Source: Homoserinibacter sp. GY 40078 (lineage in GTDB: Bacteria > Actinomycetota > Actinomycetes > Actinomycetales > Microbacteriaceae). Taken from it: DNA of 64,000 bases. Where the stretch lies: assembly GCF_008017545.1 (NCBI RefSeq), contig NZ_VRTZ01000001.1, positions 895,741-959,740 on the forward strand, in the 5' to 3' direction. The notes under the pieces were generated by a model. The model saw only the letters and a program-made list of their open reading frames with translations, was not told the origin of the DNA and did no database searches. The translations under genes and the position numbers were made by a program. Positions within the stretch are counted from its first letter, which is position 1. The number at the start of each line of letters is the position of its first letter. This document shows, piece by piece, positions 1-64,000 of this stretch.

Positions 1-1023
1 GTGAATGTTCGCGTCAACTGGACCGGTCAGATGACGCCGACCACCCCGGTCTCCTCGGACACCGTGCTTGCGCCGGCGGGCCGAATCAATGACCCGGCTC
101 GCGGCACGGTGATGATTGCGGTCACCCGCGCCGATGGCACGGGTGCCGCTGGCGTCTCCGTCGCAGTTTCTCCTTCGAGCGGGGGTGCTGCTGCGCTGGA
201 CTCCCAGCCGGACGCGACCAACGGCGAGGGCTGCACGTATGCGATGCAGGTTAAGCCCGGAACGTACGCCGTGTCCCTGTCGAAGTCGGGGTACATCGAT
301 GTCGACCAGAACACATCTCCGTCGAAGGAGGTGACGGTGACGGCGGGATCCACCGTCAACGTCTCTTTTGGCTTCGACGCCGCATCGACCTTCGGCCTCA
401 GCTTCGCCGACGGCTCCGGAAGCAACTGGTTCGCCACCAACAACGAAACCAGCCTTATCAACACCTACGGCACCTACTACGTCTCCGGGACACCGTCGAG
501 TGCCACATTCTTCCCATGGAGCTCGGGGTACACGATCATCGCCGGACACTACGTCGCGCCCGACGCGGACGGCACGGGTGGCTGCCGCGCGGTGGATCCC
601 TCGGAGTGGGACGCCGCCACGGTGGGAACGACCGCCCTCGCGGCGGGCGAGTTGCCGGCACCCGTTGCGACGACCCCGGGCGGCACCGCCTCGACATCCG
701 TCGCCATGGGCATCGTGCGCGTCAACAACCTCGCTCGCAATCAGTACGTGACCGCCGTGAGCGTCGCGACCGCAACAGTCGCCGGTCAGCCGACCTGCGA
801 GGTCGGCATGACGTACCGCTTCGGCCGCGAGTCCTCGAGCACCTCGACCTCGAGTCGCGATCTGGCGCTCCCGTACGGCAGCTGGCGCCTCTACTACGGA
901 GGATCGTCCGGATCGACCTCGAACTCGTTCTCTGCCTCCAACATCGATCCGCGTACCAACGTGGTCACAAGCGGAATGGTGAGCGGCAACACCGTCACCC
1001 TCGACCCCAGGGGTGCCCCGTGA
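1..1023 (+). CDS. Type IV pilus-associated surface protein, 5' end outside window (partial)
   Basis: An open frame runs from the first base of the window to a TGA at 1021-1023. A GTG happens to sit at base 1, but there is no visible ribosome site, prepilin leader or signal peptide, so the gene very probably starts upstream. Residues about 30-125 resemble a carboxypeptidase-regulatory-like/CnaB-type beta-sandwich (GTVMIAVTRADGTGAAGVSV, then GTYAVSLSKSGY). The rest is Ser/Thr/Gly-rich with two Cys. The stop overlaps the GTG of the next prepilin gene by four bases, which puts it in the pilus operon. I infer a minor pilin or pilus-borne adhesin, PilV-like in position; the family is not certain. 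Confidence 0.6.
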   Translation: MNVRVNWTGQMTPTTPVSSDTVLAPAGRINDPARGTVMIAVTRADGTGAAGVSVAVSPSSGGAAALDSQPDATNGEGCTYAMQVKPGTYAVSLSKSGYIDVDQNTSPSKEVTVTAGSTVNVSFGFDAASTFGLSFADGSGSNWFATNNETSLINTYGTYYVSGTPSSATFFPWSSGYTIIAGHYVAPDADGTGGCRAVDPSEWDAATVGTTALAAGELPAPVATTPGGTASTSVAMGIVRVNNLARNQYVTAVSVATATVAGQPTCEVGMTYRFGRESSSTSTSSRDLALPYGSWRLYYGGSSGSTSNSFSASNIDPRTNVVTSGMVSGNTVTLDPRGAP

Positions 1024-1712
1024 GCGAGCTTGTTCGCGTTCTCCGGAACGGCAGGATGCGCGATGACGCTGGCATCACGTTGGTCGAAGCGCTTGTGGTG
1101 ATGGTGCTCAGCACGTTGCTGATGTCGATCACAGTCACCTTCTTCGTGAATGTGTCACAGCACACCATCCGCGCTGAGGGATTGCGGCGCTCCACGGCGG
1201 ACGCGAGCAACATCATGAACGTTGTGTCCACCTCGATTCGCGCCGCGGTTCGCAATGCGGTGGCGACGTCACCGAACCCCGACCCGGCAATCGTTGCGGG
1301 GAGCACCACTTCCGTAACAGTGATCACCTATACAGACGCCGGCCCCAGTTTCGAGACCCCGTTGCGGTTGCGCTACCGCGTCGACGGCGAAGGTCGGATG
1401 ATCGAAGATCAGTGGCAGGCCTCCGTGGTCAACGGTTACGCGGTGTTCCCCTCGATGACGACCGCGCCGAACTCAACGCGCGTGCTTGGGAACGTCGTCG
1501 TGAATACCTCCGGGGAGCCCCTCTTTCGGTACTACTCCGTCACCGGTTCCCAGCTCGGAACTGGCGGCACGCTATCCAGTTCCGAGCGCGCTGCGGTCAC
1601 CACGGTGCGATTCAACGTGCGCGTACGCGCCTCGAATTCACATGAGGTAGTGGTGCTCGACAACACCATTGGGATGCCCAACATGAACCTCGGTCTCACA
1701 GGAGGGGAGTAA
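1020..1712 (+). CDS. PilW-like minor prepilin
   Basis: This 230-residue protein has a short basic leader followed by a class III (prepilin) signal: cleavage is expected after the Gly of RMRDDAG, giving a mature start ITLVEALVVMVLSTLLMSIT with Glu at position 5, then a hydrophobic helix. That is the signature processed by the prepilin peptidase encoded two genes downstream. The remainder is a Thr/Val/Ser-rich globular part, as in PilW/PulJ-type minor pilins. The GTG start overlaps the upstream stop (GTGA, 1020-1023), implying translational coupling. A longer open frame extends upstream but only in the antiphase of the preceding gene. The pilin assignment is sound; the exact PilV/W/X equivalence is inferred. 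Confidence 0.8.
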   Translation: MSELVRVLRNGRMRDDAGITLVEALVVMVLSTLLMSITVTFFVNVSQHTIRAEGLRRSTADASNIMNVVSTSIRAAVRNAVATSPNPDPAIVAGSTTSVTVITYTDAGPSFETPLRLRYRVDGEGRMIEDQWQASVVNGYAVFPSMTTAPNSTRVLGNVVVNTSGEPLFRYYSVTGSQLGTGGTLSSSERAAVTTVRFNVRVRASNSHEVVVLDNTIGMPNMNLGLTGGE

Positions 1713-1717
1713 GGACC

Positions 1718-3529
1718 ATGCGTCGATTTCTGCGTCGCGAGGATGGCTACGTCCTTCCTCTAGTCATGGGCCTCGGCCTGGTACTCGTGCTGGTCGTGGC
1801 AACAGCCCTGAGCTCCACCGTCGGCGGCACTCAGAAGGCCGACACCGAGACCGACTGGAACGGGGCGCTCGCAGCGGCGTATGCGGGCATCGAAGACTAC
1901 TCGAGCCGTGTCGAGAACGACCCGAGCTATGTGCGCTACGGGAACACCGCCTCCGAGTTCAGCTCCGAGAGCCCGACGCTCACGATGCCCACCGGCTCCA
2001 ACGCGAATGCCGCGTTCAACGTGACGGCCTCGGCGCCGTGGGCGACGGTGCCGGGGTCCGATGGAAAGGCGAAGTTCCGCTACGAGATCGACACGTCGAT
2101 GTACCCGGCAACAGGAGTCATCCGCATCCGGTCGACGGGCCTCGTGGGAAGCCAGACGCGATCGGTCATCGCCGACCTGCGGCAGGACGGCTTCAGCGAC
2201 TTCGTCTACTTCACCGACTACGAGACGCAGGATCCGCTGGTCACCTCGGGCAACGACCCGTACTGCGAGAACTACTGGTGGAACCGCCCGCCGCAGAAGA
2301 CCTCCGGCGTGCCGGGCTACAGCGGAGGCTCGCCCACCTGCGGCGACATCCAGTTCGCCGGGAGCGACGTCATCAAGGGCAAGGTGCACACCAACGACCG
2401 TCTCCTTCTCTGCTCGGCGACGTTCAAGGGTGCGGTCACGACGGCGAGCACCACAAACCCGCTCTACGGCACAGCGAGCGGATGCTCGTCCCCCAACTTC
2501 CAGGCGGGCGTACCTCAGCGCGTCGGCGCGATCACGATGCCTGCGACCAATGCGCAGATGAAGAAGGAGACGCGCAACGACCTGCCGAGCGAGGTGCCGG
2601 ATCCGGGCTGCCTGTACACCGGCCCGACCGTGATCCAGCTCAACAGCAACGGAACGATGACCGTCTGGTCGCCCTTCACCCGCAAGACGCAGGTGGCGGC
2701 GAGTTCGAGTGGCGCGACGACCCCCGCGAAGTGCGGCACCCCGGGCACCTCGACCGGGCAGCTCGGCAGCACCGGTGGCGCCACGATCCCTGTGCTCAAC
2801 CTCAACCTGCTCTACGTGCAGAACATCCCGAGCTCGACGAGCGACCCGAACTATCCGACCTCGAGCCTCGGCACGGGCACGTTCACGTACAACAAGTTCC
2901 ACTGCACCGGGACCGGCAGCGACCAGGCCTGGTACATCGGCAGCACCAACAGTTCGAGCTCGGCCACGCAGCGCTTCCCGATGGCGAACGAGGTGATGCC
3001 CTCGAGCTCGACCTCGTCGACGCCCGCCTACGGATGTCGCAACGGCGACCTCTACATCAGTGGCACGCTGCACGGGCGCATGACCACCGCCGCTGAGAAC
3101 TTCGTCTATCTCACCGGCGACCTCTCGTATGCGGACACGCAGGAGGACATGCTCGGCGTGGTCGGCAACAACGCGATCTGGGTCTGGAATCCGATGAACT
3201 CGAGCGACAACGCTCTGCTCGGCACCAACCGCACCATCTACGCTTCGCTGCTGTCGGTGGCGCATACCATCCAGGTGCAGAACTACCGCAGCGGGTCCCC
3301 TCGCGGCACCCTCAAGATCGTCGGCAGCATGGCGCAGAAGTTCCGCGGCCCTGTCGGAACCGGAAGCGCATACGGCGTCGCCACCGGATATGCCAAGGAC
3401 TACAACTACGACGAGCGGCTCACCTACTCCGCGCCGCCGAAGTATTTGACTCCCACGTCGACCACCTACGGCACCACGCAGATCGCCGGTGTGCCCTCCG
3501 CGTTCGACGCAGACGGAGCGCCCCGATGA
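1718..3529 (+). CDS. Large PilX-like pilus assembly protein
   Basis: A 603-residue protein with a basic N-terminus (RRFLRREDG) followed by one long hydrophobic segment (residues about 11-33), then a large extracellular Ser/Thr/Gly-rich domain containing several Cys. The layout matches the PilX N-terminal family in which a non-canonical prepilin leader lacks Glu5: after Gly the sequence is YVLPLVMG. A typical PilX is about 150-200 residues, so this protein is much larger and may be a pilus-tip or adhesive component. GGAGGGG at 1701-1707 and AAGGA at 1711-1715 precede the ATG. Its stop overlaps the prepilin peptidase start (ATGA). Function is inferred from leader and context. Confidence 0.65.
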   Translation: MRRFLRREDGYVLPLVMGLGLVLVLVVATALSSTVGGTQKADTETDWNGALAAAYAGIEDYSSRVENDPSYVRYGNTASEFSSESPTLTMPTGSNANAAFNVTASAPWATVPGSDGKAKFRYEIDTSMYPATGVIRIRSTGLVGSQTRSVIADLRQDGFSDFVYFTDYETQDPLVTSGNDPYCENYWWNRPPQKTSGVPGYSGGSPTCGDIQFAGSDVIKGKVHTNDRLLLCSATFKGAVTTASTTNPLYGTASGCSSPNFQAGVPQRVGAITMPATNAQMKKETRNDLPSEVPDPGCLYTGPTVIQLNSNGTMTVWSPFTRKTQVAASSSGATTPAKCGTPGTSTGQLGSTGGATIPVLNLNLLYVQNIPSSTSDPNYPTSSLGTGTFTYNKFHCTGTGSDQAWYIGSTNSSSSATQRFPMANEVMPSSSTSSTPAYGCRNGDLYISGTLHGRMTTAAENFVYLTGDLSYADTQEDMLGVVGNNAIWVWNPMNSSDNALLGTNRTIYASLLSVAHTIQVQNYRSGSPRGTLKIVGSMAQKFRGPVGTGSAYGVATGYAKDYNYDERLTYSAPPKYLTPTSTTYGTTQIAGVPSAFDADGAPR

Positions 3530-4353
3530 CGCCGCTGCTCGCCGCGCTCGCGGCCATCTCGGGTCTTGCGATCGGCTCGTTCCTCAACGTCGTCGTCTAT
3601 CGGGTGCCTGCGGGGATGTCGGTCGTCGCCCCCGCCTCGGCGTGCCCGGGCTGCGGATCCGAGATCCGCGCGCGCGACAACGTGCCAGTGCTGTCCTGGC
3701 TGCTGCTCGGGCGGCGCTGCCGCGACTGCCGGATGCCGATCTCGGCCCGGTATCCGGCAGTCGAGGCTCTGACGGGCGTCGTGTTCGTGCTCGTCGCGCT
3801 GTTCTTCGCCCCGCAGATCGGGCAGTCGGGCTCCGCGGCGGAGGCGACGGGCGCCGTGCTGCAGCTGCTCGCGTTCCTCGTGCTCGCGGGGGTGAGCATC
3901 GCGCTCGCGTCGATCGACCTCGACGTGCACCGGCTGCCGAACCCGATCGTGCTCTTCGCTTTGGTGAGCGGCGTCGTGCTGCTCGTGCCGGCGCTGTTGC
4001 TCCTCGGGCGGCCCGAGCTGCTGGTCTCCGCCGGTATCGGCGCGGCCGCATCGTTCGCCTTCTACCTCGCGCTCGCGCTCGTGAGCCCGCGAGGGATGGG
4101 GATGGGCGACGTCAAGCTTGCGGGAGTCCTCGGGCTCTACCTCGGTGCGCTCGGATGGGCGCAACTCGCGGTGGGAGTCATCGTGGCTTTCGCACTCGGC
4201 GCGATCGCGGGGGCGATCGTGCTGATCATCAGGCGGTCCGTCAAGGACCGCCGCATCCCGTTCGGACCCTGGATGATCGCCGGGGCCTGGGTGGGAGTCG
4301 TCGGAGGCGAGCAGATCGCCGCCGGCTACCTCGCGTTGGTCGGCCTGGGCTGA
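3526..4353 (+). CDS. pilD: Prepilin peptidase (A24 family)
   Basis: A polytopic membrane aspartyl protease of 275 residues that cleaves prepilin leaders and usually methylates the new N-terminus. The N-terminal part has two CxxC pairs in the cytoplasmic domain (CPGCG and CRDC), as in bifunctional peptidase/methyltransferases. The catalytic aspartates are visible at D131 (ASIDLDVHRLPN) and D195 (GMGMGDVKLAG, the GxGD motif). About seven or eight hydrophobic segments follow. It sits immediately after the prepilin-like genes, overlapping the previous stop by four bases, so its substrates are probably those proteins. Confidence 0.93.
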   Translation: MTPLLAALAAISGLAIGSFLNVVVYRVPAGMSVVAPASACPGCGSEIRARDNVPVLSWLLLGRRCRDCRMPISARYPAVEALTGVVFVLVALFFAPQIGQSGSAAEATGAVLQLLAFLVLAGVSIALASIDLDVHRLPNPIVLFALVSGVVLLVPALLLLGRPELLVSAGIGAAASFAFYLALALVSPRGMGMGDVKLAGVLGLYLGALGWAQLAVGVIVAFALGAIAGAIVLIIRRSVKDRRIPFGPWMIAGAWVGVVGGEQIAAGYLALVGLG

Positions 4354-4383
4354 CACGGGGATACGGGAGAACAAGGGGGAAAC

Positions 4384-5433
4384 ATGGCATCCACCATCGT
4401 GGGGCTCGACTTCGGGCGGGGGGTGATCCGCGCGGCCGAGGTACTCGGCTCCGGCGGCAACAAGCCGACGCTCGTGCGCTATCACCAGATCGCCGTCCCG
4501 ACCTCGGCCATCGACCGCGGAGAGGTGCTCGAACGCGAGGTCGTCGTGGCCGCGCTCAAGCAGCTCTGGTCGCAAGCAGGATTCAAGACCCGCAAGGTGA
4601 TCGTCGGCGTCGGCAATGCCCGCGTGCTCGTGCGCGAGCTGTCAGTGCCGCGTGCGCCGCTCGACCGGATCCGGGAATCGCTCCCGTTCCAGGTGCAGGA
4701 CATCCTGCCCGTTCCGGTGAACGAGGCGCTGCTCGACTTCTATCCGATCGCGGAAGCGGACGAGGAGGGCCGCCCCGTCATCCAGGGCCTCCTCGTCGCC
4801 GCCATCAAGGACAGCGTCCTCGCGGCCGTCGAGGCGGTCGAGGCCGCGAAGCTCGTGCCCGTCGACGTGGACCTCATCCCGTTCGCGCTGAGCCGTGCAC
4901 TCCTCGTCGGACCCGCCGCCCAGGGCTCGGTCGCCCTCGTGCACATCGGGGCGGCGACGACCATGGTCACGATCGCGGTCGACGGCATCCCGCAGTTCGT
5001 GCGGATCATCCAGAACGGCAGCGACGACATCAACCGCGCGCTCGTCGAACGCCTCGGCATGGACGAATACCAGGCCGAGCAGGTGAAGCGCCGGTTCGGC
5101 CTCGCGACCCAAGGCGCCGGCCCCGAGCTGCGTCCGGCGTTCGAGGTGATCTACGAGTCGACCGGCGACCTGGTCGTGGCGATCCGCAACACGCTGAGCT
5201 TCTACGTCTCCAACCGACCCGGGGCGGTCATCGAGCGCATCCTGCTCTCGGGCGGGGGAGCCGAGCTCAACGGATTCCCGACCGCCCTCGCGGACGCGAC
5301 CCGCATCCCGGTGCGGGCCCCCGGGCCGCTCGAGCGGCTGTCGGTCGCCCGAACCGTCGATCCGAACCAGATGGCCGCCGGCGTCGCCGGGGTCACCGTC
5401 GCCGCAGGACTCACACTCGGGAGCAAGGCATGA
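4384..5433 (+). CDS. pilM: Type IV pilus assembly protein PilM
   Basis: An actin-like cytoplasmic protein of 349 residues that binds the N-terminal tail of PilN and forms the inner-membrane alignment subcomplex. The ATPase-fold signature is visible at the start (STIVGLDFGRGVIRAAEV) with later phosphate-binding loops (VALVHIGAATTMVTI, RILLSGGGAELNG). Length matches the PilM family. A GGGGGAAAC stretch precedes the ATG at 4384. The gene overlaps pilN by four bases (ATGA at 5430), as expected for interacting partners. In Gram-positive bacteria this set acts without an outer-membrane secretin. Confidence 0.93.
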   Translation: MASTIVGLDFGRGVIRAAEVLGSGGNKPTLVRYHQIAVPTSAIDRGEVLEREVVVAALKQLWSQAGFKTRKVIVGVGNARVLVRELSVPRAPLDRIRESLPFQVQDILPVPVNEALLDFYPIAEADEEGRPVIQGLLVAAIKDSVLAAVEAVEAAKLVPVDVDLIPFALSRALLVGPAAQGSVALVHIGAATTMVTIAVDGIPQFVRIIQNGSDDINRALVERLGMDEYQAEQVKRRFGLATQGAGPELRPAFEVIYESTGDLVVAIRNTLSFYVSNRPGAVIERILLSGGGAELNGFPTALADATRIPVRAPGPLERLSVARTVDPNQMAAGVAGVTVAAGLTLGSKA

Positions 5434-6131
5434 CCGCCACCGTCGCGCCCCCCGCGCCGTCCAAGCGCGAGGCAGGGCGCAAGAGCGTCCCCGTGGGGAC
5501 GTCGCCGCGCGTCTCGCTGCTGCCGCCCGAGATCGGCGACCGCAACCGGCAGCTGGGTGTCCAGCGCCTCCTGCGACTGGCGATGTTCGGCGTGTTCATC
5601 CTCGTCGTCGCGGCGATCGGTGCCGCCTGGTACTACTCGTTCACGGCGCAGGCCGGTTTGGCCGCCGAGCAGCTGAAGACGCAGGATCTGGCGCAGCAGC
5701 AGCTGCAGTACTCCGAGGTCCAGAGCGCGATCAACGCGGTGCGGCTGGGTGAAGCGGCGCTCGTGGTCGGCGGATCGACCGAGATCGACTGGCAGGACTA
5801 TCTGACGCAGGTGCAGGGATCTCTGCCGGACGGCGTCTCGCTCGACACGTTCTCGGTCGAGGCGGCGACGATCACCGAGCAGTACCCGCAGTCGACGGTG
5901 CCCCTCGAGGGTGCGCGCATCGCGACGCTGCAGTTCACGGCGTTGAGCAAGGACCTCCCGGACATTCCTGCCTGGCTCGATCGTCTCCGCGAGCTGCCCG
6001 GATTCGTGGACGCGAAGCCGGGGAGCATCGTGCTCCTGGAAGACGGCTCCTACAGCGCGAGCGTCACGATGCACATCGATGCTCAGGCGTATTCGAACCG
6101 GCTGACGGCCGAGACCGAGGAGGCGGAGTGA
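5430..6131 (+). CDS. pilN: Type IV pilus assembly protein PilN
   Basis: A bitopic membrane protein of 233 residues. A short cytoplasmic tail carries the PilM-binding box (RVSLLPPEI, residues 27-35), followed by one membrane helix (about 49-69) and a periplasm-equivalent coiled region rich in Gln/Glu, then a small alpha/beta domain. The start is set at the ATG that overlaps the pilM stop; a much longer open frame continues upstream but is the shadow of pilM and pilD. The tail before the box is Pro/Lys-rich and longer than in proteobacterial PilN. It is expected to pair with PilO. Confidence 0.88.
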   Translation: MTATVAPPAPSKREAGRKSVPVGTSPRVSLLPPEIGDRNRQLGVQRLLRLAMFGVFILVVAAIGAAWYYSFTAQAGLAAEQLKTQDLAQQQLQYSEVQSAINAVRLGEAALVVGGSTEIDWQDYLTQVQGSLPDGVSLDTFSVEAATITEQYPQSTVPLEGARIATLQFTALSKDLPDIPAWLDRLRELPGFVDAKPGSIVLLEDGSYSASVTMHIDAQAYSNRLTAETEEAE

Positions 6132-6811
6132 TGAAGATCGGGACGAACGTGTGGGCGCTCATCTCGGGCGTCGTCATCATCGGCCTCCTCGCGGGCGGCT
6201 GGTTCCTCGGGGTGTCGCCCCTGCTGGACGCCCAGAACGACGCGGAGCAGCAGCGCATCGCGGCGGCCAGCCAGAACCAGACGCTGCAGATGGCGATCAT
6301 GACGCTCGCCAAGGAAGAGGAGAACCTCCCTTCCTATGAGAAGCGCGCGGCCGAGCTCGAGCGCGCGATCCCGCAGGACGTCGAGAGCGCGGAGTTCCTG
6401 GAGCAGGTCAACAGCCTCGCGACGAAGGCCGACGTCACCGTCGCCGAGTTCACGCTCGGCGAGCTGACGCCCTATGCACCGCCCGCGGGGGAGGCCGCCG
6501 ATCCGGATCTCGCGCCGACGCCCGCGACCGACGCCCGCATCTCTCCGGACAACTTCATCCTCGTGCCGGTGACGATCTCGGTGGAGGGCGGGTGGAACGA
6601 GGTGCTGTCGTTCATCCACGGCGTGCAGTCGACGGACCGCCTCGTGCTCGTGACGAAGATCACGACGTCGGTAACGGACACCGCCTACTCGGCAACGCTC
6701 TCCGGCGCGATGTATGTGCTCCTGCGCCCGGGTGCGACGCAGCCGGATGCCGACGGCGGCGACGCCGACGGCGCCGAGGCGTCGACCACCGCCCCCGCAT
6801 CCGCGGGGTGA
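6131..6811 (+). CDS. pilO: Type IV pilus assembly protein PilO
   Basis: A 226-residue bitopic protein with an N-terminal membrane helix (VWALISGVVIIGLLAGGWFL), a heptad-like coiled segment and a ferredoxin-like C-terminal half, as in PilO. It should form a heterodimer with PilN. I chose ATG at 6131 because GAGGAGG at 6117-6123 lies seven bases upstream; GTG at 6128 is in frame and would add one residue. The tail after about residue 205 is Asp/Gly/Ala-rich and probably disordered. This is the last gene of the pilus operon and is followed by a hairpin terminator. No PilB, PilT or PilC lies in the window; they are presumably upstream. Confidence 0.87.
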   Translation: MKIGTNVWALISGVVIIGLLAGGWFLGVSPLLDAQNDAEQQRIAAASQNQTLQMAIMTLAKEEENLPSYEKRAAELERAIPQDVESAEFLEQVNSLATKADVTVAEFTLGELTPYAPPAGEAADPDLAPTPATDARISPDNFILVPVTISVEGGWNEVLSFIHGVQSTDRLVLVTKITTSVTDTAYSATLSGAMYVLLRPGATQPDADGGDADGAEASTTAPASAG

Positions 6812-6817
6812 CAGACT

Positions 6818-6860
6818 GCCGGCGGCCGCGTCCCTCCCGTCGCGGTCGCCGGCTCTTCTG
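6818..6860 (+). terminator. Terminator of the type IV pilus operon
   Basis: A 13-base-pair stem (6818-6830 with 6841-6853, one G-U pair) with a 10-base loop is followed by a pyrimidine run TCTTCT. It begins seven bases after the pilO stop. Confidence 0.7.
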
Positions 6861-6868
6861 CGCCAACA

Positions 6869-6897
6869 TTGCGGGAGATTACGCGCGAGCGTATGAT
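6869..6897 (+). promoter_or_regulatory. Promoter of the str operon
   Basis: TTGCGG (6869-6874) and TATGAT (6892-6897) are separated by exactly 17 bases, a strong vegetative-sigma match. They lie about 230 bases before rpsL, so the mRNA would have a long leader (about 6905-7128) that contains no gene I can see; it includes only short palindromes such as CCTCCGGAGG near 6947 and a weak CCGA/CTCGG stem near 7048-7068. Confidence 0.75.
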
Positions 6898-7128
6898 TGA
6901 CCGCGTGTGTGCATTTCGCACGCCTTCTCCCTGCCATCCGACACCTCCTCCGGAGGCCGTCGCGGCGTGGAGGGCGAGCGGATGCGACACAGGGCCAGGC
7001 CCCGGCGCCCGCCGGAGCTGACCCCCACGGCATGTCCGTCTGATTCCCCGACGAGCTTCCTCGGCGGGTGACGGATCCCGATGGATCCACCATCAGCTGT
7101 CACCGTGCAGCATGATCAAGGAGCAATT

Positions 7129-7497
7129 TTGCCCACCATTCAGCAGCTGGTCCGCAAGGGCCGCACGCCGAAGGTCACGAAGACCAAGGCGCCCGCCCTC
7201 AAGGCGAACCCGCAGCAGCGCGGAGTGTGCACCCGTGTGTACACCACGACCCCGAAGAAGCCGAACTCGGCTCTGCGCAAGGTCGCCCGTGTGAAGCTCT
7301 CCAACGGCACCGAGGTCACCGCCTACATCCCCGGCGAGGGCCACAACCTGCAGGAGCACTCGATGGTGCTCGTCCGCGGTGGCCGTGTGAAGGACCTCCC
7401 CGGCGTGCGCTACAAGATCGTCCGCGGCGCCCTGGACACCCAGGCCGTCAAGAACCGCAAGCAGGCCCGTAGTCGCTACGGCGCGAAGAAGGGCTGA
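7129..7497 (+). CDS. rpsL: 30S ribosomal protein S12
   Basis: S12 sits at the decoding centre of the small subunit and is the classic site of streptomycin-resistance changes. The protein begins [11 protein letters not shown] and contains the invariant [14 protein letters not shown] and [11 protein letters not shown] segments. I place the start at TTG 7129, five bases after AAGGAG (7118-7123), giving 122 residues, the usual family length; an upstream in-frame ATG at 7081 would add 16 residues unlike any S12. It is the first gene of the str operon. Confidence 0.97.
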
Positions 7498-7502
7498 GTC
7501 AG

Positions 7503-7973
7503 ATGCCTCGTAAGGGACCCGCAGCCAAGCGCCCGGTCGTCGCCGACCCGGTCTACAGCTCGCCCGTCGTCAGCCAGCTCGTCAACAAGATCCTCCTCGA
7601 CGGCAAGAAGGACCTCGCCCAGCGCATCGTCTACGGCGCGCTCGATGGCGTCGCCCAGAAGTCCGGGCAGGATGCCGTGGTCGTGCTCAAGAAGGCCCTC
7701 GACAACGTGCGCCCGACCCTCGAGGTGAAGAGCCGCCGCGTCGGTGGCTCCACCTACCAGGTGCCGGTCGAGGTCAAGCCGCACCGCGCGAACACCCTCG
7801 CGCTGCGCTGGCTCGTCAGCTACTCGAAGTCGCGTCGCGAGAAGACGATGACCGAGCGGCTGCAGAACGAGATCCTCGACGCCTCGAACGGTCTGGGTGC
7901 CGCGGTCAAGCGCCGCGAGGATACCCACAAGATGGCCGAGTCGAACCGCGCCTTCGCCCACTACCGCTGGTAA
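7503..7973 (+). CDS. rpsG: 30S ribosomal protein S7
   Basis: S7 nucleates assembly of the 16S rRNA 3' domain. The 156-residue product starts [11 protein letters not shown] and shows the conserved core [11 protein letters not shown] and YQVPVEV. Length is exactly that of the family. It follows rpsL by five bases and precedes fusA in the standard str order. Confidence 0.98.
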
Positions 7974-7985
7974 ACCTCCGGGTCA

Positions 7986-8019
7986 CCCGGATGCCGTAGC
8001 CTACGCCGCGGCATCCGGG
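7986..8019. other. Intercistronic hairpin between rpsG and fusA
   Basis: A perfect 11-base-pair inverted repeat (CCCGGATGCCG at 7986-7996, CGGCATCCGGG at 8009-8019) with a 12-base loop lies just after the rpsG stop. No T-run follows, so it looks like an mRNA-processing, stability or partial attenuation structure rather than a full terminator. Both arms contain the CGGATGC/GCATCCG heptamer that recurs in the window. Confidence 0.55.
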
Positions 8020-8057
8020 CCGCCCCGAATCACATTTCCGAAAGTAAGGAAGACCCC

Positions 8058-10172
8058 GTGGCACAAGACGTGCTCACCGACCTCACCAAGGTCCGCAACA
8101 TCGGCATCATGGCGCACATCGATGCCGGCAAGACGACGACGACCGAGCGCATCCTCTTCTACACGGGCGTGAACCACAAGATCGGCGAGACGCACGACGG
8201 CGCCTCGACGACCGACTGGATGGAGCAGGAGAAGGAGCGCGGCATCACCATCACCTCCGCCGCGGTGACCTGCTTCTGGAACAAGAACCAGATCAACATC
8301 ATCGACACCCCCGGTCACGTGGACTTCACCGTCGAGGTCGAGCGCTCGCTGCGCATCCTCGACGGCGCGGTCGCCGTGTTCGACGGCAAGGAGGGCGTCG
8401 AGCCCCAGTCCGAGACCGTGTGGCGTCAGGCCGACAAGTACAACGTGCCCCGCATCTGCTTCGTCAACAAGATGGACAAGCTGGGCGCCGACTTCTACTT
8501 CACGGTCGACACGATCATCAACCGCCTCGGTGCCAAGCCCCTCGTGCTGCAGCTCCCGATCGGGTCCGAGTCCGAGTTCGTCGGCGTCGTCGACCTGCTC
8601 GAGATGCGGGCGCTGGTGTGGCCGGGCGACGCCAAGGGCGACGTGACCATGGGCGCCAAGTACGAGATCCAGGAGATCCCGGCCGACCTCCAGGCGAAGG
8701 CCGAGGAGTACCGCGCCGTCCTGCTCGAGACCGTCGCCGAGACCTCCGAGGAGCTGCTCGAGAAGTACCTCGGCGGCGAGGAGCTGACGGTCGCCGAGAT
8801 CAAGGCGGCGATCCGTCAGCTGACCATCGCCGGCGAGCTCTACCCGGTCCTCTGCGGCTCGGCCTTCAAGAACCGCGGCGTGCAGCCGATGCTCGACGCG
8901 GTCATCGACTTCCTCCCGAGCCCGCTCGACGTGCCGCCGGTGCAGGGTCACGACGTCAAGGACGCCGAGGTCGTGCTGGAGCGTCACGCCGATGCGACGG
9001 AGCCGTTCTCGGCGCTCGTGTCGAAGATCGCCGTGCACCCCTTCTTCGGTCGTCTCACCTACATCCGCGTCTACTCGGGTGCGCTCGAGTCGGGCGCCCA
9101 GGTGATCAACTCCACCAAGGGCAAGAAGGAGCGCATCGGGAAGATCTTCCAGATGCACGCCAACAAGGAGATCCCCGTCCCCTCGGTGACCGCGGGCCAC
9201 ATCTACGCGGTCATCGGCCTCAAGGACACCACCACCGGTGACACCCTGAGCGACCCGGGCAACCAGATCATCCTCGAGTCGATGACCTTCCCCGAGCCGG
9301 TCATCGAGGTGGCGATCGAGCCCAAGACCAAGGCCGACCAGGAGAAGCTGGGCACCGCGATCCAGAAGCTCGCCGAAGAGGATCCGACGTTCCGCACCGA
9401 GCAGAACGTCGAGACCGGCCAGACGGTCATCAAGGGCATGGGCGAGCTGCACCTCGACATCCTCGTGGACCGCATGAAGCGCGAGTTCAACGTCGAGGCC
9501 AACGTCGGCAAGCCGCAGGTGGCGTACCGCGAGACCATCCGCAAGACGGTCGAGAAGTACGACTACACCCACAAGAAGCAGACCGGTGGCTCTGGCCAGT
9601 TCGCGAAGGTCCAGATCACCCTCGAGCCCCTGGAAGTGACCCCCGAGGTCTCGTACGAGTTCGTGAACGCCGTCACCGGTGGTCGCGTGCCGCGCGAGTA
9701 CATCCCCTCGGTGGACCACGGCATCCAGGACGCGATGCAGGTCGGCGTGCTCGCCGGCTTCCCGACGGTGGGCGTCAAGGCGACGCTCGTCGACGGTGCC
9801 TCGCACGACGTCGACTCCTCGGAGATGGCGTTCAAGATCGCCGGGTCGATGGCCTATAAGGAGGCCGCGCGCAAGGCGAGCCCTGTTCTGCTCGAGCCGC
9901 TCATGGCGGTCGAGGTGCGTACGCCCGAGGAGTACATGGGCGACGTCATCGGCGACCTCAACTCGCGGCGCGGTCAGATCCAGGCGATGGAGGATGCGAC
10001 CGGCGTCAAGGTCGTTCGTGCCCTCGTGCCGCTGTCCGAGATGTTCGGCTACGTCGGAGACCTCCGCTCGAAGACCTCGGGTCGTGCGGTCTACTCGATG
10101 TCGTTCGACAGCTACGCGGAGGTCCCGAAGGCAGTTGCCGAGGAGATCGTCCAGAAGAGCAAGGGCGACTAG
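8058..10172 (+). CDS. fusA: Elongation factor G
   Basis: A 704-residue translational GTPase that drives translocation and, with RRF, ribosome recycling. G motifs are visible: [13 protein letters not shown] (P-loop), DTPGHVDF (G3) and NKMDKLG (G4). The EF-G specific domains follow, including [16 protein letters not shown] and the C-terminal [17 protein letters not shown]. It starts with GTG at 8058 preceded by AAGGAAG. Length is standard and there is no sign of a second paralogue in the window. Confidence 0.98.
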
Positions 10173-10246
10173 CTCGTCCACCGGGCTCGCAGCGCCGAAG
10201 GCGCGATTCGAGACCAACCACTAAAGTAAATCGAAACCCCGCATCC

Positions 10247-10270
10247 GCGTCCGGAACGCCATCCGGACGC
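10247..10270. other. Intercistronic hairpin between fusA and tuf
   Basis: GCGTCCGGA (10247-10255) and TCCGGACGC (10262-10270) form a perfect 9-base-pair stem with a six-base loop. It is followed by TTGC, not by a T-run, and lies 29 bases before the tuf start. It may stabilise the tuf message or set the fusA:tuf ratio. Confidence 0.5.
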
Positions 10271-10299
10271 TTGCAACCGAGTCCTGAGGAGGACACCAA

Positions 10300-11493
10300 G
10301 TGGCTAAGGCCAAGTTCGAGCGGACCAAGCCGCACGTCAACATCGGAACGATCGGTCACGTCGACCACGGCAAGACCACGCTCACCGCGGCGATCTCGAA
10401 GGTGCTCGCCGACAAGTACCCGTCGTCGGTCAACGTCATGCGTGACTTCGCCTCGATCGACTCGGCTCCGGAGGAGCGCCAGCGCGGCATCACGATCAAC
10501 ATCTCGCACGTCGAGTACGAGACCCCGAAGCGCCACTACGCGCACGTCGACGCCCCCGGTCACGCCGACTACATCAAGAACATGATCACCGGTGCGGCCC
10601 AGATGGACGGCGCGATCCTCGTGGTCGCGGCGACCGACGGCCCGATGGCCCAGACCCGTGAGCACGTGCTGCTCGCGAAGCAGGTCGGTGTGCCCTACCT
10701 GCTCGTGGCCCTCAACAAGTCGGACATGGTCGACGACGAGGAGATCCTGGAGCTCGTCGAGCTCGAGGTGCGCGAGCTTCTCTCCTCGCAGGACTTCGAC
10801 GGCGACAACGCGCCGGTCGTCCGCGTCTCGGGCCTCAAGGCTCTCGAGGGCGACGAGAAGTGGGTCCAGTCGGTCCTCGACCTCATGGAGGCCGTCGACG
10901 AGAACATCCCCGACCCGGTGCGCGACAAGGACAAGCCGTTCCTCATGCCCATCGAGGACGTTTTCACGATCACCGGTCGTGGAACCGTCGTCACGGGCCG
11001 TGCGGAGCGCGGCACCCTCGCCATCAACTCCGAGGTCGAGATCGTCGGCATCCGCCCGACGCAGAAGACCACCGTCACGGGTATCGAGATGTTCCACAAG
11101 CAGCTCGACGAGGCCTGGGCCGGCGAGAACTGTGGTCTGCTCCTCCGCGGCACCAAGCGCGAGGACGTCGAGCGCGGCCAGGTCGTCGTGAAGCCGGGTT
11201 CGGTCACCCCTCACACCAACTTCGAGGGCACCGCGTACATCCTCTCCAAGGACGAGGGTGGGCGTCACAACCCGTTCTACGCGAACTACCGTCCGCAGTT
11301 CTACTTCCGCACCACCGACGTCACCGGCGTCATCTCGCTGCCCGAGGGCACCGAGATGGTCATGCCCGGCGACACCACCGACATGACGGTCGAGCTGATT
11401 CAGCCCATCGCCATGGAGGAGGGCCTCGGCTTCGCCATCCGTGAGGGTGGCCGCACCGTGGGCGCCGGCAAGGTGACCAAGATCATCAAGTAA
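10300..11493 (+). CDS. tuf: Elongation factor Tu
   Basis: A 397-residue GTPase that carries aminoacyl-tRNA to the ribosome. Signature motifs are [14 protein letters not shown] (P-loop), [20 protein letters not shown] and NKSDMVDD (an Asn-Lys-x-Asp box with Ser in the x position). The GTG start at 10300 is preceded by GAGGAGGAC. It is the last gene of the str operon and is closed by a strong terminator. Single copy here. Confidence 0.98.
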
Positions 11494-11510
11494 TCACCTG
11501 CTGATCGCGA

Positions 11511-11541
11511 GGGGCCGGATCCGAGAGGATCCGGCCCCTTT
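11511..11541 (+). terminator. Terminator of the str operon
   Basis: A perfect 12-base-pair stem (11511-11522 with 11527-11538) closed by a GAGA loop is followed by TTT. It lies 17 bases after the tuf stop. Confidence 0.9.
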
Positions 11542-11638
11542 CGCATGCCGGGAACCCCTGGAAGGGGGTATAGGTGTGAGGGCGGCTCGCAATGTAGTGT
11601 CAGCCCACCACCACATCGCTGCTTCCCAAGGAACCTCT

Positions 11639-14600
11639 GTGCCCGCATCGCTTCGCACCCAGGTCGCCGCTGCCCTCATCGCATTCGCGGTGGCGGTGGG
11701 TGGCGTCTTCACATCCGCCCCTGCCTACGCGGCTGATTCGCCGACGACGGAGCCCACCTCTGAAGCGACGAGCGATCCGGGCGCCGAGCCGACGGCTGAC
11801 CCAAGCTCCGAGCCGACCGCCGAGCCGACAGCGGAGCCGACAGCCGAGCCCACCTTCGAAGCCACTGAGGCCCCGACGGCCGAGCCAGCACCCTCCGACA
11901 CCGCGGAGCCGTCGCCCGAGCCGGAGTCCACGGAATCCACGGAATCCGAGACGATCGTCTACACCGGGCGGGTGCAGCGGATCGCCGACGACAGCCTCGA
12001 CGAGGTCGAGGATCAGACGGCGAAGCTCTTCACGGTCACGGGACTCGGTCAGCTTCGCGTCGACCTGTCGCGCGTCGATCTGGGACGCGACCTGTTCTCG
12101 AGCCTCACCCTCTCGTTCCGGGTTCCCGCCGGCGTCGACCTCGACCAGGACTCGGACGCCGTGTTCGCGGACATCGCCGAGGCCTCGCTTGCGAAGCCCG
12201 TCGTCGCGCTCGAACGGGTCGCGCTGGCGACCCGCCGCTCGACGAGCTCTCTCGTCAACCAGACGCCCGCGACCGCCGCGACGCACAAGATCTTCGCCGT
12301 GCTCGTGACCCCGAGCAACGTCTCGGGAAGCTCGGCAGCCTCCAACCAGACGGCCGCGAAGGTGCAGACCGCGGTCACCGCCGCCGACGCCTACTGGGAC
12401 GATCAGTCGGAGGGTTCGGTGCGCTTCGAGCTCGCCGGCACGACCGCCTGGTACAAGGGCAGCTACAGCTGCGCCACCGACTCCGGCTCGACCTCACTCT
12501 GGACGCAGGCCGCGCAGGTCGCGGCGACCCAGCTCGGCTACCAGGCCGACAAGAACACGCACCTCGCGCTGTTCTTCCCCTCGAACTCGTCGTGCGACGG
12601 CGCGATCGGGCTCGGCACCGTCGGCTACACCGTCAACGAGGGCGGAGCGGTCTGGGTCATCGGGACCGACGCTCCGCTCGAGCGTGCGACGCTCCAGCAC
12701 GAGCTCGGACACAACCTGAGCCTCGGCCACGCCACCTGGCTCGACTGCTCGAGCCCCACCCCGAACCCCGGCTTCTACGGCACGACCGGCTGCACCGTGA
12801 AGCCCTACGGCGACGCCGTCGACACCATGGGCTACGGGTTCACCGGCATCGAAGGCGGTGCCCTCTCGAGCCCGAGCGCCATCCGCTCGGGCATCTGGCC
12901 GGAGTCGGCTTACGAGGCGGCCTCATCCGGCACATGGACATACACGCTGAAACCGGTCGACTCGCACAGCGGACTGCGCGCTGTCATCATCGAGGACACG
13001 AACGGCGTCAACTACTTCGTCGAGTTCCGCAACTTCGCGGGCGAAGACTCGGCGCGAGCAGCCCTCGGCTGCGCAACCGACTACTGCGTCTCGTCGCAGC
13101 CGGAGGTTCGAGTGCTGCGCCTGCAGCAGCAGGTGTTCGGCGACTACGTCTTCAAGGGTTTTCCCGGAGACGACGCGTACCTCATCGGACGAACCGTTGG
13201 TGGAGCCGATCGGATCGGCTACCGCCAGGGCGAGACGTTCGCGCTCGGATCGATTTCGATGACCGTTACGTCGATCGGAGCGAGCACGGCGACGATCTCG
13301 GTGACGAAGCCGTCGACCACAGTGAAGACCAGCTCCGTGACCATCGTCAACGTCGACCAGGTCGACGACGAATGGCGAGTCGGTCAGCGGTTGACGGCAT
13401 TCCTGAAGGCTGACTGGCGGGCATCCTCGTACACCTTCGAGTGGACGCGTTGGTCGGGTGACGGCTCCTCGTCCATCATCTCCGGTGCCACCGGGTCCAC
13501 CTATGCCCTCACCTCGGCCGATCGCGGCAAGTACATCTCCGTCGAGGTGACCGGATGGGACGGGAGCTCGGGCACCGCTGTTGATGGCATCTACGGTCCG
13601 ATCGGGTACGGACAGGTAGCGGCTGGGCCGGTGACGATAGACGCATCCACCTATCCATTCCGCGCGGTCACGTCGGGATGGACCTCGGGAACGACCTTTG
13701 CGTACCAGTGGCTCCGCAACGGGGCGAGCATCTCGGGCGCGACGAAGTCGAGCTACACCCCGACGAGCGCCGACCGGGGCAAGCTCCTCTCGGTCCGCGT
13801 CACCGGGACCAAGAGCGGATACCTGAAAGCCACCGCGACCTCGGACGCCGCCGATTACACGATGAACGCCGACGGGACGTTCTCCGTGAGCGGCACCCTC
13901 AAGGCGGGCAACACGCTGAGCGTCAGCGGTCTCAGCTACACGGGTCCCGACGATCAGCCGGTCACGCCGACGGTGAGCTACCAGTGGTACCGATCCGGCA
14001 CGGCGATCAGCGGCGCGACCGCGTCGACCTACACTCTTGTCGGCGCAGACGCCGGGGCGACGGTGTCGGTCACGGCGACCGCCGCCGCACCGGGCCTCAT
14101 GCGCCACGTGATCTCCACGGAGGCCGCCGGAACGGTCGCGAAGGGCACCATCCAGGGCACCCTTGCCGACCCGGTCATCACGACCTCCGGCACGACGACC
14201 TTCACCCTCACGGCAGGCTTCCCCGACGGGGCGATCACCGAGCCGAGCGTCTCGAAGACCTACCAGTGGTACCGGGCGGGCACCGCGATCTCCGGCGCCA
14301 CCGCATCGACCTACAAGCTCACCTCCTCCGACGCGGGCAAGGCGATGTCGGTCCGCGTGACGGTGAAGAAGACGGGATACGACACCGTCGTTCGCACATC
14401 AGCGGCACGCACGTACACGATCTCCGCCTCCGGGTCGGCGGTCATCGGTGGAGTCCTCAAGGTCGGGCGCACCCTCGAGGTCGCGCATCCGTCGTACTCC
14501 ATCGACGGCGACCCGGTGAGCCCCACGCTCAGCTACCAGTGGTACCGATCGGGCGCGGCCATCTCCGGTGCGACCGGCGCGAGCTACACGCTCGTGTCGT

Positions 14601-17600
14601 CCGACCGGGGCAAGACGATCACCGCGCGCGTCACGGCGGCGGTCTCCGGATATCAGTCGCGTGTGCACACGTCCGCTGCGACCACGGCGATCGGCTACGG
14701 CACGATTGCGGGCAGTGGTGCCGCCCCGACGGTCACCCAGTCGGGCACGACATTGACGGCCGCGCTCGCCGCGGGATCCATCACCGAATCCGGAACGACC
14801 ACGAAGTACCAGTGGTACCGTTCCGGCACCGCCATCACGGGTGCCACGGCGGCGAGCTATGTGCTGTCGGCATCCGACGCGGCGAAGACCGTCCAGGTGC
14901 GCGTGACCGTCTCGAAGTCGGGATACACGAGCCGCACGCTGTCGAGCGCCGCGGTCGACTACTCGCTCCGCGCGTCCGGCAAGCCGACGATCTCGGGCAC
15001 ACCGGTGGTCGGCACGACGCTCACGGCTACCCCGCCGGCGTTCACGCATCTCGGCGAGCCGGTGAGCCCGGATCCCGACACGGACCTGACGGCGCGCTGG
15101 TACCGCGGCAGCACGGCCATCTCGGGTGCCACCGGGTACAGCTACACCCTGACCTCCGCGGACCGCGGGCAGAAGATCACCGTGAAGGTCACGCCCACCA
15201 CCGCCTACGCGGCGAGCGTCGGCGGCGTTCCCACCACGGCGACGAGCTCCGCGACCGGGACGGTCGTCGGACACGCGTTCACGGTCACGGGTGACCCGAT
15301 CGTCACGCAGTCGGGGACCAAGCTCACCGTCTCGGCCCTCAACATCAGCCCCACCTCGGGCTCGACGATCACGTACCAGTGGTACCGCGGAAGCACGGCG
15401 ATCTCGAAGGCGACCGGGAAGACCTACACCCTGACGTCCTCCGACGCCGCCTCGACGGTACGGGTGCGGGTGACGGTGAAGCGCACCGACTACCTCACGT
15501 CAGTGCGGTACTCGGAGGCGACCGCCTACGGGGTGACGCGCGGCTCGGACCTCACGATCTCCGGCAGTGACGGCGGCACGCTGCGGGTGGGTCACACCCT
15601 GACAGCAGGATTCACGCCGGGGGAGACGAACGGCACGCCCAACACCGTGACCTACCAGTGGTTGCGCTCCGGCACGGTCGTGGGAACGGGCACCACCTAC
15701 ACGCTCACCTCGGCCGACCGTACGAAGACGATCACGCTCCGCGTCACCGAGAAGTCATCCGGGTACCTGTCGCGCACCACGAGCACGACGAGCACGACCA
15801 TCCAGTCGGGGGTCATCGGCGGCACGCGTGACGTGCCCGAGGTCACGCAGACGGGGCTCGTCCTCGCGGCGGCGCTCCCGGCCGGATCGATCACGGACAC
15901 CGTCTCGACTACCTGGCAGTGGTACCGGGGGTCCACAGCGATCTCGAAGGCGACGACCTCGAGCTACAAGCTCACCTCATCCGATGCGGCCTCGACCGTG
16001 TGGGTGAGGGCGACCGTGAAGAAGTCCGGCTACTCGACCGTCACGCTCTCGTCCACGCCCGTCGGATACGGCATCCGGGCCACCCCCTCGACGCCGCTGA
16101 TCGAGGGCGTCGTTGCGGTGGGGAACACCGTTTCGGTCGGTGATCGGGGCTACTCCCTCAACGGCGTCGACATCGGCGACGACCCCGAGCTGACGCTGGC
16201 CTACCAGTGGTACCGCTCAGGCGTCGCGATCTCGGGCGCCACCGGGGCCGACTACGACTTCGTGAGCGCCGACCTCGGCAAGACCCTCAAGGTGAAGGTC
16301 ACGGCGACCTACCCCGACGCGCTTGCTCTCGCTTCCACGAGTGCGTCCACGAGCGCCATCGGCGGCTCGGCGTTCACGGGCGTCGAAGGCGTCACCGTCA
16401 CGAAGTCGGCCCTCGTGTTGCAGGCGGTCGTCGGCGGCACGACGGATGGCGGCAAGGTCGCGTACCAGTGGTACCGCGGCTCGTCGGCGATCACCGGAGC
16501 CACGAAGTCGTCGTACACCCTCACGAGCTCGGACGTCGCGAAGACCATCAAGGTGCGCGTCACGATCAGCAAGTCCGGCTACACGACCCTCGTGATCGTC
16601 ACGGCTGCCGAGAACTACACCGTCTCGGGCGCGACCCCGACCCTGTCGGGCACGGCCGCGGTCGGCCAGACCCTCACGGCATCCGTCGTCGGAGGGTTCA
16701 CGCTGCAGGCATCGCCCCTCACGCCCGACTCGGTGAGCTACCGCTGGTATCGCTCGGGCACGGCGATCTCGGGTGCGACTGCCTTCTCCTACACGCTCAC
16801 CGCATCCGACCTCTCCGCAACGATCACCGTGAAGGTGACCGCGAAGGAGGCGGGCGCACTCTCGTACGCCAAGACGTCGGCGAAGACCGCGACGGTCGTC
16901 AAGGGCACCTTCACCGGCACGCTCGCGGGCCCGCAGATCGTTCCCAGTGGCTACGGCAAGGTGACCGCGGAGCTCACCGCGGGCAGCATCCTCGAGCCGA
17001 GTGCCACCCAGAAGTACCAGTGGTATCGCGGCTCGAAGGCCATCACCGGTGCCACCAGCCGCAGCTACACGCTCACCTCGTCGGATGCGTCGACGACCAT
17101 CAAGGTTCGGGTGACCGTCTCGAAGTCCGGATACTCGTCGGTCAGCCTGACCTCCGCCTCGCGCTACAACGTCACGGTGCCGGTCGGCTCGCTGACCGCT
17201 GAAGGCGAGCTCGCGGTCGGGGGAACCCTCACGGTGGTCGAGCGGACCTACACCTCGAAGACCGGCTCGACCATCGACCCCGACCTGTCGTGGCAGTGGT
17301 ATCGGAACGGGGTCGCGATCACCGGGGCGACCGCCGACAGCTACACGTTGGTGGCGGCCGACTTCGGCACGATCATCTCGGTGCGCGAGCGCATCCAGTT
17401 CCTCGGATACCGCACACTCGACCAGACCTGGAAGGCGGCCGAGCCCGCAGCGCTCGGCACGATCGCGGGCTCGTACGACGTGCCCGTGCTCGAAGCCGAC
17501 GACGGCAGCTGGGTGGCTGCGCTTCCGTTCGGAAGCATCACCGAGTCGGGTGTCGCGTACGGGTGGATGTGGTTCCGTGACGGCGTGGTCGTCGCGGGCG

Positions 17601-17725
17601 CGGTGTTCGACACGTACACCCCCACCTCCGCGGACAGTGGGGCGAGCTTCCGCGTGCGCGTCACGGTGACGAAGCGTGGATACACGCCCGTGGTCCTGGA
17701 CAGCGAGGAGCTCGTCGCCCCCTGA
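11639..17725 (+). CDS. Secreted metzincin-like metalloprotease with 16 QWYR Ig-like repeats
   Basis: A 2028-residue exported protein. GTG 11639 is preceded by AAGGAA (11628-11633) and gives a clean signal peptide ending APAYA-AD; an in-frame GTG at 11576 would bury that signal. Residues about 32-95 are a Pro/Thr/Glu/Ser linker with PTAEPTAEPT repeats. The catalytic domain carries HELGHNLSLGH (354-364), the HExxHxxxxxH zinc motif, and a Met-turn DTMG (395-398), as in gametolysin (M11)-like metzincins. From about residue 570 to the end there are 16 copies of a YQWYRxGxAISGAT...Y.L.SxD unit. No LPxTG signal or C-terminal membrane segment is present, so retention at the wall, if any, must be through the repeats. 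Its 3' end overlaps the convergent sortase gene by 65 bases. Confidence 0.85.
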   Translation: MPASLRTQVAAALIAFAVAVGGVFTSAPAYAADSPTTEPTSEATSDPGAEPTADPSSEPTAEPTAEPTAEPTFEATEAPTAEPAPSDTAEPSPEPESTESTESETIVYTGRVQRIADDSLDEVEDQTAKLFTVTGLGQLRVDLSRVDLGRDLFSSLTLSFRVPAGVDLDQDSDAVFADIAEASLAKPVVALERVALATRRSTSSLVNQTPATAATHKIFAVLVTPSNVSGSSAASNQTAAKVQTAVTAADAYWDDQSEGSVRFELAGTTAWYKGSYSCATDSGSTSLWTQAAQVAATQLGYQADKNTHLALFFPSNSSCDGAIGLGTVGYTVNEGGAVWVIGTDAPLERATLQHELGHNLSLGHATWLDCSSPTPNPGFYGTTGCTVKPYGDAVDTMGYGFTGIEGGALSSPSAIRSGIWPESAYEAASSGTWTYTLKPVDSHSGLRAVIIEDTNGVNYFVEFRNFAGEDSARAALGCATDYCVSSQPEVRVLRLQQQVFGDYVFKGFPGDDAYLIGRTVGGADRIGYRQGETFALGSISMTVTSIGASTATISVTKPSTTVKTSSVTIVNVDQVDDEWRVGQRLTAFLKADWRASSYTFEWTRWSGDGSSSIISGATGSTYALTSADRGKYISVEVTGWDGSSGTAVDGIYGPIGYGQVAAGPVTIDASTYPFRAVTSGWTSGTTFAYQWLRNGASISGATKSSYTPTSADRGKLLSVRVTGTKSGYLKATATSDAADYTMNADGTFSVSGTLKAGNTLSVSGLSYTGPDDQPVTPTVSYQWYRSGTAISGATASTYTLVGADAGATVSVTATAAAPGLMRHVISTEAAGTVAKGTIQGTLADPVITTSGTTTFTLTAGFPDGAITEPSVSKTYQWYRAGTAISGATASTYKLTSSDAGKAMSVRVTVKKTGYDTVVRTSAARTYTISASGSAVIGGVLKVGRTLEVAHPSYSIDGDPVSPTLSYQWYRSGAAISGATGASYTLVSSDRGKTITARVTAAVSGYQSRVHTSAATTAIGYGTIAGSGAAPTVTQSGTTLTAALAAGSITESGTTTKYQWYRSGTAITGATAASYVLSASDAAKTVQVRVTVSKSGYTSRTLSSAAVDYSLRASGKPTISGTPVVGTTLTATPPAFTHLGEPVSPDPDTDLTARWYRGSTAISGATGYSYTLTSADRGQKITVKVTPTTAYAASVGGVPTTATSSATGTVVGHAFTVTGDPIVTQSGTKLTVSALNISPTSGSTITYQWYRGSTAISKATGKTYTLTSSDAASTVRVRVTVKRTDYLTSVRYSEATAYGVTRGSDLTISGSDGGTLRVGHTLTAGFTPGETNGTPNTVTYQWLRSGTVVGTGTTYTLTSADRTKTITLRVTEKSSGYLSRTTSTTSTTIQSGVIGGTRDVPEVTQTGLVLAAALPAGSITDTVSTTWQWYRGSTAISKATTSSYKLTSSDAASTVWVRATVKKSGYSTVTLSSTPVGYGIRATPSTPLIEGVVAVGNTVSVGDRGYSLNGVDIGDDPELTLAYQWYRSGVAISGATGADYDFVSADLGKTLKVKVTATYPDALALASTSASTSAIGGSAFTGVEGVTVTKSALVLQAVVGGTTDGGKVAYQWYRGSSAITGATKSSYTLTSSDVAKTIKVRVTISKSGYTTLVIVTAAENYTVSGATPTLSGTAAVGQTLTASVVGGFTLQASPLTPDSVSYRWYRSGTAISGATAFSYTLTASDLSATITVKVTAKEAGALSYAKTSAKTATVVKGTFTGTLAGPQIVPSGYGKVTAELTAGSILEPSATQKYQWYRGSKAITGATSRSYTLTSSDASTTIKVRVTVSKSGYSSVSLTSASRYNVTVPVGSLTAEGELAVGGTLTVVERTYTSKTGSTIDPDLSWQWYRNGVAITGATADSYTLVAADFGTIISVRERIQFLGYRTLDQTWKAAEPAALGTIAGSYDVPVLEADDGSWVAALPFGSITESGVAYGWMWFRDGVVVAGAVFDTYTPTSADSGASFRVRVTVTKRGYTPVVLDSEELVAP
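13354..17722 (+). repeat. 16 tandem QWYR-type protein repeats inside the metalloprotease gene
   Basis: Sixteen units of roughly 90 residues each contain a core such as YQWYRSGTAISGATASTY, followed by LTSSDAGKTI and a V.VRVTVKKSGY strand. Two linker types alternate: after one unit comes a G.I.G....P.VTQSGT...A.L..GSITE stretch, after the next a xxY.I.ASG...I.G...VG.TL stretch. The real period is therefore a pair of about 180-190 residues. Units 1, 9 and 16 are the most divergent (FEWTRW, YQWLRSGTVVG, WMWFRDG). Confidence 0.85.
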
Positions 17726-18701
17726 CGCGCCGAGCCGCCACTGCGCGCGTCCCGGCGCCTCGCGCGCTGACGGTTCGCGCCCGGTGCCGCGCTGCCCGGA
17801 GGCTCGCCCTGGTGCGTGGCCACGCCACCCACAGGGCGGCTCCTACGGCTGCGAGGAGGGGCACGATCCACCATGGCACTCCGGGATCCGTGCCGAGTTC
17901 CACCTCCGCGCTCGTGGGAAGGTCCTCGCCGCCACCGGCGCGCTCGGCCCGCACGATGATCCGGTGCGAGTTCACGCCGATCGGTGTGCAGGTCACGAGA
18001 GTCAGAACGTCTTTCCCCATGACCCGCCGCAAAGAGCTGCCGTCGTTCGGCTCGACGACGCTGATCGATGTGACGAGGTAGGTCAGCGTGTCGCCCATGA
18101 CGTCGATCTCCACGATCGCGCCTTCGGCGATGTCGTGGAGCCCGGTGAACAGGGGTGCGCTCGGAAGACCGGAGTGCCCGGCGAGAACGCTGTTCGTGTC
18201 GATTCCGCCGACCGGCAACGATGAGCCGTAGAGGTGCCCCACTCCCTGCTCGAGAGTGTCCGAGTCGGTTCCGTGATAAATCGGCAGATCGACGTCGATC
18301 GAGGGGATGCGGATCCGAGCCATCGGCCCGTTCGGGTCGAGGTCGAGCTCGCGCAGATACTGGTTCCACTGCGCACCGCTCTCGCCCGCCGTCCCATCCG
18401 CGTTCAGCAGGTAGGGGTCGCGAAGTGGCCCGTCAGGGAGCGTGCTGTTGTACTCCCGGGCAGAGTCGAGCTGCTCGGTCAGCCGGGAGGGTGCGCTCCC
18501 GGAGATGTCATCGACGTATCCGGAGATGACCGAGGCGTGGATGCGGTCCGAGATCCACGCCGCGACGGTGGGGTAGAGCAGCAGCGCAGATCCGGTGAGC
18601 AGGACCAACGCGGCGACAAGACTCGCGGGGGTGGAGCGTGGGCGAACGGCGCTCCGGCGCTCGCGCCGGGGAAAGGGCGCGAGCACCGGAGCGGCGGTCA
18701 T
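17661..18701 (-). CDS. srtC: Class C (pilus-polymerising) sortase
   Basis: A membrane transpeptidase of 346 residues that joins pilin subunits through an LPxTG Thr to a pilin-motif Lys. The N-terminal anchor spans about residues 26-48. A class C lid motif DPY is at 95-97. Catalytic residues are H176 (LAGHSG), C238 (TLVTCTP) and R247 (NSHRI). A second membrane helix lies at about 277-294, followed by an Arg-rich tail. It lies seven bases after the backbone pilin gene on the same strand. The last 20 or so residues are encoded opposite the end of the metalloprotease gene, so that part of the tail is constrained by both genes and is probably not functional. Confidence 0.93.
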   Translation of the reverse strand: MTAAPVLAPFPRRERRSAVRPRSTPASLVAALVLLTGSALLLYPTVAAWISDRIHASVISGYVDDISGSAPSRLTEQLDSAREYNSTLPDGPLRDPYLLNADGTAGESGAQWNQYLRELDLDPNGPMARIRIPSIDVDLPIYHGTDSDTLEQGVGHLYGSSLPVGGIDTNSVLAGHSGLPSAPLFTGLHDIAEGAIVEIDVMGDTLTYLVTSISVVEPNDGSSLRRVMGKDVLTLVTCTPIGVNSHRIIVRAERAGGGEDLPTSAEVELGTDPGVPWWIVPLLAAVGAALWVAWPRTRASLRAARHRARTVSARGAGTRAVAARRVRGRRAPRCPGPRACIHASSP

Positions 18702-18708
18702 GGGGAGG

Positions 18709-20181
18709 TCAGCTCCGCTGCTTGCGGTAGCGCACCACCTGGGCGGCGATGCCCCCGGCGACGAAGGCGATGCCGAGACCGTAGAGGAGCATCGTGCCCG
18801 TGCCGCCGGTGATCGGCAGCGGGAAGTCGACGACGGTGAGGGCGTTCCGCACGACCAGGTCGACTCCTACCGCCGTCGTGTCGTCGTCCACGATGAAGGC
18901 GATCGGACTCGTCAGCAGCTCATGGCCAGCGGGGGCGACCGTTTCGACCAGGTAGTAGGTGTTGTAGCCGGGGTCGGTATCCGACACGGTCTCTCCATCG
19001 GCGAAGTCGCTGTATCGCAGACCGCTGATGGTGAGGGTGCCGTCGGAGTTGACCACTTCGAAGGTGTCTTCGCCGTCGAGGACGACAGGGTCGGTCGAGG
19101 ACCGGGCGTCAGCAAGCGAGGTGAACACCTGGAACTGCGCCCCGGTGAGCGCTTCGCCGGTCGTGTGGTCGACCTTCTGCAGGGTGAGCTCGCCCCACCG
19201 CGTCTCGACGGCCGCAGTCGTGGCGGGGTCGTCGTCGGCGATGCTCGCAGCGTTCGGATAGAACAGCGCGACGTTCGGGATGTGTCCGATCGCGTTCGCG
19301 GTCGTGCCGATCTCCACGACGATGCTGGTGGCGATATTCGCGGAGAGGATGGCGCGCCCGCTGGCCGTGAAGTCGACCGTGAGCGTGCGGGTGCTCGGGT
19401 CGTGCACCACGGTGTAGTCCGTGTCGCGCACGATGGTGGCCCCGTTCGCGAGGCTGACATCGGTGGAGACGTAGTCGAGCCGCGCGTCGAGTTCGTCGAC
19501 GATTCGCAGACCGTCGATCGTCTCGACGTTCGGCACATCCGCCGTGACCGTCCACGTCACCGCATCGCCGAGGGCCACTGCGTTGGCATCGGCGACGGTC
19601 TTGTCCGCGCCGCTGAGCGCGTTCTTGGGGTAGACGTGGATGTTGTAGAGCCAGTCGTCGAGTGCCACCGGGTCGGTGAAGGGCACGGTGAGGAGGAACG
19701 GGGACGCCGGCGTCACGCCCGTCGGGTAGTCCGTCTCGTCGATGTAGTACAAGCCGAGGGAGAGTCCCGAGAAGATGGCGTCGCCCGCGACGTTCGTGAC
19801 CTTGACCTCGGCTGTTCCGAAGCTGTAGCCGGCGCCCGTGATCACTGATTCCTCGGAGCCGGGCGGGAAGTTGTCGGAGAGATCCTGCGCCGCGAGCCAG
19901 CCGGCGTTCGTTGTGAGGTCGATCCCGAGCACCTGCCGCACGCGGAAGCTGACGCCCTCTACGGGGACGAGACCGGTCGTGTCGACGGGGAGGCCATTGT
20001 GGGGAAGCCCGGTCGGCTCCTCCGGTGCTTCGAACTTGTGCACCGAGATCGTGCCTGTCTGAGTGGGGTCGATGAGAGGATCGGCGGCCGCGGGCGACGC
20101 AACGCCTGCGAAGGTCGCGACGGCCAGTGCGGCCGCCATCAGCAGGGCGCGTGAGGTGCGCCGGGAGGGGTGGGTGGTCAT
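18709..20181 (-). CDS. Sortase-assembled backbone pilin with LPITG anchor (SpaA/SpaH type)
   Basis: A 490-residue major pilin. A Sec signal peptide (MTTHPSRR..., cleavage near SPAAA-DP) is followed by an N-terminal domain ending in the pilin motif VYPKN (K186 is the expected polymerisation lysine), a D2-type isopeptide domain (ALSGADKTV...), and a C-terminal CnaB/SpaA domain (GELTLQKVDHTTGEALTGAQ) with an E-box YYLVETVAP (E413). The sorting signal is LPITG at 455-459, then a hydrophobic helix and a YRKQRS tail. I chose the ATG at 20181; an open frame extends upstream without a signal peptide. It lies between the large adhesin and the sortase, the usual three-gene pilus order. Confidence 0.93.
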   Translation of the reverse strand: MTTHPSRRTSRALLMAAALAVATFAGVASPAAADPLIDPTQTGTISVHKFEAPEEPTGLPHNGLPVDTTGLVPVEGVSFRVRQVLGIDLTTNAGWLAAQDLSDNFPPGSEESVITGAGYSFGTAEVKVTNVAGDAIFSGLSLGLYYIDETDYPTGVTPASPFLLTVPFTDPVALDDWLYNIHVYPKNALSGADKTVADANAVALGDAVTWTVTADVPNVETIDGLRIVDELDARLDYVSTDVSLANGATIVRDTDYTVVHDPSTRTLTVDFTASGRAILSANIATSIVVEIGTTANAIGHIPNVALFYPNAASIADDDPATTAAVETRWGELTLQKVDHTTGEALTGAQFQVFTSLADARSSTDPVVLDGEDTFEVVNSDGTLTISGLRYSDFADGETVSDTDPGYNTYYLVETVAPAGHELLTSPIAFIVDDDTTAVGVDLVVRNALTVVDFPLPITGGTGTMLLYGLGIAFVAGGIAAQVVRYRKQRS

Positions 20182-20236
20182 GATGTGGTCCCTTGTCTCA
20201 GGTGTTGCGCGGGTCGTGGTGCGGGTCGTGGTGCGG

Positions 20237-23200
20237 TCAACGGAGGCGTGAGGTTCGTGCGACCCTCCGTCCAGTCGGGGAGGTGCGGCGCAGGGCGATG
20301 ACGGCCGCGCCGATTGCGCCGACCACCAGGAGCGCTCCCCCCGCGAGCAGGAACGGCGCGGTCCCGGGTCCTCCCGCATCGGGGATGTCGTAGACCGGCA
20401 CGTCTTCGACGCGGATCGTCGGTGTGCCGTCGACGTCAATGACGGAGATGTTCGCGGGCGCGTCGTCGGCGAGGTGCGTTCCCCCGGCGTCGAGGGTGAA
20501 CGGGACCCGCTCGGCCAGGAGCTGGAAGCCGGGCAGCGCGTGCGTCTCCTCGAGCCAGTAGGTTCCGGGCGGGAGCGCCATGCTGGCGAAGAGTCCCGTG
20601 ATCGGTCCGTCCGAGTCCTCCGCTGCAGGAAGGGGGTCGAGCAGCGCCGTTCCTCCGACCGCGGCGTCGTATACCGCCCACTCGGAGCCGGCCATCGGGA
20701 CCACCTGCGCCGTGGTGTCCTCGCCGACCTTGAGTACCTGCAGCGGCACCGAGTCCGGAGTCACCTGGAGCGTTTCGCACTCATCGCTGCACGGCGCAGG
20801 AGGCACCTGAGGCGAGTTGCCGGTCACGACGTTGCGAAGGGTCGCCGCGAACGCGTCGTCGTCGACTCTGACGAGGTAGCTGAGCGTTGCGGTCGCACCG
20901 GCAGGCAGAGTGAACGGCTCGGTCGTGAGCATGCCGCCGACCGGGTCCGAGACAGCCGTCGTCGACCCGTCGATCTCGAGCTGCGCCGACCCGGTGACGA
21001 ATGTCGCGTCGTCGAGCACGTCACCCAGGTCGTCCTCGATCGTGACGTCCTCCACATCCGGCGATGTCGAGTTCTCGATCGTCACCTCGTAGCGGAGGGT
21101 GTCGCCCGGGTGCACCGTCGCGCCGCGCTCGAGCGGGGTCGTCGTGCCGTCGAGCAGCGCCCGCTTCGAAAGATGCCAGTCGGCACTGGCCACGTTCGCG
21201 AACACGCAACGGACGTGTCGCCCGGCGACGGGCGCGCTGGCGAGCGAGATCGCCCCTGTCGTTCCCGCACCGTCTGCGAGTGCGGTGCCCCCCGAGGGCT
21301 CGCCGCACTCCCAGCTGCTGTCGTAGTAGGTGAAGTCGGTGCCGTCCTGCTCCGTCTCCGTGATCGTGTAGCTGCGACCCGGGACGGCGATGACGGCGCC
21401 CGCGGTCGCGGCGGTGGAGGTCTGCAGCCCGAGCCCGGCCCCGGCGGTCGCGCCCATGTTTCCGCCCAGCAGCCCGTTGCCGGTGATCTTCAGGACGAAC
21501 TGATCGGCCTCGCGGAAGCGGGAGACCACGTCTTTCTGAAGCGTGATCGTGCTCGGGTACGCGCACGATGCGAGGTCGTCGATCGCGACGGCGGCTCCCG
21601 ACGAGTCGCGGATCTCGTGCGCGTCGAGCGCAGACCCGCTGTTGGGGTCGATCTGGGTCAGTTCCGGCGTCGACGTGCTGCCGCTGCCGTACAGGGTGCT
21701 CTCGGTTCCGAAGGCGACCCCGGCGAAGACCTCCGCCGCGGGTTCGGGGAAGATCAGCACCCGGTAGGGGGCGATGCTCCCGTCGGTCGGCGGGGCGTCG
21801 ACCGCCACGATCTGGTTTCCGCTGCCGTCGGAGACCCGCTCGGTGCCGGAGGAGATCAGAAGGTACGCGCGCCCGGTGGTGTCGAACGCGAGGTCGGCCT
21901 GCGGCCCGAGGACTCCGATCGGGGGAGTGGACACGGGGTTGTCGACCGCGAATCGGGGAACGAGCGCGCCGGCGGTCGGATCGAACTCGAAGACGACGAG
22001 GGTCTCGTCGGTGAATCCCGCGACGTAGTACGCGCCGTCCGCGGGGTTCACCGCACCCGCGACGAGTTCCAGAGACTCCGCCCCGTCGAGGGGACCCGAA
22101 TCCGTGGTGGTGGCCGTGAGGACGTCGTAGCGGTACACGTGGTGTGTTCCCGCTGTCGAGCTCACCGCGTAGGCGGTGGTGCCGTCGCTGCTGATCCCCA
22201 GCCCGTCGAGGCCGGACGCGGCGATGGAGCCCGACGTGATCGTGCTGCCGGTCGCGGGGTCGATGGCGTGCAGCGCGCCCGCGGCGGTGATGCCATGAAC
22301 GACGTCGCAGCGGAGCGCACCCGGCGGCGTCGAGCTCCACTCGTCGGTGTTGTTGGTCGGATCGGTGTCGACCTCGAACCCCGTCACCGTTGCGGCGTTG
22401 GTGAGGATCCCGGTGGTGCCTGCCGCCACCGTGCCGGTGAAGGTGATGGTGGTCGAGGAGTTCGCAGCGGGCGCGGAGGCCAGCTCTCCGACCACGCAGC
22501 GCAGCTGATGTCCTCCGCCGTCGACGTCGAGAATCTCGCAGCCGGCGTTTGCCGGGGGAGCATCCGTTCCGGAGGGGATCGACGGGGAGAGGATCGCGTC
22601 GGGGATGTCGTCGGTCACGACCGAGCCGGACGAGCCGGAGGGTCCGTTGTTGGTGATCGTGAGGGTGTAGGTGATCTGATCACCCGGCGTGTAGGTCGCG
22701 GGGCCTGTCTTGACGATGGCGAGGTCGAGCGGGTCGCCGATGATGGCGGTCCCGTCGTTGTTGTCGGAGGCCGGCCCGTTGGAGATGGAGACGAGCCGGA
22801 ACGTCGGGGTCCCCGACGAGGCGTCGCTGATCGCGATCTGGTACACCTTGCCCGTGGTGTTCGCGGAGATGCCGAGGTTCCCGTTGCCGTAGACCCACTG
22901 CGCGCCGAAGGTGCTCTCGGCGATGAAGGTTCCGGCTGGGGCACCGGCGCGGGGGCCAAGACCGGTTTCGAACGACGCGATGGCGGCGGTCGGGGCGGCG
23001 GTCGGATCGTCGGGATCGATCGTGGGGGTCGGGTCGATGCGCCAGATCGTGCTCCCCGTCTCGAAGCCCCAGAGGTATCCGTCGCGGAAGACGATGTCGG
23101 AGACATTGGGCACCTCGGACCGGAGGGTGATCTTGGTCGCGACCGGTGGCGTCTGGGTGATGTCGATGGCGTACATCTCGGTGAGGTAGTCCGCATACGA

Positions 23201-23710
23201 GCTGCGGATGAAGAGGGTGTCCGAGAACTCGCCTTCACCGAACGCGCCCTGGTTGTAAATGGCTCCCGCGTTGGGGCCGGGGGCGGCGAGCCCGGCGGCC
23301 GCGCCCAGATTCTGGGTCGTGTTGTCGAGGCCGATCTTCAGGACTTCGCGCCGGTGGTCCTTGTCGCGCCGGATGGCATAGATGTAGTTGTCCGACTGGT
23401 GGTAGGCGATCGCGTTGTAGCTGACTCCGGCGGTGCTGCCCCCCGACGGGACGAAGGTGACGGTTCCGGCACCCTGGACGGCGGAGTAGAGCCTGGTCGG
23501 GGTGTCCTGAGCGACGAAGACCCGTGGGGTCGACGGGTCGAATGCGGTGGGTGATGCCGCGTCGGCCGCCTGGGGCAGCTGGGTAAGCGCGCCGGTGATC
23601 ACGACGAGGGCGGCGAGGCCGAGCCCGAGCGGTATGTCCTTGCGGGTGAACCGGTGTCGTGAGCGGTGCCGGGGGTGCGGTGGGTTCTGCCGTCGCCCGG
23701 AGTTCGTCAT
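20237..23710 (-). CDS. Large surface adhesin / pilus tip protein with DUF11 and SpaA-like domains
   Basis: A 1157-residue exported protein. After a long basic N-region there is a hydrophobic export segment (about 31-52, ending ADA-A). An N-terminal beta-propeller-like region (TPTRLYSAVQGAG...), a DUF11 module (DLAIVKTGPATYTPGDQITY), a second propeller-like region, prealbumin/GramPos-pilin-like domains and a C-terminal SpaA-type domain (GSEWAVYDAA...GTYWLEETHALPGF) follow in order. The end has a sorting-signal layout, but the motif reads IPDAG (1109-1113) rather than LPxTG, then a membrane helix and RRTSPTGRR. GAGAGG precedes the ATG by eight bases. It is the first gene of the pilus operon, so a tip or minor pilin role is inferred. 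Confidence 0.8.
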   Translation of the reverse strand: MTNSGRRQNPPHPRHRSRHRFTRKDIPLGLGLAALVVITGALTQLPQAADAASPTAFDPSTPRVFVAQDTPTRLYSAVQGAGTVTFVPSGGSTAGVSYNAIAYHQSDNYIYAIRRDKDHRREVLKIGLDNTTQNLGAAAGLAAPGPNAGAIYNQGAFGEGEFSDTLFIRSSYADYLTEMYAIDITQTPPVATKITLRSEVPNVSDIVFRDGYLWGFETGSTIWRIDPTPTIDPDDPTAAPTAAIASFETGLGPRAGAPAGTFIAESTFGAQWVYGNGNLGISANTTGKVYQIAISDASSGTPTFRLVSISNGPASDNNDGTAIIGDPLDLAIVKTGPATYTPGDQITYTLTITNNGPSGSSGSVVTDDIPDAILSPSIPSGTDAPPANAGCEILDVDGGGHQLRCVVGELASAPAANSSTTITFTGTVAAGTTGILTNAATVTGFEVDTDPTNNTDEWSSTPPGALRCDVVHGITAAGALHAIDPATGSTITSGSIAASGLDGLGISSDGTTAYAVSSTAGTHHVYRYDVLTATTTDSGPLDGAESLELVAGAVNPADGAYYVAGFTDETLVVFEFDPTAGALVPRFAVDNPVSTPPIGVLGPQADLAFDTTGRAYLLISSGTERVSDGSGNQIVAVDAPPTDGSIAPYRVLIFPEPAAEVFAGVAFGTESTLYGSGSTSTPELTQIDPNSGSALDAHEIRDSSGAAVAIDDLASCAYPSTITLQKDVVSRFREADQFVLKITGNGLLGGNMGATAGAGLGLQTSTAATAGAVIAVPGRSYTITETEQDGTDFTYYDSSWECGEPSGGTALADGAGTTGAISLASAPVAGRHVRCVFANVASADWHLSKRALLDGTTTPLERGATVHPGDTLRYEVTIENSTSPDVEDVTIEDDLGDVLDDATFVTGSAQLEIDGSTTAVSDPVGGMLTTEPFTLPAGATATLSYLVRVDDDAFAATLRNVVTGNSPQVPPAPCSDECETLQVTPDSVPLQVLKVGEDTTAQVVPMAGSEWAVYDAAVGGTALLDPLPAAEDSDGPITGLFASMALPPGTYWLEETHALPGFQLLAERVPFTLDAGGTHLADDAPANISVIDVDGTPTIRVEDVPVYDIPDAGGPGTAPFLLAGGALLVVGAIGAAVIALRRTSPTGRRVARTSRLR

Positions 23711-23739
23711 AGATGTCGCCTCTCGTGCAGGGCCGTCGC

Positions 23740-23835
23740 GGAGCACGGCGCGCCCGAATACGGCCGTGCTCCGCTCTGGCCTCCGCCCCGATTTCGGAGC
23801 TCCCGGCGGGCGCGCGGGGGTGCACGCCCGCCGGG
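23740..23835. other. Two hairpins in the leader of the sortase-pilus operon
   Basis: Two perfect inverted repeats lie upstream of the adhesin gene: GGAGCACGGC/GCCGTGCTCC (23740-23749 and 23763-23772) and CCCGGCGGGCG/CGCCCGCCGGG (23802-23812 and 23825-23835). Read on the minus strand they would fold in the 5' leader of the pilus mRNA, 30-125 bases before the start codon. Neither has a clear T-run in either direction. The rest of the 343-base gap (23711-24053) holds the box cluster described next and no gene. Confidence 0.5.
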
Positions 23836-23968
23836 TGTGGTGCGGCGGCTCGAGACCGCCGTCCCCCGTTCACCACCCTCGGATGTGAGGCGTCGGCGCG
23901 GTATCCCGAGGGCGGTGGGTTCTGCGCGCGAAGAGACCCCCAGATGTGAGGGTTGCACAGCACCGTAT

Positions 23969-24014
23969 ATTTGGCGATATGCTGCCAAATGAGATATGGC
24001 AGCGGGTGCCAAAT
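23969..24014. promoter_or_regulatory. Cluster of ATTTGGC boxes between pilus operon and LuxR regulator
   Basis: Three copies of the heptamer ATTTGGC/GCCAAAT lie within 46 bases of unusually AT-rich DNA: 23969-23975 (forward), 23984-23990 and 24008-24014 (both reversed). The first two form an inverted pair around GATATGCT. A second inverted pair, GCTGCC (23981-23986) and GGCAGC (23998-24003), overlaps them. Position between two divergent transcription units suggests an operator region shared by the pilus operon and the regulator gene. No well-spaced -35/-10 pair could be fixed with confidence. Confidence 0.5.
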
Positions 24015-24053
24015 TAACGGCATCCCGGATGAGACCGATGGAGGTGCGTCGAG

Positions 24054-24788
24054 ATGTGTTCGGCACGGCGCTTCATCGATCAGGCGACACAGAGACGTGG
24101 TCAGGGAACTCCAGTGCAGACCCGCCCGTCATCGCCCGTTCGTATCGGAATCGTCGACGCGCACCCCGCCGTCGTCGTCGGACTCTCCGTGGTGGTGAAC
24201 CTGGAACCCGACATGCAGGTCGCGGCTTCTGCGGCCTCGGCCGACGAGTTGCTGGCGCAGGAGGTCGACCTCGACGTCGTCGTGTGGGGATCGAGCGGCG
24301 ATAGCGCGCGCGCCGCACGGCAGCTCCACGCGTTCGGAGTGCGCGGCGTCGCGGTGTTGGCGTATTCGCCGGCGGTTGTCGACTCGCGTGGATCATCCGA
24401 CTCCAAGGGAGTGGTCGGTGTCGTCTCCAAGGCCGACGCTCTCGACGCGATCGTCAGAGCCATCCGTGAGATCGCGGCGGGACGGCCCTCGGACCCGGTG
24501 TCGATGCGACAGCCTGTTCGGCACGCCGATCTGACCGACCGCGAGGCAGAGATTCTCGCCCTCTATGTGTCGGGGCACACGGCGAGCGCCGTCGCATCGA
24601 AGCTCTTCATCTCACGGCACACAGTGGTCGATCACATTCGCAACATCCGCGCCAAGTACGCGGCTCTGGATCGCGGCGCCCGTTACAAGACGGACCTCTA
24701 TCTGCTCGCGGTGGAAGACGGCATCGTGCCGCGCGATGCGCGTTCCCCGCAGGTGTCGGGCGGCATCGCGGATTCGGTGGCGAGCTGA
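24054..24788 (+). CDS. LuxR-family regulator with degenerate receiver domain
   Basis: A 244-residue DNA-binding protein. Residues about 30-140 have a receiver-like fold beginning VRIGIVDAHPAVVVGLSVVV, but the usual phospho-acceptor Asp position reads DVVVWGSSGD, with no acidic residue at the end of the third strand; the conserved Lys is present (VVSKADALDAIV). The C-terminal half is a typical GerE/LuxR helix-turn-helix (LTDREAEILALYVSGHTASA, then FISRHTVVDHIRNI). It is divergent from the pilus operon and probably controls it, though that is inference. GGAGG at 24040-24044 supports the ATG; an in-frame GTG at 24114 is an alternative start that would still keep the whole receiver. Confidence 0.85.
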   Translation: MCSARRFIDQATQRRGQGTPVQTRPSSPVRIGIVDAHPAVVVGLSVVVNLEPDMQVAASAASADELLAQEVDLDVVVWGSSGDSARAARQLHAFGVRGVAVLAYSPAVVDSRGSSDSKGVVGVVSKADALDAIVRAIREIAAGRPSDPVSMRQPVRHADLTDREAEILALYVSGHTASAVASKLFISRHTVVDHIRNIRAKYAALDRGARYKTDLYLLAVEDGIVPRDARSPQVSGGIADSVAS

Positions 24789-24860
24789 ACGGAGTGGTGG
24801 GATGCGGACAACCGCGTTCGGCGGTCCGCACCGATTAATGGCGGATGTAGACATAATCAT

Positions 24861-24870
24861 GTGTCGACAC
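24861..24870. promoter_or_regulatory. Palindrome upstream of the TetR gene, possible autoregulatory operator
   Basis: GTGTCGACAC is a perfect 10-base palindrome four bases downstream of a CATAAT -10-like hexamer (24852-24857). It overlaps an alternative in-frame GTG, which argues against that GTG as a start. TetR repressors commonly bind palindromes at their own promoters. Confidence 0.4.
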
Positions 24871-24905
24871 CTGACCGGACCTGCGTGCCATGCCATGCTG
24901 TCGGC

Positions 24906-25559
24906 ATGGCGCCCGAAGCTCCCCCCACCAGCGCGTCGGCCCGCCCTCGAGGCAGACCGACCGTGATCGATCCCCCCACCCTCGCCTGGCATGCTCTGCA
25001 GGTGTTCCTCGAGAAGGGGTTCGAGGCGACCACCTGGAAAGACCTCGCGGAGGCATCCGGTGTCAGCACGCGCTCGCTCATGAGGCACTTCTCGTCCAAA
25101 ACCGACCTGGTGCGCATCGGCATCGAACCCGCGTGGCAGCTGTTCGCGCACAAGCTGGCCGAGATGGACGACGACAACCTCATGGCAGCTCTACGTCGCG
25201 CCGTGGCCGAGGGGCTGGAGGCCGCGTATCGCGATCCCGACGTCGGGATCAATTGGGTACGCCTCGTTGCTCGCGACGCTCGCCTCATGTCGGAGATCCA
25301 GTCCACGTCGGCACCGTGGGTGCGCGCCGTCGCGCAGAAGATCGCCGACAGCCGCCCCGATCTTCCGCCGGCGATATGCCGTGCGCTTGCGGCGGCCTAT
25401 GACTCGGCAGTCTTCGCGGCCTTGATGGAATGGTCGGTCGACGAGATCGGCACCCCGGCCGAAGCGGTCGACAAGATGCTGCGCTGGCTCGACGTGCGCA
25501 TTCCGGACGCTGAGGAGCTCGCACGTCGCGAGAGACTCGAGGACGCGTCGGGCGCCTGA
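24906..25559 (+). CDS. TetR/AcrR-family transcriptional regulator
   Basis: A 217-residue repressor-type protein. The N-terminal helix-turn-helix is clear: ALQVFLEKGFEATTWKDLAE, then ASGVSTRSLMRHFSSKTDLV. The C-terminal ligand domain has no recognised match and includes SPEVDEIGTPAEAVDKMLRW-like helices without obvious effector residues. I prefer ATG 24906 (MAPEAPP...) because a palindrome overlaps the upstream GTG at 24861; neither has a good ribosome site. The neighbour downstream is topoisomerase IB, with no obvious efflux or metabolic target next to it, so its regulon is unknown. Confidence 0.88.
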   Translation: MAPEAPPTSASARPRGRPTVIDPPTLAWHALQVFLEKGFEATTWKDLAEASGVSTRSLMRHFSSKTDLVRIGIEPAWQLFAHKLAEMDDDNLMAALRRAVAEGLEAAYRDPDVGINWVRLVARDARLMSEIQSTSAPWVRAVAQKIADSRPDLPPAICRALAAAYDSAVFAALMEWSVDEIGTPAEAVDKMLRWLDVRIPDAEELARRERLEDASGA

Positions 25560-25596
25560 TCCCGCGCTCCGAGTTTCGTTCGCAGATACTGATCGC

Positions 25597-26568
25597 ATGG
25601 TGCGACTGCGGCGGGCGCGACCGAGCGATCCGGGAATCCGGCGGATGCGATCCGGACGCGGCTTCCGCTACGTCGACGGCGAGGGGCGTGCCATCGACGA
25701 CCCCGAACTCCGGCAGCGGATCGACGCCCTCGCGATCCCCCCGGCCTGGACGGAGGTGTGGATCTGCACCTTCGCCAACGGTCACATCCAGGCGACCGGT
25801 GTCGACGCCGCCGGTCGCACCCAATACCTCTATCACCCGACGTGGCGCGAGCAGCGCGATCGGATGAAGTACGACCGAGCGCTCGCGCTCGCAGAGTCGC
25901 TTCCCGTCGCGCGCCGGGGCGTGACCGTCGACCTCCGCCGCGAGGGCCTCGAACGCGAGCGCGTGCTCGCGGCAGCGTTCCGGATGCTCGACACCGGCCA
26001 CCTGCGGGTCGGCTCGGAGCGCTACGCCCTCGAACACGGAAGCGTCGGTCTCTCGACGCTGCTCGGGTCGCATGCGCGCGTCGAGGCGGGGGAGATCGTG
26101 CACCTCTCGTTCCCCGGCAAGAGCGGCCAGGACTGGGAGTCCGAGGTGCGCGACCCGGACCTCGCCGCAGTCGTGAGGGCGCTGAAGCGCCGCGGCCCCC
26201 GTGCGCGCCTCCTCGCCTGGCACGACGACGCCGGGGCGCATCCGGTGACTCCGCAGGAGATCAATGCCGACATCCGCGCACGCACCGGTGGCGACTTCAC
26301 CGCCAAGGACTTCCGCACGCTCCACGGCACGGCCGCCGCGGCCGTCGTGCTGGCTCGCACCGGCCCCAAGCGCTCCGCTTCGGCCCAGGACCGCGCGGTC
26401 GCGGCGGCGGTACGCGCGACCTCGCAGGTGCTCGGCAACACCCCGGCGGTGGCCCGCTCGAGCTACATCGACCCGCGTCTGTTCGACCTCTACCGCGATG
26501 GTGTGACCATCGATCCGAACCGTGTGGCGTCGGTCGAGTCCGAGCTGCGCTCCCTGCTGTTCACCTGA
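25597..26568 (+). CDS. DNA topoisomerase IB
   Basis: A 323-residue poxvirus-like type IB topoisomerase that relaxes supercoils by a 3'-phosphotyrosyl nick. The N-terminal domain starts RMRSGRGFRYVDGEG; the catalytic domain shows FRMLDTGHLRVGSERYA, TAKDFRTLHGT and the nucleophile Tyr290 in VARSSYIDPRLF. Length fits the bacterial family. A GATACT hexamer ends six bases before the ATG and there is no Shine-Dalgarno sequence, so the mRNA may be leaderless. It lies next to, not in an operon with, the TetR gene. Confidence 0.95.
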   Translation: MVRLRRARPSDPGIRRMRSGRGFRYVDGEGRAIDDPELRQRIDALAIPPAWTEVWICTFANGHIQATGVDAAGRTQYLYHPTWREQRDRMKYDRALALAESLPVARRGVTVDLRREGLERERVLAAAFRMLDTGHLRVGSERYALEHGSVGLSTLLGSHARVEAGEIVHLSFPGKSGQDWESEVRDPDLAAVVRALKRRGPRARLLAWHDDAGAHPVTPQEINADIRARTGGDFTAKDFRTLHGTAAAAVVLARTGPKRSASAQDRAVAAAVRATSQVLGNTPAVARSSYIDPRLFDLYRDGVTIDPNRVASVESELRSLLFT

Positions 26569-26588
26569 GCCGCTAATCTCCTGTCGTC

Positions 26589-27281
26589 ATGGATCACACG
26601 CTGCGCCCTCGTCTGTCGGTCACGGCGCTGCTGCTCTTCACCGCCTCGACCGGCGCGATCGACGCGGTCAGCTATCTCGGGCTCGACCGCGTGTTCACGG
26701 GCAACATGACCGGCAACGTGCTCTTCCTCGGGTTCGCGCTCGTGGGGGTGCCGGGGATTCCGTTCCTCAACAATGCGGTCGCGCTGCTCGGGTTCGTCGC
26801 GGGCTCGATCGTCAGCGGGCGCATCGTGGGTCGCGGTCATCGCCCCGGGAGCCTGCCGACGGGAAGCATCGTCGTGCTGGTCATCGGCGCGGTGATCATC
26901 GCCGCGGTCGTGCTCGTGTCGTTGTTGTCGCCGTCTCTTCCGGATCCGGCGCTGCTGGCGGTCACCGCGGGCCTTGCGTTCGCGATGGGCGGTCAGGTGA
27001 CGGCGGTGAAGCCCGTCGGCAACAGCGACATCACGACGATCGTCGTGACGAACACGATCGCCAACCTCGCCCGCGACTCCCGCCTCGGCGGCGGGCACGG
27101 TCAGCAGTGGATGCAACGGTTGCTCGCCGTCGTGGCGATGGGTGCGGGGGCTGCGCTCGGCGCGTACGCGATCCTCTCGGCGTCGACCGTCGTCGCCCTC
27201 TCGGTCGCCTGCGTCCTCTACGCGGCCGCGTGCACCCTCATGATCGTGGCAACCCGCCGCCAGCCCCCCTCAACCCCGTGA
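26589..27281 (+). CDS. YoaK/DUF1275 family membrane protein
   Basis: A 230-residue integral membrane protein with about six hydrophobic segments. The family signature is at the N-terminus (STGAIDAVSYLGLDRVFTGN followed by MTGNVLFLGFAL) and a second conserved GNSDITTIVVTNTIANL. The transported substrate of this family is not established. TAATCT at 26574-26579 sits nine bases before the ATG and no ribosome site is visible, which again suggests a leaderless message. The last codons run into a long palindrome that could end transcription. Confidence 0.88.
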   Translation: MDHTLRPRLSVTALLLFTASTGAIDAVSYLGLDRVFTGNMTGNVLFLGFALVGVPGIPFLNNAVALLGFVAGSIVSGRIVGRGHRPGSLPTGSIVVLVIGAVIIAAVVLVSLLSPSLPDPALLAVTAGLAFAMGGQVTAVKPVGNSDITTIVVTNTIANLARDSRLGGGHGQQWMQRLLAVVAMGAGAALGAYAILSASTVVALSVACVLYAAACTLMIVATRRQPPSTP

Positions 27282-27343
27282 GAGTACGCACTTTTGCGTG
27301 CTCTCACCCCCGAGAGCACGCAAAAGTGCGTACTCTCACGGGG
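27274..27343. repeat. Perfect 32-bp inverted repeat (intergenic palindromic element)
   Basis: Arms at 27274-27305 and 27312-27343 are exactly complementary with a six-base ACCCCC loop. Each arm is itself a near palindrome (GAGAGTACGCA-CTTT-TGCGTGCTCTC with one mismatch), so a cruciform or a cloverleaf fold is possible. It overlaps the last eight bases of the YoaK gene. It may act as a terminator, but the structure is more elaborate than a terminator needs and looks like a dispersed palindromic repeat. The following leader (27344-27685) holds only the S10 promoter. Confidence 0.85.
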
Positions 27344-27389
27344 GCCGCGGGGTGACCTGAGCCGACCCGCGGGGCGCGACACGCCCGGG

Positions 27390-27418
27390 TTGCAGCAAAT
27401 GCGGGCGTGTGGCAGACT
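27390..27418 (+). promoter_or_regulatory. Probable promoter of the S10 ribosomal operon
   Basis: TTGCAG (27390-27395) and CAGACT (27413-27418) are 17 bases apart, a form common for actinobacterial ribosomal promoters. This leaves a leader of about 260 bases before rpsJ with no gene in it; such a leader would give room for autoregulatory folding, but I could not define a specific structure. Confidence 0.6.
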
Positions 27419-27685
27419 TTCATGGTTCAACACGCCGCGCCTTGCGCGTGGCTCACTGCCTTGGCAGTGCACAGCCCCCGGCTCACGGTCGGAAGCGGCT
27501 GGGCCGCAGGCAGAAGAACACAGCTTCAATCGAATCCCGATTCCTCCGGGGAGACGTGTGCGCCACGGCGCACGGCGCGTCTCGGGGAAGCGGTGATTGA
27601 CAGAAGAACAGCGGTGCGCGTCGAAGGGCGCGCGGATGTGCGGGCCGGTTGCGGTCGCGCACGGGAACAAGGAAGAGAGCTGACC

Positions 27686-27994
27686 ATGGCGGGACAGAAG
27701 ATCCGCATCCGGCTGAAGTCGTATGACCACGCCGGCCTCGACGCATCGGCGCGAAAGATCGTCGACACCGTGACCCGTGCGGGTGCGACCGTCGTCGGTC
27801 CGGTGCCCCTCCCGACGGAGAAGAACGTGGTCGTCGTGATCCGTTCCCCGCACAAGTACAAGGACAGCCGCGAGCACTTCGAGAAGCGCACCCACAAGCG
27901 CCTCATCGACATCATCGACCCGACGCCGAAGGCGGTCGACTCGCTGATGCGCCTCGACCTGCCCGCCGACGTCAACATCGAGATCAAGCTCTAG
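27686..27994 (+). CDS. rpsJ: 30S ribosomal protein S10
   Basis: A 102-residue protein of the small-subunit head that also serves as the NusE antitermination factor. The sequence [17 protein letters not shown] and [20 protein letters not shown] are diagnostic. AAGGAAGAGAG precedes the ATG at 27686; an open frame continues far upstream through the leader but without conserved residues. First gene of the S10 operon. Confidence 0.97.
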
Positions 27995-28026
27995 CCCGAG
28001 CTGAATCGGAAGCCAGAAGGAAACCC

Positions 28027-28677
28027 ATGTCTGCAGTGAAGACGACCAAGGGTCTGCTGGGCACCAAGCTCGGCATGACCCAGGTCTGGGATGAGAACAA
28101 CAAGCTCGTCCCGGTGACCGTGGTCCAGATCACCCCCAACGTCGTGACGCAGGTCCGCTCCGAGGAGAAGGACGGCTACGCCGCCGTCCAGATCGCCTAC
28201 GGCGCCATCGACCCGCGCAAGGTCAACAAGCCCGCCGCCGGCCACTTCGAGAAGGCGGGCGTCACGCCGCGCCGTCACCTCACCGAGGTCCGCACCGCCG
28301 ACGCCGCCGAGTACACGCTCGGCCAGGAGCTTGCGGTCGACATCTTCGAAGCCGGTCAGCTCGTCGACGTCGTCGGCACGAGCAAGGGCAAGGGCTTCGC
28401 CGGTGTCATGAAGCGCCACAACTTCCAGGGCGTCTCCGCATCGCACGGTGCGCACCGCAACCACCGCAAGCCCGGCTCGATCGGCGCCTCCTCGACCCCC
28501 AGCCGCGTGTTCAAGGGCATGCGCATGGCGGGCCGTATGGGTGGCGAGCGCGTCACCGTGCAGGGCCTCAAGGTCCACTCGGTCGACCTCGAGAAGGGCC
28601 TCCTGCTGGTCAAGGGTGCCGTTCCCGGCGCCCGCGGCCGCATCGTCTTCGTCCGCAACGCTGTGAAGGGAGCGTAG
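28027..28677 (+). CDS. rplC: 50S ribosomal protein L3
   Basis: A 216-residue early-assembly protein near the peptidyl transferase centre. The start [17 protein letters not shown] and the loop [20 protein letters not shown], which reaches toward the active site, are visible. Second gene of the S10 operon; two bases separate it from rplD. Confidence 0.97.
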
Positions 28678-28679
28678 CC

Positions 28680-29330
28680 ATGGCTGCGACCACTCTCGAC
28701 GTCGTCGACGCGAAGGGGAAGAAGGCCGGTTCGGTCGAGCTCCCCGGTGCGATCTTCGATGTGCAGACCAATGTCCCGCTCATCCACCAGGTCGTGACCG
28801 CCCAGCTCGCCGCCGCGCGCCAGGGCACCCACAAGACCAAGGGTCGTGGTGAGGTCTCCGGTGCCGGGCGCAAGCCGTTCAAGCAGAAGGGCACCGGCCG
28901 CAGCCGTCAGGGCTCGATCCGCGCCCCCGAGCACACCGGCGGTGGCATCGTCCACGGACCGGTGCCGCGCGACTACTCGCAGCGCACCCCGAAGAAGATG
29001 ATCGCCGCGGCTCTGCTCGGCGTCCTCTCGGACCGCGCCCGCGGTGAGCGTCTCCACGTCGTGGAGTCCTTCGGCACCGACGCCCCGTCGACCAAGACGG
29101 CCGTCGCGCTGCTCGCCCAGGTCGCCACGAGCAAGAACGTGCTCGTCGTCCTCGACCGTGCCGACGAGGTGGGTGCTCTGAGCGTCCGCAACCTCCGCAA
29201 CGTGCACGTCCTGTACGCAGACCAGCTGAACGCCTACGACGTGGTCGTCTCCGACGACATCGTCTTCACGCGCGCTGCCTTCGACGCGTTCGTGTCGAGC
29301 AAGACCAAGACCGAGGAGGCTGCCCAGTGA
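28680..29330 (+). CDS. rplD: 50S ribosomal protein L4
   Basis: A 216-residue exit-tunnel protein. The tunnel loop is visible as [20 protein letters not shown] followed by [18 protein letters not shown]. In some bacteria L4 represses its own operon through the S10 leader; that is not shown here. Its stop overlaps the rplW GTG by four bases. Confidence 0.97.
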
Positions 29331-29626
29331 GCGGCTACAACAAGGACCCGCGCGACATCATCATCGCGCCGGTCGTGAGCGAGAAGAGCTACGGGCTCAT
29401 CGACGAGGGCAAGTACACCTTCATCGTCGACCCCCGCTCGAACAAGACCGAGATCAAGCTGGCGATCGAAAAGATCTTCGGCGTCAAGGTCGCCTCGGTG
29501 AACACCATCAACCGCGTCGGCAAGACTCGCCGCACCCGGTTCGGGATGGGCAAGCGCAAGGACACCAAGCGCGCCATCGTCACGCTCAAGTCCGGCTCGA
29601 TCGACATCTTCACGGCTGTCGGCTAA
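29327..29626 (+). CDS. rplW: 50S ribosomal protein L23
   Basis: A 99-residue protein at the tunnel exit, the docking site for trigger factor and SRP. The conserved core is [19 protein letters not shown] and [22 protein letters not shown] start overlapping rplD. Confidence 0.97.
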
Positions 29627-29643
29627 GGACCAGGAAGAGAATC

Positions 29644-30483
<840 letters not shown>

Positions 30484-30495
30484 AGGTAGTAGAAG

Positions 30496-30777
30496 ATGCC
30501 GCGCAGTCTCAAGAAGGGACCCTTCGTCGACGAGCACCTGTTCCGCAAGGTGCAGGCTCAGAACGAGGCGGGTTCGAAGAACGTCATCAAGACCTGGTCG
30601 CGTCGGTCGATGATCGTCCCGGCGATGCTGGGTCACACGATCGCGGTCCACGACGGCCGCAAGCACATCCCCGTCTTCGTGACGGAGACCATGGTGGGTC
30701 ACAAGCTCGGCGAGTTCGCGCCCACCCGCACCTTCCGTGGACACGAGAAGGACGACAGGAAGGGTCGTCGCCGCTGA
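30496..30777 (+). CDS. rpsS: 30S ribosomal protein S19
   Basis: A 93-residue protein of the 30S head that forms a bridge with S13. Starts [18 protein letters not shown] and contains [18 protein letters not shown], both diagnostic. Confidence 0.97.
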
Positions 30778-30802
30778 CGCGGCGATGCGAGGAGGAATAG
30801 AG

Positions 30803-31204
30803 ATGGTGGAGTCGATCGCCCGCGTGCGACACATCCGCGTGACGCCTCAGAAGGCCCGTCGCGTCGTCGACCTGATCCGCGGAAAGCAGGCCCAGGAGGC
30901 CCTCGCGATCCTGAAGTTCGCCCCGCAGGGCGCCAGCGAGCCCGTCTACAAGCTCGTGGCATCCGCGATCGCGAACGCCCGCGTGAAGGCGGATGCGACC
31001 AACAGCTTCCTCGACGAGGCCGACCTCGTGGTCGCGCGTGCCTTCGTCGACGAGGGGACCACGCTGAAGCGCTTCCAGCCGCGTGCCCAGGGTCGCGCGT
31101 TCCGCATCAACAAGCGCACGAGTCACATCACCGTGGTGCTCGCGACGCCGGACGAGCTCACGGCTGCAGCCGGCAACGCTGCGGCGAAGAAGGCAGGTAA
31201 GTAA
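30803..31204 (+). CDS. rplV: 50S ribosomal protein L22
   Basis: A 133-residue protein that lines the exit tunnel. The start is the ATG at 30803 ([20 protein letters not shown]), preceded by GAGGAGG at 30789-30795; an upstream in-frame ATG at 30737 lies inside rpsS and is not supported. The C-terminal [20 protein letters not shown] contains the tunnel hairpin. Its stop overlaps the rpsC ATG by one base. Confidence 0.96.
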
Positions 31205-31950
31205 TGGGCCAGAAGGTCAATCCGTACGGCTTCCGTCTCGGGATCACCACCGACCACACGTCGCGCTGGTTCTCCGACTCGACGAAGCCCGGTCAGCGCT
31301 ACGCCGACTACGTGGCCGAGGACGTCAAGATCCGCAACCTGCTGAAGACGAACCTCGACCGCGCCGGTGTCGCCAAGATCGAGATCGAGCGCACCCGTGA
31401 CCGCGTCCGCGTGGACATCCACACGGCGCGTCCCGGCATCGTCATCGGCCGCCGCGGCGCCGAGGCCGAGCGCATCCGCGCCGACCTCGAGAAGCTCACC
31501 GGCAAGCAGATCCAGCTGAACATCCTCGAGGTGAAGAACCCCGAGGCCGAGGCTCAGCTCGTCGCCCAGGGTATCGCGGAGCAGCTCAGCGCCCGTGTCG
31601 CGTTCCGTCGCGCCATGCGCAAGGGCCTCCAGGGTGCTCAGCGCGCCGGCGCCAAGGGCGTGCGGATCCAGGTCTCCGGCCGCCTCGGCGGCGCCGAGAT
31701 GAGCCGGTCGGAGTTCTACCGCGAGGGTCGGGTGCCGCTGCACACCCTTCGCGCGAACATCGACTACGGCTTCTACGAGGCGAAGACCACCTTCGGCCGC
31801 ATCGGCGTGAAGGTCTGGATCTACAAGGGCGACATCACCAACAAGGAACTAGCTCGCGAGCAGGCGGCCCAGAAGTCGTCCCGCCCCGAGCGTCGTGACG
31901 GCGCGCGCCGTGGCCCCCGTGCCGAGGCCGCCGCAGGAGTCGAGGCGTAA
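31204..31950 (+). CDS. rpsC: 30S ribosomal protein S3
   Basis: A 248-residue protein at the mRNA entry channel. [20 protein letters not shown] and the KH-domain loop [17 protein letters not shown] are visible. The last 30 residues are Arg/Ala/Gly-rich and low in complexity, a tail longer than in E. coli (233 residues in total). Confidence 0.97.
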
Positions 31951-31952
31951 TC

Positions 31953-32372
31953 ATGCTCATTCCCCGTAAGGTCAAGCACCGCAAGCAGCACCACCCCAAG
32001 CGGGATGGTCAGGCGACCGGTGGCACCAAGGTCAGCTTCGGCGAGTATGGCATCCAGGCCCTCACCTCGGCCTACGTGACCAACCGCCAGATCGAGTCCG
32101 CTCGTATCGCGATGACCCGCCACATCAAGCGTGGCGGCAAGGTGTGGATCAACATCTACCCCGACCGTCCGCTCACGAAGAAGCCCGCCGAAACCCGCAT
32201 GGGTTCCGGTAAGGGAAGCCCCGAGTGGTGGGTCGCCAACGTCAAGCCCGGCCGCGTCCTCTTCGAGGTCGCCGGCGTCAGCGAGGAGCTCGCCCGTGGC
32301 GCGCTCACCCGGGCCATTCACAAGCTGCCGCTCAAGGCACGCATCATCAAGCGCGAGGAGGGCGACGCGTAA
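31953..32372 (+). CDS. rplP: 50S ribosomal protein L16
   Basis: A 139-residue protein near the A site. It starts [18 protein letters not shown] and carries [20 protein letters not shown] and [14 protein letters not shown], which contains the conserved Arg of the hydroxylation motif in other bacteria. Its stop overlaps the rpmC ATG (TAATG). Confidence 0.97.
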
Positions 32373-32698
32373 TGGCCGTCGGATCCAAGGAGCTCGCCAC
32401 CGTCGAGCTCGACACCTTTGAAGACGAGCGTCTCGTCGACGAGCTGAAGAAGGCGAAGGAAGAGCTGTTCAACCTCCGCTTCCAGTCGGCGACCGGACAG
32501 CTCGAAAGCCACGGCCGCCTGCGTGCCGTGAAGCGCGACATCGCGCGCATCTACACCGTCATCCGCGAGCGCGAGCTCGGCATCCGGGCCACCCCGGCCC
32601 CCGCCGAGGTGCCCGCGAAGGCGGCGAAGAAGTCCACCAAGAAGTCGGAGGCCGCCGAGGCCCCCGCCGATGAGACCGCCGAGGAGGCGAGCAAGTAA
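32372..32698 (+). CDS. rpmC: 50S ribosomal protein L29 with Ala/Lys/Glu tail
   Basis: The family core is the two-helix region [20 protein letters not shown] and [20 protein letters not shown] near residues 15-65. The protein is 108 residues, against about 65 in E. coli, because of a C-terminal tail of Ala/Pro/Lys/Glu repeats ([20 protein letters not shown]) that is predicted to be disordered. ATG overlaps the rplP stop by one base. Confidence 0.95.
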
Positions 32699-33027
32699 TG
32701 GCCGATACCAAGAAGGCCGCCACGAAGGCGGCGCCGGGCCACGAGTCCGCCGCCCACGACGTCAAGGACGCGGACGCCCGCGGGTACCGCAAGGTGCGTC
32801 GCGGCTACGTCACGAGCGACAAGATGGACAAGACCATCGTCGTCGAGGTCGAGGACCGCGTGAAGCACCCGCTGTACGGCAAGGTCATCCGCCGCAGCTC
32901 GAAGATCAAGGCCCACGACGAGCAGAACACGGCCGGCATCGGCGACCTCGTCGTCATCTCGGAGACCCGTCCGCTTTCGTCCACGAAGCGCTGGCGTCTC
33001 GTCGAGATCGTGGAGAAGGCGAAGTAA
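32698..33027 (+). CDS. rpsQ: 30S ribosomal protein S17 with N-terminal extension
   Basis: The OB-fold core begins [20 protein letters not shown] and includes [19 protein letters not shown]. About 28 residues of Lys/Ala/His-rich sequence precede it ([20 protein letters not shown]), so the total is 109 residues against about 84 in E. coli. ATG overlaps the rpmC stop. Confidence 0.95.
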
Positions 33028-33030
33028 CCC

Positions 33031-33399
33031 ATGATTCAGCAGGAATCCCGCCTCAAGGTCGCCGACAACACCGGCGCCAAGGAGCTGCTCACGATTCGCG
33101 TGCTCGGCGGCTCCGGCCGTCGCTACGCGGGCCTCGGTGACATCATCGTCGCCACGGTCAAGGACGCGATCCCCGGCGGCAACGTGAAGAAGGGCGACGT
33201 CGTCAAGGCTGTCGTGGTCCGCACCAAGAAGCAGACCCGCCGCCCCGACGGCTCGTACATCAAGTTCGACGAGAACGCCGCCGTGATCCTGAAGAACGAC
33301 GGGGACCCCCGCGGGACCCGCATCTTCGGGCCCGTCGGCCGTGAGCTTCGCGACAAGAAGTTCATGAAGATCATCTCGCTGGCCCCGGAGGTCATTTAG
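33031..33399 (+). CDS. rplN: 50S ribosomal protein L14
   Basis: A 122-residue protein at the subunit interface. [20 protein letters not shown] and [20 protein letters not shown] are diagnostic. First gene of the spc segment, only three bases after rpsQ, so the S10 and spc groups appear to be one transcription unit. Confidence 0.97.
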
Positions 33400-33401
33400 T
33401 C

Positions 33402-33761
33402 ATGGCAAAGATCAAGAAGGGCGACCTCGTCCAGGTCATCAGCGGTCCCTCGCAGGATCGCGGCGGTGACCGGGGCAAGCAGGGTCGCGTCATCGAGGTC
33501 CTGGTCGAGAAGGACCGGGTGATCGTCGAGGGCGTCAACTTCGTCACCAAGCACGTGCGCGTGGGCCAGACCCAGCGCGGCACGAAGACCGGTGGCATCG
33601 AGACGCACGAGGCACCCATCCACATCTCGAACGTGGCCCTCGTCGACCCGAAGACCAAGCAGCCGACGCGTGTCGGTTTCCGCGAGGAGACCGTCGACAA
33701 GGACGGCGTGAAGAAGACCGTTCGCGTGCGCTACGCGAAGAAGTCCGGAGAGAAGATCTAA
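33402..33761 (+). CDS. rplX: 50S ribosomal protein L24
   Basis: A 119-residue assembly-initiation protein with a KOW motif ([29 protein letters not shown]). Slightly longer than E. coli L24 at the C-terminus, as is usual in actinobacteria. Stop is directly adjacent to the rplE ATG. Confidence 0.96.
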
Positions 33762-34334
33762 ATGGCTACGACTGCTGTGGCTGGCAAAATCCAGCCCCGA
33801 CTGAAGTCGAAGTACCGCGACGAGATCGTGAAGACCCTGACCTCGGAGTTCGGCTACTCGAACCCCATGCAGGTGCCGGGTCTCGTGAAGATCGTCGTGA
33901 ACACCGGTGTCGGCGAGGCCGCCCGCGACTCCAAGGTGATCGACGGTGCGATCAAGGACCTCACCCTCATCACCGGCCAGAAGCCGCAGGTCACCAAGGC
34001 CCGCAAGTCCATCGCACAGTTCAAGCTGCGTGAGGGCATGCCGATCGGTGCCCACGTGACCCTTCGCGGCGACCGTGCGTGGGAGTTCCTCGACCGCCTG
34101 CTGTCGCTCGCGCTGCCGCGCATCCGCGACTTCCGCGGCCTGTCGTCGAAGCAGTTCGACGGCAACGGCAACTACACGTTCGGTGTGACCGAGCAGTCGA
34201 TCTTCCACGAGATCGACCAGGACCAGATCGACCGCGTTCGCGGATTCGACATCACGGTCGTGACCACCGCCAAGACGGACGATGAGGGTCGCGCCCTGCT
34301 GCGCGCGCTCGGGTTCCCGTTCAAGGCCGAATAA
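33762..34334 (+). CDS. rplE: 50S ribosomal protein L5
   Basis: A 190-residue 5S rRNA-binding protein. Core motifs [40 protein letters not shown] and [20 protein letters not shown] are visible. The 95-base gap that follows is where rpsN (S14) usually lies in actinobacteria, but no S14 zinc-knuckle or KYxxKR-type sequence is present. Confidence 0.97.
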
Positions 34335-34429
34335 GCCCGCATCAGGGACATCAACCAGGTCGGCATCCGGTCCGTGCTCTTGAGGAGCTAGCGGATGTCG
34401 AAACCGATTGAGAATAGGAAACCAACGAA

Positions 34430-34828
34430 ATGACGATGACAGATCCGGTCGCAGACATGCTGACCAGACTGCGCAACGCGAACCGCGCCTACCACGACAC
34501 GGTCTCGCTCCCGAGCAGCAAGCTCAAGACCCACATCGCCGAGATCCTCCAGCGCGAGGGCTACATCTCGAGCTGGAAGGTCGAGGACGCCCGCGTCGGC
34601 AAGACGCTCACGATCGACCTCAAGTACGGTCCGAACCGCGAGCGCTCCATCGCCGGCATCAAGCGCGTTTCGAAGCCGGGTCTGCGCGTCTACGCGAAGT
34701 CGACCGAGATCCCCCACGTGCTGGGCGGCCTCGGTGTGGCGATCCTGTCCACCTCCTCCGGGCTCCTGACGGACCGCGAGGCGAGCAAGAAGGGCGTCGG
34801 CGGGGAAGTCCTCGCCTACGTGTGGTGA
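34430..34828 (+). CDS. rpsH: 30S ribosomal protein S8
   Basis: A 132-residue protein that binds helix 21 of 16S r[23 protein letters not shown] and the C-terminal [20 protein letters not shown] are diagnostic. AGGAA at 34416-34420 precedes ATG 34430; the second ATG at 34436 is also possible and would remove two residues. Confidence 0.96.
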
Positions 34829-34834
34829 GTTGAG

Positions 34835-35371
34835 ATGTCGCGTATCGGAAGACTCCCCATCACCGTTCCCTCCGGCGTCACCGTGACGATCGAGGGCCAG
34901 GACGTCAGCGTCAAGGGACCCAAGGGCGAACTCGCCCTCACCGTGAAGAGCCCCATCGCAGTCGCACTCGAGGACGGACAGGTGCTCGTCACCCGTCCGG
35001 ACGACGAGCGCGAGTCGCGGTCGCTCCACGGCCTCACCCGCACGCTCATCGCGAACCAGATCATCGGCGTCACCGAGGGCTACTCCAAGAGCCTCGAGGT
35101 CGTCGGCACCGGTTACCGCGTGCAGGCCAAGGGCAGCTCGGTCGAGTTCGCGCTCGGCTACTCGCACTCCATCACCGTCGACCCGCCCGCAGGCATCACG
35201 TTCGAGGTCGAGGGCAACAACAAGCTTCACGTCCGCGGCATCGACAAGCAGGCCGTGGGCGAGGTGGCCGCCAACATCCGCAAGCTGCGCAAGCCCGAGC
35301 CCTACAAGGGCAAGGGTGTGCGTTACTCGGGCGAGGTCGTCCGCCGCAAGGCCGGAAAGGCTGGTAAGTGA
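34835..35371 (+). CDS. rplF: 50S ribosomal protein L6
   Basis: A 178-residue protein near the GTPase-associated centre. [20 protein letters not shown] and the C-terminal signature [20 protein letters not shown] are diagnostic. Confidence 0.97.
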
Positions 35372-35373
35372 TC

Positions 35374-35733
35374 ATGGCTGGCATCAGCAAGTCGGCGCAG
35401 CGCAACCGTCGCCACACGCGACTGCGCAAGCGCATCGTCGGAACCGAGGCGCGTCCGCGTCTCGTCGTCACCCGCTCGGCCCGTCACGTCTTCGTGCAGG
35501 TCGTCGACGACTCGAAGGGTCACACCGTGGCCTCCGCGTCGACGCTCGAGGCGGACCTGCGGACCTTCGACGGCGACAAGACCGCGAAGGCCCGCAAGGT
35601 CGGCGAGCTCGTCGCCGAGCGTGCCAAGAAGGCCGGTGTCGCGACGGTCGTGTTCGACCGCGGCGGCAACAAGTACGCCGGACGCGTCGCGGCGATCGCC
35701 GAGGGCGCCCGTGAGGGAGGGCTCGAGCTGTGA
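35374..35733 (+). CDS. rplR: 50S ribosomal protein L18
   Basis: A 119-residue 5S rRNA-binding protein starting [20 protein letters not shown] and ending [21 protein letters not shown] take ATG 35374; a GTG at 35368 that overlaps the rplF stop (GTGA) is in frame, has GGAAAGG seven bases upstream and would add two residues. Confidence 0.94.
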
Positions 35734-36443
35734 GCGACGTGACCGAGAACAAGGAGCAGGACGTGCAGTCCGAGGACATCGCCGAGGGCAAGGTCGTGGA
35801 GACCGCCGCCGGCACCCAGCAGGCTCAGGAGCCTCGTGAGGCCCGTCGTGGCAGCCGCGATCGCGGTGCGCGCAACGACCGCGGTGCTCGCGGCGGCCGT
35901 GAGGACAGCCAGTTCCTCGAGCGCGTCGTGACCATCAACCGTGTGTCGAAGGTCGTCAAGGGCGGTCGCCGCTTCAGCTTCACGGCGCTCGTCGTCGTCG
36001 GCGACGGCAACGGCCTCGTGGGCGTCGGATACGGCAAGGCCCGCGAGGTTCCGCTCGCGATCTCGAAGGGCGTCGAGGAGGCGAAGAAGAACTTCTTCCG
36101 CGTCCCGCGTTCCGGAGCGACCATCCCGCACCCCGTGCAGGGTGAGGCCGCCGCTGGTGTGGTGCTGCTTCGTCCCGCCGCCGCCGGTACCGGTGTTATC
36201 GCCGGTGGTCCGGTGCGCGCGGTGCTCGAGTGCGCCGGTATCCACGACGTGCTGTCGAAGTCGCTCGGCTCCTCCAACACGATCAACATCGTCCACGCGA
36301 CGGTCGAGGCGCTCAAGCAGCTCGAAGAGCCCCGCGCCGTCGCCGCCCGCCGCGGCCTCGAGTTCGAGGACGTCGCCCCGGAGCGCCTCATCCGCGCCGA
36401 GGAGGAGGCCCGGCAGGCCGCTACTGCAAAGGTTGGTGCCTGA
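35730..36443 (+). CDS. rpsE: 30S ribosomal protein S5 with acidic/basic N-terminal extension
   Basis: The S5 core begins [20 protein letters not shown] and continues with [20 protein letters not shown]. About 55 residues precede it, first acidic ([20 protein letters not shown]) and then Arg/Gly-rich ([20 protein letters not shown]). The total of 237 residues compares with 167 in E. coli. GTG start overlaps rplR by four bases. Confidence 0.95.
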
Positions 36444-36628
36444 TGGCCGCGCGTCTCAAGGTGACCCAGATCAAGTCCGTTATCAGCGAGAAGCAGAACC
36501 AGCGTGACACGCTGCGGAGCCTCGGCCTCAAGCGCATCGGCGACGTCGTCGTGCGCGAGGACACCCCGGCCAACCGCGGCTACGTTCGCACGGTCTCGCA
36601 CCTCGTGAAGGTCGAGGAGATTGACTAA
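36443..36628 (+). CDS. rpmD: 50S ribosomal protein L30
   Basis: A 61-residue protein ([20 protein letters not shown], then [18 protein letters not shown]) with family length. The ATG overlaps the rpsE stop by one base (TGATG) and its stop overlaps the rplO ATG by one base. Confidence 0.95.
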
Positions 36629-37440
36629 TGGCTGACGAGAAGAAGCCGACGGCCGCCAAGGCTGCCGCCGACAAGCCGGCCGCGGAGAAGAAGGCTCCCG
36701 CCAAGGCTGCTGCGAAGCCCGCCGCCGAGAAGAAGGCCGCCGCCCCCAAGGCTGCGGACAAGGCCCCCGCCAAGGAGACCGCAGCCAAGGCTCCGGCGAC
36801 TGCCAAGACGACCGCCGCGAAGTCGGCCACGTCGAAGGCTGCTGCCGAGAAGCCCGCTGCTGAGAAGCCTGCCGCGGAGAAGAAGGCGCCGGCCAAGGCC
36901 GCCACCTCGAAGTCCGCGGCGTCCGCGAAGGCGGACGACACCGTCGCCGAGAAGAAGGCTCCGGCGAAGCCCGCGGCCAAGAAGTCGGCCGACGTCGCGC
37001 GCCCGCAGGTGCTCAAGGCTCACCACCTCCGCCCCGCCGAGGGGTCGAAGAAGGCCAAGACGCGCGTCGGACGCGGTGAAGGCTCGAAGGGCAAGACCGC
37101 CGGTCGCGGCACCAAGGGCACCAAGGCCCGCTACCAGGTGCGCGTCGGCCTCGAGGGCGGCAACCTGAACCAGGTCATGCGTGCGCCGAAGCTGCGCGGG
37201 TTCAAGAACCCGTTCCGGGTCGAGTACCAGGTCGTGAACCTGGACCGTCTCGCCGAGCTCTACCCCTCGGGCGGCGACGTCACCATCAGCGACCTCGTCG
37301 CCAAGGGTGCCGTGCGCAAGAACGAGAAGGTCAAGGTTCTCGGCACGGGCGAGATTGCGGTTAAGCTGAACGTTGCGGTCGACAAGGTCTCGAGCTCTGC
37401 GGAGCAGAAGATCGTCGCCGCCGGCGGCTCCGTCAAGTAG
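36628..37440 (+). CDS. rplO: 50S ribosomal protein L15 with ~125-residue H1-like N-terminal extension
   Basis: The L15 domain starts near residue 128 ([20 protein letters not shown], then [20 protein letters not shown]) and runs to the end with the usual [20 protein letters not shown]. The first 125 residues are almost only Ala, Lys, Pro and Glu in [10 protein letters not shown] / AAEKPAAEK repeats, similar in composition to histone H1 tails. The total of 270 residues is nearly double the common L15 length of about 145. The ATG overlap with rpmD and the lack of a good internal start at the L15 domain support translation of the extension. Confidence 0.93.
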
Positions 37441-37450
37441 CCATCGGGAA

Positions 37451-37480
37451 GGTGGCCCCACCCGGGGCCACCTCCTCGCC
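37451..37480 (+). terminator. Hairpin between rplO and secY (partial terminator or attenuator)
   Basis: GGTGGCCCC (37451-37459) and GGGGCCACC (37464-37472) form a perfect 9-base-pair stem with a four-base loop, ten bases after the rplO stop. The following sequence is TCCTCGCC rather than a T-run, so read-through into secY is likely. Confidence 0.5.
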
Positions 37481-37526
37481 GCACCGAACGTGTGCGGCAC
37501 GCTTCGAAATCTCACCGGGAGGCGTC

Positions 37527-38855
37527 GTGTTCAGTGCCGTCGCGCGGATCTTCCGCACGCCGGACCTCCGCCGCAAGATCGCGTTCACGCTGGGCATCAT
37601 CGCCCTGTTCCGGCTCGGGTCCTTCGTACCCGCACCGTTCGTCGACTTCGGCAACGTCCAGCTCTGCCTCGCGGGCAACGCAGGCGCCTCGGGTCTCTAC
37701 GACCTGGTCAACCTCTTCTCAGGTGGGGCGCTCCTGCAGCTGTCGATCTTCGCGCTCGGCATCATGCCGTACATCACCGCGTCGATCATCGTGCAGCTGC
37801 TGCGCGTCGTCATCCCGCACTTCGACACCCTCTACAAGGAGGGCCAGTCGGGCCAGGCGAAGCTGACGCAGTACACGCGCTACCTCACGATCGCGCTCGG
37901 TGTGCTGCAGTCCACGACGCTCATCACCGTCGCCCGCTCCGGTGCGCTCTTCGGCACCACGAGCACCGCCGAGTGCGCACAGCTCATCGTCCCCGCAGGC
38001 GACACCTGGTACGGCATCCTGCTCATGGTCATCACCATGACCGCCGGAACCGGCGTCATCATGTGGATGGGTGAGCTCATCACCGAGCGCGGCATCGGCA
38101 ACGGCATGTCGCTGCTGATCTTCACTTCGATCGTCGCGACGTTCCCCAACTCGCTCATCTCGATCGCCCAGCAGCGCAACGTCGAGACGCTGCTTCTCGT
38201 CATCGGCATCGGCGTGCTCATCATGTTCGCCGTCATCTTCGTCGAGCAGTCGCAACGCAGAATCCCCGTCCAGTACGCCAAGCGCATGGTCGGACGCCGT
38301 ACCTACGGCGGCAACAACACCTACATCCCGATCAAGGTCAACATGGCCGGCGTGGTGCCCGTCATCTTCGCCTCGTCGCTGCTCTACCTTCCGGCGCTCG
38401 TCGCCCAGTTCAACCAGCCCGCCGCGGGCGAAACCGCCCAGCCGTGGGTCCAGTGGATCTCCACCTACCTCACGCGCGGCGACCACCCGCTCTACATGCT
38501 GGTGTACTTCCTCCTCATCGTCGGGTTCACCTACTTCTACGTCGCCATCACGTTCAACCCGGACGAGGTCGCCGACAACATGAAGAAGTACGGCGGATTC
38601 ATCCCCGGCATCCGCGCGGGCCGACCGACCGCCGAGTACCTCGACTACGTCCTCACCCGCGTCACCCTGCCCGGATCGATCTACCTCGGTCTCATCGCGC
38701 TCATCCCGCTCATCGCCCTCGCGATGGTCGACGCGAACCAGAACTTCCCGTTCGGTGGCACGTCGATCCTCATCATGGTCGGCGTGGGGCTCGAGACGGT
38801 GAAGCAGATCGACTCGCAGCTCCAGCAGCGCCACTACGAGGGGCTCCTGCGATGA
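37527..38855 (+). CDS. secY: Preprotein translocase subunit SecY
   Basis: The channel subunit of the Sec translocon, 442 residues with about ten membrane helices. It begins [20 protein letters not shown]; family motifs include [20 protein letters not shown] and the cytoplasmic loop [16 protein letters not shown] use GTG 37527, preceded by GGGAGG at 37517-37522; the longer open frame to 37452 adds residues not seen in SecY and crosses the rplO hairpin. Stop overlaps the adk ATG. Confidence 0.96.
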
Positions 38856-39451
38856 CGGTCCGCCTGCTCATCGTCGGCCCCCCCGGCGCCGGCAAGGGGA
38901 CGCAGGCGGAACGCATCGCCGCCCGCTTCGGCATCCCGACCATCTCCACCGGCGACATCTTCCGCGCGAACATCGCGGGAGAGACCGAACTCGGCAAGCG
39001 GGTGAAGGCGATCGTCGACGCCGGAGACTACGTTCCCGACTCGCTCACCAACGAACTCGTCTCCGACCGGCTCTCCGAAGCGGACGCCACCACCGGCTTC
39101 CTCCTCGACGGCTACCCGCGCACCCCCGACCAGGTGCGTTTCCTCGACGCACTCCTCAGCTCCCACGGGCACAAGCTCGATGCCGTGCTGCGTCTCGTGG
39201 CCGACCAAGACGAAATCGTGCGACGTCTGCGCAAGCGCGCCGTCGAGCAGGGCCGCGCCGACGACTCCGAAGAGGCCATCCGGCACCGCCAAGAGGTCTA
39301 CCAGCGCGAGACCGCGCCCGTCCTCGAGATGTTCCGCGAGCAGGGTCTCCTCATCGAGGTCGACGGGCTCGGGTCGGTCGACGAGGTGACGGGCCGCATC
39401 TGGGCCGCCTTCGCTGACGCCGGCATCGGTGCCGTCGAGGCGTCGGCGTAG
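38852..39451 (+). CDS. adk: Adenylate kinase
   Basis: A 199-residue enzyme interconverting ATP + AMP and 2 ADP. The P-loop is GPPGAGKGT at residues 9-17, with the AMP-binding [10 protein letters not shown] and [15 protein letters not shown]. The LID region is short ([17 protein letters not shown]) with no zinc cysteines, as in mycobacterial-type short-LID enzymes. ATG overlaps the secY stop by four bases. Last gene of the ribosomal superoperon; no methionine aminopeptidase gene follows. Confidence 0.97.
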
Positions 39452-39473
39452 ACCTCTAGCCTTCCCCGCGGCC

Positions 39474-39569
39474 GGGATGCGCATGCGGTAGCCGCGTCGC
39501 TTCCCCCGCGCGCTTCGCGCGCTCCCGCCAGGCCCGATGCCAGCGACACCGCTACCGCATACGCACCCC
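39474..39569. repeat. Palindromic element A downstream of adk
   Basis: Outer arms at 39474-39501 and 39542-39569 match in about 24 of 28 positions. Inside lies an apical hairpin GCGCGC-TTC-GCGCGC (39508-39522) and a 25-base segment (39521-39545) that is an exact inverted copy of 39696-39720 in element B. Together with element B it fills most of the 331-base gap 39452-39782, which has no gene. Confidence 0.75.
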
Positions 39570-39669
39570 GCCCGCGCCGCTCTCCGTCCTGCGGCAGCTG
39601 CAGCGGCCGACGCCACTGCGGGCGGGCGGGCCCGGGCGGTGAATGCAAGCTGCTGGTGCTGGGTGCGTA

Positions 39670-39772
39670 GCAGGGGTGACGGGATTTCTCCGGGACGCTG
39701 GCATCGGGCCTGGCGGGAGCAGGCCGGAGGCCTGCGGGGGTAGGCGTCGCGGAGAAATCCCGTCACCCCTGC
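39670..39772. repeat. Palindromic element B, inverted relative of element A
   Basis: Outer arms at 39670-39692 and 39750-39772 are a perfect 23-base inverted repeat. The apical hairpin GCAGGCC-GGA-GGCCTGC (39719-39735) differs in sequence from that of element A but keeps a perfect stem with a three-base loop. The flanking core (39696-39720 and GGGGGTAGGCG from 39736) is shared with element A in the opposite orientation. It ends about ten bases before the stop of the convergent PTS regulator. Confidence 0.8.
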
Positions 39773-39782
39773 GAAGCGGGGC

Positions 39783-41684
39783 TCACGTGTCGATCAGGCG
39801 GGTGAGCTCGGCGACGAGCGTCGGCACGTCGGTGGCCCGGGCGACGAGGGTGCGGACGTTCTCGCGGTCGGAGAACACCTCGACGAGCTGGTCGAACACC
39901 TCCTGGAAGCTGGCGCGACCGGATTCGCTGAACGCGATGAACGCGACCACCTCGACGCGCGAGCCGCCCCACTGCATCGACGTCGTGTTGAGCACGAGTG
40001 CGATGGCGGTGCGTTCGGCGGTCATCGCCATCGCGTGCGGCATCGCGAGCCCGTCGGTGAAGGCGGTGGACGACAGCCGCTCCCGTTCGATCGCTCCCGT
40101 GACGTAGGTGTCGTCGACGATCCCCGCTTCGATCATCTTCTCGCCGAGTATGCGGATCATGGCCTCCGCATCGGGGGCGTAGAGCTCGCGGAAGAAGAGG
40201 CGCTCGTCGAAGTAGCCGCCGAGGCGTTCCGCGAGGCGCGCGCGGCGGCGGCCGCGGCGTGTGCGCGAGATGGCGGCCTGGATGACCTTCACATCCGCCT
40301 CGCCGAGGAACGGGTGCACGACGATGATGCGGTCGCTCGGGGTGGGCGGGTCGATGACCGAGATGATGAGGTCGCCGGGGAGGGCGTCCCAGTCGACGTC
40401 GGAGCGCGTGTCGAGCTGCTCGATCCTGAGGTCGTGGCCGACGGCGGATTCGACGCGGTGCAGCAGCTCGAGGTGGAGCCGGTGGTAGGCGGGAGCGACG
40501 ATGGTCGCGGTGACGGCCTGCTCGGTCTGGCGGCGTTCCTCGAGACGCGCGCCGAGGTGCATCGCGAGGAAAGCGATCTCGTCCTCCGGCACGTCGATGC
40601 CGGTGCTGATCTGCAGCTCGCGGGCGATATACACGGCGAGCTCGTAGATCATCGGGTAGCCGGATTTGATGGAGCGCGTGAGCGGATTGCGCGAGAAGGA
40701 TCCTTCCTGCGCGCGCCGCACGAGCTGCCGGATGTGCATCGCGAGCCGCAGCAGGAAGTCGCCGTCGCCGTCGAGGTCGATGAGGTATTCGCGTGCCGCC
40801 TTCTCGACGATCGCCCGCACTTCGGCGAGCTGTTCGTCGTCGATGGGGGGCGGGCCGGCGTCGAGGGGGGCGACCGCGACGCGGGTCCCGAGCAGGAATC
40901 CGAGGTAGTCGAGGTCGCCTGGCGGAAGTTTCACGTCGAAGTGGTCGGCGACGAGTTCGTCGATGATCGCGGCGAACACGCCTTCCTCGGTCTCGCCTCC
41001 GCGTGCGGGGAGCGCGCTCTGCGTCTGGGAGCGGTCGACGGCGATGGCGAGGTGCAGCAGCACGGTGCTCAGCCCGTAGTCGTTGATCTCGTAGCCGTCG
41101 GCGACGAGTCGCGCGATGAGGGCGGTCTTGAAGGCGGTCAGGTCTCCGGCGGCGAACCAGCTCTCGATCCGGTCGACTTCGCGCATGCCGCGGGTCGCCT
41201 CGTCGCGGAAGAGCGCCCCGATGAGGCGTCGCCGGGCGGTTTCGGGACCCTCGAGCTGTACGCGTTCGCGCGTCCGTACGATCGTGAGTCCCGCGGCTCC
41301 GGCCCGCGATCGGGCGCGGGCGAGGTCGGTCTCGAGGGTGGAGTCGCTCACGTGCAGTCGTTCGGCGAGCTCGTAGAGGTCGACGCCTTCCGACTCCGGG
41401 GGAGCGTCGAGCAGTGCCCGCAGCACGGCGGTGGCGCGTTCGGTGGGGGTCTCGGCGCGTGCGCCGCGGTCGTCGCGCAGGCGCCTCGCCCATTCGCCAC
41501 GGTCGAGCCGATACCCGGACGGGCCGGATTCGATCACGGGCGCGTCCGATCCGCTGTTGAGCGCGGCGACGTAGCCCCGGATGCTGCGGTCGGTGACGCC
41601 CAGTCGCGCGCCGAGGTCGGCTGCCGTCAGCCAGCCGTCGTGCTGTGCGAGCACGTCGACGAGTTGCTCGTGTCGATCGACCAT
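39783..41684 (-). CDS. PRD-containing transcriptional regulator with EIIB/EIIA-like domains (MtlR/BglG type)
   Basis: A 633-residue PTS-controlled activator. Two N-terminal winged-HTH segments (DGWLTAADLGARLGVTDRSI; LYELAERLHVSDSTLETDLA) are followed by two PTS regulation domains with conserved His (VLLHLAIAVDRSQ; LAMHIRQLVRR, and FLAMHLGARLEE in the second), an EIIB-like domain without the active Cys, and an EIIA-type domain with active-site His (TDGLAMPHAMAM). Its activity would be set by phosphorylation from HPr and mannitol EII proteins. It is divergent from the PTS operon and probably activates it. ATG 41684 is chosen; GTG codons at 41699 and 41696 are in frame alternatives. Confidence 0.88.
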   Translation of the reverse strand: MVDRHEQLVDVLAQHDGWLTAADLGARLGVTDRSIRGYVAALNSGSDAPVIESGPSGYRLDRGEWARRLRDDRGARAETPTERATAVLRALLDAPPESEGVDLYELAERLHVSDSTLETDLARARSRAGAAGLTIVRTRERVQLEGPETARRRLIGALFRDEATRGMREVDRIESWFAAGDLTAFKTALIARLVADGYEINDYGLSTVLLHLAIAVDRSQTQSALPARGGETEEGVFAAIIDELVADHFDVKLPPGDLDYLGFLLGTRVAVAPLDAGPPPIDDEQLAEVRAIVEKAAREYLIDLDGDGDFLLRLAMHIRQLVRRAQEGSFSRNPLTRSIKSGYPMIYELAVYIARELQISTGIDVPEDEIAFLAMHLGARLEERRQTEQAVTATIVAPAYHRLHLELLHRVESAVGHDLRIEQLDTRSDVDWDALPGDLIISVIDPPTPSDRIIVVHPFLGEADVKVIQAAISRTRRGRRRARLAERLGGYFDERLFFRELYAPDAEAMIRILGEKMIEAGIVDDTYVTGAIERERLSSTAFTDGLAMPHAMAMTAERTAIALVLNTTSMQWGGSRVEVVAFIAFSESGRASFQEVFDQLVEVFSDRENVRTLVARATDVPTLVAELTRLIDT

Positions 41685-41820
41685 CCGCTCCGCCACCACC
41701 TAGGAACGCCCCCAGTCAAGCACCCGCAGCGCGGCAGAGAGCGGGATTCGGCAGGTTTTTCCGGGGGAGCGGAAGCGGCTGGGCTGGCGGCGGCCGCACC
41801 GTGCGACGCACACTGTGGAT

Positions 41821-41847
41821 GCCCGCCGGGTGAGGGAACCGGCGGGC
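41821..41847. other. Hairpin in the divergent PTS intergenic region
   Basis: GCCCGCCGG (41821-41829) and CCGGCGGGC (41839-41847) form a perfect 9-base-pair stem, followed by a second small CCCCG/CGGGG stem (about 41847-41866). They lie 75-100 bases before the IIB gene, in the 237-base gap between the regulator and the operon. They could be leader structure or regulator binding sequence; no clear promoter hexamers were found. Confidence 0.35.
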
Positions 41848-41921
41848 CCCGAACTTGGTCCGGGGACGGCATCGCCGCCGACGCGTTTCGCGCGGGGGCG
41901 AAGAGACGCGGAGGTGGCACC

Positions 41922-42242
41922 GTGCGGGTGCTCATCGTGTGCGGGGCTGGAGTCTCCAGTACTTTCGTGGCACAGCGACTGCGCTTGGCGGCGGCAGCTC
42001 GCGGTCTCGACCTCACACCGATCGCCTCGTCAGCGTCCGCCGCCCCGGACCTTGTCCCGTCCGCCGATGCTCTGCTCATCGGCGCGCATCTGGGCGAAGC
42101 CGCGGTGAGCCTGTCGGGGCTCGCGACGGCATCATCCGTGCCTTTCGCCGTGATCGACGACGTGGCACGGCAGGATGGCGAGGGACTGCTGGAGACCATG
42201 CTGGCGGCTGTCGCAGCCGGCCACCCGGAGAGGATTTCCTGA
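41922..42242 (+). CDS. PTS IIB protein, lactose/cellobiose-type
   Basis: A 106-residue cytoplasmic phosphocarrier. It starts RVLIVCGAGVSSTFVAQRL: Cys7 in CGAGxSS is the phosphocysteine of the Lac/Chb IIB family. GGAGG at 41910-41914 supports GTG 41922; a long open frame upstream is a shadow of the regulator gene. A free-standing IIB of this family normally works with a IIC and IIA that are not in the window, so it may pass phosphate to another transporter or have a regulatory role with the divergent regulator. It is directly followed by ptsH. Confidence 0.82.
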   Translation: MRVLIVCGAGVSSTFVAQRLRLAAAARGLDLTPIASSASAAPDLVPSADALLIGAHLGEAAVSLSGLATASSVPFAVIDDVARQDGEGLLETMLAAVAAGHPERIS

Positions 42243-42515
42243 ATGGAACGCACGCTGAAGATCGCATCCGGCCACGGGCTGCACGCTCGTCCCGCGAAGA
42301 TGTTCACCCAGGCGGTGACGGCGTCCGGTCATCGTGTCACGATCGGTCGTCCCGATGGGAAGGCGGTCAACGCCGCGAGCATCCTGTCGATCATCGCGGC
42401 GGGCTTCGAGAACGGCGACGAGGTCGTGCTCACGGTCGAGGGCGACGACTCGGAGAAGGTCCTCGACGATCTGACCGACTTCCTCACGACGGATCACGAC
42501 GAGGCCGCTGAGTGA
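42243..42515 (+). CDS. ptsH: Phosphocarrier protein HPr
   Basis: A 90-residue PTS phosphocarrier. The active-site His is H14 in GHGLHARPAKMF. The region around the regulatory Ser site reads NAASILSII, so a Ser equivalent to Ser46 is present. It takes phosphate from Enzyme I, encoded by the next gene, which it overlaps by four bases, and gives it to EIIA. Start is adjacent to the previous stop. Confidence 0.95.
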   Translation: MERTLKIASGHGLHARPAKMFTQAVTASGHRVTIGRPDGKAVNAASILSIIAAGFENGDEVVLTVEGDDSEKVLDDLTDFLTTDHDEAAE

Positions 42516-44203
42516 TCGAGGTCCAGGAGCTCGTCGGTGTCGGAATCGGCACCGGCATCGTCGTGGGTCCGGTGCTGCACGCGAGCCGGCAGGCTGCGGC
42601 GGCACCGACGGATGCGGCGAGCACGATCGGCGCGGAGGCCGAGCTCGACCGCGCGCGCACCGCGCTCGCGGCGGTGTCGCAGCAGCTTCGGGAGCGGGCG
42701 GAGGCCGCGGATGAGGCGACGCGCGACGTGCTCGAGGCCCAGGCTCTGATGACCGAGGACCCGGCGCTGCTCGACGGCGTCGAGGCGGGTCTCGCGTCGG
42801 GGGTGACCGCGGAGAAGGCCGTCGCCGACGCGTTCGCCGAATTCGCGGCGCTCCTCGCCGACGCGGGGGAGTACTTCGCCGAGCGGGCCGCCGACCTGCA
42901 CGATCTCTCGGATCGCGCGGTCGCGGTGCTGCAGGGCCGCTCCACCGACCTGGTGGTCGACCCGGGGCATCCGTATGTGCTCGTCGCGCGCGACCTGGCG
43001 CCGGCCGACACGGCCGTGCTCGACCTGGACAGGGTGCTCGCGTTCGTGACGAGCGAAGGTGGACCGACCTCGCACACCGCGATCCTCGCGCGCCAGCGCG
43101 GCATCGTGGCCCTCGTGGGAGCCGGCGGTGTGGAGTCGCTTCCCGACGGCACGCAGGTGATCGTCGACGCCGAGCGCGGGCGGGTCTTCGTCGACCCGGA
43201 TGCGGCCGAGCTCGCCGACGCCGAGGCGCGGATCGCGGCGCGCGAGGCGGAGGCATCGGCACCCGCAGGACCGGGTGCTCTCGCCGACGGAACGCCCGTG
43301 AAGCTGCTCGCGAACCTCGGGAAGCCCGGCGAGGCGAAGGGGGCGGTCGAGATGGGCGCGGAGGGCGTGGGCCTGTTCCGCACGGAGTTCCTCTTCCTCG
43401 ATTCCGCCGATGCCCCGACCGTCGAGGAGCAGACCGAGAGCTACCGCGAGGTGTTGGAGGCCTTCCCCGGCAAGCGGGTCGTGGTGCGGCTGCTCGATGC
43501 GGGAGCCGACAAGCCGCTCGCGTTCCTGTCGCCCGGCGAAGAGGAGAACCCCGCCCTCGGCAAGCGCGGGCTTCGCGCCCTGCGCGCCTCGGAGCAGGTG
43601 CTCCAGGACCAGCTCACCGCACTCGCCGCAGCGGATGCCGCGACCGACGCCGAACTGTGGGTGATGGCCCCCATGGTCGCGACTGTGGAGGAGACGCGCT
43701 TCGTGACGCGCGCGATCCACGAAGCGGGTATCCCCGTGGCCGGTGTCATGGTCGAGATCCCGTCGGTGGCGCTCATCGCGGATCGGGTGCTCGCCCAGAC
43801 CGATTTCGCCTCGATCGGCACGAACGACCTCACGCAGTACACGATGGCCGCGGACCGCCAGCTCGGCTCGGTCGCGGCCCTGCAGGACCCGTGGCACCCG
43901 GCGGTGCTGCGACTCGTCTCCGAGGTGGGCGCAGCGGGCGCAGCCTCGGGCAAGCCGGTCGGCGTGTGCGGCGAGGCCGCCGCCGATCCTCTTCTCGCCG
44001 TCGTGCTCGCAGGTCTCGGTGTCACGAGCCTGTCGATGTCGCCGACGGCTCTCTCAGATGTCCGCGTATCCCTCGCGCGGTACAGCATGGACGACGCTCG
44101 CGCGATCGCCCATGCAGCCCTGGCGGCCTCCGAGGCCGCCGATGCCCGAGAGGCGGCCCGCGCGGCCGCCGACACCACGACCGCAGGGAAGATCCCCGCG
44201 TAG
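42512..44203 (+). CDS. ptsI: PTS Enzyme I (phosphoenolpyruvate-protein phosphotransferase)
   Basis: A 563-residue enzyme that autophosphorylates from phosphoenolpyruvate and phosphorylates HPr. The active-site His is H188 in GGPTSHTAILAR; the PEP-binding domain has VGLFRTEFLFLD and the acid/base Cys486 in GVCGEAAADP. Domain order and length match the family. GTG start overlaps ptsH (GTGA). The C-terminal 20 residues are Ala-rich. Confidence 0.96.
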   Translation: MIEVQELVGVGIGTGIVVGPVLHASRQAAAAPTDAASTIGAEAELDRARTALAAVSQQLRERAEAADEATRDVLEAQALMTEDPALLDGVEAGLASGVTAEKAVADAFAEFAALLADAGEYFAERAADLHDLSDRAVAVLQGRSTDLVVDPGHPYVLVARDLAPADTAVLDLDRVLAFVTSEGGPTSHTAILARQRGIVALVGAGGVESLPDGTQVIVDAERGRVFVDPDAAELADAEARIAAREAEASAPAGPGALADGTPVKLLANLGKPGEAKGAVEMGAEGVGLFRTEFLFLDSADAPTVEEQTESYREVLEAFPGKRVVVRLLDAGADKPLAFLSPGEEENPALGKRGLRALRASEQVLQDQLTALAAADAATDAELWVMAPMVATVEETRFVTRAIHEAGIPVAGVMVEIPSVALIADRVLAQTDFASIGTNDLTQYTMAADRQLGSVAALQDPWHPAVLRLVSEVGAAGAASGKPVGVCGEAAADPLLAVVLAGLGVTSLSMSPTALSDVRVSLARYSMDDARAIAHAALAASEAADAREAARAAADTTTAGKIPA

Positions 44204-44223
44204 GAGCCAGGAGGCAAACCACC

Positions 44224-45780
44224 ATGACGACGACGTCAACGACGGCGGCACCGCGGGGCGGAGGGGCCCGCGTCGCAGTCCAGAGATTCGGAACATTCCT
44301 CTCGGGCATGATCATGCCCAACATCCCCGCCCTGATCGCGTGGGGCATCGTGACCGCGTTCTTCATCCCGGTGGGATGGACGCCCAACGCAGACCTGGCG
44401 ACCATGGTCGGTCCGGTAATTCACTACTTGCTTCCGACTCTGATCGCCTACACCGGCGGCAACATGGTCTATGGCGTGCGAGGTGCCGTGGTCGGGGCCA
44501 TCGCGACGTTCGGTGCGATCGCGGGGTCTGACCTGCTGGTCGCCAACTTCAACGCGACCCTGCCGGAAGGCGAGGCGCAGCTCGGCCAGGTGCACATGTT
44601 CATCGGTGCGATGATCCTGGGCCCTCTGGGCGCGTGGACGATGAAGCAGCTCGACCGGATCTGGACCGGGAAGGTGAAGGCGGGCTTCGAGATGCTCGTC
44701 AACATGTTCTCGGCCGGCATCTGGGGCTTCGTGATGGCCGTGGTCGGGTTCTACCCGGTCGCGTGGCTCGTGAACGGGCTGATGAATGTACTCGGGGGTG
44801 CGGTGAACTGGCTCATCGACACCGGCCTGCTGCCGTTGACGAGCATCATCATCGAGCCGGCGAAGGTGTTCTTCCTGAACAACGCGATCAACCACGGCGT
44901 ACTGACTCCGCTCGGGACGTCGCAGGTGGATGCCCAAATCGCGGCAGGCGAAGCGCCAAAGAGCATCCTTTTCCTGCTCGAGGCAAACCCTGGCCCCGGA
45001 GTGGGGCTGCTCCTGGCGTTCACGATCTTCGGGATCGGCGCCGCGCGTGCATCCGCTCCGGGTGCGGCAGTCATCCAGTTCCTCGGCGGTATCCACGAGG
45101 TGTACTTCCCGTTCGCGCTCATGAAGCCGGTGCTGATTCTCGCTCTCATCGCGGGTGGCATGACAGGAGTCACGACGAACATGCTGTTCGACTCGGGTCT
45201 GCGAGCTCCTGCTGCGCCAGGAAGTATCTTCGCGGTGCTCGCACAGACTGCTCAAGACAGCTATGTGGGCGTGATCCTCTCGGTGCTGCTGTCGGCTACC
45301 GTGACCTTCGTGATCGCCTCGATCATCTTGCGGGCCTCCCGCAAGCGCGATCTGGCGTCCGAGGCGGATGCAGATGCGCGCCTCGCCGCGTCGATTGCAC
45401 AGACCGAGAAGAACAAGGGCAAGGAGAGCTCGGTGCTGTCGGGCATGGCAGCCACGATGGGCTCCGGCGCGACCGAGACGAAGGTCATCAACAAGGTGGT
45501 CTTCGCCTGCGACGCGGGCATGGGCTCGAGCGCGATGGGCGCATCCGTGCTGCGGAACAAGTTCAAGAAGGCCGGCGTTGAGGCGGATGTGTCGAACGCG
45601 GCGATCGCGAACCTGACGGGTGATGAGGATCTCGTCATCACCCAGAACGAGCTCACCGAGCGTGCGCGCCAGAAGGCACCCAACGCGGTTCACGTCTCGG
45701 TGGACAACTTCATGAACAGCCCGAAGTACGACGAGGTCGTGCAGCTGGTCAAGGAGCAGAAGGAAGGGGCCGCGCAGTAG
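44224..45780 (+). CDS. mtlA: PTS mannitol transporter subunit IICB
   Basis: A 518-residue membrane permease/phosphotransferase for mannitol. The IIC domain (residues about 20-365) begins RFGTFLSGMIMPNIPALIAW and includes the conserved NNAINHGVLTPLG and GGIHEVYFPF regions. After a charged linker, the IIB domain carries phosphocysteine C429 in FACDAGMGSSAMGAS. No IIA domain is fused; a separate IIA gene follows. AGGAGG at 44208-44213 precedes ATG 44224. Confidence 0.95.
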   Translation: MTTTSTTAAPRGGGARVAVQRFGTFLSGMIMPNIPALIAWGIVTAFFIPVGWTPNADLATMVGPVIHYLLPTLIAYTGGNMVYGVRGAVVGAIATFGAIAGSDLLVANFNATLPEGEAQLGQVHMFIGAMILGPLGAWTMKQLDRIWTGKVKAGFEMLVNMFSAGIWGFVMAVVGFYPVAWLVNGLMNVLGGAVNWLIDTGLLPLTSIIIEPAKVFFLNNAINHGVLTPLGTSQVDAQIAAGEAPKSILFLLEANPGPGVGLLLAFTIFGIGAARASAPGAAVIQFLGGIHEVYFPFALMKPVLILALIAGGMTGVTTNMLFDSGLRAPAAPGSIFAVLAQTAQDSYVGVILSVLLSATVTFVIASIILRASRKRDLASEADADARLAASIAQTEKNKGKESSVLSGMAATMGSGATETKVINKVVFACDAGMGSSAMGASVLRNKFKKAGVEADVSNAAIANLTGDEDLVITQNELTERARQKAPNAVHVSVDNFMNSPKYDEVVQLVKEQKEGAAQ

Positions 45781-45818
45781 GCCCAGTGGGTCCGGCGGCG
45801 AGAGAGGAGAATCACACC

Positions 45819-46259
45819 ATGAGCGACGACATCCTGACTCCGGAGCGCGTGGTGCTCGCCGACCGGACCCCGTCTCGTGAGGAGGCGATCCGCGACGTGG
45901 GTCGCCTCCTTGTCGACGCCGGGGCCGTGCGTCCCGGGTACGTCGACTCGATGCTCGCCCGGGAGGAGACCGTCTCGACCTCGATGGGCAATTTCCTCGC
46001 GATCCCGCACGGGACCAACGAGGGCCGGGAGTTCATCGACCGCACGGCGCTCGCCGTGATCCGCTACCCGGAGGCCATCTCGTGGGACGGCGACGACGTG
46101 CGCTTCGTCGTCGGCATCGCGGGGCGCGAGAACGAGCACCTCGAGATCCTCGGGCGCATCGCGGTGCTCTTCTCGGAGGACGACGACGTGCAGGCGCTGC
46201 TCGCGGCTTCGACCGCCGAGGAGCTGTTCGCGCTCATCTCGGCGGTCAACGAGGACTGA
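45819..46259 (+). CDS. mtlF: PTS mannitol subunit IIA
   Basis: A 146-residue phosphocarrier that passes phosphate from HPr to MtlA. The active-site His is in MGNFLAIPHGTNEGREF. I take ATG 45819 (SDDILTPERVVL), with AGAGAGGAGA upstream; an in-frame ATG at 45786 would add eleven residues. Last gene of the PTS operon: no mannitol-1-phosphate dehydrogenase follows, only a terminator. Confidence 0.94.
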   Translation: MSDDILTPERVVLADRTPSREEAIRDVGRLLVDAGAVRPGYVDSMLAREETVSTSMGNFLAIPHGTNEGREFIDRTALAVIRYPEAISWDGDDVRFVVGIAGRENEHLEILGRIAVLFSEDDDVQALLAASTAEELFALISAVNED

Positions 46260-46280
46260 CCTCGGCCGCTCCATCCCTGC

Positions 46281-46323
46281 CGCGAGGACGCCACGGGAAC
46301 ATCGCGTGGCGTCCTCGCGTTTA
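46281..46323 (+). terminator. Terminator of the PTS operon
   Basis: A perfect 15-base-pair stem (46281-46295 with 46305-46319) and nine-base loop, followed by TTTA. It lies 21 bases after mtlF. Confidence 0.9.
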
Positions 46324-46329
46324 ATCAGC

Positions 46330-46335
46330 TAGGAT
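46330..46335 (+). promoter_or_regulatory. Possible -10 element for the infA operon
   Basis: TAGGAT lies directly after the PTS terminator and 88 bases before infA. No good -35 was seen at the right distance, so support is limited to the -10 match, also seen before glmS. Confidence 0.35.
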
Positions 46336-46423
46336 CGATCTTTGGTGCCTTGTGCCCTTTGGGTCGTCCGCACCGAATCAATCACCCGCATGACCGAGCG
46401 TCACCGATAGCGATTTAGAGGGT

Positions 46424-46645
46424 ATGGCCAAGAAAGACGGCGTCATCGAGATCGAGGGATCTGTCCTCGAGGCTCTGCCGAACGCGATGTTCCGCGTCGA
46501 GCTGAGCAACGGGCACAAGGTTCTCGCCCACATTTCGGGCAAGATGCGTCAGCACTACATCCGCATCCTCCCTGAGGACCGCGTGATCGTGGAGCTGAGC
46601 CCCTACGACCTGACCCGCGGCCGCATCGTCTACCGCTACAAGTAA
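46424..46645 (+). CDS. infA: Translation initiation factor IF-1
   Basis: A 73-residue OB-fold factor that binds the 30S A site. [20 protein letters not shown] and the C-terminal [13 protein letters not shown] are diagnostic. It opens the infA-rpmJ-rpsM-rpsK-rpoA-rplQ group. Confidence 0.97.
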
Positions 46646-46703
46646 CGGTCGGAAAGTAACGGCTCGCGCTGCGGCGCGAGTACGAGGACAGCGAGAAGGA
46701 AAC

Positions 46704-46820
46704 ATGAAGGTCAACCCGAGCGTCAAGCCCATCTGCGACCACTGCAAGGTCATCCGTCGCAACGGCCGCGTGATGGTCATCTGCAAGAGCAACCCGCGTC
46801 ACAAGCAGCGTCAGGGCTGA
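46704..46820 (+). CDS. rpmJ: 50S ribosomal protein L36
   Basis: A 38-residue protein: [20 protein letters not shown] then [17 protein letters not shown]. The CxxC, a third Cys and a His form the zinc site, so this is the zinc-binding (C+) form. GAGAAGGAAAC precedes ATG 46704. Confidence 0.95.
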
Positions 46821-46861
46821 TCGCCCGCCGCTTCCGCGGACTCACAACTCAATACACACCA

Positions 46862-46924
46862 AGCGCCGCCAGAACCTCGCGAGAGGGGACACCTCGGGTC
46901 GGAGGCCCGGGCACCGGCGGCGCT
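46862..46924 (+). other. Structured leader upstream of rpsM
   Basis: AGCGCCGCC (46862-46870) and GGCGGCGCT (46916-46924) form a perfect nine-base-pair closing stem. The enclosed 45 bases contain the palindrome CCTCGCGAGAGG and further GC-rich complementary stretches. It fills most of the rpmJ-rpsM gap and ends about 37 bases before rpsM, so it may regulate the downstream genes. Confidence 0.45.
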
Positions 46925-46960
46925 CCACACCTCCGAACGACTCCATAAGGAGAAGCCGAC

Positions 46961-47341
46961 ATGGCACGTCTCGCCGGCGTCGACATCCCGCGCGATAAGC
47001 GCGTGGAAGTCGCTCTGACGTACATCTACGGCGTGGGCCGCACTCGTGCGCTCGCGACGCTCAAGGAGACCGGGATCTCCGGTGACATCCGCGTGAAGGA
47101 TCTGACCGACGACCAGCTCGTCGCCCTTCGCGACTACATCGAAGGCAACTTCAAGGTCGAGGGAGACCTGCGCCGCGAGGTGCAGGCCGACATCCGCCGC
47201 AAGGTCGAGATCGGCTCCTACGAGGGCCTCCGCCACCGCCGCGGCCTGCCCGTTCGCGGTCAGCGCACCAAGACCAACGCACGCACTCGCAAGGGCCCGA
47301 AGCGCACCGTGGCCGGCAAGAAGAAGGCAGGTAAGAAGTAA
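46961..47341 (+). CDS. rpsM: 30S ribosomal protein S13
   Basis: A 126-residue protein of the 30S head contacting the P-site t[23 protein letters not shown], then [16 protein letters not shown], and the basic tail [20 protein letters not shown] are diagnostic. AAGGAGAAG precedes the ATG; the stop overlaps the rpsK ATG by one base. Confidence 0.97.
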
Positions 47342-47739
47342 TGGCTGCTCCGAAGGCCGCCGCGCGCAAGCCGCGCCGCAAGGAGAAGAAGAACGTCGCC
47401 GTGGGCCAGGCTCACATCAAGTCGACCTTCAACAACACCATCGTCTCGATCACCGACCCCTCGGGCGCCGTCATCAGCTGGGCGTCCTCGGGTGGGGTGG
47501 GCTTCAAGGGCTCGCGCAAGTCGACCCCCTACGCCGCGCAGCTCGCCGCCGAGTCGGCCGCGCGCCAGGCGCAGGAGCACGGCATGAAGAAGGTGGACGT
47601 CTTCGTCAAGGGCCCGGGCTCCGGGCGCGAGACGGCGATCCGCTCGCTTCAGGCCGCGGGCCTCGAGGTCGGCAGCATCAACGACGTGACGCCGCAGGCG
47701 CACAACGGATGCCGCCCGCCGAAGCGTCGTCGCGTCTAA
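47341..47739 (+). CDS. rpsK: 30S ribosomal protein S11
   Basis: A 132-residue protein of the 30S platform. [20 protein letters not shown] and the C-terminal [16 protein letters not shown] are diagnostic, including the Asn-Gly that is an isoAsp site in E. coli. In most actinobacteria rpsD follows; here the next gene is rpoA. Confidence 0.97.
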
Positions 47740-47748
47740 CTCTTTCGT

Positions 47749-47837
47749 CGGTCGAGCGGCGCGCGTCGTGAGGCTCACGGGACCATCGCACGGTGGTGGT
47801 CCCGACGCGCATCCCGAATCCGCTGCTCGATCGACCG
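47749..47837 (+). other. Structured leader between rpsK and rpoA
   Basis: Nested complementary segments stack into one long hairpin: CGGTCGA (47749-47755) with TCGACCG (47831-47837), GCGCGTC (47761-47767) with GACGCGC (47804-47810), and GGGACCA (47779-47785) with TGGTCCC (47797-47803). There is no T-run. It occupies the place where rpsD normally lies and ends about 90 bases before rpoA. Confidence 0.5.
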
Positions 47838-47929
47838 GTACTCCATAACTCAACATCACGGCGGCCCAGCCACCCGCCGCAACTGTCGTGGGCGTCATAT
47901 GGCGGACGCCCTCGCCGAAAGGAAACCAC

Positions 47930-48919
47930 GTGCTCATCGCACAGCGTCCCACGCTCTCGGAGGAGAGCATCTCGGAGTTCCGCTCCGCGTTCGTCATCGA
48001 GCCCCTCGAGCCCGGCTTCGGCTACACGCTCGGCAACTCGCTGCGTCGCACCCTTCTCTCGTCGATTCCCGGCGCGGCCGTCACGAGCATCCGCCTCGAC
48101 GGCATCCAGCACGAGTTCGACACCATCCCCGGTGTCCGTGAGGACGTCGTCGAGATCGTCCTCAACATCAAGAACCTGGTCGTCTCCAGCGAGCACGACG
48201 AGCCGATCACGGCCTACCTGCGCAAGCAGGGTGCCGGTCAGGTCACCGCGGCCGACATCTCGGCTCCCGCGGGCGTCGAGATCCACAACCCCGAGCTCGT
48301 GATCGCGACCCTCAACGAGAAGGCGAAGTTCGACCTCGAGCTCACCATCGAGCGCGGCCGCGGATACGTCTCGGCCACGCAGAACCGCAGCGAGTTCAGC
48401 GAGGCCGGCCAGATCCCGGTCGACTCGATCTACTCGCCCGTGCTGAAGGTCACCTACCGCGTCGAGGCCACTCGTGCCGGTGAGCGCACCGACTTCGACC
48501 GCCTCGTCGTCGACGTCGAGACGAAGCCGGCGATCTCGCCGCGCGACGCGATCGCCTCCGCCGGTCGCACGCTCGTCGAGCTGTTCGGTCTCGCCCGCGA
48601 GCTGAACACCGCGGCCGAGGGCATCGAGATCGGCCCCGCGCCGGTGGACGCGGTGCTGTCGAACGAGCTGTCGATGCCCATCGAGGACCTCGACCTCTCG
48701 GTGCGCAGCTACAACTGCCTCAAGCGCGAGGGCATCAACACCGTCAGCGAGCTCGTCGCCCTTTCGGAGACGCAGCTCATGAACATCCGCAACTTCGGTC
48801 AGAAGTCCGTGGATGAGGTGAAGGACAAGCTCGTCGAGCTCGGTCTGTCGCTGAAGGACAGCGTGCCCGGATTCGACGGCGCCCACTTCTACGGCGGATA
48901 CGACGACGAGACCGTCTGA
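47930..48919 (+). CDS. rpoA: RNA polymerase alpha subunit
   Basis: A 329-residue subunit. The N-terminal assembly domain shows [20 protein letters not shown] and the C-terminal domain [20 protein letters not shown], which binds UP elements and activators. GTG 47930 has AAAGGAAA upstream; an in-frame ATG at 47888 adds residues not in the family. Length is standard. Confidence 0.97.
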
Positions 48920-48959
48920 GTCCGTCTGACCTGACACACATTCTGGAGAACGACTGATC

Positions 48960-49508
48960 ATGCCCCAGCCCACCAAGGGTCCCCGTCTCGGCGGCGGTCC
49001 GGCGCACGAGCGCCTGCTGCTCGCGAACCTCGCCGCGGCCCTCTTCACCCACAAGAGCATCACGACCACCGAGACGAAGGCCAAGCGCCTGCGTCCGCTC
49101 GCCGAGCGTCTCATCACGTTCGCGAAGCGCGGCGACCTTCACTCGCGCCGTCGCGTGCTGTCGGTCATCGGCGACAAGACCGTCGTGCACGTTCTCTTCA
49201 CCGAGATCGCGCCGCTCGTCGCCGAGCGTGAGGGTGGCTACACCCGCATCACGAAGATCGGCAACCGCAAGGGCGACAACGCGCCCATGGCCGTCATCGA
49301 GCTCGTGCTCGAGCCGGTCGTGAAGAAGCCGGCGTCCTCGAAGAAGTCCGCCGCGCGCACCGAGGCCCCGAAGGCCGAGCCGGTCGCCGAGGAGACCCCG
49401 GTCGAGGAGACCCCCGCTGAGGAGGCTCCGGTCGAAGAGACCGAGGCTCCCGCTGAGGAAGCTCCCGCCGACGCCGAGGCGCCTGCCGAGGAGTCCGAGG
49501 AGAAGTAA
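48960..49508 (+). CDS. rplQ: 50S ribosomal protein L17 with acidic C-terminal tail
   Basis: The L17 core (residues 1-118) includes [20 protein letters not shown] and [20 protein letters not shown]. It is followed by about 60 residues of Glu/Pro/Ala repeats such as [20 protein letters not shown], giving 182 residues in total against about 127 in E. coli. The tail is strongly acidic, unlike the basic extensions on L15. Last gene of this operon. Confidence 0.95.
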
Positions 49509-49529
49509 CTCCTCGCTCGTACGCCGAGA

Positions 49530-49560
49530 GACCCCGCCCCCACCCGGGCGGGGTCTTTCT
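49530..49560 (+). terminator. Terminator after rplQ
   Basis: GACCCCGCCC (49530-49539) pairs with GGGCGGGGTC (49546-49555) over ten bases and is followed by TTTCT. Confidence 0.85.
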
Positions 49561-49565
49561 CGTTC

Positions 49566-49641
49566 CGCCCATAGACATGTCTACGGACAGATAGACACCG
49601 CCGCGCGGGTGTCCGGCGCGTCAGAGACATGTCTATGGCGC
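49566..49641. repeat. Imperfect palindrome with TAGACATGTCTA boxes
   Basis: TAGACATGTCTA is a perfect 12-base palindrome at 49572-49583, and AGACATGTCTA recurs at 49625-49635. The 13-base CATAGACATGTCT is present at 49570-49582 and as its inverse at 49625-49637, so the whole stretch is a larger imperfect inverted repeat with GACAC/GTGTC inside (about 49594-49612). It lies between convergent genes. Confidence 0.65.
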
Positions 49642-51546
49642 CTAGACGGGACGGGGGAGCGACTCGTCGGCTAGCTCGTCGCGCAGCGGAGGCAGCGCCG
49701 CCAGACGCTGCAGCGCCTCCTTGATCGAGGCGGTAAAGATCCGCGCCCCCGCGTGACCGAAGTGCACCTGATCGCGCGCGAGCTCGTCGAGATGCGGCTG
49801 GATGGCGGCGTGCCAGTCGGCCAGCTCGACATTGCGGTGCTGCCACGCAAACGCCGCGAGACGCTCGTTGACCGTCGGGATCCAGTCCCGCGGTGCTTGC
49901 GCTGTCACCACCACGAGCTCCCTCTCGGGTCCGATCACCGCGCGCACCTTTTCAAGGGTGTCGGTGCTCACCGATCCGTTCGTGCCGAGCGCCAGCACCA
50001 CGACCGTGCGGAGCCGCCCCGACTCGCGCAGCTTCTTCAGGATGTCGGGTGCCGTCCACATCTGGCGCGACACGACCGCGTCGATCCCGATGCCGGGGAA
50101 CGCCTCCTGCAGTTCAGGGACCGCGGCCAGCATCACCGAGTCGCCGATCGCCGTGATCGAATCGCCCTGCAACTGCATGGGCGGGCCGGAGGGGCGAGGC
50201 GGTGCGCTCGGATCCGCGGTCGGCGGCGGGGTGGGCGAGGGGCTCTGGGCGGCCCGTTCCCCCGCCTCGATGCGACTCTCGACCTCCGAGGTGGCGGGTT
50301 GGATCACGAGCGCGACGGCGGTGCCGGTCGCGCCGCCCAGCACGAGCACGAGACCGGCTGTGCTCGCCACGGCCGCCGCGCGCGAACGACGCCACCCGGC
50401 CGCCCATGACCGCCACGCGCTCCGGAATCCGTGCCGGCGGATGGGCTGCTCGACGAAGCGGAAGCTGAGCGCCGCGGCGATCAACGTGATCCCGAGCGCG
50501 ACACCGCCGAGCGCCCAGGCGAGGCCGGTATCGGAGGTCCAGGTCGGCAGCGCCGCCGCGAGCAGCACGAACACGGGCCAGTGCCACAGGTAGATTCCGT
50601 AGCTGCGTACCCCGACCCACCTCAGCGGCCTGACGTCGAGCGCTCGGGCGAGAGGCGATCCGGGGACGAGGCACGCGACGATCACGACGGCGGTGAGCAC
50701 CGCCACGCCGAGTAGCCCTCCGCGGTACGCCCAGTCGGCTGTGCCCGGCATCACCGCCGAGAGCACCGCGAGGCCGGCGAGAGCAGCGACGCCGAGCGTC
50801 CCGAGCAGCGCGCGGCTCCACCGCGACCACTCGAGCACGCGAGGCGACCACCACTGCGTCACGACCGCGACGAGGGCGCCGAGCGTCAGCCCGAACGCAT
50901 GCGTGCCGGTGCCGTAGTAGACCGACGTGGGCGATCCCGGATCGAGCAGCAGCGCCATCGCCAGTGCGGATGCGGCGGTCGCCACCGCGAGCACGACGAT
51001 GCGCGCGGGCCGCCCGAGTCGCACGAGCACGATCAGCAGCACGAGGGGCCAGAGCAGGTAGAACTGCTCCTCAACGGCGAGCGACCACAGGTTTCGGAAC
51101 AGCTCCGGCGTCGACTCGGTGAAGTACTCCGACCCGGTTGCGATGAAATACCAGTTGCTCGAGAACGTGAGCGCCGTGAGCAGCTGCGCGCCGAGGCCCA
51201 CGAGCACGTCCCCGCCGACCACGACCGCCAGCGTGCTGCATGCCAGCAGCAGCACCACGAGTGCGGGCAGCAGCCGCCGAGCCCGCCGCTTCCAGAACGC
51301 ACCGAGCCGGATGCGTCCGGTGCGGGTGCGCTCTGCGAGCAGGAGGCGCGTGATGATGAACCCGCTGACGACGAAGAACACGTCGACCCCGAGATACCCG
51401 CCGACGAGCGCCCCCGGCGTCAGGTGGAACGCGACCACGACAGCGACGGCGAATGCGCGCAGGCCGTCGAGCCCGGCGACGCGGGGCGTCGTCGGGGCCG
51501 TCTGGGGCGCGGTCGCGGCACCGGAGGAGTTGCTCGGGGAGGTCAT
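49642..51546 (-). CDS. Acyltransferase 3 (OafA/YrhL-like) with C-terminal SGNH domain
   Basis: A 634-residue membrane protein that probably O-acetylates a surface polysaccharide or peptidoglycan. The AT3 domain starts VAGLDGLRAFAVAVVVAFHL (His of the family motif) and has FFVVSGFIITRLLL and FRNLWSLAVEEQFYLLWPLV; about ten membrane helices follow. A Pro/Ser-rich linker (PSPTPPPTADPSAPPRPSGP) joins an extracytoplasmic SGNH-type domain with AIGDSVML (Ser) and a DQVHFGHAG motif (Asp/His). I use ATG 51546; the longer open frame reaching 51924 is antisense to truA. Divergent from truA, 33 bases apart. Confidence 0.9.
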   Translation of the reverse strand: MTSPSNSSGAATAPQTAPTTPRVAGLDGLRAFAVAVVVAFHLTPGALVGGYLGVDVFFVVSGFIITRLLLAERTRTGRIRLGAFWKRRARRLLPALVVLLLACSTLAVVVGGDVLVGLGAQLLTALTFSSNWYFIATGSEYFTESTPELFRNLWSLAVEEQFYLLWPLVLLIVLVRLGRPARIVVLAVATAASALAMALLLDPGSPTSVYYGTGTHAFGLTLGALVAVVTQWWSPRVLEWSRWSRALLGTLGVAALAGLAVLSAVMPGTADWAYRGGLLGVAVLTAVVIVACLVPGSPLARALDVRPLRWVGVRSYGIYLWHWPVFVLLAAALPTWTSDTGLAWALGGVALGITLIAAALSFRFVEQPIRRHGFRSAWRSWAAGWRRSRAAAVASTAGLVLVLGGATGTAVALVIQPATSEVESRIEAGERAAQSPSPTPPPTADPSAPPRPSGPPMQLQGDSITAIGDSVMLAAVPELQEAFPGIGIDAVVSRQMWTAPDILKKLRESGRLRTVVVLALGTNGSVSTDTLEKVRAVIGPERELVVVTAQAPRDWIPTVNERLAAFAWQHRNVELADWHAAIQPHLDELARDQVHFGHAGARIFTASIKEALQRLAALPPLRDELADESLPRPV

Positions 51547-51567
51547 GGTCGGAGTTCCAGAACAGCC

Positions 51568-51573
51568 TAAGCT
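51568..51573 (+). promoter_or_regulatory. -10 element of truA, leaderless spacing
   Basis: TAAGCT ends six bases before the truA GTG and no ribosome-binding site is present, the arrangement expected for leaderless transcripts in actinobacteria. Confidence 0.5.
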
Positions 51574-51579
51574 CGCTTC

Positions 51580-52479
51580 GTGAACAACCCGGAAGCACCT
51601 GTGCGTGTGCGGTTGGATCTCGCCTACGACGGGTCCGACTTCACGGGTTGGGCGCGTCAACCCGGCCTGCGCACGGTGCAGGGCGTCCTCGAGGATGCCC
51701 TCGGGACGATCCTCGGGGGCGAGCCGTGTCGGCTCACGGTCGCCGGCCGCACGGATGTCGGGGTGCACGCGATCGGTCAGGTCGCCCACGTCGACCTCGA
51801 GCCCGCCCAGCTCGCGCGCCTCGATCGGCGTCCTCGGGGCCGTGGAGCGGGAGCGGCGGGAGTGGAGTCGCTCGCGCGGCGTCTGAACGGAGTGGTGGGC
51901 CAGGCGGCCGACGTGCAGGTGCATCGCGCCTCGGTGGCCTCGGCCGGATTCGATGCCCGCTTCTCGGCCGAATGGCGCCGCTACTCCTATCGGATCGCCG
52001 ACGCCGCTGCGCTGCGCGATCCCCGTTCGCGAGCGTTCACCTTATGGCATCCGTCGGAGCTGGATCTGGACGCGATGGATGCCGCCGCACGCAGCCTGCT
52101 CGGGTTGCACGACTTCGCCGCCTACTGCCGTCCCCGTGAGGGCGCGACCACCATCCGCACCCTGCAGGCGTTTTCGTGGAGCCGCGACGCCGACGGCGTG
52201 CTGATCGCCGAGGTGCGCGCAGACGCGTTCTGCCACAGCATGGTGCGCGCCCTGGTCGGCGCGTGCGTCGCCGCAGGCGAGGGGCGTTTCGATCCATCGC
52301 GTGCCGCCGGCATCCGCGATGAGGCGGTTCGGACGAGCGAGTTCATCGTCGTGCCGTCGCGCGGGCTCACGCTCATGGAGGTCGGATACCCGCCGGATGC
52401 CGAGCTCGCGGCCCGCGCGGAGCGCACCCGGGCCCGCCGCGACACGCCCGGCTTGCCGGACGAGGGCCCGATCGACTAA
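51580..52479 (+). CDS. truA: tRNA pseudouridine(38-40) synthase
   Basis: A 299-residue enzyme that isomerises uridines in the anticodon arm. The catalytic Asp is D59 in [14 protein letters not shown]; the C-terminal half contains [17 protein letters not shown] and [16 protein letters not shown]. An Arg/Gly-rich insertion of about 20 residues ([18 protein letters not shown]) and a charged C-terminal extension make it longer than E. coli TruA (270). GTG start. Its last bases overlap the rplM promoter. Confidence 0.95.
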
Positions 52480-52482
52480 TCT
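52453..52482 (+). promoter_or_regulatory. Promoter of rplM-rpsI
   Basis: TTGCCG (52453-52458) and TAATCT (52477-52482) are 18 bases apart. The -10 overlaps the truA stop codon. The leader of about 120 bases up to rplM is otherwise empty. Confidence 0.65.
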
Positions 52483-52609
52483 GTTCAGGTTGTCCGCGCG
52501 CCGTGCGGCGACCAGTTGGGCCCTCCACCGCCGGGTTCCCGCGCTTCGCGCGAGGAACGCGCACCGGAGCGGGATTCACGAACATCACCGACAAGAAAGC
52601 AGTCAATCC

Positions 52610-53056
52610 GTGACGCGTACGTTCAGCCCGCGGCCGTCGGACATCAAGCGCGAGTGGATCGTCATCGACGCCACCGACATCGTGCTCGGTCGTCTCGCGA
52701 GCCACGCCGCCGCGATCCTCCGTGGCAAGCACAAGCCCACCTTCGCTCCCCACATGGACATGGGCGACTTCGTCATCATCGTGAACGCCGACAAGGTCGC
52801 GCTCACCGGTGCGAAGCTCGAGCAGAAGAAGGCCTACCGCCACTCCGGCTACCCGGGCGGCCTCTCGGCGACCTCCTACTCGGAGCTCCTCGAGAAGCAC
52901 CCCACCCGCGCGGTCGAGAAGGCCATCCGCGGCATGCTGCCGAAGAACTCGCTGGGTCGCGCCCAGATCAAGAAGCTGAAGGTGTACGCAGGCGGCGAGC
53001 ACCCGCACGCCGCGCAGCAGCCCAAGCCCTACACCCTCACCCAGGTCGCGCAGTAA
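52610..53056 (+). CDS. rplM: 50S ribosomal protein L13
   Basis: A 148-residue early-assembly protein. [40 protein letters not shown] and [20 protein letters not shown] are diagnostic. The start is GTG 52610 ([15 protein letters not shown]); the ribosome site is weak (AAGAAAG). Confidence 0.97.
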
Positions 53057-53085
53057 GCGCCGAGAGACTTTCAAGGACATCACTG

Positions 53086-53574
53086 ATGGCGAAGATCGAA
53101 GACACCCTGTCCGGCGAGGCGCTCTCCAGCTTCTCGACCGAGACCCCGGCCGACGAGGCGCCCCGCGCCCCCCGCGCCATTCTCAGCGTTCCCGGTGCGG
53201 CCGTCGGCCGCCGCAAGGAGGCCATCGCGCGCGTGCGCATCGCCCCCGGCGCGGGCGAGTTCACCGTGAACGGCCGCACGCTTGAGGACTACTTCCCGAA
53301 CAAGCTGCACCAGCAGCTGATCAACGACCCGTTCAAGGTGCTCGACCTGCTCGGCGCCTACGACGTGAAGGCGAAGATCACCGGCGGTGGCCCCTCCGGC
53401 CAGGCCGGTGCGCTGCGCCTCGCGATCGCGCGTGCGCTCAACGAGATCGACCGCGAGAACAACCGCCCGGCGCTCAAGAAGGCGGGCTTCCTCTCGCGCG
53501 ACGCTCGCGTCATCGAGCGCAAGAAGGCCGGTCTCAAGAAGGCCCGCAAGGCCTCGCAGTTCTCGAAGCGCTGA
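53086..53574 (+). CDS. rpsI: 30S ribosomal protein S9 with N-terminal extension
   Basis: The S9 core begins [20 protein letters not shown] and ends with the P-site-contacting tail [11 protein letters not shown]. About 36 residues precede it ([20 protein letters not shown]), giving 162 residues against 130 in E. coli, a common actinobacterial feature. Paired with rplM as usual; 29 bases apart. Confidence 0.96.
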
Positions 53575-53589
53575 TCCGAGTCCTGGCGC

Positions 53590-54957
53590 ATGCCGCGTCT
53601 CTTCGGCACTGACGGGGTCCGGGGGCTGGCGAACGGTGAGGTCATCACCGCCGACCTGGCCCTCGGCCTCGCGCAGGCTGCTGCCCGCGTGCTCACGCAG
53701 GGCCGCCACGCGGATCATGTCCGCGGGGAGGGCCGGCGTTCGCGTGCCGTGATCGCTCGCGATCCGCGCGTCTCCGGTGAGTTCATCTCGGCCGCGGTCG
53801 CCGCAGGGCTCGCCAGTTCTGGCATCGACGTGCTCGACGCGGGCGTGATCCCGACGCCGGCGGCCGCGTTCCTCGTGGGCGACATCGGCGCCGACTTCGG
53901 CGTCATGGTGTCGGCGTCGCACAACCCGGCGCCCGACAACGGCATCAAGTTCTTCGCGATCGGCGGGGTCAAGCTGCCCGACGAGGTCGAGGACCGCATC
54001 GAGGCGGCCCTCGCTCAGCCGAAGCTGGCGCCGACCGGAGCCGGTGTCGGACGCATCCGTCGTTTCTCGGACGCCGAGGATCGCTACCTGCTCCACCTGC
54101 TCGGCACCCTCGACGTGCGGCTCGACGGCATCTCGGTCGTGATAGATGCGGCGCACGGCGCGGCCGCGGGTGTCTCGCCGCAGGTGTTCGCGGATGCGGG
54201 CGCGACGGTCACCGTGATCGGTGCCGACCCCGACGGCCTCAACATCAACGACGGTGTCGGCTCGACCCACCTGGAGACCCTGCAGGAGGCGGTGCGCCTC
54301 ACGGGCGCCGACCTCGGCATCGCCCACGACGGCGACGCCGACCGCTGCCTCGCGGTGGACGCCACGGGCGCCGTGATCGACGGCGACCAGATCATGGCGA
54401 TCCTCGCGCTCTCGCTCAAGCGCCGGGGTCTCCTCGCGCACGACACCCTCGCGGTCACGACGATGAGCAACCTCGGACTGCGGATCGCGATGGAGCAGCA
54501 CGAGGTGCACCTCGTCGAGACCGCCGTGGGCGACCGCTACGTGCTCGAAGCGATGAACGAGGGTGGGCTGACCCTGGGCGGCGAGCAGTCGGGGCACATC
54601 ATCTTCCGCGAGCACGCCACGACGGGCGATGGCATCCTCACCGGCCTCCAGCTGGCCGCGGAGATGGTGCGAACGGGCAAGAGCCTCGCCGAGCTCGCTG
54701 CGGTGATGACCGTCCTTCCTCAGGTGCTCGTGAATGTGCGAGGCGTCGATCATCACGCGCTCGCCGGCGACGAGGTCATCGCGGATGCCGTCCGCGCCCA
54801 CACGGCGGCGCTCGGCGGGGAGGGGCGGGTGCTGCTGCGCCCGTCCGGAACCGAGCCGCTCGTCCGCGTGATGGTCGAGGCGCGCGACGCGGAGCGCGCG
54901 CAGAGCATCGCCGACGAGCTCGCGGGAATCGTCCGCGAACGTCTCGCGTTGTCGTAG
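53590..54957 (+). CDS. glmM: Phosphoglucosamine mutase
   Basis: A 455-residue enzyme converting glucosamine-6-phosphate to glucosamine-1-phosphate for UDP-GlcNAc synthesis. [20 protein letters not shown] at the start, active-site Ser110 in [17 protein letters not shown], metal-binding [11 protein letters not shown] and the sugar loop GGEQSGHII are all present. It acts directly after GlmS, encoded 1.5 kb downstream. Confidence 0.97.
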
Positions 54958-54982
54958 ACCAGACGACAACGAGGAGGACCAC

Positions 54983-55435
54983 ATGCCGCTGACCGGCGAG
55001 TACGAGCCCAGCACATCCGAGTGGGCACGCACGCAGGCGGAAACGTTCGAGGCGACCAACGGAGCCGAGGCGAACGAGCTGCGCGGCAAGCCGATCATCG
55101 TGCTCACCTCGGTGGGTGCGCAGTCCGGGAAGCTTCGCAAGAACGCGCTCATGCGCGTGGAGCACGACGGCGTGTACGCGGTGGTCGCGTCGCGCGGAGG
55201 TGCCCCGACGCATCCGGCCTGGTACCACAACCTCGTCGCGAATCCCCATGTCGAGCTGCACGACCGTGGCGGCAAGGGTGACTACCTCGCCCGCGAGGTC
55301 ACCGGGGATGAGAAGGCGACGTGGTGGGCGCGCGCGACGGCAGTCTGGCCCGACTACGACGCGTACCAGAAGAAGACCGAGCGCCCCATCCCGGTGTTCG
55401 TTCTGGAGCCGATCGCGGAGTTGGCGACGCGCTAG
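54983..55435 (+). CDS. Ddn-family nitroreductase / deazaflavin-dependent oxidoreductase
   Basis: A 150-residue flavin-split-barrel protein. The family pattern is visible as [20 protein letters not shown] and the aromatic/His stretch [20 protein letters not shown], which binds the deazaflavin cofactor in Ddn-type enzymes. It is therefore likely to be F420H2-dependent, but the substrate is unknown. AGGAGGACC precedes ATG 54983. Its stop shares CTAG (55432-55435) with the stop of the convergent coaA. Confidence 0.88.
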
Positions 55436-56382
55436 ATCTTGCGGATGAGCACACTCGACACCGTGTGATCCGGCGCCTTGCGCAGCACGAGCGAGGCGCG
55501 TGCACGCGTCGGTGCGATGTTCTGCTCGAGGTTCGGGCCGTTGATCTCGTCCCAGATCGACCGCGCCCGGGCCGTGGCGTCCTCTTCGGTGAGGGCCGCA
55601 TAGCGGTGGAAGTACGAGCGCGGGTCCGAGAACGCGCCGCGCTGCAGGCGGAGGAAGCGATCCACGTACCAGCGCTCGATGTCGGAGGTGCGCGCGTCGA
55701 CGTACACGGTGAAGTCGAAGAGGTCGCTGACGGCGAGCTGCGCATCCGAGCCGGGGGGCTGCAGCACGTTGAGCCCCTCGACGATGAGGATGTCGGGCTG
55801 GCGCACCACGATCTCGGCATCCGGGACGATGTCGTAGACGAGGTGCGAGTACACGGGTGCGCGCACCTCCTCGACGCCGCTCTTCACCCGACTCACGAAC
55901 CGCAGCAGCGCCCGGCGGTCGTAGCTCTCCGGGAAGCCCTTGCGGGTCATGAGCCCGCGGCGCCCGAGCTCGGCGTTCGGCAGGAGGAAGCCGTCGGTCG
56001 TGACCAGCTCGACCCGGGGTGTGTCGTCCCACCGGGCCAGCAGCTCGCGCAGCAGGCGCGCGATGGTCGACTTGCCGACGGCCACCGACCCGGCGATGCC
56101 GATCACGAAAGGCGTCGGGGCGTCATCCTCGTGGCCGAGGAACTGCCGCGTCGAACGGTGCAGGCTGCGCGCCCCCACCGCGTACAGGTTCAGGAGCCGG
56201 CTGAGCGGCACGTACACCTCGGCCACCTCGCGCAGGTCGAGCGCGTCGCCGAGACCGCGCAACCGTACGAGCTCCTCCTCGGTGAGCGGGTTCGCCGCCG
56301 CCGGAGCGAGGGCCGCCCACTCCGCGCGGTCGAGCTCGAGGAACGGGGTCGCGGGCGCTTCGCGGTCTGCGGGCTCAGACAT
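55432..56382 (-). CDS. coaA: Pantothenate kinase (type I)
   Basis: A 316-residue enzyme that commits pantothenate to coenzyme A synthesis. The P-loop is GSVAVGKST (98-106); [12 protein letters not shown] and [15 protein letters not shown] are family motifs, and [20 protein letters not shown] is in the C-terminal part. ATG 56382 gives the family length, with GGAGGG close upstream; the longer open frame overlaps the glmS start. Divergent from glmS by 70 bases. Confidence 0.95.
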
Positions 56383-56439
56383 CCCTCCGAGCGTAGTCCT
56401 GTGCGGGCCGCCGCACGGCTCGCTCCCGAGCCCGTCGCC

Positions 56440-56445
56440 TAGGAT
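56440..56445 (+). promoter_or_regulatory. -10 element of glmS, leaderless spacing
   Basis: TAGGAT ends seven bases before the glmS ATG and there is no ribosome-binding site. The 70-base gap to coaA leaves no room for a glmS ribozyme. Confidence 0.5.
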
Positions 56446-56452
56446 CGACACC

Positions 56453-58303
56453 ATGTGCGGGATCGTCGGATACGTGGGTCCGGGCAGCAGCCTCGACGTC
56501 CTTCTCGGGGGCCTCAAGCGCCTGGAGTACCGAGGCTACGACTCCGCCGGTGTGGCGGTTCTGGCCGATGACGGCACGATCGGGTCCCGTAAGCGCGCGG
56601 GCAAGCTCGGTGTTCTGGTGGACGAGCTCGACGCCGCCCCGATCACCGACGGGCGCACCGGCATCGGCCACACGCGGTGGGCGACGCACGGCGGCCCCAC
56701 CGACGTCAACGCGCATCCGCACTTCGGCGATGGCGGGCGTCTGGCCGTCATCCACAACGGCATCATCGAGAACTTCGCCGAGTTGAAGGCGGAACTCATC
56801 GCCGACGGCGAGGTGTTCGAATCCGAGACCGACACCGAGGTCGCCGCCCTGCTCATCGGGCGTGCCTTCCGCGAGACCGGAGACGTGACCGCGGCGATGC
56901 AGCAGGCCGTGGCGCGCCTCGAGGGAGCCTTCACGCTCCTCGCGCTCCACGCGGACGCGCCGGGCGTCGTGGTCGGCGCCCGCCGCAGCTCCCCCCTCGT
57001 GATCGGGCTCGGCGAGGGCGAGAACTTCCTCGGATCGGATGTGGCGGCGTTCGTCGAGCACACCCGCCGCGCGATGGAGATCGGCGAGGACCAGATCGTC
57101 ACCATCCGCCCCGACCGTGTCGACGTGACCGATTTCTCCGGCGCCCCCGCGCAGGCGAAGGAGTTCGAGATCGCCTGGGACGCCTCCGCTGCCGAGAAGG
57201 GTGGCTGGCCGAGCTTCATGAAGAAGGAGATCTCGGAGGAGCCCGAGGCGGTGGCGAACACCCTCCGCGGCCGCGTGCACGACGGCGCCGTGACGCTTCC
57301 CGAGCTCGACGAGGTCGCGGGGATGCTGGGCGACGTCAACCGTGTGCTGATCCTGGCGTGCGGCACCGCCGCCTACGCGGGGATGCTCGGCAAATACGCG
57401 ATCGAGGCGTGGGCGCGCATACCGGTCGACGTGGAGCTGTCGCACGAGTTCCGGTATCGCGATCCCGTGCTCGACGAGCGCACCCTCGTGGTGTCGGTGA
57501 GTCAGTCGGGCGAGACGATGGACACCCTGATGGCGGTGCGGTACGCCCGCGACCGGGGTGCGCGCACGCTGTCGATCTGCAACACGCAGGGCGCGACGAT
57601 CCCGCGCGAGTCGGATGCCGTGCTCTACACGCATGCGGGCCCCGAGGTCGCGGTCGCCTCGACGAAGGCGTTCGTCGCGCAGGTCACCGCGCTCTACCTG
57701 CTGGGGCTCCACCTGGCGACGCTGCGCGGAACCCTCGCCGCCCCGGATGTCGCGGGCGTGATCGCGGAGCTCGAGTCGGTGCCGGCGAAGCTCAGCACGG
57801 TGGTCGAGTCCGCCTCCGCGCGCATCGCCGAGCTCGCGCACTGGATGAGCGACACGCAGTCGGTGCTCTTCCTCGGTCGCCACGTCGGATTCCCCGTCGC
57901 GCTCGAGGGTGCGCTGAAGCTCAAGGAGCTCGCGTACATCCATGCGGAGGGCTTCGCGGCGGGCGAGCTGAAGCACGGCCCGATCGCGCTCATCGAGCCG
58001 GGGCAGATCGTGTTCGTTGTGGTGCCGAGCCCGCGCGATCCGTCGTCGCTGCACAAGAAGGTGGTCTCGAACATCCAGGAGATCCGCGCCCGCGGGGCAC
58101 GGGTGATCGCGATCGCCGAGCTCGGGGATGTCGCGGTCGTGCCGTTCGCCGACGAAGTCATTCGTATTCCGCTCGCGGCACCCTTCTTCGAGCCGCTCCT
58201 CACGGTGGTGCCGCTGCACATCTTCGGCATGGAGCTCGCGACGGCGAAGGGGTTGGACGTCGACCAGCCGCGCAACCTCGCGAAGTCGGTCACGGTGGAG
58301 TGA
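56453..58303 (+). CDS. glmS: Glutamine-fructose-6-phosphate aminotransferase
   Basis: A 616-residue enzyme making glucosamine-6-phosphate from fructose-6-phosphate and glutamine. The N-terminal nucleophile Cys2 (MCGIVGYVG) and glutaminase motifs [18 protein letters not shown] are present, followed by two SIS domains ([19 protein letters not shown]) and the C-terminal [11 protein letters not shown]. Regulation by a ribozyme is excluded by the short leader. First gene of the glmS-acpS-alr-tsa group. Confidence 0.97.
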
Positions 58304-58305
58304 CG

Positions 58306-58662
58306 GTGATCGTCGGATTGGGCGTCGACGTGGTCGATCAGGCCCGGTTCGAGCGCGCCGTTTCGCGGACGCCGCGGTTGCGCGAGCGCCTGTTCGCCGA
58401 GAGCGAACGCGGCCTCCCGCTGCGATCCCTGGCCGCCCGCTTCGCGGCGAAAGAGGCCCTCGTGAAGGCGCTGGGCGACGCGGAAGACGTCTCCTGGAAC
58501 CAGATGGCGATCGCGAGCGATGCCACCGGAAATCCCTCGTTCGTCGAAGAAGGCCCGCTCGCCGCGCTCCTCGCACGCCGCGGCATCGCGCGGTTGCACG
58601 TCTCGATGAGCCACGACGCCGGTGTGGCGGTGGCGACGGTCGTCGCGGAGTCCGACGCGTGA
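58306..58662 (+). CDS. acpS: Holo-[acyl-carrier-protein] synthase
   Basis: A 118-residue enzyme that transfers phosphopantetheine from CoA to acyl carrier protein. The two magnesium-binding motifs are visible: GLGVDVVDQARFERA near the start and RFAAKEALVKALG. I place the start at GTG 58306 with GGAG at 58297-58300; GTG 58300, which overlaps the glmS stop, is also in frame. Length is standard. Confidence 0.93.
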   Translation: MIVGLGVDVVDQARFERAVSRTPRLRERLFAESERGLPLRSLAARFAAKEALVKALGDAEDVSWNQMAIASDATGNPSFVEEGPLAALLARRGIARLHVSMSHDAGVAVATVVAESDA

Positions 58663-59756
58663 GCGTGCCGGAGCGGGAGGCGCGCATCCGCCTCGACGTG
58701 CTCGCCGAGAACCTCACGGCGCTCCGCCGGGCGGTGGCTCCCGCGCGCGTGCTCGCCGTGGTCAAGGCGGACGCCTACGGACACGGTGTGCTTCCCGTGG
58801 CGGGCGCGCTCGCGGATGCGGGAGCCGACTGGCTGGGTGTCGCCGACCTCGCGGAGGCGGTCGCGATCCGGGAGGCCGGCATCCGCACGCCGCTCCTCGC
58901 CTGGCTGCACGCGACCCCCGCGGACTTCCGCGAAGCGGCCCGACGCGACATCGATGTGGCGGTGAGCTCGCCGGAGCAGCTCGATGCCGCGGCCGATGCC
59001 GGAGCGGTTGTACACCTGAAGCTCGACACCGGCCTCAGCCGCAACGGCATCGCGCCGGATGACGCCGAGCGCGTGTTCGCCCGGGCCGTCGAGCTCGAGC
59101 GCGCGGGACGCACCCGCGTGCGCGGACTCATGAGCCACCTCTCGGGCGCCTCGCCGCAGGAGGACGAGCTGCAGCGCGCCCGCTTCGCGGCGCTCGTCGA
59201 TACGGCCACCGCGGCGGGACTCACCCCCGAACTGCGGCACCTCGCCGCGAGCCTCGCAGCGCTCACCGCGCCCGACACGCGTCTCGATCTCGTGCGCTTC
59301 GGCATCGCCCTCTACGGCGTCGCGCCGGATGACGAACTCGACCTCGCCGTGCTCCGAGTCCGCCCCGTCATGGAGCTCGTCACGCGGGTCGCCGCGGTGC
59401 GACGGGTGCCTGCGGGAACCGGGGTCTCATACGGCTTCGTCCATCGCACCGACCGCCCCACCACGCTCGCCCTCGTGCCGCTCGGCTACGCCGATGGGGT
59501 GCCGCGGCACGCCTCGGGGCGCGCGGAGGTCGCGATCGGCGGCGTCCGGCATCCGCAGGTGGGGCGGATCGCGATGGACCAGTTCGTGGTCGACGTGGGC
59601 GACCATCCCGTGTCGGTCGGCGACGAGGTGGTGCTGTGGGGCGACCCGGCGGATGGCGTGCCGAGCGCGAGCGACTGGGCGCGCGCATCCGGCACGATCG
59701 GCTACGAGATCGTGACGCGCGTTGGCCCGCGGGTCGTTCGGACGGCGCGGCCGTGA
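58659..59756 (+). CDS. alr: Alanine racemase
   Basis: A 365-residue PLP enzyme giving D-Ala for peptidoglycan. The PLP Lys is K36 in AVVKADAYGHG and the second catalytic Tyr is in GTGVSYGFVHRT; MDQFVVDVGDH and LKLDTGLSRNGI are family motifs. GTG 58659 overlaps the acpS stop. The NAD(P)HX-hydratase gene found between acpS and alr in many bacteria is absent here. Confidence 0.95.
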   Translation: MSVPEREARIRLDVLAENLTALRRAVAPARVLAVVKADAYGHGVLPVAGALADAGADWLGVADLAEAVAIREAGIRTPLLAWLHATPADFREAARRDIDVAVSSPEQLDAAADAGAVVHLKLDTGLSRNGIAPDDAERVFARAVELERAGRTRVRGLMSHLSGASPQEDELQRARFAALVDTATAAGLTPELRHLAASLAALTAPDTRLDLVRFGIALYGVAPDDELDLAVLRVRPVMELVTRVAAVRRVPAGTGVSYGFVHRTDRPTTLALVPLGYADGVPRHASGRAEVAIGGVRHPQVGRIAMDQFVVDVGDHPVSVGDEVVLWGDPADGVPSASDWARASGTIGYEIVTRVGPRVVRTARP

Positions 59757-60226
59757 CGGAGGTCCGCCTCGTGGTGCATGACTCCGACGCGATGGAGCAG
59801 CTCGGCGCGCGGATCGCGGGGCAGCTGCGCGCGGGCGACCTCGTGCTGCTGAACGGCGAGCTCGGCGCCGGCAAGACCACCCTCACGCGCGGCATCGGGG
59901 TCGCACTCGGCGCGCGCGGCTCGGTCACGAGCCCGACCTTCGTGCTCGCCCGCACACATCCGACCGTCTCCGGGGTGCCGCTCGTGCATGTCGACGCCTA
60001 TCGGCTCGCCACCGCCGCCGAGGTGGACGACCTCGACCTCGATCTCGCCGGAGCGATCACCGTCGTCGAGTGGGGTGCGGGCAAGCTCGACGGCGCCGTC
60101 GACTCGTGGCTCGAGGTCGACATCGAGCGCCCGACGGGCGGCGACCCCGCGGCGGACGACGCGCCGCGGAACGTGCGCATCGCGGGGCACGGCGCCCGAT
60201 GGGAGGGCGCGGCCCTGCGGACGTAG
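59753..60226 (+). CDS. tsaE: tRNA t6A biosynthesis ATPase TsaE
   Basis: A 157-residue P-loop ATPase needed with TsaB and TsaD for t6A37 on tRNAs. Walker A is GELGAGKTTLTRG and the family motif SPTFVLARTH and HVDAYRL follow. A loop rich in Asp/Ala near the C-terminus is probably flexible. GTG overlaps the alr stop by four bases. Confidence 0.93.
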   Translation: MTEVRLVVHDSDAMEQLGARIAGQLRAGDLVLLNGELGAGKTTLTRGIGVALGARGSVTSPTFVLARTHPTVSGVPLVHVDAYRLATAAEVDDLDLDLAGAITVVEWGAGKLDGAVDSWLEVDIERPTGGDPAADDAPRNVRIAGHGARWEGAALRT

Positions 60227-60229
60227 GCT
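60224..60229 (+). promoter_or_regulatory. -10 element of tsaB, leaderless spacing
   Basis: TAGGCT overlaps the tsaE stop and ends six bases before the tsaB GTG; no ribosome site is present. This would give tsaB its own leaderless transcript inside the cluster. Confidence 0.45.
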
Positions 60230-60235
60230 GGTGCG

Positions 60236-60844
60236 GTGCTGCTGGCGATCGACACCTCGACGGGGACGAGCGTCGCCGTCGTCGATCGCGACGGGGTGCG
60301 CGCCACGCGCACGAGCGCCGATACGCGCGGCCACGCGGAGGCCATCGGCACCGCGATCGAGGCGGTGCTCGCCGAGGCCGGCATCGTCGCCGCCGACATC
60401 GACCTGGTCGCTGTGGGGATGGGCCCGGGTCCGTTCACGGGCCTCCGGGTGGGCATCGCGGCCGCGCGCGCCTTCGCCCTCGGACGAGCGGTGCGCGTCG
60501 TGCCGGTGGTGTCGCACGACGCCGTGGCGTTCGGCGCATCCGAGCCGCTCGTGGTCGTGACGGATGCGCGGCGCCGCGAGCTCGCCGTGTCGCGCTACGG
60601 GACACCCGCCCCCGACGGCCTCCCGGTGCGAACGGGCGGGCCGGAGCTCGTGCCCGTGGCCGAATCCGACGCCATCGTCCACGGATCCGAACGCCGCATC
60701 GACGCGGCGACGATCGACGCCGGCTCGCTCGGAATGCTGGCGCTCGCACTCCTCGATGCCGGGGCGCCGCTCCCGCCGGACGACGCCATCTACCTCCGCG
60801 CCCCCGACGTCACCCTCTCCGCGCCCAAGCGGGTGCTCGGATGA
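60236..60844 (+). CDS. tsaB: tRNA t6A biosynthesis protein TsaB
   Basis: A 202-residue ASKHA-fold protein that partners TsaD. It begins [20 protein letters not shown] and has [20 protein letters not shown], the family motif. Somewhat shorter than E. coli TsaB at the C-terminus. Its stop overlaps the rimI ATG. Confidence 0.93.
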
Positions 60845-61296
60845 CCGCGCGGCTGCGTCGTGCGACGGCCACCGACCTCGACGCGATCGACACCCTCGAG
60901 CAGGTGACGTTTCCGACCGACGCGTGGTCGCGTCAGATGCTCGCCGAAGAGCTCGCGAGCCCGCACGGCTACTACCTCGTCGCCCTCGACGACGGGGACG
61001 CCGTGATCGGTTACGCCGGGCTGCGTGCGCCGCACGGCGCGACCGATGCCGACGTGCAGACGATCGCCGTGTCCGCCGAGCGACGTCGGCAGGGGATCGG
61101 CGCGGCGTTGCTCGACGCTCTCCTCACCGAAGCGCGCACGCGCGGGGTGCGCGACGTGTTCCTCGAGGTGCGTGCCGACAACCCGGGCGCCGAGTCGCTC
61201 TACGCGAGCCGCGGATTCGAGCGGATCGGCATCCGTCCGCGCTACTACCAGCCCGACGACGTCGACGCGGTGATCATGACGGCGGTGCTCTCATGA
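60841..61296 (+). CDS. rimI: Ribosomal protein S18 N-acetyltransferase RimI
   Basis: A 151-residue GNAT-fold acetyltransferase. The acetyl-CoA loop is seen as [15 protein letters not shown], followed by [20 protein letters not shown]. Its place between tsaB and tsaD is typical of RimI in actinobacteria. The protein target (S18 or another N-terminus) is inferred. Confidence 0.92.
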
Positions 61297-62351
61297 CCGC
61301 GATCGTGCTGGGTATCGAGACCAGCTGCGACGAGACCGGCATCGGCATCGTCCGCGGCACCGAGTTGCTCGCCAACGTGATTGCGTCGTCGATGGACGAG
61401 CACGCCCGCTACGGCGGCGTCGTGCCCGAGATCGCCGCGCGTGCGCACCTCGAAGCGCTCACACCGACGATCCACGAGGCACTGCGCCGAGCAGGCGTCG
61501 AGCTCGCCGACATCGACGCGGTCGCCGTCACGAGCGGGCCGGGGCTCGCCGGGGCGCTCATGGTGGGGGTCGGCGCGGCGAAGGCGCTCGCCCTCGCGCT
61601 CGACCGTCCGCTCTACGCGGTCAACCACCTCGTGGGCCATGTGGGAGCCGACGTGCTGAACCACACCCCGCTCGTCGGCGACGGGCAGCTCGAACTCCCG
61701 ACGATCGCGCTCCTCGTCTCGGGCGGGCACACCTCGCTGCTGCTCGTGCGGGATCTCGTGTCGGATGTCGAGCTGCTGGGCGAGACCATCGACGACGCCG
61801 CAGGGGAGGCCTTCGACAAGGTCGCGCGCCTCCTCGGACTGCCGTACCCCGGTGGGCCGGAGATCGACCGTGCGGCCGTCGGGGGCGACCCCGCGGCGAT
61901 CCGCTTCCCCCGAGGCCTCACAGCCCCGAAGGACCTCGAGCGGCACCGCTACGACTTCTCGTTCTCGGGCCTCAAGACCGCTGTCGCACGATACGTCGAG
62001 ACGGCGCGCGAGTCGGGGGAGGAGCCGCCGACCGCGGATGTGGCGGCTGGTTTTCGCGAAGCGGTCGTCGACGTGCTGCTCACCAAGGCCCTCGCCGCAT
62101 GCCGCGACCTCGGCATCCCGCGCCTGCTGCTCGGAGGCGGAGTCGTCGCCAACCGCCGCCTGCGGGAAGCCGCCGTGGAGCGGTGCGCCGACGCCGGGAT
62201 CGCGCTGCGCATCCCGCCGCTCGAGCTCTGCACCGACAACGGGGCGATGATCGCCGCGCTCGCCGCCCAGCTCATCGAGGCGGGCCACGCCCCCTCCGGT
62301 CTCGGATTCGGTGCCGACTCGACGCTTCCGGTCACCACCATCCAGGCCTGA
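61293..62351 (+). CDS. tsaD: tRNA t6A(37) threonylcarbamoyltransferase TsaD
   Basis: A 352-residue metalloenzyme that transfers the threonylcarbamoyl group to A37. Metal ligands are in [12 protein letters not shown] (HxxxH) and the C-terminal Asp in [28 protein letters not shown] and the start [11 protein letters not shown] are diagnostic. ATG overlaps the rimI stop by four bases. Confidence 0.97.
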
Positions 62352-62428
62352 GTCGCACGGCCGCTCGTCGGCTTGCCACTGCTCCGTGCGGGCTGCCACG
62401 ATGGCACGACCGACGAGAGAGAGTCACG

Positions 62429-62881
62429 TTGTCCGACCCCACCGCATCCGCACCCGATGCTGCACCCGACGAGAACCCGCAGGTCGCGCCCGCGAACCCG
62501 TACGCGGCGCAGCCGAACCCGTACGTCGCTCCCGCCTATCAGCCGGTGCCGACGGTCCCGGGGCCGGCAGCGCCCCCGCCCTACGTCGCGGGAGGCGTGG
62601 CGTATGTCACGGCGCGTCGCACGAACCCCCTCGCGATCGTCTCGTTGGTTCTCTCGCTCAGCTCTTTGCTGTTCTCCATCACGGCGATCGGCGGGGTCAT
62701 CACCGGACACATCGCGCTCGCGCAGATCAAGCGGACGGGCGACGATGGCCGGGGCCTCGCTATCGCGGGAGTGATCGTGGGGTACGCCATGATCGCCGTG
62801 CTCGCGCTCTCTCTCGTGTTCTTCTTCGCGATGTTCGGGCTGCTCTTCGCCACCGTTGAGGGCTCGACCTCCTTCAGCTAG
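62429..62881 (+). CDS. Small DUF4190-type membrane protein with proline-rich N-terminus
   Basis: A 150-residue protein. The first 60 residues are Pro/Ala/Tyr-rich with NPYAAQPNPYVAPAYQP repeats, then a short basic stretch and two membrane helices with AIVSLVLSLSSLLFSITAIG and GGVITGHIALAQIKRTGDDG between them, the DUF4190 pattern. The start is taken as TTG 62429 (SDPTASAPD); the upstream site is only GAGAGAGAG, so confidence in the start is moderate. Function unknown; such proteins are common in actinobacteria near the envelope. Confidence 0.75.
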   Translation: MSDPTASAPDAAPDENPQVAPANPYAAQPNPYVAPAYQPVPTVPGPAAPPPYVAGGVAYVTARRTNPLAIVSLVLSLSSLLFSITAIGGVITGHIALAQIKRTGDDGRGLAIAGVIVGYAMIAVLALSLVFFFAMFGLLFATVEGSTSFS

Positions 62882-62907
62882 TTCGGAGTACTGAGGTCGG
62901 ACCCGCG

Positions 62908-62936
62908 TTGACACCCGACGGGCCCGCTGGAAGCAT
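62908..62936 (+). promoter_or_regulatory. Promoter between the two small membrane-protein genes
   Basis: A consensus TTGACA (62908-62913) is followed 17 bases later by AAGCAT (62931-62936), a weak -10. The -35 match is the best in the window. Confidence 0.5.
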
Positions 62937-62969
62937 GGGGCCGTCCACCACCCACGAAGGAGCACGGAC

Positions 62970-63434
62970 ATGAGCGACCCCACTGCCACCCCCTCGACGC
63001 CCGAGGAGCCGACACCGGCCTCGGTGCCCGCCGAGCCTGCCGCGGCACCGGCGGCCCCGTCCACGCCCCCGCCCCCGCCGGCTCCGCCCGCGGCTCCCGA
63101 GGCTGCCAACCCCTATGCCGCCCCCGCGGCCGCACCGGGGTACGTGCCGCCGGCTCCGGTCAAGCAGACCCTGAGCCTCGTCTCGTTCATCCTCGGCATC
63201 ATCTCGGTGCTGCTGTCGTTCGTGTACGGCTTCGGCCTCATCCCGGCGATCGTCGCCGTGGTGCTCGGATTCCAGGGCAAGAAGAAGGAGCCGGGTGCGC
63301 CGAAGTGGATGTGGCTGACCGGCATCATCACCGGATTCGTCGCGATCGGCTTCAGCGTCATCTTCGGTCTCATCGCGGTCGTCGCGCTGGTGGCCTACTT
63401 CGCCGTGCTCGGCTCGTACGGGTACGTCGGCTGA
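62970..63434 (+). CDS. Small membrane protein, second proline-rich paralogue
   Basis: A 154-residue protein with the same plan as its upstream neighbour: MSDPTATPSTPEEP start, a Pro/Ala-rich N-terminal half ending NPYAAPAAAPGYVPP, then two membrane segments (LSLVSFILGIISVLLSFVYG; GIITGFVAIGFSVIFGLIAV) with a KKEPGAPKWMW loop between them. AAGGAG precedes the ATG well. The shared SDPTA start and NPYAA motif suggest a tandem duplication. Function unknown. Confidence 0.8.
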   Translation: MSDPTATPSTPEEPTPASVPAEPAAAPAAPSTPPPPPAPPAAPEAANPYAAPAAAPGYVPPAPVKQTLSLVSFILGIISVLLSFVYGFGLIPAIVAVVLGFQGKKKEPGAPKWMWLTGIITGFVAIGFSVIFGLIAVVALVAYFAVLGSYGYVG

Positions 63435-63444
63435 TACCAGGCAC

Positions 63445-63483
63445 CGAGAGGGCGGGGCGCGTGGCGCCCCGCCCTCTCGCGTC
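63445..63483. terminator. Bidirectional terminator
   Basis: A perfect 16-base-pair stem (63445-63460 with 63464-63479) with a GTG loop lies between convergent genes, 11 bases after one stop and five before the other. Only short T stretches flank it. Confidence 0.75.
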
Positions 63484-64000
63484 TCAGGGGATGCGGTCGG
63501 CGAGGACCGCCGTGCGGACCCCACCGACCCGTGTCAGTACGAGGGTCGCAGTCTCGTCGCCCCTCGGCGCGAGGCGGGTGCGGAGGGCGGCCGGATCGAC
63601 GTCGACTCCGCGCTTCTTGATCTCGAGCGTCCCGATGCGCCGCTCACGCAGCGCCGCCTTCAGCTTCCGTTCGTCGAACGGGAGGGTCTCGCGCACCCGG
63701 AACGACTGCCCGAATGGTGTCTGCGGTTCAATGTCGCCCGTGATCCAGGCGATCGACGGGTCGATCATCCGGCCGTTGACCCGGCGGGCGACCTCGCCGA
63801 TGAGACGCGCACGGATCACGGCGCCGTCGGGTTCGAGCAGATAATCCCCCAGCGCTCCGGTCTCGGCGTCGGGGCTCGGTTCGGGAGCCGTGATCTCGTG
63901 TGTGCCGCCCGCGCCGATCACGAGAGCGCTTCGCCCCACCTGGTCACGCGCAAGCCGGCCCGACCACACCACGAGTTCGACGACGTCGCGATCAGCCGAC
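63484..64000 (-). CDS. SAM-dependent methyltransferase, C-terminal THUMP-like domain (partial)
   Basis: The open frame continues past the right edge, so only the C-terminal 172 residues are visible. The segment VVELVVWSGRLARDQVGRSA, then GDYLLEPDGAVIRARLIGEV and FGQSFRVRETLPFDERKLKA is the pattern of the THUMP-like domain at the end of a family of class I methyltransferases. The catalytic domain is outside the window. Convergent with the small membrane-protein gene. Confidence 0.78.
   Translation of the reverse strand, partial: SADRDVVELVVWSGRLARDQVGRSALVIGAGGTHEITAPEPSPDAETGALGDYLLEPDGAVIRARLIGEVARRVNGRMIDPSIAWITGDIEPQTPFGQSFRVRETLPFDERKLKAALRERRIGTLEIKKRGVDVDPAALRTRLAPRGDETATLVLTRVGGVRTAVLADRIP

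Follow-up and report, generated by a model that had tools for sequence, protein, structure and literature searches.

A scattered Microbacteriaceae repeat family with compensated stems, a conserved G-rich loop and signs of a strand-specific fold

Introduction

Two long hairpins, here called elements A and B, lie between the convergent genes for adenylate kinase (adk) and a PTS regulator in the 64,000-nucleotide stretch of DNA analysed here (the window). They face in opposite directions and have different stems around the same core, which raises the question of whether they are a local inverted duplication, a pair of terminators, or two copies of something more widespread, and in which form any such element would act.

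Results

Two inverted hairpins with one core and different stems

The features of the junction are listed in Table 1. From its Pfam domains we take the PTS regulator to be of the BglG/MtlR type. The gene is convergent with adk, and its stop codon lies about 5 nt from the arm of B, while 15 nt separate the adk stop codon from the arm of A. Element A has its 3' side towards adk and its 5' side towards element B, and the 3' side of B points to the stop codon of the regulator.

The arms of A (39467-39501 with 39542-39576) are 86% complementary and those of B (39665-39698 with 39744-39777) 91%, and the folding energy of both elements on either strand is below that of 200 out of 200 shuffles (z of -5.2 to -10.2). 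The original prediction had described A and B as long hairpins in opposite orientation that share one exact 25-base core; the complementary arms were located, as was the inverted copy of the core (39521-39545 and 39696-39720). A GGGGGwAG segment is likewise common to the two (39507-39500 on the minus strand, 39736-39743 on the plus strand) and, as judged by eye, the apical stems indeed differ yet pair, with GCGCGC closing a GAA loop on the minus strand in A and GCAGGCC a GGA loop in B. The extents first given, 39474-39569 and 39670-39772, hold for the hairpins but not for their ends, as both elements reach slightly beyond them. Similarly, the outer stems are each self-complementary as described, but that of A is imperfect, being paired with mismatches.

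Table 1. Features of the junction between adk and the PTS-regulator gene, in window positions.
Feature	Position	Strand	Basis
adk	38852..39451	plus	Pfam PF00406, 4.4e-48; gene call
Element A, whole hairpin	39467..39576	minus	arm complementarity and folding energy
Element A, match to covariance model	39487-39556	minus	69.7 bits
A, 3' side of internal loop, GGGGGAAG	39500..39507	minus	sequence; columns 82-89 of 89-copy alignment
A, apical hairpin GCGCGC-GAA-GCGCGC	39508..39522	minus	sequence; helix 2 of model
A, 20-nt G-rich core loop TGGCATCGGGCCTGGCGGGA, 5' side of internal loop	39523..39542	minus	sequence; columns 15-34 of 89 copies
Element B, whole hairpin	39665..39777	plus	arm complementarity and folding energy
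Element B, match to covariance model	39685-39757	plus	83.1 bits
B, 20-nt G-rich core loop, identical to that of A	39699..39718	plus	sequence
B, apical hairpin GCAGGCC-GGA-GGCCTGC	39719..39735	plus	sequence
B, 3' side of internal loop, GGGGGTAG	39736..39743	plus	sequence
PTS regulator gene (HTH_11, PRD and EIIA domains)	39783..41699	minus	Pfam domains; gene call

Further copies in Microbacteriaceae

An initial DNA search of the genome that holds the window returned more copies. Covariance model R1, which was built after six copies from this genome had been aligned by sequence alone, finds 7 copies there and 75 over all nine genomes of the genus group, with 1 to 17 per genome. Copies were present in 11 of the 60 genomes of a wider sample, namely the nine genus genomes, G034 (5 copies) and G016 (1 copy). 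When 398 sampled Microbacteriaceae genomes were surveyed with model R2, at least 113 matches were obtained in 29 genomes from 10 of 85 genera, a lower bound because filters were strict and 12 candidates were scored per genome. The 18 new loci from this survey carry the same core within other stems of 16-34 pairs.

Of 16 named loci outside the genus group, six are true copies, five of them from Microbacterium (AK009, kunmingense, excoecariae, indicum and one MAG) and the sixth from one Actinomycetes MAG. The other ten, from Streptomyces (three), Micromonospora, Geodermatophilus, Methylobacterium, Gemmobacter, Cellulosimicrobium, Pseudoclavibacter and one Actinomycetota MAG, were taken as chance matches, having neither a model match at E < 0.1 nor, by eye, a matching long stem. 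In the fragmented assembly of G003, contigs C12 and C8 (L068 and L070) stop inside or just past elements, which suggests that short-read assemblies may lose copies.

A and B are members of a scattered Microbacteriaceae repeat family, not a local duplication. The original prediction had named a dispersed palindromic repeat as a candidate and a covariance-model search of Microbacteriaceae as the way to find it, and the copy numbers in the genus group and in 29 of the 398 genomes support it; it would have settled for a local duplication had neither further copies nor covariation come to light, and both were found.

Stem pairing is maintained by compensating changes

In an alignment of 89 copies fitted to the model, 94.3% of stem cells are paired compared with 71.0% in shuffles, 17 of the 20 stem pairs have changed on both sides (377 doubly changed cells versus 103 in shuffles) and slid structures drop to 25-49% pairing. 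The first six copies, aligned by sequence alone, gave 95.0% paired cells against 70.4%, with 13 of 20 pairs changed on both sides. At orthologous junctions, where the pair comparisons overlap one another, 346 stem pairs had changed on both sides and 48 on one side while still being paired; of the remainder, 110 were unpaired in one copy, 1 was unpaired in both and 713 were the same. A folded shape is kept by evolution in the family. The covariation that had been anticipated in both stems is borne out by the 17 compensated pairs and, together with the strand-biased wobbles described below, it supports the proposed selection on a folded structure.

Conserved and variable parts of the element

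The element is a palindrome of about 110-150 nt that runs, on the G-rich strand, in the order stem, core loop, apical hairpin, GGGGGCAU and stem; in the genus the stem measures about 29 bp. An asymmetric, G-rich internal loop is thus enclosed by a long stem of variable sequence. The 20-base G-rich loop hardly varies over the 89 copies, and nor does its GGGGG partner; the core loop reads UGGCAUCGGGnCkGGCGGGA, with 16 of its 20 columns at 0.89 or above, and the GGGGGCAU segment 3' of the apical hairpin has the form GGGGGwAG in the window. Four runs of at least two G in one loop strand, together with GGG or longer in the other, are present in 82 of the 89 copies. A three-layer G-quadruplex spanning both loop strands was rejected as a general feature, being possible in 24 of the 89 copies only.

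GNA and cGNNAg loops are stable in DNA. The apical loop of the family starts with G and ends with A in 66 of 80 copies and has the reverse-strand form in 1 of 80 (stem and loop counts cover 80 of the 81 copies, G003:C8 being cut by a contig end), and GNRA accounts for 2 of the 23 four-base G..A apical loops, which are not mutually independent. Likeness between arms in the genus is 0.73, compared with 0.615 for shuffled letters, and is 0.68 for the window's own genome; arm sequences vary widely, with a loose consensus, and are not wholly unrelated. The motif GCGNAGC lies within 30 nt of the stem base in 36 of 74 copies on the 5' side and 31 of 74 on the 3' side, against 175 of 6761 background windows (74 of the 81 copies were counted, leaving out G003:C8, G034 and G016).

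Two other repeats were seen near these loci. At L188 and L190 (gene end 1 in G001 and G003) a different long hairpin occupies the final 80 nt before the stop codon; by eye the two have a common centre, GAGACATTCCTGTCTCATGGATCGG, within a GCGAAGAAGGGGGCGGCG stem, and they are possibly a second family of the same design. A further repeat, GGTCTCGAGACGCGTCGCGC...GCGCTCCTCGACCACCTGAGT or variants of it, occurs in many of the 5' flanks of L051-L103 (for example L093, L096 and L101), sitting between the 5' gene and the element in 5' flanks from four genomes.

Wobble pairs point to one folding strand

Among the first 29 stem pairs of 80 copies, G·T occurs 62 times on the G-rich strand and A·C 8 times. 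A G·T pair is tolerable if the G-rich strand folds, whereas A·C on this strand is G·T on the other. Scored by copy, the wobbles lean one way in 38 of the 80 copies and the other way in 5. A set of 26 further copies, some of which are close relatives and therefore not fully independent, gave 21 G·T to 4 A·C (p about 0.001).

We rejected a replication-strand mutation bias as the cause because copies on either strand of five single-contig genomes lean the same way (18:2 and 10:2), and transcription from the 5' gene because the lean persists where both neighbouring genes read the other way (19:3); with no change of sign in these contexts, a mutation bias arising from replication or read-through explains the wobbles poorly. 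A conserved C·A mismatch in the apical helix of 45 of the 89 copies would be a wobble on the other strand, and this counts against a one-strand reading. The strand-specific wobbles otherwise suggest that the fold of one strand is selected. There are signs in these substitution patterns that only the fold of the G-rich strand is preserved, as RNA or as single-stranded DNA. The wobble bias identifies the folding strand, not the molecule.

The 3' side of the element abuts an opposing stop codon

None of the 81 copies lies inside a called gene, genes having been taken from our own small codon-score caller and not from annotation. Among the 79 copies with a gene on either side (two lie at contig ends), 54 are in convergent contexts, 14 are flanked by two genes on the opposite strand and 7 by two on the same strand, and 4 are divergent. 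Convergent junctions account for 47 of 72 junctions with an element but 6 of the 160 remaining ones in those loci, a control that is low because a junction beside a convergent one cannot itself be convergent; in the window alone, 5 of 65 junctions are convergent.

In 68 of the 79 copies, and in 15 of the 18 more distant loci, the gene next to the 3' side runs antisense to the G-rich strand; for 50 of the 68 it ends 21-50 nt away from where the 14-bp model stem stops. Among the 54 copies in convergent sites the median distance to the gene is 32.5 nt on the 3' side and 160.5 nt on the 5' side, and the 3' side is the closer one in 49. These counts show that the 3' side of the G-rich strand is set against the opposing stop codon. 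The 5' gene reads towards the element in 62 of the 81 copies. Most copies are single. All seven close pairs (14 of the 81 copies) are arranged minus then plus with their 3' ends outward, as in the window, and two more pairs, in L166 and L180, are likewise arranged minus then plus.

Those neighbours whose translations were inspected look by eye like ordinary genes, among them infB, rbfA, map, lexA and uvrD. In another genus (g67), L281 and L285 hold a copy between a BglG-type regulator and a methionine-aminopeptidase-like gene (names by eye), a junction that resembles that of adk and the regulator in the window. At L276, L278 and L282, copies lie between infB-like and rbfA-like genes (again by eye) in both orientations in related genomes.

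Copies differ in presence between related genomes

When 12 gene ends were compared across nine genomes, a copy was present in 33 cases and no copy was scored in 74, and one end was not found. At 15 of the 74 copy-less ends the two genes overlap or are no more than about 30 nt apart, and 3 of the 74 hold remnants. L196 has an outer stem without the core (by eye), and broken copies are found at L222 (E 8e-5) and L205 (E 0.45, judged by eye). At L189 the last 90 nt before the stop codon hold a core-less hairpin of about 25 bp, at a place where other genomes have the element (by eye).

The adk junction has two copies in G000 and G008, one in G001 and none in G004 and G005; the gene order around adk is different in G002 and G007, and adk in G003 and G006 was entered as unknown in the test of the presence pattern. 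Over 13 places, presence requires 28 changes on the tree compared with 31.9 by chance, a value reached by 12 of 500 shuffles, so that agreement of the pattern with the tree barely exceeds that of shuffled labels. Absences in G003 are unsure because its assembly is fragmented, with contigs ending at elements.

Stem likeness is 0.755 for the same place in different species, 0.753 within one genome and 0.730 for unrelated copies, while that of the apical hairpin is 0.823 within a genome, 0.727 at the same locus and 0.719 for unrelated copies (one further copy was omitted, and 800 sampled pairs represent the unrelated class). In G001 and G003, the two closest genomes, at least two copies occupy the same places with nearly the same stems, indicating that inheritance matters at short range. 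Related species often have no copy at the same place, which indicates that the element is not needed at any one site.

Insertion of the core into a pre-existing hairpin was also considered and rejected, as a scan for core-less outer stems gave seven matches in nine genomes, about the number in the backward control. One of the seven (L267 in G006) is by eye a core-less copy and looks like a deletion remnant. Filled and empty sites compared by eye revealed neither a target-site duplication nor a precise empty site.

Searches for a mobilising enzyme, a vehicle and a named family

The original prediction had raised a REP/REPIN-like family with a nearby Y1/RAYT transposase. This reading fails its own test, since the Y1 transposase domain PF01797 was found in none of the nine genus genomes and in 1 of 37 genomes overall, with 5 of 14 control genomes positive. 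PF01797 was the transposase family searched, and a mobilising enzyme was not found. No T-tract follows the hairpin on either strand in 79 copies (two of the 81, with short flanks, were left out), and an intrinsic (rho-independent) terminator was rejected on this ground. Neither blastn of the window's region against phage and plasmid collections nor the exact core pattern against viral contigs gave a match, so that no vehicle is seen. Copies are dispersed and vary in presence between related genomes, as in MITEs or ERIC-NEMIS-like repeats. Rfam at the gathering score gave no match in the window, and relaxed searching gave three at E 1.2-2.7, far below the threshold; no such family appeared among the best matches in the open-licence literature either, in line with the earlier view that no named family fits.

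Discussion

Our leading explanation, held at a little under even confidence, is that the family is a new non-autonomous palindromic repeat that has been spread and lost, each copy a strand-specific folded element with a conserved recognition core. A and B would be two copies of this one dispersed family, with their 3' sides outward. The repeat may be MITE-like and owe its spread and its re-copying within a genome to a trans-acting factor; this factor, presumably not a Y1/RAYT transposase, would recognise the folded G-rich strand through the core, and the stem would be a largely sequence-independent shaft. Transcripts entering the element would adopt the same fold, as an RNA hairpin just before the opposing gene. 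It counts against a mobile reading that the copies compensate in place, as inert mobile relics need not, and within-genome likeness can also stem from gene conversion.

Ranked second, and compatible with the mobile palindrome, is a cis-acting RNA barrier or 3'-end element, a possibility that persuades us less. Transcripts from the 5' side, which in convergent sites come from the opposing gene, would fold the G-rich hairpin just before the neighbour's stop codon, by which the transcript end would be stopped or stabilised and antisense transcription kept out of the neighbour, and a protein would bind the core loop. The strand-specific wobbles (62:8 and 21:4) are consistent with this, as are the position of the 3' side right against the opposing stop codon and the unconstrained spacing to the 5' gene (medians of 32.5 and 160.5 nt in convergent sites), the 62 of 81 copies with a 5' gene reading towards them and the outward-facing close pairs, each element beside its own gene. 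Stem-loops generally favour convergent regions and 3' ends, according to excerpts of PMC1590033. However, the T-tract is missing in 79 of 79 copies on either strand and many orthologous junctions have no copy, which together argue against a needed terminator. The wobble bias is also unchanged although 14 of the 79 copies have both neighbours reading the other way, and 2 of 23 four-base G..A loops being GNRA is unlike the tetraloop preference of RNA, these loops not being independent.

BIMEs bind gyrase or nucleoid proteins, and the family could by analogy be a DNA-level site at gene ends, a cruciform or a duplex/quadruplex junction bound between convergent units. The preference for convergent junctions, the long paired arms and the G-runs in both loop strands of 82 of the 89 copies would fit such a site, but a one-strand wobble bias of 62:8 has no evident reason in a duplex or cruciform, and with a three-layer quadruplex over both loop strands open to just 24 of 89 copies we consider it improbable. 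A local inverted duplication, or ordinary bidirectional terminators with a chance likeness, is refuted and can be given hardly any weight: other hairpins do occur by eye at some orthologous junctions without a copy, but at least 113 matches to one core in 29 genomes of 10 genera, covariation in 17 of 20 stem pairs and no T-tract in any of 79 copies stand against it.

Taking the mobile palindrome and the RNA element together, we see a real possibility, if short of a probability, that these repeats represent an undescribed class of strand-specific folded elements at gene 3' ends in Microbacteriaceae, in which a protein of the host or encoded by an element would read the invariant G-rich loop of the folded strand, either in RNA that fences a gene off against antisense transcription or in single-stranded DNA that is copied into new gene ends without a Y1 transposase. 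Palindromic repeats of bacteria are as a rule identified by the sequence that they share, and it is an old question whether their host gains anything from them. In this family the folding strand, the conserved face and the preferred sites are all specified, and a search for the customary mobilising enzyme gave none (PF01797 in 0 of 9 genus genomes), so that function and selfish spread can be set against each other in a direct test.

Families of the ERIC, YPAL and NEMIS (Correia) type are recognised by sequence shared over their length, unlike the present family, whose arms have a loose consensus and whose conserved part is the internal loop. In size and place they are its nearest relatives: excerpts of PMC2229807 describe intergenic elements of about 105-170 nt with a long stem-loop, of which some are transcribed into RNA that folds, and orientation matters for ERIC. 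REP and REPIN sequences resemble it, in the portions of PMC3116915 and PMC3733652 available, in being intergenic palindromic repeats with single-strand hairpins and, as proposed here, non-autonomous spread; they form inverted pairs, and in our family 14 of 81 copies lie in close pairs and most are single. REPINs are tied to RAYTs, as stated in part of PMC3116915, whereas the genus genomes of our family have no Y1 transposase and hold 1-17 copies each, and its stems are much longer and variable around a conserved loop. The words Actinobacteria, Clavibacter, Leifsonia and Streptomyces are absent from the available portion of PMC3733652.

In its accessible text, a survey of 40 genomes (PMC1590033) reports a preference of stem-loops for convergent regions and for the sequence following stop codons, which makes the place of our family, taken alone, ordinary. 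The stem-loop families in that text are positioned in the same way, no more than about 50 nt from stop codons, but its new families come from Yersiniae, Bordetellae and Enterococci, unlike ours; the high-GC Gram-positives that it names are Corynebacterium and Mycobacterium, and the words Actinobacteria and Leifsonia do not occur in it.

What characterises the present family is the combination of variable yet compensated arms, a fixed loop and a wobble bias that indicates the folding strand. Integron attC sites act through one folded strand, conserve structure above sequence and lie just after a stop codon, antisense to the gene. Those neighbours of our elements that were inspected look by eye like ordinary chromosomal genes, unlike the context of integron attC sites, but the one-strand fold, the precedence of structure over sequence and the antisense location just after a stop codon are features that the two have in common.
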